From: an uncultured Lachnospiraceae bacterium
GTDB taxonomy: Bacteria > Bacillota_A > Clostridia > Lachnospirales > Lachnospiraceae
Reading direction: 5' to 3'
Assembly: GCA_947302185.1 (NCBI GenBank)
Contig: CAMYVI010000010.1
Location: forward strand, 1 to 21,310
DNA: 21,310 nucleotides
Shown: positions 1-21,310 of the stretch, piece by piece
Layout of the letters: every line of letters begins with the position of its first letter
Numbering within the stretch: position 1 is the first letter of the stretch
Position numbers and translations under genes: made by a program
The notes under the pieces: generated by a model
Database searches by the model: none
What the model saw: only the letters and a program-made list of their open reading frames with translations
Told to the model about the DNA's origin: nothing

Positions 1-13
1 TTACGCGCCGCGA

Positions 14-89
14 ATGTCGCGTCAAGAACGCCGAGGCGTTCTTGAATCTTATTGCGTATGTCGCGTCAAGAACGCCGAGGCGTTCTTAA
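14..89. repeat. Tandem duplicated hairpin repeat
   Basis: A 30-bp unit occurs identically at 14-43 and 58-87 (44-bp period). Each contains inverted arms TCAAGAACGCC / GGCGTTCTTGA around a central GA. In copy 1 the 11-bp arms (22-32 and 35-45) are perfect; in copy 2 the outermost pair is broken (A at 88-89 in place of GA). Only short T stretches follow, so these are either weak tandem terminators of a gene left of the window or an intergenic palindromic repeat. Function is inferred; the repeat itself is directly visible. Confidence 0.8.
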
Positions 90-368
90 ATATCCGTTAT
101 GAAAAAAGGATATAATACTAAATACATTATAATGATACTCAGGCATTTTTACAAGAAAATAAACGGGAACTTAAGTGGAGGAAACAGAGAAACGAATGAC
201 CGGGACGGGATTGGATAAGACAGCGCAAGTTGACGGAATTTGCAAAAGATAGTATTCTGATTAGGCAGAAACAATCATGTTCCGAGACCCGGTAAACGCA
301 GTTAAAATTCATAAGACACGGGAAAAGGTACCGGCAGGATGTTAACATTTTTATGAAAGGAAACAGAT
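90..368 (+). other. Non-coding stretch upstream of proA
   Basis: No convincing gene is seen. There is a perfect -10 hexamer TATAAT at 111-116 without a recognisable -35. A weak promoter candidate lies closer to proA: TTGACG at 230-235, 17 bp, then TATTCT at 253-258. An 18-codon ORF at 196-252 follows a GGAGG about 14 nt upstream, too far for confidence. No T-box signature and no riboswitch were recognised. The ribosome binding site of proA (AAAGGAAA, 356-363) ends the stretch. Confidence 0.4.
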
Positions 369-1646
369 ATGAATATTCGTGAAGAAGCTCACAAGATGAA
401 ACTGGCGTCTCCGAAGCTCGCGGCCACAACCGCCGGGCAGCGCAATGAGGCACTTGCACAGATAGCTGAAGCGTTGAATGATAACAAGGACGCAATTTTT
501 GAGGCGAACAGAACAGATCTCGCCAATGCTGCAGCTTCGGGTGTTTCCGGTGCAGTCGTCAAGCGACTGAAATTTGACGAGGGAAAGCTTCAGGCTGTCA
601 CGGAGGGAATCGGCCAGTTGATCTCCCTGCCGGATCCGATCGGCAAAGTACAGCTTGCGCGTGAATTGGACGCGGGACTTACCATGTACAGGGTGAGCTG
701 CCCGATCGGTGTCATAGGTGTCATTTTTGAGGCCAGACCGGATGCACTTGTTCAGATCTCGACACTCTGCCTGAAGAGCGGGAACTGCGCAATTCTGAAG
801 GGAGGCAAAGAGACTGCCGAGACGAACCGTATTCTTTTCCGTATCATCTATAAGGCAGCCCGTGAGGCAGGCCTGCCGGAAGGCTGCATGCTCCAGGCAG
901 AGCTTCACAATGAAATCGATGAATTGCTTGAATGCGACGGGGATGTGGATCTTCTGATTCCCCGCGGATCGAATCGGTTCGTGAGATATATCATGGATAA
1001 CACGAAAATTCCGGTCATGGGTCACTCGGACGGTATCTGCCATATCTATGTCGACAGAGACTGTGACACGGAAAAAGCCGTGCCGGTCATTATTGATGCC
1101 AAATGCCAGTATACGGCAGCGTGCAATGCTGTGGAGACGCTGCTCGTCCACAGGGATATTGCTGCGGAATTCCTGCCGAAGATTGCAGACGCACTCGGCC
1201 GGGCCGGTGTGAAGATCAGAGGTACCCGGGAAGTCTCCGATATCATTCCGTGTGAGATCATGGGAGAGGATGAGTTCGGAACAGAATACCTGGAGCTGAT
1301 CATTTCCGTTAAGCTTGTTTCAGGTGTGGAAGAAGCCTGCGAACACATAAACCGTTTCGGGTCACATCACACAGATGCCATTCTTACGGAAAATGACGAT
1401 GCTGCCGAGTACTTCATGCAAATGGTAGACTCCGCCGGCGTATACCGGAACATCTCCACCCGGTTCGCAGACGGTTTCCGATACGGATTCGGGGCGGAAG
1501 TCGGAATATCTACCGGCAAGATTCATGCGAGAGGACCGGTCGGGCTCGAAGGTCTTATGACATATAAATACCGGATCGTCGGGGACGGACACATTGTCGG
1601 TGATTATGCGGAGGGCAGAGCAGCATTCCATTTCAGGGATCTGTAA
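369..1646 (+). CDS. proA: Glutamate-5-semialdehyde dehydrogenase (gamma-glutamyl phosphate reductase)
   Basis: Cytoplasmic enzyme that reduces gamma-glutamyl phosphate with NADPH to glutamate-5-semialdehyde, the second step of proline synthesis from glutamate. The 425-aa length fits the ProA family. Visible landmarks: the segment CPIGVIGVIFEARPDA at 111-126, IPRGSN at 197-202, the catalytic cysteine in YTAACNAVETLLVH (Cys252), and the ProA signature region VEEACEHINRFGSHHTDA at 320-337. The ATG at 369 has AAAGGAAA 5-6 nt upstream. A proB partner (glutamate 5-kinase) is not present downstream; it could lie left of the window or elsewhere. No clear terminator separates it from the next gene, an AraC-type regulator that is probably functionally unrelated. 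Confidence 0.96.
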   Translation: MNIREEAHKMKLASPKLAATTAGQRNEALAQIAEALNDNKDAIFEANRTDLANAAASGVSGAVVKRLKFDEGKLQAVTEGIGQLISLPDPIGKVQLARELDAGLTMYRVSCPIGVIGVIFEARPDALVQISTLCLKSGNCAILKGGKETAETNRILFRIIYKAAREAGLPEGCMLQAELHNEIDELLECDGDVDLLIPRGSNRFVRYIMDNTKIPVMGHSDGICHIYVDRDCDTEKAVPVIIDAKCQYTAACNAVETLLVHRDIAAEFLPKIADALGRAGVKIRGTREVSDIIPCEIMGEDEFGTEYLELIISVKLVSGVEEACEHINRFGSHHTDAILTENDDAAEYFMQMVDSAGVYRNISTRFADGFRYGFGAEVGISTGKIHARGPVGLEGLMTYKYRIVGDGHIVGDYAEGRAAFHFRDL

Positions 1647-1734
1647 ACGCTGCTGCGCACTTTGATATCTTCATTATAGAACAAGAGGTAATACATTTTC
1701 GAACGAGTCAACGGTTCGGGAACGGACTTTGGAG

Positions 1735-2679
1735 ATGCCGAAACAGAAGAAACAGATTGAATTCAGATTTTATAATATGCCCGAAGGAGACTACGTCCTT
1801 CCGAAACTCGGGCAGGGGTGGGAGCAGGAATACGGACTCGGACTTGACCGGATGCTGCATTTTCATAATTATCTGGAAATAGGTTACTGCTATCACGGAA
1901 AAGGAGAACTGGTCATAGAGGACCGCACCTACAATTATACGGATGACTGTTTTTCGATTATTCCGCAGAACCTGCCGCACACGACCATAAGCGCTCCCGG
2001 AAGTATCTGTAAATGGGAGTTCCTGTTCATCGATATTGAGGCATTCATCCGCGATATGTACAGAGATACTCTTCTGTCCTGTGAAGATATTATAAGAATC
2101 GTGAATAAGCGCGGGACGATGAAAACGAAGAAGAATCATCCTGATCTGGCAAGGCTTGTCATAAGCATAATCGAGGAGAGCAGGAGGAAAGATAAGTATT
2201 ACAGACAGAGCATAAAAGGCTACTTGTATGCCCTTGTTGTGGAGATCATGCGTATAGATGAGGAGTGGGAGCAGGCAAAGCACGTCAGCCGTATTAATAA
2301 TCACATAAAAGAGGCTATCAACTATATAAGCGGGAAATATGCCGAAGAAATCAGGATACAGGAACTGGCGGATGCGTGCGGGCTCAGCGAGAGCCACTTT
2401 CGGCGTATTTTTGTGGAATGTATGGGGATGAAGCCCGTAGAGTATATTAATTATGTCAGAATCAGGAAAGCATGTGCTCTTATTCGGAAGGAAGATATTT
2501 CCATGGAGGATGTCTGTTACAGAGTAGGGTATCAGACGCCTTCCACATTTAACAGGAATTTTCGGATCGTCACCGGAATGTCTCCTCGCGAATGGAAAGC
2601 GGAAGACAGTAACCATGCAAATGATTTTCGCATTAACGTGCGTCTCGGGTGGGAGGCGAAAACTCCCGAGGATTCCTGA
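1735..2679 (+). CDS. AraC-family transcriptional regulator of the sugar locus
   Basis: Predicted DNA-binding regulator of 314 aa. The N-terminal part (about residues 8-110) looks like an AraC-type cupin sensor, with HFHNYLEIGYCYHGKGEL at 42-59 and FSIIPQNLPH at 73-82. The C-terminal part (about 188-290) carries two helix-turn-helix motifs: IRIQELADACGLSESHFRRI, then MEDVCYRVGYQTPSTFNRNF and the family-typical GMSPREW. It precedes a sugar ABC transporter and beta-galactosidase, so local control of that operon by a galactoside is inferred. Start choice: ATG 1735 has ACGGA 8 nt upstream; an in-frame TTG at 1729 is possible and adds two residues. Similar AraC regulators sit beside many CUT1 sugar operons. 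Confidence 0.9.
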   Translation: MPKQKKQIEFRFYNMPEGDYVLPKLGQGWEQEYGLGLDRMLHFHNYLEIGYCYHGKGELVIEDRTYNYTDDCFSIIPQNLPHTTISAPGSICKWEFLFIDIEAFIRDMYRDTLLSCEDIIRIVNKRGTMKTKKNHPDLARLVISIIEESRRKDKYYRQSIKGYLYALVVEIMRIDEEWEQAKHVSRINNHIKEAINYISGKYAEEIRIQELADACGLSESHFRRIFVECMGMKPVEYINYVRIRKACALIRKEDISMEDVCYRVGYQTPSTFNRNFRIVTGMSPREWKAEDSNHANDFRINVRLGWEAKTPEDS

Positions 2680-2748
2680 TGAAAAAAGAACAGAACTGCT
2701 TATTTGCTTCTGTCGCGATAAAAGGATCATTTTAGAACAATGACCGGC

Positions 2749-2777
2749 ACAGACACGGAGTCCGAATCTGTTTTTTT
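2749..2777 (+). terminator. Probable intrinsic terminator of the AraC-type gene
   Basis: ACAGA (2749-2753) pairs with TCTGT (2767-2771), and CGG with CCG inside after a 2x2 internal loop. A run of seven T (2771-2777) follows. The stem is short but the T-tract is strong, implying that the binding-protein operon has its own promoter. Confidence 0.5.
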
Positions 2778-2788
2778 GTCGAATAAAA

Positions 2789-2809
2789 TGCACGATTTTG
2801 CACAAATGA
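2789..2809 (+). promoter_or_regulatory. Candidate AraC-type operator with direct repeats
   Basis: TGCAC occurs at 2789-2793 and again at 2799-2803, one helical turn apart, within TGCACGATTTTGCACAAATG. A related word, TCGTACAATTTGCACAAA, recurs at 2884-2901. The site is about 40 bp upstream of a -10 hexamer that lacks a good -35, the usual geometry for an activator-dependent promoter. That the neighbouring AraC-type protein binds here is inference. Confidence 0.45.
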
Positions 2810-2846
2810 GGATTGATAATAACAACAAATACAGTTATGATTAGTA

Positions 2847-2852
2847 TATAAT
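2847..2852 (+). promoter_or_regulatory. -10 element of the sugar transporter operon
   Basis: Perfect TATAAT at 2847-2852. At 17 bp upstream the sequence is AACAAA, a poor -35, which suggests dependence on an activator. A start of transcription near 2859 would give a leader of about 90 nt before the ATG at 2950. Confidence 0.5.
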
Positions 2853-2880
2853 AGCAGTATGTTAAAGATTCATGGGAATA

Positions 2881-2927
2881 AAATCGTACAATTTGCACAA
2901 AAATGAATATGCAAAAATGTGCGATTT
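2881..2927. promoter_or_regulatory. Imperfect long inverted repeat in the operon leader
   Basis: AAATCGTACAATTTGCA (2881-2897) is mirrored by TGCAAAAATGTGCGATTT (2910-2927) with a 12-nt centre. The words resemble the upstream direct-repeat site at 2789-2809. The inverted repeat ends about 10 nt before the AAAGGAGG ribosome binding site (2937-2944). It could be a second operator that causes repression, or an RNA hairpin that gates translation. Confidence 0.5.
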
Positions 2928-2949
2928 CCCGCAAAAAAAGGAGGTCTAT

Positions 2950-4293
2950 ATGAAAAAGAAACTATTATCCGTATTTCTTGTCGGAACTATGGCGGTTGCA
3001 TCTCTGGCAGGATGCGGCGGCTCCGGCGGCTCATCCGCAGGAACTGCCGATACATCCACGGCGGCAGCGGCTCAGGCAGAAGGTGCAGGCGACGGACAGC
3101 ATTCCCTGACTGTTTCCGCATGGGATGCCAATTTTAACATTCCGGCTTTACAGGCAGCTGCTGATGACTACAAAGCCAACGTCGATCCGGATTTCGAGCT
3201 CATCATCAATGAGGTATCGGGTTCTTCCGATATCGAGACAGCTATCACGACAGCGGGAAGTGCAGGCGATTACAGCCAGCTTTCGGACATTGTCCTTTTC
3301 CAGGACCATTATATTCAGAAATATGTAGCAGATTATCCGGATGCATGGACTCCGGTCGAAGGTGCTGATATAGACTGGAGCGATTTCGGCGAGGAAAAAC
3401 TTTCCTACAGCACGATCGACGGAAAGCATTACGGTGTTCCGGTAGATAACGGTACCTGCATCTTCGCATACCGCACGGATATTCTTGAAGAAGCCGGCTA
3501 TACGCTTGCGGATGTCACGGACTGCACATGGGAGAAATGGATCTCCATCGGTGAGGATGTCTACAACAAGACAGGTAAGTACCTCCTCTCCATGGACGGC
3601 GACGGCAACGATCTTCCGTACATTATGCTTCAGGCAGAAGGCACTTCTCAGTTCAAAGACGGCCAGCCGTACATCGCCGAGAACGAGACTATGATTAAAT
3701 GCGTGAATATCATTCTCGAAGCAATGCAGAAGAACGCTCTGTATCTTGCCAACAGCTGGTCCGATTATACAGATCAGACAATTCAGGGCGATATGGTAGC
3801 GGGCGTTATGAACGGAAACTGGATCATTCCGACAATAAAGCAGGTCGCTGACAACTCCGGTAAATGGGAAATCACGAACATCCCGACAATTAACGGCGGC
3901 GGCGGATATGCATCAAACGGCGGTTCTTCTCTGTATATCACGAGCAACTGCGCAAATGCCGATCTTGCCAAGGACTTCCTGGCCAAGACATTCGGCGGTT
4001 CCACTGTTACTTATGACAAGGCTCTGACAGACGGCGGCGTTATCACATGCTGCGTTTCCGCAGGCCAGTCCGATATCTATCAACAGGGCGTAGAGTACTT
4101 CAACGATCAGCCGATTTATACCGACATCGTTGAGATGGGTACTCATGTACCGGTCGTTGAGCAGAGCGATTATCATTATGATTGCCGCAGACTGGTCGCT
4201 GCCGCTATCATCAACGCTGCACAGGGCGGTGCTTCGGTAGAAGATGCATTGAAGGATGCCGAAGAGCAGCTCAGATTCCAGATGGGTCTGTAA
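2950..4293 (+). CDS. Carbohydrate ABC transporter substrate-binding lipoprotein
   Basis: Extracellular, membrane-anchored sugar-binding protein of 447 aa. A lipoprotein signal peptide is clear: MKKK, a hydrophobic stretch, then lipobox LAGC with the lipidated cysteine at residue 22. A Gly/Ser/Ala/Thr-rich linker runs to about residue 50, followed by an extracellular solute-binding family 1 type fold (SAWDANFNIPALQAAADDY near the start of the mature domain, NGNWIIPTIKQVADNSGKW in the C-terminal half). The ATG at 2950 is chosen over an in-frame upstream ATG at 2872 because AAAGGAGG lies 5-6 nt before it and the signal peptide begins exactly there. It is first in an operon with two CUT1-type permeases and a GH2 beta-galactosidase, so a galactoside or galacto-oligosaccharide ligand is inferred. 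It is unusually rich in Asp and Tyr. Confidence 0.93.
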   Translation: MKKKLLSVFLVGTMAVASLAGCGGSGGSSAGTADTSTAAAAQAEGAGDGQHSLTVSAWDANFNIPALQAAADDYKANVDPDFELIINEVSGSSDIETAITTAGSAGDYSQLSDIVLFQDHYIQKYVADYPDAWTPVEGADIDWSDFGEEKLSYSTIDGKHYGVPVDNGTCIFAYRTDILEEAGYTLADVTDCTWEKWISIGEDVYNKTGKYLLSMDGDGNDLPYIMLQAEGTSQFKDGQPYIAENETMIKCVNIILEAMQKNALYLANSWSDYTDQTIQGDMVAGVMNGNWIIPTIKQVADNSGKWEITNIPTINGGGGYASNGGSSLYITSNCANADLAKDFLAKTFGGSTVTYDKALTDGGVITCCVSAGQSDIYQQGVEYFNDQPIYTDIVEMGTHVPVVEQSDYHYDCRRLVAAAIINAAQGGASVEDALKDAEEQLRFQMGL

Positions 4294-4327
4294 TTATTCG
4301 AAGACAATAATTAAGAATAAGAGTCAG

Positions 4328-4355
4328 GCGGGGAACCGGTGCTCCGGTTCCCCGC
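4328..4355 (+). terminator. Intercistronic hairpin, probable attenuator or mRNA stabiliser
   Basis: A perfect 12-bp stem GCGGGGAACCGG / CCGGTTCCCCGC with a TGCT loop is followed only by TTCTTC. It sits between the binding-protein gene and the first permease. Such hairpins are known to keep binding-protein transcripts in excess over permease transcripts; partial readthrough is therefore inferred rather than full termination. Confidence 0.7.
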
Positions 4356-4385
4356 TTCTTCACAGATAAGGAAGGAGGTCAAATC

Positions 4386-5282
4386 TTGAAGAAACAGGGA
4401 AAAAGCGTAACTGCAAAACAGGAGAGGGCAGGATGGATGTTTTTGATTCCTGCAACACTTCTCATCTTCATCATGAGTTTTTATCCGATCATTCAGGCGC
4501 TCCTTACGTCGTTCAAGACCGGATCCAGCGCAAATATGCAGTGGGCGAAGCCGCTCACCTATAACTATACCAGAATGTTCTCAGACAAGCTCTTTATGCG
4601 GTCTGTAACAAATACATTCCTCTATCTCATTATTCAGGTTCCGATCATGCTGATCCTCGCAATCCTGCTTGCTCAGCTGCTGAACAACCGGGATTTGAAA
4701 TTCAGAGGTCTGTTCCGCACCTGTGTGTTCCTCCCGTGCGCAACCGCTCTGGTTTCCTACTCGCTTATTTTTAAGTCTCTGTTCGCGACACAGGGTCTTA
4801 TCAATTCGATTCTCCAGAGCCTCCATCTCACGAGCTCGAATATAAACTTCCTCGGAACTGCATGGACCGCAAAGATGGTCATTATCTTAGCCCTGATCTG
4901 GAGATGGACAGGTTATAACATGGTATTCTATCTCGCAGGCTTACAGGGGATCGAGTATTCAGTCTATGAGGCAGCCAAAATTGACGGTGCTAACGGCTGG
5001 AAGACGTTCTGGCATATTACGGTTCCGCTTCTTCGTCCGACAATCATCATGACATTCATCATGTCCATAAACGGAACCCTTCAGCTGTTCGACGAGTCCG
5101 TCAACCTGACGGCCGGCGGACCTGCCAACTCGACGATTACGATGTCTCATTACATTTATAACAATTCTTTCGGACAGGGCGTTGCGAATTTCGGCTACGC
5201 GTCCGCCATGTCGTTCTTCGTCTTTATCCTTGTCGCAGTACTTGCGATCATAAATCTGAAAGTAGGTGATACACGTGACTGA
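4386..5282 (+). CDS. Sugar ABC transporter permease, MalF/LacF type (CUT1)
   Basis: Integral membrane permease of 298 aa with about six hydrophobic segments (first near residues 17-42). The ATPase-docking EAA loop is visible as EAAKIDGANGWKTFWHITVP at 195-214, matching the CUT1 consensus EAA..DGA....F..I..P. The TTG start at 4386 is supported by AAGGAGG at 4371-4377, 8 nt upstream, and no ATG occurs for the next 17 codons. Pairs with the following permease to form the channel for the sugar delivered by the upstream lipoprotein. Its last codons overlap the next gene. No ATP-binding subunit follows; Firmicutes CUT1 systems often share one ATPase (MsmX/MsmK) encoded elsewhere. Confidence 0.93.
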   Translation: MKKQGKSVTAKQERAGWMFLIPATLLIFIMSFYPIIQALLTSFKTGSSANMQWAKPLTYNYTRMFSDKLFMRSVTNTFLYLIIQVPIMLILAILLAQLLNNRDLKFRGLFRTCVFLPCATALVSYSLIFKSLFATQGLINSILQSLHLTSSNINFLGTAWTAKMVIILALIWRWTGYNMVFYLAGLQGIEYSVYEAAKIDGANGWKTFWHITVPLLRPTIIMTFIMSINGTLQLFDESVNLTAGGPANSTITMSHYIYNNSFGQGVANFGYASAMSFFVFILVAVLAIINLKVGDTRD

Positions 5283-6105
5283 GAAGAAAAACCGTTCTAT
5301 GATACAGAGAAGGCTCATCCCTTCCTACATCTTTCTCACAATCGTATCTTTTATTTCGGTGTTCCCGCTCTACTGGATGGTTACGGCAGCTACCAACAAG
5401 AGTGTTGATGTGGCAAGAGGAAAGATCTTTTTCGGCGGATACCTGATGGAGAACTGGAAGAGACTGCTCCAGCTGCAGGATCTTGGCGGGGCCATGAAGA
5501 ATTCATTCGTTTACGCGATCGTTCAGACAGTGCTTGCGCTGTTCATCTGTTCACTCGCCGGTTACGGTTTTGAGCTTTATCACGATAAGCAGAAAGACCT
5601 TTTGTTCTCGATTCTTCTGCTGGCTATGATGGTACCGGGCGTAGCGACAATGATTCCGCTCTTTAAGATCATGGTCAAGCTTGGCTTCCTGAACAGTGTA
5701 TGGGGCTTCATGCTTCCGGGTATCTCCACACCGTTCCTGATCATGATGTTCCGGCAGAACTCCAGAAACTTCCCGATTGATATCATGGAAGCTGCACGAA
5801 TAGACGGTCTCGGCGAAGTGCAGATTTTCTTCCAGATGTATCTGCCGGTCATGAAGGCAACATATGCGGCAGCGGCGGTTATCACATTTATGAACGCATG
5901 GAATGCTTATCTCTGGCCGAGAGTCATCATGACGGATCAGAAAGCTCAGACGATGCCGATGCTTATCGCTAACCTTGCTGCAGGTTACACGATTGATTAC
6001 GGTGTACTGATGCTGGGCGTTCTTTTCTGCTCGATTCCGACGATGGTCATCTTCTTCATTCTGCAGAAACAGTTCACAGAAGGTATTACCGGTGCGGTCA
6101 AGTAA
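5275..6105 (+). CDS. Sugar ABC transporter permease, MalG/LacG type (CUT1)
   Basis: Second membrane permease, 276 aa from GTG 5275. It has about six membrane segments and an EAA loop, EAARIDGLGEVQIFFQMYLP (about residues 174-193), followed by AFMNAWNAYLWP-like sequence (FMNAWNAYLWPRV) typical of MalG-type permeases. The GTG at 5275 is preferred because TAGGTG (5263-5268) precedes it at proper spacing; an in-frame GTG at 5266 overlaps that ribosome binding site. It overlaps the 3' end of the preceding permease by 8 bp, indicating translational coupling. Together with the upstream lipoprotein and permease it forms one import system. Confidence 0.92.
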   Translation: MTEKKNRSMIQRRLIPSYIFLTIVSFISVFPLYWMVTAATNKSVDVARGKIFFGGYLMENWKRLLQLQDLGGAMKNSFVYAIVQTVLALFICSLAGYGFELYHDKQKDLLFSILLLAMMVPGVATMIPLFKIMVKLGFLNSVWGFMLPGISTPFLIMMFRQNSRNFPIDIMEAARIDGLGEVQIFFQMYLPVMKATYAAAAVITFMNAWNAYLWPRVIMTDQKAQTMPMLIANLAAGYTIDYGVLMLGVLFCSIPTMVIFFILQKQFTEGITGAVK

Positions 6106-6127
6106 TAATCAGGTGTTGTAATGAAAG

Positions 6128-6191
6128 GGGATGCCACAATTCCCTGGCAGTAACACGATGTTTTGCCGGGACGATGGTGGCATTCCTTTTT
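6128..6191 (+). terminator. Branched terminator-like structure between permease and beta-galactosidase genes
   Basis: GGGATGCCAC (6128-6137) pairs with GTGGCATTCC (6177-6186) with one G-U pair, followed by TTTTT (6187-6191). Inside, CCTGGC and GCCGGG form a second stem. A T-tail suggests termination, perhaps partial, since the next gene belongs functionally to the same pathway and no separate strong promoter was seen before it. Confidence 0.65.
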
Positions 6192-6207
6192 CGTTTAAGG
6201 AGATTTT

Positions 6208-9200
6208 ATGTCAGAATTTAATTATGAGATAGTAAGAAACCCCGAAATTTTCCGGGAGAACCGCCTTGATGCTCACTCTGATCACGAGTATTACAGCCAT
6301 GAGAATGGTGTGCCGGCGGGGGTATCTGATTTCAAGGTCAGCCTGAACGGCGTCTGGAAATTCATGTGGGCGAAGAATTATGAGAGCTGCCTTAAAGAAT
6401 TTGCTTCCATGGAGATCGACTGTCACAGCTGGGATACGATTCGGGTCCCCGCCCATATTCAGATGGAAGGGTACGGACATCCGCAGTATGTCAATGTGCA
6501 GTATCCGTGGGACGGATCCGAAGATATAAGACCCGGTCAGATTCCCGAAGAGTTCAATCCTGTTGCAAGCTATGTGAAGTATTTTCGGGTACCGGACAAA
6601 ATGCTCAATCGCCCGATATACATCACATTTGACGGTACGGAAAGCGGGATGGCGCTCTGGCTGAACGGACATTATATCGGATATGCCGAGGACAGCTTTA
6701 CGCCGTCAGAGTTCGAACTGACCCCATACATAAAATATGATGGGGAAAATAAACTGGCTGTGCAGGTATTCCGATTCACTGCGGGCAGCTGGCTGGAAGA
6801 TCAGGATTTTTTCCGCTTCAGCGGCATTTTCAGAGATGTATATCTCTATACAGTTCCGGATGTACACGTCCGGGATCTCAAAATACAAACGATTCTTGAC
6901 GATGATTACCGTGATGCGGATCTCGCGGTTACTCTGAAATCCTGGGGAAAAGGAATGGCAAGACTGACACTTCTTGACGGTCAGACAATCGTTAATGAGG
7001 CGGATGCGGTTCTGACGTCTCTTCCGGACGGGACTGAAGTACATCTGGATGTGGAAAATCCCAGAAAATGGAGCGCGGAGAAACCGGAACTGTATGATCT
7101 GAAAATAGAGGTATTTGATGAGGACGACCGGTTCATGGAGGTCATCGTCGAAAAAGTAGGATTCCGCAGATTTGAACTCATCCGTAATATAATGTGTATT
7201 AACGGCAAACGGATAGTATTCCGCGGCGTTAACAGGCATGAGTTCTCACCGGTGAGCGGAAGATGCGTTCCGGACAGTTATGCGGAGCAGGACGTCATTC
7301 TCATGAAACGGAACAACATAAATGCTATCCGGACGAGCCATTATCCGAATCGTACAGCCCTTTACCGACTATGTGACAAATACGGTCTCTATATGATCGA
7401 CGAGAACAATATGGAAAGTCACGGCGTATTTGACGCCGTTATAAATCACAAAGTGCCTCTTGAGGAGGCAGTTCCGGGTAACAGAAAAGAATATCTGGAG
7501 CTGCTTCTCGACCGGGCAAAGTCAATGTATGAGAGGGATAAGAATCATCCCGCAGTACTCATCTGGTCCTGCGGCAACGAGAGTTTCGGCGGTGAGGTCA
7601 TTTATCGCATGCATGAAGCATTCCACCGGTGGGATCACACGAGACTGGTCCACTATGAAGGAATCAGCGGGGACCGTCGGTTCCCGGATACATCCGATAT
7701 GGAAAGCACCATGTATGCTACGGTAGAGGATATTAAAAAGTGGCTCTCACTGAATCGGGAAAAGCCGTATATAAACTGTGAGTACACGCATGCTATGGGA
7801 AATTCATGCGGCGCTATGCACAAATATACGGATCTGACTGAAAAGGAACCTTTGTTCCAGGGCGGTTTCATCTGGGATTACATAGACCAGGCGATACTTA
7901 CTAAAGACCGTTACGGAAACGAATTTCTCGGATACGGAGGAGATTTCGACGACCGGCCGAATGACGGAAGTTTTTCGGGAAACGGAATCGTGTATGGGAG
8001 ATACAGGGATGCATCGCCCAAGATGCAGGAGGTAAAGTTCAATTATCAGGACATAAAGGTCGCTTTTGAAGGTACGAGCATTCTGGTCAGAAACAACAGC
8101 CTTTTTACTGACACCGGGGAATATGACTGTATCATTACTCTTGAAAAGGAGGGTGAACTGTTAGAAGAGCACCGCGGTCAAATTAGTGTATTACCTCTCA
8201 CAGAGGGCTGTCTGCCGTGTCCTCTTGCCTATCCGGAAGAGGAAGGTGAATATGTGCTCACGGTTTCCTTCCGTCTCAAAGAGGACACAATATGGGCTGA
8301 ACGAGGCCATGAGGTCGCTTACGGCCAGAAAATTATAGGAAAGCGGAAAAATGCCGGTCATATCAAATCCGCTATGAAGGTCGTCGAAGGCTGGAATAAT
8401 ATCGGCGTTAAGGGAGATGACTATGAGATTCTTTTCTCGATTTTGCACGGAGGTCTTGTGTCTTATCGCTACTGCGGCAAAGAGCTTCTGAAAAGGAGGC
8501 CCATGCCTAATTTCTGGAGAGCTTTGACGGAAAATGATAATGCTAACCTGCTTCCGTTCCGTGCGGGAGACTGGAAGATCGCGAGCATGTATGCTACTCA
8601 TAAGTATCATCACGGACGGCGGAGCACGGAGTGTACGTGGGAGCACGGAGAAGACAGTGTGACGGTGACTTACACGTATCACCTCCCCACAAAACCGGCT
8701 AAAGACTGCAGGGTCAGCTATCTGGTACACAGTGACGGTATCGTAGATGTCAGGATGCTGATGGATGCATCGGCCGACGTCGGGGAGCTTCCGGAATTCA
8801 GTATGATGTTCACCCTGGATGCAGATTATGAAAATGTTATGTGGTACGGAAGAGGGCCGGAAGAGACATACGCAGACAGAAAGCATGCCAAAATGGGCGT
8901 GTTCAGGAACAGAGTTTCTGACAATATATCAAAATATCTTGTTCCGCAGGAGTGCGGGAACAAGACAGATGTGCGCTTCGCCGAGGTGACCGATTTACGC
9001 GGCAGGGGCATTCGATTCGAGGGAGATTCCCTTAGCATGTCCGTACTGCCCTATACGCCTCATGAGATAGACAATGCGACACATCCCAATGAGCTTCCGC
9101 CGGTGATCAACACGTATGTGCGTGTCGGACTGACCCAGATGGGCATAGGCGGGGATGATACCTGGGGAGCGCTGACACATCCGGAGTATCGGATTGACAA

Positions 9201-9243
9201 TTCGCGTCCTCTTGAACTTCGTTTTTCCTTCCGGGGTATCTGA
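6208..9243 (+). CDS. lacZ: Beta-galactosidase, glycoside hydrolase family 2 (LacZ type)
   Basis: Hydrolyses terminal beta-galactosides; 1011 aa, near the length of E. coli LacZ. No signal peptide, so it acts in the cytoplasm on imported sugar. Domains in order: N-terminal jelly roll (about 40-215, with [20 protein letters not shown] at 151-170), immunoglobulin-like region (about 216-325), TIM barrel (about 328-620), linker and the C-terminal LacZ small-chain domain (about 745-1010, with [13 protein letters not shown] and [15 protein letters not shown]). The acid/base Glu is E458 in CGNES and the nucleophile E525 in [10 protein letters not shown], matching GH2 LacZ. AAGGAGA lies 4-5 nt before the ATG. 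It is the last gene of the transporter locus, which argues for lactose or galacto-oligosaccharide use. Confidence 0.95.
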   Translation: [1011 protein letters not shown]

Positions 9244-9268
9244 AATTACACAGGAGCGAGACTTGAAT

Positions 9269-9286
9269 TTTCATCGTGCAGTACTC
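9269..9286. repeat. Partial copy of the tcatcgtgagtac repeat
   Basis: The text ttttcatcgtgcagtact resembles the left arm of the palindromic repeats at 9326-9360 and 16832-16875, with one inserted base and no matching right arm. Probably a decayed copy. Confidence 0.4.
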
Positions 9287-9325
9287 GTGACGTAAGTATA
9301 TGGAACGCGTACAAGGTGACCATCG

Positions 9326-9360
9326 TTTTCATCGTGAGTACGATCACGCGATGAAGAAAC
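9326..9360. repeat. Dispersed palindromic repeat, copy A
   Basis: TTCATC then GTGA, loop gtacga, TCAC, bulged GC, GATGAA. The core ttcatcgtgagtac..atc and gatgaagaa is shared with the copy at 16832-16875 and partly with 11269-11290. It touches the lacZ/suf terminator hairpin. Confidence 0.65.
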
Positions 9361-9416
9361 GGCCGGCAGCTGTAAAGTTTGTGCATTAATGCTGAACTTT
9401 TCAGCCGCCGGCCGTT
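9358..9416. terminator. Long bidirectional terminator between lacZ and the suf genes
   Basis: AACGGCCGGC (9358-9367) pairs perfectly with GCCGGCCGTT (9407-9416), and the stem continues inward through GCTG/CAGC, AAAGTT/AACTTT and GCAT/ATGC with small bulges, nearly 24 bp in total. It lies between convergent genes. T-rich sequence follows on the - strand (TTTCTTC), so termination of the suf transcript is best supported; the + strand has only a short TTAG. Confidence 0.75.
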
Positions 9417-9441
9417 AGCCTTATGCTGTAATAGTTTTTCT

Positions 9442-10359
9442 TTACTTCAGAAATCCGTTTACTATCTGTTCCTCAGCCTCTTTCTCCGTCAGCCCGAGCG
9501 TCATAAGTTTCATGAGCTGTTCGCCGGCGATCTTTCCGATTGCAGCTTCATGAATCAGGCTTGCGTCGATATTGTTGGCTGTGAGCTGAGGGCTTGCCGT
9601 GACACATCCGTGATCCATAATGATGGAATCACATTCGGAATGCCCCGCACAGGGCGCGTTTCCGTTGATCCGGCTGTCAAAATGCTGGCGGCTGTTCTCC
9701 TTGGCGACGCTTCGACTGATGATATTAGCCGAACATCCTTCGCCGTCCAGGTCGACATTGAAATATGTCTTTGCTTTCTGAACACCTGTTGTGAGGATTT
9801 TTTCCTTGACAACAAGCATTGCACCTGCTTTGAGATCCCCCTCGGTTCTCCGGTCCGTGTCGTCTATGCCGGCGATCTGCGTCGTCTCCATCTCCATATT
9901 TGCTCCCTCGTCGAGGTGTACAATAGTCGTCGGATTCATAACGCGCTTGCTGACTTCATCGCCGGAGCCATAATGCTTTTCAACGTAACGAAGCTTTGAA
10001 TTCTTTCCTATGTAGAACGTGTGAATGCCGTCATGCTGGCTCAGTTCTCCGCCGCAGTTGTGGATTCCGCACCCGGCGATGATAGTCACATCGCAATCTT
10101 CTCCGATGTAGAAATCGTTATATACGAGGTCGGTGAGACCTGTCTGTGTGATGATGACGGGAATATGCACACTCTCTTTTTTTGTTCCGGGTTTGATATA
10201 TATCTCGATACCGGGCTTGTCCTCTTTGGGTACAATTTCGATATTGGCTGTAGAATTGCGTCCGGCAGCGGCGCCGTTTGAACGGATATTATAGGCACCT
10301 ACCGGAAGAGCATCGAGATCGGCGACTTCTTTTAATAGAGTTCTCTGTATTTCATCCAT
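9442..10359 (-). CDS. SufB/SufD-family Fe-S cluster scaffold (SmsB-like)
   Basis: Scaffold subunit for iron-sulfur cluster assembly, acting in the cytoplasm with the SufC ATPase encoded just upstream. At 305 aa it is much shorter than E. coli SufB and consists almost only of the beta-helix core plus the C-terminal helices. Conserved landmarks near the C-terminus: HSECDS (Cys243, aligned by eye with catalytic Cys405 of E. coli SufB), LIHEAAIGKI (His270-Glu271, aligning with SufD His360 / SufB Glu434), and the ending EEQIVNGF. Start: GAGGTGA (10374-10368) lies 8 nt before ATG 10359; the GTG at 10371 overlaps that site and is rejected. The stop of sufC lies within the same ribosome binding site, so translation is coupled. 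Having key residues of both SufB and SufD fits a homodimer in a minimal (SMS-type) system. Confidence 0.9.
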   Translation of the reverse strand: MDEIQRTLLKEVADLDALPVGAYNIRSNGAAAGRNSTANIEIVPKEDKPGIEIYIKPGTKKESVHIPVIITQTGLTDLVYNDFYIGEDCDVTIIAGCGIHNCGGELSQHDGIHTFYIGKNSKLRYVEKHYGSGDEVSKRVMNPTTIVHLDEGANMEMETTQIAGIDDTDRRTEGDLKAGAMLVVKEKILTTGVQKAKTYFNVDLDGEGCSANIISRSVAKENSRQHFDSRINGNAPCAGHSECDSIIMDHGCVTASPQLTANNIDASLIHEAAIGKIAGEQLMKLMTLGLTEKEAEEQIVNGFLK

Positions 10360-10372
10360 AGTAACAATCACC

Positions 10373-11101
10373 TCACATGATTTTCTGTGTCAGCTTATCG
10401 CAGGCGACACTTCCTGCGTCTGCACTCTGAAGCAGTTCGGGAAGAATCTCATCTCTTGTTCCGGATTTGGTGACTTCACCGTCCCGGATAACGATGATCT
10501 TATCCGCGATATTCAAAATGCGCTCCTGATGACTGATGATCAGAATGCTTCCGCGTGTCTCTTCGTACATTTTCTCAAAGACCTGGATCAGGTTCTGAAA
10601 ACTCCAGAGGTCGATACCCGCTTCAGGTTCATCGAATACCGAAAGCTTTGTTCCGCGCGCCAGGACCATGGCTATCTCGATTCTTTTCAGCTCGCCGCCT
10701 GAGAGACTGGCGTTGACTTCACGATCGATATAATCGCGGGCGCAAAGACCGACTTCGCTGAGATAGTTGCAGGCTTCGGAAATGGTGATCTTTCTTCCTG
10801 CAGCAAGACGGATCAGGTCCCTGACCTGAAGGCCTTTGAAGCGGACAGGCTGCTGGAAGGCGTAGGAGACGCCGAGATTTGCACGGTCTGTGATGCTCAT
10901 ATGAGTGATATCAACGCCGTCGAGAAGGATCTGACCACTTGTAGGCTCGTAAATTCCGGCAATCAATTTGGCAAGAGTGGATTTTCCGCCGCCGTTCGGA
11001 CCGGTGATCGCTACAAATCGCTCGTTAATGGTGAGAGTTACATCTTTCAGGATTTCGACTTCGCCGTCTGCTACGAAGCCGACATTTTTTAATTCTAGCA
11101 T
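10373..11101 (-). CDS. sufC: Fe-S assembly ATPase SufC
   Basis: Soluble ABC-type ATPase, 242 aa, that drives the scaffold for iron-sulfur cluster assembly. Visible motifs: Walker A GPNGGGKST at 34-42, Q-loop AFQQPVRFKG at 81-90, signature LSGGELKRIEIA at 133-144, Walker B LSVFDEPEAGID at 153-164, and the H-loop ISHQER with His191. The Q-loop and EPEAGID wording is typical of SufC rather than of transporter ATPases. The ATG at 11101 is preceded by GGAGGAAA. It is the first gene of a two-gene operon with the SufB/SufD-like gene. No SufS, SufU, SufD or regulator gene is adjacent. Confidence 0.95.
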   Translation of the reverse strand: MLELKNVGFVADGEVEILKDVTLTINERFVAITGPNGGGKSTLAKLIAGIYEPTSGQILLDGVDITHMSITDRANLGVSYAFQQPVRFKGLQVRDLIRLAAGRKITISEACNYLSEVGLCARDYIDREVNASLSGGELKRIEIAMVLARGTKLSVFDEPEAGIDLWSFQNLIQVFEKMYEETRGSILIISHQERILNIADKIIVIRDGEVTKSGTRDEILPELLQSADAGSVACDKLTQKIM

Positions 11102-11149
11102 AGTTTCCTCCGTATGCCGTATATAACCGTTCAGGGATTTTGGGCATTT

Positions 11150-11183
11150 CCTATATAATACTAGGGAAAAGGGAACAATTCAA
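11150..11183 (-). promoter_or_regulatory. Promoter of sufC operon with palindrome over the -10
   Basis: On the - strand, TTGAAT (11183-11178), a 17-bp spacer, and TATTAT (11160-11155) form a promoter. The -10 lies inside CCTAGTATTATATAGG (11165-11150), whose outer CCTA/TAGG arms are symmetric. An operator at this position would block transcription when occupied. Rrf2-family (IscR/CymR-like) sites can have similar CC..GG symmetry, but the regulator is not in the window and its identity is inference. Confidence 0.5.
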
Positions 11184-11268
11184 GGATAAGGTTTCTGCCG
11201 CCGCGTCTGTGCATCAGAAAAGATACACTTTTATGAAATGATAAACGGCCGGTTTATCGGCCGCTATT

Positions 11269-11290
11269 CGATCATTGCGCGATGAAGAAT
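11269..11290. repeat. Partial copy of the dispersed palindromic repeat
   Basis: cgatcattgcgcgatgaagaat matches the right arm of copies A and B (cgatcacgcgatgaagaa), followed by aaataaaagg as in copy B (aataaaagc). The left arm is missing or diverged. It lies directly beside the mgtE terminator. Confidence 0.5.
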
Positions 11291-11296
11291 AAATAA

Positions 11297-11344
11297 AAGG
11301 CTGCAACCGTGTGGCAGGAACTCCTGCCGTAAAGTTACAGCCTT
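11297..11344 (-). terminator. Intrinsic terminator of mgtE
   Basis: Read on the - strand, AAGGCTG pairs with CAGCCTT at the base and GGCAGG with CCTGCC near the top, and the stem is followed by TTTTATTTATTC. It lies 23 nt past the mgtE stop codon. Confidence 0.8.
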
Positions 11345-11366
11345 ATCTGTTGCCTGAAATTTTCCT

Positions 11367-12728
11367 TTAAGTGGCGATATGCAAAATGTTAGTTGCAAGC
11401 GCAAAGTAGACGGAAAGCGAAATCGCATCGACGATCGTCGTGATGAGCGGCGAAGCCATGACAGCCGGGTCAAAACCGATTTTTGCCGCAATCAGAGGAA
11501 GGGAACAGCCTACCAGTTTTGCAAATGTGACGACCATTACGAGCGTGATGCACACAATCATAGCTATTTTAAGCTCAAGGTGGTCCAGAACCAGGAGCTT
11601 TATGAAATTGGTCGCTGCAAGAGTAGTGCCGCAGAGAACAGCTACGCGTATTTCCTTCCAGATCGCTTTGAGAATATCTTCGAATTCCACTTCACCCAGG
11701 GAGAGACCGCGGATGATGGAAACACTGGCCTGAGAACCTGCATTTCCGCCGGTATCCATCAGCATCGGAATATATGCCGTGAGAACCACATAAGATGCAA
11801 GCGCTTCCTCGTAACTGGTTATGATCGCCCCTGTGAATGTGGCGGAAATCATGAGCAGAAGAAGCCAGGGCATTCGCTTTCTGTATGTCTCAAAGATGCC
11901 GACTTTGAAATAAGGCTTGTCGGTAGGTATGATAGCTGCCATCTTTTCGATATCCTCTGTGGCCTCTTCTTCGAGAATATCCACAACGTCGTCGATTGTT
12001 ATGATACCGACCAGACGGTTCTCATTATCGACAACGGGCATAGCGGTGAAATCGTATTTCTTGAACATCTGGGCAGCTTCTTCCTGGTCGGTCAGGGTGT
12101 TGATGCTGATGACATTGTCATTCATGATATCGACGATCAGCTCATCATCTGCCTTGAGAAGAAGATAACGCAGTGCTACTGTGCCGACAAGCTTTCGGCG
12201 CTTGTCAAGGACATAACATATATTGACTGTCTCGGAATCAAGACCGATTCGTTTAATTCGTTTGATAGCATCTTCGACGGTCATTGTCTCGAGAAGGTCA
12301 ATATACTCGACCGTCATGATACTTCCGGCAGAATCCTCAGGGTAGCGGAGCAGATGATTTATGTCGGCTCGCGTTTCCGGCGAGGCATTTGCGAGAATTC
12401 TTTTAACGACGTTCGCCGGCATCTCCTCAAGAAGATCAGTGGCATCGTCGGCCATCATATTGTCGATGATGTTAGAAGCTTCCTTGTCGGACAGAGATGA
12501 GATGATATACTGCTGGCCGTCAATTTCCAGATCTGAAAAGACATCCGCAGCCATGTCTTTCGGAAGTATTCGGAAGATTCTGAGAGAATCCTCGTCCTCC
12601 ATCTCATCCATGATAGCGGCAATATCGGCAGTATTCATTTCCGATAATGTTTCCCGGAGCTCCTTGTATTTTTTTTGAGAAAGCAGATCACGGAGAATAT
12701 TCTCATCAATATCTTTGATTTCTTCCAT
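11367..12728 (-). CDS. mgtE: Magnesium transporter MgtE
   Basis: Inner-membrane Mg2+ channel/transporter, 453 aa, normal for the family. Order of domains: N-terminal helical superhelix (about 15-130), a CBS-domain pair (about 135-260, with IMTVEYIDLLETMTVEDA and YDFTAMPVVDNENRLVGIIT), a connecting plug helix, then five membrane helices (about 285-453). Family hallmarks are PMLMDTGGNAGSQAS at 321-335 and GFDPAVMASPLITTIVD at 418-434, including the pore Asp. The ATG at 12728 has AAAGGAG 7 nt upstream. That ribosome binding site lies inside a short upstream ORF (12804-12706) which overlaps the first 23 nt of mgtE in another frame. No M-box riboswitch was recognised. Confidence 0.95.
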   Translation of the reverse strand: MEEIKDIDENILRDLLSQKKYKELRETLSEMNTADIAAIMDEMEDEDSLRIFRILPKDMAADVFSDLEIDGQQYIISSLSDKEASNIIDNMMADDATDLLEEMPANVVKRILANASPETRADINHLLRYPEDSAGSIMTVEYIDLLETMTVEDAIKRIKRIGLDSETVNICYVLDKRRKLVGTVALRYLLLKADDELIVDIMNDNVISINTLTDQEEAAQMFKKYDFTAMPVVDNENRLVGIITIDDVVDILEEEATEDIEKMAAIIPTDKPYFKVGIFETYRKRMPWLLLLMISATFTGAIITSYEEALASYVVLTAYIPMLMDTGGNAGSQASVSIIRGLSLGEVEFEDILKAIWKEIRVAVLCGTTLAATNFIKLLVLDHLELKIAMIVCITLVMVVTFAKLVGCSLPLIAAKIGFDPAVMASPLITTIVDAISLSVYFALATNILHIAT

Positions 12729-12804
12729 AGCGGGTCTCCTTTGCGTAAAGTGTGGATTTCATGGGTTGCGGGGGATGAGGATTGTCGCTATTTTTATCAC
12801 TCAT
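12706..12804 (-). CDS. Candidate leader peptide upORF overlapping mgtE (32 aa)
   Basis: ATG at 12804 preceded by a near-ideal AAAGGAGGTGG (12820-12810), opening a 32-codon frame that ends with TGA at 12708-12706, 23 nt inside mgtE in a different frame. The predicted peptide starts MSDKNSDNPHPPQPMKSTLY, with two Asp and four Pro in the first 14 residues and a basic C-terminal half (KETRYGRNQRY). Its placement before a Mg2+ transporter recalls the Salmonella MgtL leader peptide, also Asp/Pro-rich at its N-terminus and used to sense Mg2+. Homology is not claimed; the similarity is in position and composition. Alternatively it is simply a translated leader that couples translation to mgtE. No other function was recognised. 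Confidence 0.6.
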   Translation of the reverse strand: MSDKNSDNPHPPQPMKSTLYAKETRYGRNQRY

Positions 12805-12875
12805 GAAACCACCTCCTTTCAGCATTGGAATACCTGTTTGAATCCCCGTCGTCAGGGAATATCAACAGCCTCTAT

Positions 12876-12884
12876 ATTATCACA
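12876..12884 (-). promoter_or_regulatory. Extended -10 promoter for the leader ORF and mgtE
   Basis: On the - strand TGTGATAAT (12884-12876) matches an extended -10 (TGn followed by GATAAT). No good -35 is seen. Transcription from about 12869 would give a leader of about 65 nt before the upORF ATG, containing a small hairpin ATTCCC / GGGGAT. Confidence 0.45.
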
Positions 12885-12957
12885 GAAATCGGTATTTGTA
12901 ACCGATTAAAGTGCATTTTTGAAAACCGTAATGAACGGCGGAAGTTGGAGTAAAATA

Positions 12958-12986
12958 GTGACGTGTCAAATTTATTTTGATATAAT
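12958..12986 (+). promoter_or_regulatory. Promoter of ald
   Basis: GTGACG (12958-12963), a 17-bp spacer and a perfect TATAAT (12981-12986). The leader to ATG 13097 is about 105 nt, AT-rich, and includes two GAATTC words; no regulatory element was identified with confidence. Confidence 0.6.
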
Positions 12987-13096
12987 TATCGTAATGAATT
13001 CAGAATATTCATCTCAAGAATTCAAACTCTTTCTGTGAATTTCGAGTCATGAATTTCTGTTTTCAAGAATCCTAATTTATTTGAGGAGGAATCAGT

Positions 13097-14230
13097 ATGA
13101 AGGTCGGATGTGTAAAAGAAATCAAGAACAATGAGTTCCGTGTAGGTCTCACGCCTGATAACGTGAAAGCTTATGTGGCAGCAGGGCATGATGTTCTGAT
13201 CGAGAAAGGCGCAGGTTCCGGTTCGGGGTTTACGGACTCGGAGTATGAAGAAGCCGGTGCAAAGATGATAGACGATGCAAAGACGGTGTGGGAAGAGTGT
13301 GAGATGATGGTCAAGGTAAAGGAACCTCTTCCGGATGAATATCCTCTTTTCCATGAAGGGCTGATTCTTTATACGTATCTCCATCTCGCTCCCGATCCGG
13401 AGCAGACCGAAGCGCTCATCAAAGCCAAAGTGACGGGTGTAGCTTATGAGACTCTGAGAGAGAGAGACGGCAGCCTTCCGCTCCTTATTCCCATGAGTCA
13501 GATAGCGGGCCGCCTCAGTATTCAGGAAGGTGCCAAATATCTGGAAAAGAAGTTCGGAGGCGAGGGCATTCTTCTCGCAGGCGTGCCCGGCACACCGAAA
13601 GGCAATGTGGTCATTCTCGGAGCGGGAACAGTCGGTGCAAATGCATGCCGGGCTGCCGTCGGAATCGGTGCAAATGTCACAATTATTGATATAAATCTGA
13701 AGCGCCTCGAGTATCTGGATGAAATATTCGGTGCAAGGATCCAGACGCTTGTATCGACAGATGCTAATATCGAAAAAGCAGTCCGTGATGCTGATCTCGT
13801 TGTAGGCAGTGTTCTTATCCCCGGTTCCGCTACGCCTAAGCTTTTCAAGAGAAAATATCTCCCGGAGATGAAGGACGGAGCGGTATTCGTAGATGTAGCC
13901 ATCGATCAGGGCGGATGCGGTGAATCATCTCATGTCACTACCCACGACGATCCGATCTTTATAGAGGAGGGGGTTGTTCATTATTGCGTAGGCAACATGC
14001 CGGGAGCCGTATCACGTACTTCGACTATAGCTCTTACCAATGCAACGCTGCGCTATGGTCTCCAGATTGCGAATAAGGGCCTTAAAAAGGCATGCGAAGA
14101 TAATGAAGTGATTTATTCGGCTATCAATACGTATGACGGCAAGATCACTTATAAAGGGGTCGCCGAATGCTATCCGGATATTCCTTATGCCGATATCAGA
14201 CAAATACTCCCTCTCAGCGGTCAAATTTAA
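13097..14230 (+). CDS. ald: Alanine dehydrogenase
   Basis: NAD-dependent oxidative deamination of L-alanine to pyruvate and ammonia, or the reverse; a cytoplasmic enzyme of 377 aa. Visible landmarks: N-terminal VGCVKEIKNNEFRVGLTP at 3-20, pyruvate-binding Lys75 in KVKEP and His96 in LHLAPD, the Rossmann loop VILGAGTVGANA at 172-183 followed by acidic D198, and the catalytic Asp270 in FVDVAIDQGGC. GAGGAGGA precedes the ATG. It ends convergently with tcdA, the two stop codons overlapping by 4 bp. In anaerobes this enzyme links alanine, pyruvate and NADH pools; no neighbour here belongs to that pathway. Confidence 0.96.
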   Translation: MKVGCVKEIKNNEFRVGLTPDNVKAYVAAGHDVLIEKGAGSGSGFTDSEYEEAGAKMIDDAKTVWEECEMMVKVKEPLPDEYPLFHEGLILYTYLHLAPDPEQTEALIKAKVTGVAYETLRERDGSLPLLIPMSQIAGRLSIQEGAKYLEKKFGGEGILLAGVPGTPKGNVVILGAGTVGANACRAAVGIGANVTIIDINLKRLEYLDEIFGARIQTLVSTDANIEKAVRDADLVVGSVLIPGSATPKLFKRKYLPEMKDGAVFVDVAIDQGGCGESSHVTTHDDPIFIEEGVVHYCVGNMPGAVSRTSTIALTNATLRYGLQIANKGLKKACEDNEVIYSAINTYDGKITYKGVAECYPDIPYADIRQILPLSGQI

Positions 14231-14946
14231 TTTCGGTCATTTAAAGAAATAAGTTCCTTGACGACCTCCGAAGCAATGAGGAGGCCGGCTGTGCTCGGAA
14301 CAAATGAAGTTGATCCGGGAACACTTCTTCGAGGGCCGTCCGTCATTTTGACGAGCGGCTCTTTTGGCTGTTCTCTCGAATAGACAACTTTAAGCTTCCT
14401 GATACCTCTTTTCTTAAGCTCTCTTCTCATGACCCTGGCAAGCGGACAGACTGATGTCTCATAGATGTCTGCCACCGTGAGTTCTGACGGATTCATTTTG
14501 TTTCCGGTCCCCATACTTGAAATAACAGGTACATGTGCTTCCTCAGCCTGCATAATGATCTGAATTTTTCCGGTAACGGTATCGATAGCATCCACAACAT
14601 AATCATATTGACTGAAATCGAAGCGGTCTGCAGTTTCCGGCAGATAGAAACACCTGTGTTTTGTGACCCGTATGTCAGGGTTGATATCCAACATCCTTTT
14701 TTCGGCAACATCCACTTTATACATTCCGATTGTAGACGTTGTGGCTATGATCTGACGGTTAATGTTGGACATGCAGACGGTATCATTGTCTACGACGTCA
14801 ATAGCCCCTACGCCGCTTCTGGTAAGAGCTTCGACTACGTAGCCTCCGACTCCTCCGACGCCGAAGATTATTACATGTGAATTTCTGAGCGTTTCAATTG
14901 CGCTTCTTCCGATGAGAAGCTCGGTTCTTGAGAATCTTTCGGACAT
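14227..14946 (-). CDS. tcdA: tRNA threonylcarbamoyladenosine dehydratase (TcdA/CsdL)
   Basis: E1-like enzyme that uses ATP to cyclise t6A to ct6A at tRNA position 37; 239 aa, soluble. Motifs: RFSRTELLIG at 4-13, nucleotide loop FGVGGVGGYV at 28-37, DND at 53-55, NINRQ at 61-65 (E1-type arginine finger region), Lys77, and DAIDT at 119-123. The C-terminal SVCPLARVMRRELKKRGI and GSTSFVPSTAGLLIAS segments are typical of TcdA rather than MoeB or ThiF. The ATG at 14946 is chosen because AAAGG lies 8 nt upstream; the in-frame TTG at 15009 lacks a ribosome binding site and adds residues not expected in the family. It overlaps the ald stop by 4 bp with no terminator between them. Confidence 0.92.
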   Translation of the reverse strand: MSERFSRTELLIGRSAIETLRNSHVIIFGVGGVGGYVVEALTRSGVGAIDVVDNDTVCMSNINRQIIATTSTIGMYKVDVAEKRMLDINPDIRVTKHRCFYLPETADRFDFSQYDYVVDAIDTVTGKIQIIMQAEEAHVPVISSMGTGNKMNPSELTVADIYETSVCPLARVMRRELKKRGIRKLKVVYSREQPKEPLVKMTDGPRRSVPGSTSFVPSTAGLLIASEVVKELISLNDRN

Positions 14947-15088
14947 ATTTTCTACCTTTATAACACTTGAGCGGAATATGACAACAGCTTCTGTCTGTGG
15001 TGAACTCAAATTTATCTTGGGACGTGAATTGAGTTATCATGCCGGGTCGGTCGGATGACGACCGGGTGACCACCTTTGATAAATTCTA

Positions 15089-15097
15089 AGTATAGCA
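15089..15097 (-). promoter_or_regulatory. Extended -10 promoter of tcdA
   Basis: On the - strand TGCTATACT (15097-15089) fits an extended -10 (TGn-TATACT). The -35 region is weak. Transcription would start about 135 nt before the tcdA ATG. Confidence 0.45.
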
Positions 15098-15104
15098 CAG
15101 ATAC

Positions 15105-15132
15105 TTGCCTGCCGAACACGTAATATGATAAT
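15105..15132 (+). promoter_or_regulatory. Promoter of the EamA/DMT transporter gene
   Basis: TTGCCT (15105-15110), a 16-bp spacer and GATAAT (15127-15132), facing away from the tcdA promoter. Confidence 0.5.
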
Positions 15133-15191
15133 ATGGGTAGCGTTTCGGAATAGGTTTGGAATAGGGAAGCATCTGAAGAGGAAACAACAGA

Positions 15192-16094
15192 ATGGGAAAG
15201 ACATTGACTAAAAAAGAGGAACTCACGCACACGCTCATGCTTATCCTCTGTTCCGTAATCTGGGGAAGCGCTTTTGTTGCCCAAAGTATAGGAGCTGATT
15301 TCGTAGGGCCTTTTACATACCTGGCGCTCAGGAACTGGGTCGCTGTGTTTTTTTTGCTGCCTGTTATACTTGTCCGCGACCGCATGCACATTCGTTCAGA
15401 GGGGGAATCTACTGCTCCGAAGAACAGATACCAATGGAAAATTCTGCTTCTCGGCGGGATATTCTGCGGGCTTTTTCTATTTCTGGCAAGCAGTTCTCAG
15501 CAAGCGGGCATATCTGTTACGACGACAGCTAAAGCCGGATTCATAACTGCTCAGTATGTCATCATTGTTCCGCTTATTTCCTTATTTTTCGGAAAACGGG
15601 TCAAATCGAAAATCTGGGGATGTGTCATGCTCAGTGTGGCCGGATTGTATTTGCTCTGTATAAACGGGCCTCTTGAACTCGGTGCGGGAGACTCTCTGAT
15701 GCTTCTTTGCGCCTTTCTGTTTGCCCTGCAGATCATGTGTGTGGATTATTTTTCTCCCATGACGGATCCGGTCAGATTATCAGTCGCTGAGTTTTTGGTG
15801 ACAGCGGTGCTTGCAACAATCTGCATGCTGGCATTTGAACAGATTACGGTAGAAAGTATCAGAGCAGCAGCCGGATCGATTATATATGCGGGTGTGATGA
15901 GCAGTGGGGTAGCGTACACTCTGCAGATTGTGGGACAGCGGAACCTTAATCCGACTGTAGCATCTCTTTCAATGAGCCTTGAGAGTGTATTTTCTGCTAT
16001 ATGCGGCTGGATTATCCTGGGCCAGGCATTGAATATAAAAGAAATCACCGGATGCGGGCTCATGTTCACTGCAATTGTCCTGTCACAGATTTGA
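15192..16094 (+). CDS. EamA/DMT-superfamily transporter
   Basis: Inner-membrane transporter of 300 aa with about ten hydrophobic helices in two EamA repeats, the normal DMT layout. The N-terminal repeat opens with HTLMLILCSVIWGSAFVAQS (residues 12-31) and the second with LMLLCAFLFALQIMCVDYF; the C-terminal SLSMSLESVFSAICGWIILG segment is the usual EamA ending, with the conserved P-T/S-A-S-L-S-M-SLE pattern. Substrate cannot be told from sequence; relatives export amino acids or metabolites. AGAGGAAA lies 8 nt before the ATG. It is transcribed divergently from tcdA and appears monocistronic. No terminator was recognised after it. Confidence 0.88.
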   Translation: MGKTLTKKEELTHTLMLILCSVIWGSAFVAQSIGADFVGPFTYLALRNWVAVFFLLPVILVRDRMHIRSEGESTAPKNRYQWKILLLGGIFCGLFLFLASSSQQAGISVTTTAKAGFITAQYVIIVPLISLFFGKRVKSKIWGCVMLSVAGLYLLCINGPLELGAGDSLMLLCAFLFALQIMCVDYFSPMTDPVRLSVAEFLVTAVLATICMLAFEQITVESIRAAAGSIIYAGVMSSGVAYTLQIVGQRNLNPTVASLSMSLESVFSAICGWIILGQALNIKEITGCGLMFTAIVLSQI

Positions 16095-16108
16095 TCATTT
16101 CGTGTTAA

Positions 16109-16144
16109 AGCATTTTGTAGAGGATTTTGTACAGGATTTTGTAC
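16109..16144. repeat. 12-bp tandem repeat, about three units
   Basis: AGGATTTTGTAC occurs perfectly at 16121-16132 and 16133-16144, preceded by a diverged unit AGCATTTTGTAG at 16109-16120. The units start 15 nt after the DMT transporter stop. A strict 12-bp period could be slippage or a cooperative binding array. Confidence 0.75.
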
Positions 16145-16214
16145 AGAAATATATAGAGATTTGTTTCAATTAATCCCTTTACAATTAAATAGATATGGCT
16201 TAAACTGTCTTTAG

Positions 16215-16295
16215 CATGTAATGTACGGAAGGGGTATCGTGCTTTACATGAAGGGGTAACAATTATTGTCTATTCTAAAAGTTTATATGGGGGTA
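16215..16295 (+). promoter_or_regulatory. Repeated motifs upstream of the peptide promoter
   Basis: GAAGGGGTA occurs at 16228-16236 and 16250-16258 (22-bp spacing), with a third GGGGTA at 16290-16295 abutting the -35. CATGTAA (16215-16221) and TTACATG (16244-16250) form an inverted pair enclosing the first copy. The arrangement suggests an activator or repressor site controlling the first precursor-peptide gene; the protein that binds is unknown. Confidence 0.45.
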
Positions 16296-16296
16296 G

Positions 16297-16325
16297 TTGA
16301 CTTTTATAACGAATGGACGTATACT
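16297..16325 (+). promoter_or_regulatory. Near-consensus promoter of the first precursor-peptide gene
   Basis: TTGACT (16297-16302), exactly 17 bp, TATACT (16320-16325). This is the best housekeeping-type promoter in the window. Transcription would start near 16332, 39 nt before the ATG at 16371. Confidence 0.75.
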
Positions 16326-16370
16326 CTAATAGGTTGTTGTTATTAACTCAGAAAAAGGAGGAATGTTACT

Positions 16371-16490
16371 ATGGAAAGATGGACAGCTCCGGAAATCCAT
16401 GAACTCAATGTGCAGGAGACAGCTGGCGGCACATCTCAGATGCCAATCGAGTGCGAGTGCGGATGCCATTGCAAAGGCGGTGCTTCATAA
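16371..16490 (+). CDS. RiPP-type precursor peptide 1, lasso-like leader, Cys-rich core (39 aa)
   Basis: Short gene with strong signals: AAAAAGGAGG 8 nt before the ATG, a near-consensus promoter, and a terminator after it. The leader reads MERWTAPEIHELNVQETAGG; the remainder is TSQMPIECECGCHCKGGAS. The leader's W-x2-P-x-I-x2-L-x-V-x2-T-x-G spacing equals that known for paeninodin-type lasso precursors, where Thr is at -2 of the core. If cleavage follows T-A, the core starts G-G and Glu is at position 9, a usual macrolactam acceptor. The tail has four alternating cysteines (CECGCHC), unusual for a lasso peptide, so a metal-binding, disulfide or radical-SAM thioether product is an alternative. 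The leader is shared with the peptide at 16667-16777. No maturation enzyme is adjacent. Confidence 0.8.
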   Translation: MERWTAPEIHELNVQETAGGTSQMPIECECGCHCKGGAS

Positions 16491-16503
16491 TAGCCGTTAG
16501 AAG

Positions 16504-16536
16504 GAAGAACGCTTAAATAACATGTTCTTCTTTTCT
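16504..16536 (+). terminator. Terminator after precursor peptide 1
   Basis: GAAGAAC (16504-16510) pairs with GTTCTTC (16524-16530), 13-nt loop, followed by TTTTCT. It lies 13 nt past the stop codon. Confidence 0.6.
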
Positions 16537-16666
16537 GTATGCAATTCCCACGAAGGGATAGGGGAGCTTGCATTACAGAGAGGGCATTCTCGGGAGTCTT
16601 CAGAACACTTGAGAACGGCCTGATTGGTTAATGAGAAACGTACTTGTCCCTAAGGAGGAAGTGGTT

Positions 16667-16777
16667 ATGGAAAGATGGGAAATCCCGACAATTCAGGAAA
16701 TGAATGTTGAGGAGACTGCAGGCGGTCATTATGTAGATGTGATCGAGAATGAATGTGCTCATGCCGAATTTTCATAA
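16667..16777 (+). CDS. RiPP-type precursor peptide 2, same leader, different core (36 aa)
   Basis: AAGGAGG (16652-16658) lies 8 nt before the ATG. The leader MERWEIPTIQEMNVEETAGG matches that of the peptide at 16371 at 13 of 20 positions, including Trp4, Pro7, Ile9, Val14, Thr17 and the final Gly-Gly; the C-terminal part HYVDVIENECAHAEFS is unrelated to the first core. With cleavage after T-A the core again carries Glu at position 9 (Asp at 6 is also present), as expected for a lasso ring acceptor. One cysteine only. No good promoter was found in the 16537-16650 gap, so expression may depend on readthrough or an unrecognised promoter. Two paralogous genes with fixed leader and free core are the classic picture of RiPP precursor duplication. 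Confidence 0.78.
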   Translation: MERWEIPTIQEMNVEETAGGHYVDVIENECAHAEFS

Positions 16778-16806
16778 TGACTAATCGCCGTGGTTACGAA
16801 TCTTTG

Positions 16807-16835
16807 GGTATTGGTTTATGCCAATACCTTTTTTT
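16807..16835 (+). terminator. Strong terminator after precursor peptide 2
   Basis: GGTATTGG / CCAATACC perfect 8-bp stem, loop TTTATG, then seven T (16829-16835). It lies 29 nt past the stop codon. Confidence 0.88.
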
Positions 16836-16875
16836 ATTCTTCATCGTGAGTACAATCTCGTGATGAAGAATAAAA
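16832..16875. repeat. Dispersed palindromic repeat, copy B
   Basis: A 19-nt arm (16832-16850) pairs with 16857-16875 across a TACAAT loop, perfect except for two G-U pairs (GT opposite GT). The core tcatcgtgagtac..atc..gatgaagaa is shared with copy A at 9326-9360. It overlaps the T-tract of the preceding terminator. Confidence 0.8.
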
Positions 16876-16949
16876 GCCTCAGCATGACATGAAAATGACT
16901 CTGACTTATGAGACGGGACATCAGAGATGATCAAAGGAGACCGGCTTCT

Positions 16950-17792
16950 ATGAAAATAGTAAATTTGATAGAAAATACAGAGGGCAAAGCGGGATGCTTA
17001 CATGCGCACGGTTTGTCTTTTTATGTGGAGATATCAAAACACAAATTGCTGTTGGATCTCGGACCTTCGGATGAGACTCTCAAAAATGCCATTAGACTCG
17101 GAATCGATCTCACGCAAGTTGATACAGTCATCCTGAGTCACGGTCATTATGATCACTCGGGCGGAATCATGGCTTTTTCAAAGCTCAATCCCGATGCTGT
17201 TATTTATATGCAGCAGTCGGCAAAGGATGATTATTATGCCGATGACGGAGAGAATGCAGGTGAGAACCGTTACAGGTATATCGGCATAGATAAGGATATT
17301 GCGAGCCTGCCGCAGGTTAAAATGATATGCGGCGATTTCCGGATCGACGAGGAGATCGAGCTGTTTACAGTGAAGGAAAGATCGCATAAGATTCCGTTTG
17401 CCGATAAAAGGCTTCTGGTAAAAGAAAACGGAGAGTATGTGAGGGATGATTTCGGGCACGAGCAGTATCTTGTGGTCAGTGACGGAAACAGAAAAATCCT
17501 CATGTCCGGATGTGCTCATAACGGGATCTTAAGCATTCTGGACTCTTACAAGGAGAAGTACGATTCTTATCCTGATGCAGTGATCAGCGGTTTTCATCTG
17601 ATGAAGAAGATGAAATATACAGATGAAGAACTGCGGGAAATCCTGGATATCGGCAGGGAATTAAAAAAGTATCCGATAATGTTCTATACCTGTCATTGTA
17701 CGGGAGAACCGGCGTATAAAATCATGAAAATCACAATGGGAGAACAGCTTCGGTATGTCCATTCGGGTGATGAAGTGCTAATACAAAAATGA
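16950..17792 (+). CDS. Metallo-beta-lactamase-fold hydrolase (COG1237 type)
   Basis: Soluble 280-aa protein of the MBL superfamily. The metal site motif SHGHYDHSGG gives His64, His66, Asp68 and His69; further likely ligands are His190 in SGCAHNG and His216 in ISGFHL, with FYTCHCTGEPAY near the end (His249). The KIVNLIENTEG opening and the GCAHNG and TCHCTG blocks are those of the COG1237 group, whose archaeal members are annotated as dihydropterin ribofuranosylaminobenzene phosphate synthases; the true substrate in Clostridia is unknown. The ATG at 16950 has AAAGGAGA 9 nt upstream; the in-frame ATG at 16908 has no ribosome binding site. It follows two strong hairpins after the precursor-peptide genes, so it is probably a separate transcription unit. 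Confidence 0.9.
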   Translation: MKIVNLIENTEGKAGCLHAHGLSFYVEISKHKLLLDLGPSDETLKNAIRLGIDLTQVDTVILSHGHYDHSGGIMAFSKLNPDAVIYMQQSAKDDYYADDGENAGENRYRYIGIDKDIASLPQVKMICGDFRIDEEIELFTVKERSHKIPFADKRLLVKENGEYVRDDFGHEQYLVVSDGNRKILMSGCAHNGILSILDSYKEKYDSYPDAVISGFHLMKKMKYTDEELREILDIGRELKKYPIMFYTCHCTGEPAYKIMKITMGEQLRYVHSGDEVLIQK

Positions 17793-17813
17793 TGATGCAG
17801 ACCTGTATGAAGG

Positions 17814-17844
17814 ATGCCGGCATCGTTGGATGCCGGCATTTTTT
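17814..17844. terminator. Terminator between the MBL gene and the lipoprotein gene
   Basis: ATGCCGGCATC (17814-17824), loop GTTG, GATGCCGGCAT (17829-17839), then TTTTTT. Strong on the + strand for the MBL gene. The opposite direction lacks a T-tract. Confidence 0.85.
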
Positions 17845-17852
17845 GTAATCGG

Positions 17853-18830
17853 TTATTCAGCTTTCTCGTTGATTATCTTCAGAACGACCTGGCTGGCTGT
17901 AGCAGATTTGATATAATTCTCCGGGACACCGGAGCCGACCGCTGCATCGAGCGTTTTATATCCGTAAGCGGAGAGAACATCTGACATCATGGAAGTGAAT
18001 TCCTCTGATTCCTCTGTTATTCCTTCTGCTTCAAGGATTGCGGATGATACAAGCCATACACGGCACTGGGATCGGATATCCGGTTCCATATCGATGCTGT
18101 TGCTCGTAAGGAACTCATCGAGGGACTGTCCCGCATCCTCTGCGTTCTTGGTGTAAATGGCAGAGACATACTCTGCTACATTATCATAGAGATCCTTGGG
18201 GAATGAGCTGATTTCTGCCTCATTTACAATCTTGCTGTAAAAGAGTGTCAGAGAATTACTGAGGCTGTTGATCGTCACGGTCCAATCGGTATCTTTTCCG
18301 GCCAGGGTCGTCTCGCCATAGTTTTCCGGGAAAGGAATTGTGAATTCAACTGTCTCGCCTGCTTTATGTCCGATCAGGGCATCCTCGAAACCCGGAATAA
18401 AACTGCCCGATCCGAGAATCAGATCATAACTGTCAGAGGTCATACCGTCGCGCGGCTTGTCCTCACCGACAACAGTTCCGGAGAACGCTATATTGGCTGT
18501 CATGCCGGATTCGGCTGCTGTGTCCTCGGGAACTGAAGATTCAAAAGCCTTGTAATCGCCGATTTTTACGAAGTCTGAAGCTTTTCCGTCAGCCATGTTT
18601 TTATCGGAGATCTCAATCTTCAAATCAGTCTGATAGACTTTTTCGGATTCTGTAGCGGCCTCTTCTTCTATATCGGCTTCGGCGGCCGCTTCCCCGGCTG
18701 TTGCGGAATCACTGACGTCGGCTGTTTCCTCTGCCGTGGAGGCATCGGATGCTGTGGAAGAAGAAGAGCCGGAACATCCGGTAAATGTAAATGTTAGCGC
18801 AAGTGCGCAGATAAGGATTTTCTTTTTCAT
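17853..18830 (-). CDS. Lipoprotein with trigger-factor-like FKBP peptidyl-prolyl isomerase domain
   Basis: Predicted extracytoplasmic folding catalyst, 325 aa, anchored by a lipid. Signal peptide MKKKILICALALTFTFTGC with lipobox FTGC (Cys19). Residues 20-65 form a low-complexity Ser/Ala/Glu/Asp linker. An FKBP-type domain runs about 106-190: ANIAFSGTVVGEDKPRDGM, then LGSGSFIPGFEDALIGHKAG and FTIPFPENYGE, the wording of trigger factor PPIase domains. The remaining helical part (190-325) resembles the trigger-factor C-terminal arms only loosely. GGAG precedes the ATG at 18830 at about 7 nt. Its upstream gap holds a two-copy structured repeat (19030-19121) oriented as a possible 5' leader. Substrates are unknown; secreted proteins are the natural guess. 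Confidence 0.88.
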   Translation of the reverse strand: MKKKILICALALTFTFTGCSGSSSSTASDASTAEETADVSDSATAGEAAAEADIEEEAATESEKVYQTDLKIEISDKNMADGKASDFVKIGDYKAFESSVPEDTAAESGMTANIAFSGTVVGEDKPRDGMTSDSYDLILGSGSFIPGFEDALIGHKAGETVEFTIPFPENYGETTLAGKDTDWTVTINSLSNSLTLFYSKIVNEAEISSFPKDLYDNVAEYVSAIYTKNAEDAGQSLDEFLTSNSIDMEPDIRSQCRVWLVSSAILEAEGITEESEEFTSMMSDVLSAYGYKTLDAAVGSGVPENYIKSATASQVVLKIINEKAE

Positions 18831-19228
18831 TTTTTACTCCTGAGAATGTACAGATATAATATTGAGTTTTCAAAACATGTAACATATCTTAACGCGTCGA
18901 ACGGAAAATAGCAACTGAAATAAATGAACTATCCTTAATAACGTTCGACAGACCCGGTCGCGGGATGATGCGGACCGGTGTGTTGATCGAGTGAATATTT
19001 CCTCCTTTACATATTTGCTTCTTAATAATAGAATGATTACAGTGCCAAAAGTATCATTCTGACACCGAGCTTGCTCGAGTGGGAAGAATGATTACAGTGT
19101 CGGAAGCACGGTTCCGACATCTATCGAGCAGCGCGAAACAAACCGCAATCGTCTTTTTGATGGGTAAATATAATTGAATCAGGCTTCTGGTCAGATAAGT
19201 AATGGGTTTTTACAGACGGGGTGACTTC
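18831..19228. other. 398-bp gap between divergent lipoprotein and ClC genes
   Basis: Contains the two-copy hairpin repeat (19030-19121), a small CGAGC/GCTCG hairpin between the copies, and a - strand AAAGGAGG (19008-19001) with no ATG, GTG or TTG at usable distance. For the + strand, TATAAT at 19169-19174 is a possible -10 for the ClC gene without a good -35. For the - strand, TTGAAA (18873-18868), 17 bp, TACATT (18850-18845) would start transcription too close to the lipoprotein ATG to be convincing. No gene was recognised, and no fluoride riboswitch. Confidence 0.45.
19030..19121 (-). repeat. Two-copy hairpin repeat with pair-preserving changes
   Basis: Two 37-bp copies (19030-19066 and 19085-19121) begin with identical AGAATGATTACAGTG and are separated by 18 bp. 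Copy 2 forms a perfect stem TGTCGGAA / TTCCGACA around a 6-nt loop. Copy 1 forms the same stem only when read on the - strand, with two G-U pairs; one A-T pair is replaced by G-C. Most differences are transitions in the stem. This suggests a structured RNA or palindromic repeat on the - strand, upstream of the FKBP lipoprotein gene. Confidence 0.65.
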
Positions 19229-20497
19229 ATGCACAATTTCAAAAAATCCTTTATTACGTTGTTCAAATGGATCGTTCTCGCCGGTATTTCCGGCGTTTTT
19301 ATCGGCGGGGTGACCAGTGCATTTGCTTTTTCAATTGAAAGAGTCACAGAATTCAGACTTGAAAACATGTGGATAATTGCCGGATTGCCATTAGCCGGTC
19401 TGCTGATCGTTTTTCTGTATAACATCGCAGGAAGGGCAGATGATAAAGGAACCAATACTGTGATCGTAGCGGTCCGGGAAGAGAAGGAAATTCCGCTCGT
19501 TGTGGGACCCCTGATTTTTACGGCGACAGTTCTGACGCATGCTTTCGGAGGGTCGACCGGACGAGAGGGAGCCGCCCTGCAGCTGGGCGGAAGTATAGGT
19601 GACTTTGCAGCATCGAAATTGAAACTGGGAAGCAGTGACAGGCGCATCCTTATTATGTGCAGTATGAGTGCTGCGTTCGCGGCTCTGTTCGGCACGCCGC
19701 TTGCCGCGGCGATTCTTCCGATGGAGTTCGTCAATATAGGTATGGTGTATTATACTGCACTTGTGCCTTGCGTGTTTGCATCGCTGACCGCACATGCGGT
19801 ATCTGTACGGCTTCATGTACACACATTGACCATTCCTTATGAGGTGGAAAAAGTTCCGGCGCTTTATTCTGTGGCTTTTTCGAAAGCGATTATCATGGGA
19901 GTTGCCTGCGCTGCTGTCGGCATTCTATTCGTGTTATGCCTGCATTACTCGGGAGTATTTTTCAAAGAGCGTATTAAAAACCCGTATGTTCGAGTCACCG
20001 TCGGCGGTTTCCTTGTGGCAGGGCTTGTTTTTGTCTTACGAACACAGGATTATATCGGGCTCGGTGAAAACGTCATGGCGGCAGCGTTTAAAGGAAACAC
20101 TGTCTGGTACGCTTTTATAATGAAGATTCTTTTCACCTGTCTGACGCTGGAGACGGGTTTTAAAGGCGGAGAGATCGTCCCGTCTTTCTTTATCGGTGCG
20201 ACGATGGGCAGTTTTCTGTCAGCTTTACTCGGCCTGCCTGCCGAACTATGTGCGGCGTGCGGCATGTGCGGAGTATTCTGTGCCATAACGAACAGCCCGT
20301 TCACATCAATGATCATCGCTATGGAGCTGTTTGGTCAGAGCGGAATGGGATTCTTCTTTATTGTTATAGCAATCAGCTATATGCTCTCGGATTATTACAG
20401 CGTGTTCTCGGCGCAGAAATTCTTGTATTCAAAGACGGAAACCAGGATAATAGAATATCTTTCCGGCGATACTTTCAGAAAGCACAGGAATCGGTGA
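19229..20497 (+). CDS. ClC-family anion channel/antiporter, possibly fluoride-type (CLC-F)
   Basis: Membrane protein of 422 aa with about ten hydrophobic helices; no CBS domains. The gating-glutamate region reads GGSTGREGAALQLGG (residues 108-122, Glu113), where chloride-type ClCs have GREGP. The GSGIP site of chloride ClCs is replaced by KGTNTVI (73-79), and a later motif reads GFKGGEIVPSFFIGATMG (310-327). Fluoride/proton antiporters of the CLC-F clade are known to have GNNLI/GMNLI-like and GREGT/V-like variants, so this protein is nearer to that clade than to Cl- transporters; assignment is inference. ATG 19229 is chosen since GGGGTGA lies 4-5 nt upstream; the in-frame ATG at 19202 has no ribosome binding site. 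Single gene, divergent from the FKBP lipoprotein gene. Confidence 0.88.
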   Translation: MHNFKKSFITLFKWIVLAGISGVFIGGVTSAFAFSIERVTEFRLENMWIIAGLPLAGLLIVFLYNIAGRADDKGTNTVIVAVREEKEIPLVVGPLIFTATVLTHAFGGSTGREGAALQLGGSIGDFAASKLKLGSSDRRILIMCSMSAAFAALFGTPLAAAILPMEFVNIGMVYYTALVPCVFASLTAHAVSVRLHVHTLTIPYEVEKVPALYSVAFSKAIIMGVACAAVGILFVLCLHYSGVFFKERIKNPYVRVTVGGFLVAGLVFVLRTQDYIGLGENVMAAAFKGNTVWYAFIMKILFTCLTLETGFKGGEIVPSFFIGATMGSFLSALLGLPAELCAACGMCGVFCAITNSPFTSMIIAMELFGQSGMGFFFIVIAISYMLSDYYSVFSAQKFLYSKTETRIIEYLSGDTFRKHRNR

Positions 20498-20502
20498 GCT
20501 GT

Positions 20503-20545
20503 TCCTGCCGGGAATGAGATAATTCAGGCAGGAGAATCATTTTTC
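20503..20545 (+). terminator. Possible terminator after the ClC gene
   Basis: TCCTGCC (20503-20509) pairs with GGCAGGA (20527-20533) across a 17-nt loop; TTTTTC follows after 6 nt. The long loop and delayed T-tract make it weak. Confidence 0.35.
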
Positions 20546-20580
20546 TTTGATATGGTCAAAAATCTGAGGAGGTAAAGTAT

Positions 20581-21310
20581 ATGTATTGGAACAGGGCTCA
20601 ATTAAAGCAGATGGCACAAACGGCGCTTCGAGGATCTTATTGGAAGTCTGTTTTTGTCGCTTTCCTGCTGGGACTCACGGCTGTGTCATATGCGTCAGGG
20701 GGCGGAGCAGCAAATGCAGATGAAATATCTGATTTTTCCTATGCGATAGACCGGTATCTGCCCATCATATTGACAGCTGTTTTCGTGGCAGGAGTTGTCG
20801 GAATAGCGCTTAGGATTTTTCTTCTGAGACCTCTGGAGGTGAGCTGCAGGAGATACTTTCTGGAAGATATCCTTCATCCGGCTGAGCTCGACTGTCTTAA
20901 AGCCGGTTTTGCCGTAAACTACTGGAACGTTGTGTGGAACATGTTCTGTAAGGATTTATTTATTTCTTTGTGGTCGCTGCTTTTTATAATACCGGGCATA
21001 GTCAAATCGTATGAGTATATGATGGTTCCGTATCTGTTGGCTGAGAACCCGAATCTCTCAAAGGAGGAAGCATTTATGCTGTCCAAACAGATGATGGATG
21101 GTGAGAAAATGAATGCTTTCATTCTCAAGCTTTCTTTTATAGGATGGGCTGCGCTGACACTCCTGACAATGGGACTGGTAGGTATCTTCTATTTTAATCC
21201 TTACTATGCCCTGACAGAAGCTGCGCTTTACCAGACACTGAAACAGAAGATTCACTGGCCCGGCAACGACTATAACAATGGCGGTTACGGGAATAACGGC
21301 GGCTATGGCA
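20581..21310 (+). CDS. DUF975 family membrane protein (3' end outside window)
   Basis: Open from ATG 20581 to the window end (243 codons, no stop), so truncated by the window. GAGGAGG (20566-20572) lies 8 nt before the ATG. It begins MYWNRAQLKQMAQTALRGSY, the kind of N-terminus seen in DUF975 proteins, followed by about four to five hydrophobic stretches (near residues 22-35, 60-80, 120-140 and 185-215). The segment LWSLLFIIPGIVKSYEYMMV followed by YLLAENPNLSKEEAFMLSKQ is the family hallmark. After the last helix the chain becomes hydrophilic, rich in Gly, Asn and Tyr (NNGGYGNNGGYG), still continuing at the edge. Function of the family is unknown; a membrane location is clear. Confidence 0.88.
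   Translation, partial: MYWNRAQLKQMAQTALRGSYWKSVFVAFLLGLTAVSYASGGGAANADEISDFSYAIDRYLPIILTAVFVAGVVGIALRIFLLRPLEVSCRRYFLEDILHPAELDCLKAGFAVNYWNVVWNMFCKDLFISLWSLLFIIPGIVKSYEYMMVPYLLAENPNLSKEEAFMLSKQMMDGEKMNAFILKLSFIGWAALTLLTMGLVGIFYFNPYYALTEAALYQTLKQKIHWPGNDYNNGGYGNNGGYG

Follow-up and report, generated by a model that had tools for sequence, protein, structure and literature searches.

In the 21.3 kb stretch of DNA analysed here (the window), two short ORFs, designated pA and pB, are present where the first-pass annotation had placed them, each behind a strong ribosome binding site, and the following features were assigned to the locus:

16297..16325, forward strand: likely pA promoter, TTGACT-17 bp-TATACT (pattern scan; hexamers and spacer kept in relatives)
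16371-16490, forward strand: pA, predicted lasso-type precursor of 39 amino acids (AGGAGG ribosome site, homologues, leader profile)
16667-16777, forward strand: pB, predicted second lasso-type precursor, of 36 amino acids (AAGGAGG ribosome site, homologues, leader profile)
16806..16839, forward strand: intrinsic-terminator-like stem and T run 3' of pB (1 found against 0.4 expected)

The promoter match is weak when taken alone and not above chance, with 3 promoter-like sites found in the pattern scan against 2.4 expected. An in-frame ATG upstream of pB, at 16631, would provide an alternative start and a product of 48 amino acids. The protein search retrieved three homologues of pA (82–95% identity) and, besides the window's own copy, three of pB (83–88% identity), and both genes are more than chance ORFs. 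The likeness of the two leaders described earlier was confirmed, with 14 of 20 positions identical (invariant columns) instead of the 13 previously counted, and the residues beyond the GG number 19 and 16 amino acids, as had been stated. W4, P7 and I9 are found in both peptides and constitute the [Y/W]xxPx[hydrophobic] RRE-binding leader motif, while T17, G20 and E27, also common to both, provide a Thr near the leader end and the Gly and Glu spacing of a lasso core, and both peptides terminate in Ser. With the Thr placed at −3, pA is divided into the leader MERWTAPEIHELNVQETAG and the core GTSQMPIECECGCHCKGGAS, and pB into the leader MERWEIPTIQEMNVEETAG and the core GHYVDVIENECAHAEFS.

The 15 window proteins other than pA and pB were compared with Pfam and are all ordinary, including an aldehyde-dehydrogenase-family protein (which we take to be ProA-like), an AraC regulator, sugar-type ABC transporter parts, a GH2 beta-galactosidase, a SufBD-core protein, an ABC ATPase, MgtE, alanine dehydrogenase, a ThiF-family protein, an EamA transporter, a metallo-beta-lactamase-fold protein, an FKBP lipoprotein-like protein and a CLC channel. 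Relatives were traced via the aldehyde-dehydrogenase-family protein, of which a partial match of 85% in genome G215 led to a genus of 42 genomes. The pA/pB pair was detected in 4 of these 42 genomes (G417, G418, G436 and G441), and pA and pB are co-encoded at all five loci found, namely the window and the four genomes. The pair is flanked by EamA and FKBP genes in G436 and G417, as in the window, and adjoins an EamA gene in G418 and G441 (from ORFs); FKBP matches occur in all 42 genus genomes, and FKBP at the site is supported in G436, G417 and G410. Upstream of pA, TTGACT and TATACT with 17 bp between them recur at all five aligned loci (spacers counted by eye), which also retain the ribosome site, the start position, the Glu, all four Cys residues of pA, the single Cys of pB and the C-terminal Ser, and the pB start codon in G418 and G441 is TTG, not ATG.

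The metallo-beta-lactamase-fold gene of the window (16950-17789, forward strand) separates pB from the FKBP gene, and no such ORF is present between pB and FKBP in G436 and G417, pointing to a local insertion or loss. A scan with its protein gave 19 loci, some of them short (best 73% identity), with no pA/pB-like ORF by motif; pA/pB-like sequences were found neither in 6 genomes that were searched nor in that genus (0 of 6), and the pair is present in 0 of the 2 genomes of the genus of G283. For viral contigs, a degenerate pA pattern gave 0 matches and an A2 pattern 68 stretches, none of them confirmed.

A search for more genes with the W..P.I leader, as suggested in the first-pass annotation, yielded 12 peptides in 5 of the 42 genus genomes (leader profile, E ≤ 2e-5), and the next match of the leader-only profile, which was built partly from the matched peptides themselves, stands at E 0.088. 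With this profile no other leader peptide was found at E ≤ 0.2 in the four pair-bearing genomes, and three weak matches (E 0.21–0.93) occur in G417, G418 and G441. Besides the four pair-bearing genomes, G410 encodes further leader-bearing peptides, one of which is encoded next to FKBP on a contig that also carries a CLC gene. At L078 and L079 of G410 (contigs 176 and 142), two leader peptides are encoded close to a cyclase, and another short ORF with the leader (VYSAFKESV after GG) lacks an ATG ahead of it.

The leader common to pA and pB, WxxPx(I/V)...T-A-x-G, adjoins lasso enzymes elsewhere in Lachnospiraceae. The leader search of 397 genomes gave matches at E ≤ 1 in 103, and small ORFs beginning with a true leader were observed in at least 8 of the 397 (10 of the 30 loci listed were inspected). 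The precursors in those 8 genomes adjoin cyclase-, B1-, B2- or kinase-like genes; B2 is present in 6 of the 8, versus 11 of 397 overall, and in the remaining two, G364 and G291, a cyclase adjoins the precursor, while for 5 of the 11 B2-bearing genomes no leader was confirmed among the loci inspected. Owing to this co-occurrence with lasso enzymes, the leader is very probably of the lasso type. The NCBIfam paeninodin precursor model NF033524 points the same way, with 12.4 and 12.3 bits for pA and pB, although both scores are below the curated cut-off of 27 bits and the peptides are therefore not filed under this model. A leader match on a second contig was observed in 3 of the 8 genomes (G102 C29, G386 C13 and G121 C87); on G102 C29 no machinery row lies within 19.5 kb of the leader peptide, and on G386 C13 kinase and weak cyclase rows are near the match. 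The G102 peptide, ETAVPSWSHYEKDG (L053, contig 29, about 9533-9727, forward strand), is a possible second unlinked precursor, the lasso genes of this genome being on contig 2.

The cores were surveyed with 120 of 156 matches, which comprise 86 distinct cores when compared over the 12 residues that follow the Thr. Counted from the Thr (W+13), among the matches listed and in a survey that was seeded with such sequences and is hence biased, with inflated fractions, Gly occupies T+3 and Glu T+10 in 84 of the 86 distinct cores each, T+2 is Asn in 47, Gly in 23 and Asp in 14, and the C-terminal residue is Ser in 71 of 86 versus 65 of 919 long ORFs. The Gly and Glu core spacing noted earlier stands, but the accompanying assignment of Gly1–Glu9 with Thr at −2 is in doubt, as Gly1–Glu8 with Thr at −3 fits at least as well. 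The latter register keeps Gly as residue 1, and the former would place Asn or Asp there in most of the 86 cores; Thr at −3 was predicted for rumen lasso precursors in the accessible text of PMC7533575, whereas that of PMC10368454 gives Thr as the penultimate leader residue for all earlier reported precursors. In our judgement, Gly1–Glu8 with Thr at −3 is somewhat favoured.

The two leaders both end in GG, which would suit double-glycine (C39-type) bacteriocins or another non-RRE small peptide, but this assignment is extremely improbable, because GG is no rule in the family given the T+2 residues above, the Pfam matches of the ABC protein of the G436 lasso operon (described below) include no C39 peptidase domain, and the leader co-occurs with lasso enzymes. 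At the five loci, pA keeps MPIEC(E/Y)CGC(H/P)C(K/R)GG(A/Q)S, with the residues directly after the ring Gly varying, and pB keeps E(N/D)(E/Y)CAH; among 12 partly redundant pA-like homologues with the EC(E/Y)CGC pattern, two are without the fourth Cys and one has MQIE. The cores are thus conserved in close relatives. Conservation of the whole peptide, which the first-pass annotation would have taken as a sign of a non-RiPP small protein if seen across species, does not extend to the wider family, whose members share mainly the leader together with Gly, Glu and, for the most part, Ser at the C terminus. The raw pairwise counts of synonymous base differences and changed codons, which are not dN/dS values, are 22/35 for the leader, 10/15 for the ring and 31/22 for the tail of pA, and 49/27, 33/19 and 15/26, respectively, for pB.

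The absence of lasso enzymes near the pair, reported earlier, was reproduced by tblastn, in which HprK, B1, B2, NTase and C gave no row in the window, nor at the pair loci L072–L077 and L080 (G436 supplied all five queries and G418 a second set of B1, B2 and C; ABC rows were left out). The earlier proposal that maturation acts in trans or that the enzymes lie outside holds in the relatives, where the search for B1, B2 and C proteins revealed a lasso operon in all four pair-bearing genomes, on another contig than the pair. The operon comprises a PqqD-like RRE protein B1, a Transglut_core3 protein B2, an Asn-synthetase-like C, an HprK-like kinase, an NTP-transferase and an exporter. RRE maturation proteins, on which the earlier reading of the peptides as lasso-type or RRE-recognised precursors depended, are therefore found in relatives, and that reading is supported both by them and by the leader adjoining lasso enzymes elsewhere. 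The pair and the operon are separated by at least about 137 kb in the best assembly, and in G417 the minimum separation would be 5.6 kb if the contigs abut; the genomes are drafts of which the completeness is not stated, so contigs could be mis-binned. A precursor adjacent to the enzymes, usual though not strictly defining for lasso clusters, is absent here, as no recognisable precursor gene was found in the lasso operon of the pair-bearing genomes, and the operon may hold a precursor with an unrelated leader.

The operon C scores 126 with the cyclase model against a cut-off of 525, and Hpr_kinase_C in the G436 operon scores 38.6 bits against 33.3. The combination of a C-terminal Ser and an HprK-like kinase is a PadeK-type pattern, with the kinase assigned by Pfam score and its catalysis putative; none of 5 matched the pattern for conserved kinase residues, and G425 was not picked up by the B2 pattern. 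The Gly and Phe described for paeninodin RREs that read Trp are retained in the B1 proteins, and other Trp-contact residues of PbaB1, E75 and I44, are absent from most aligned B1s. A second Transglut_core3 match in G436 (C59, L099) was rejected as a lasso B2, having no lasso neighbours by eye. LicD, YfhO and glycosyltransferase-like genes (by eye) surround the lasso operon at L095 (1854-6323 and 13761-15986), a setting hinting at sugar or phospho-sugar tailoring. A VanZ-family membrane protein is encoded between the NTP-transferase and the cyclase in L095 (10909-11715, by Pfam) and in L096, L097 and L098 (by eye).

Linear phosphorylated (LPP-like) peptides, in which pA and pB would serve B1, the kinase and the NTP-transferase only and undergo no lasso cyclisation, are a very unlikely alternative. 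According to the accessible text of PMC13381572, LPP precursors also have a [Y/W]xxP-type leader, a kinase and an NTP-transferase, and their genes are often near lasso genes in polysaccharide loci; however, LPP leaders are of the YxxP kind (YxxP...FETxxS), whereas Trp occupies this position here in 18 of 18 aligned rows, B2 and C sit in the same operon as the kinase, no signal-peptidase-like (SipW-like) match was found among the 10 operon-region proteins scanned, and the ring positions Gly and Glu are near-invariant in the family.

Machinery is present in G415 and G425 with no leader peptide at E ≤ 1, and leader peptides are present in G410 with no B2 over the cut-off. The same kind of operon without a recognisable precursor was observed at L164 (G425 contig 116) and L165 (G415 contig 253, partial), where the pair may have been lost or the assemblies may be incomplete. 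The presence of enzymes but no detected leader peptide in these two genomes, the pair being unlinked from its enzymes, and the excess of changed codons over synonymous differences in the pA leader and the pB tail would be in line with relict precursors that nothing matures, persisting through drift once the system had relocated or decayed; such decay is highly improbable in view of the ribosome site, start position, promoter hexamers, Glu, Cys residues and C-terminal Ser kept at five loci.

Precursors scattered away from their enzyme are familiar among RiPPs from the prochlorosins, which are lanthipeptides and not lasso peptides. The rumen Butyrivibrio/Lachnospiraceae lasso precursors, as far as the accessible text of PMC7533575 describes them, have in common with pA and pB the W..P leader, the Thr, predicted at −3, Gly+1, an acidic residue at 8–9, Ser in the C-terminal region, an HPr-type kinase and a nucleotidyltransferase, but those precursors were sought around the enzymes, whereas pA and pB are unlinked from them, and the predicted ring acceptor is Asp there and Glu here. 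Paeninodin and pseudomycoidin, in the available parts of PMC9266682 and PMC13381572, resemble the present system in the Trp motif of the leader, in B1 and B2 being separate proteins and in the NTP-transferase, and a C-terminal Ser combined with an HprK-like kinase follows the paeninodin pattern (PMC9266682); their cores, however, are unrelated, and pA differs in its CxCxCxC tail, the precursors here lie outside the cluster and the NF033524 cut-off is not reached. For citrulassin, the accessible text of PMC12971885 also describes an essential part of a lasso pathway encoded elsewhere in the genome, but the unlinked part is a tailoring deiminase, unlike the precursors themselves in the present case. 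No report of lasso precursors unlinked from their enzymes was recognised in the available portions of the open-licence literature, including PMC4289311, PMC7280977 and PMC12971885.

The orphan operon and the orphan precursors occur in the same genomes and are thus complementary, which indicates a split lasso system that probably works in trans. pA and pB are very likely lasso-type precursors, their maturation in trans is likely, and with good confidence we regard them as a pair of precursors for phosphorylated lasso peptides of the paeninodin kind, encoded apart from the biosynthetic operon. As far as sequence comparison goes, this reading draws on the leader family, the conserved Gly, Glu and Ser, the machinery encoded by each of the four genomes with the pair, the operon without a recognisable precursor and the different contigs, and from these we infer that the enzymes of the relatives act on pA/pB-type peptides and that the operon is also present in the genome from which the window derives. 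By homology, B1, a discrete RRE from the distant operon, would bind the WxxPxI leader, the HprK-like kinase would phosphorylate the C-terminal Ser, B2 would remove the leader, and the cyclase C would link the N-terminal Gly of the core to the conserved Glu that follows seven residues later (Gly1–Glu8), or form a Gly1–Glu9 ring if cleavage falls one residue earlier; the phosphate might be extended by the NTP-transferase, and the product would be exported by the ABC protein. More speculatively, and with low probability, pA and pB could be the two components of a dedicated split system, both being made in trans, in which the CxCxCxC of pA (His or Pro between) binds metal or forms disulphides, perhaps with the pB Cys. 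The product would then be a lasso pair, either heterodimeric or loaded with metal, and its expression would be uncoupled from that of the polysaccharide-type operon by which it is made.

The unusual point of this probable split system is that the precursors are consistently kept apart from an operon in which no precursor can be recognised. Lasso genome mining normally seeks the precursor next to the enzymes, so where operons have no recognisable precursor and precursors no enzymes, pathways would be scored as incomplete and peptides would be missed. The pair offers a directly testable case of trans lasso maturation and of an RRE finding an unlinked leader, and might explain some of the precursor-less lasso clusters of rumen bacteria.
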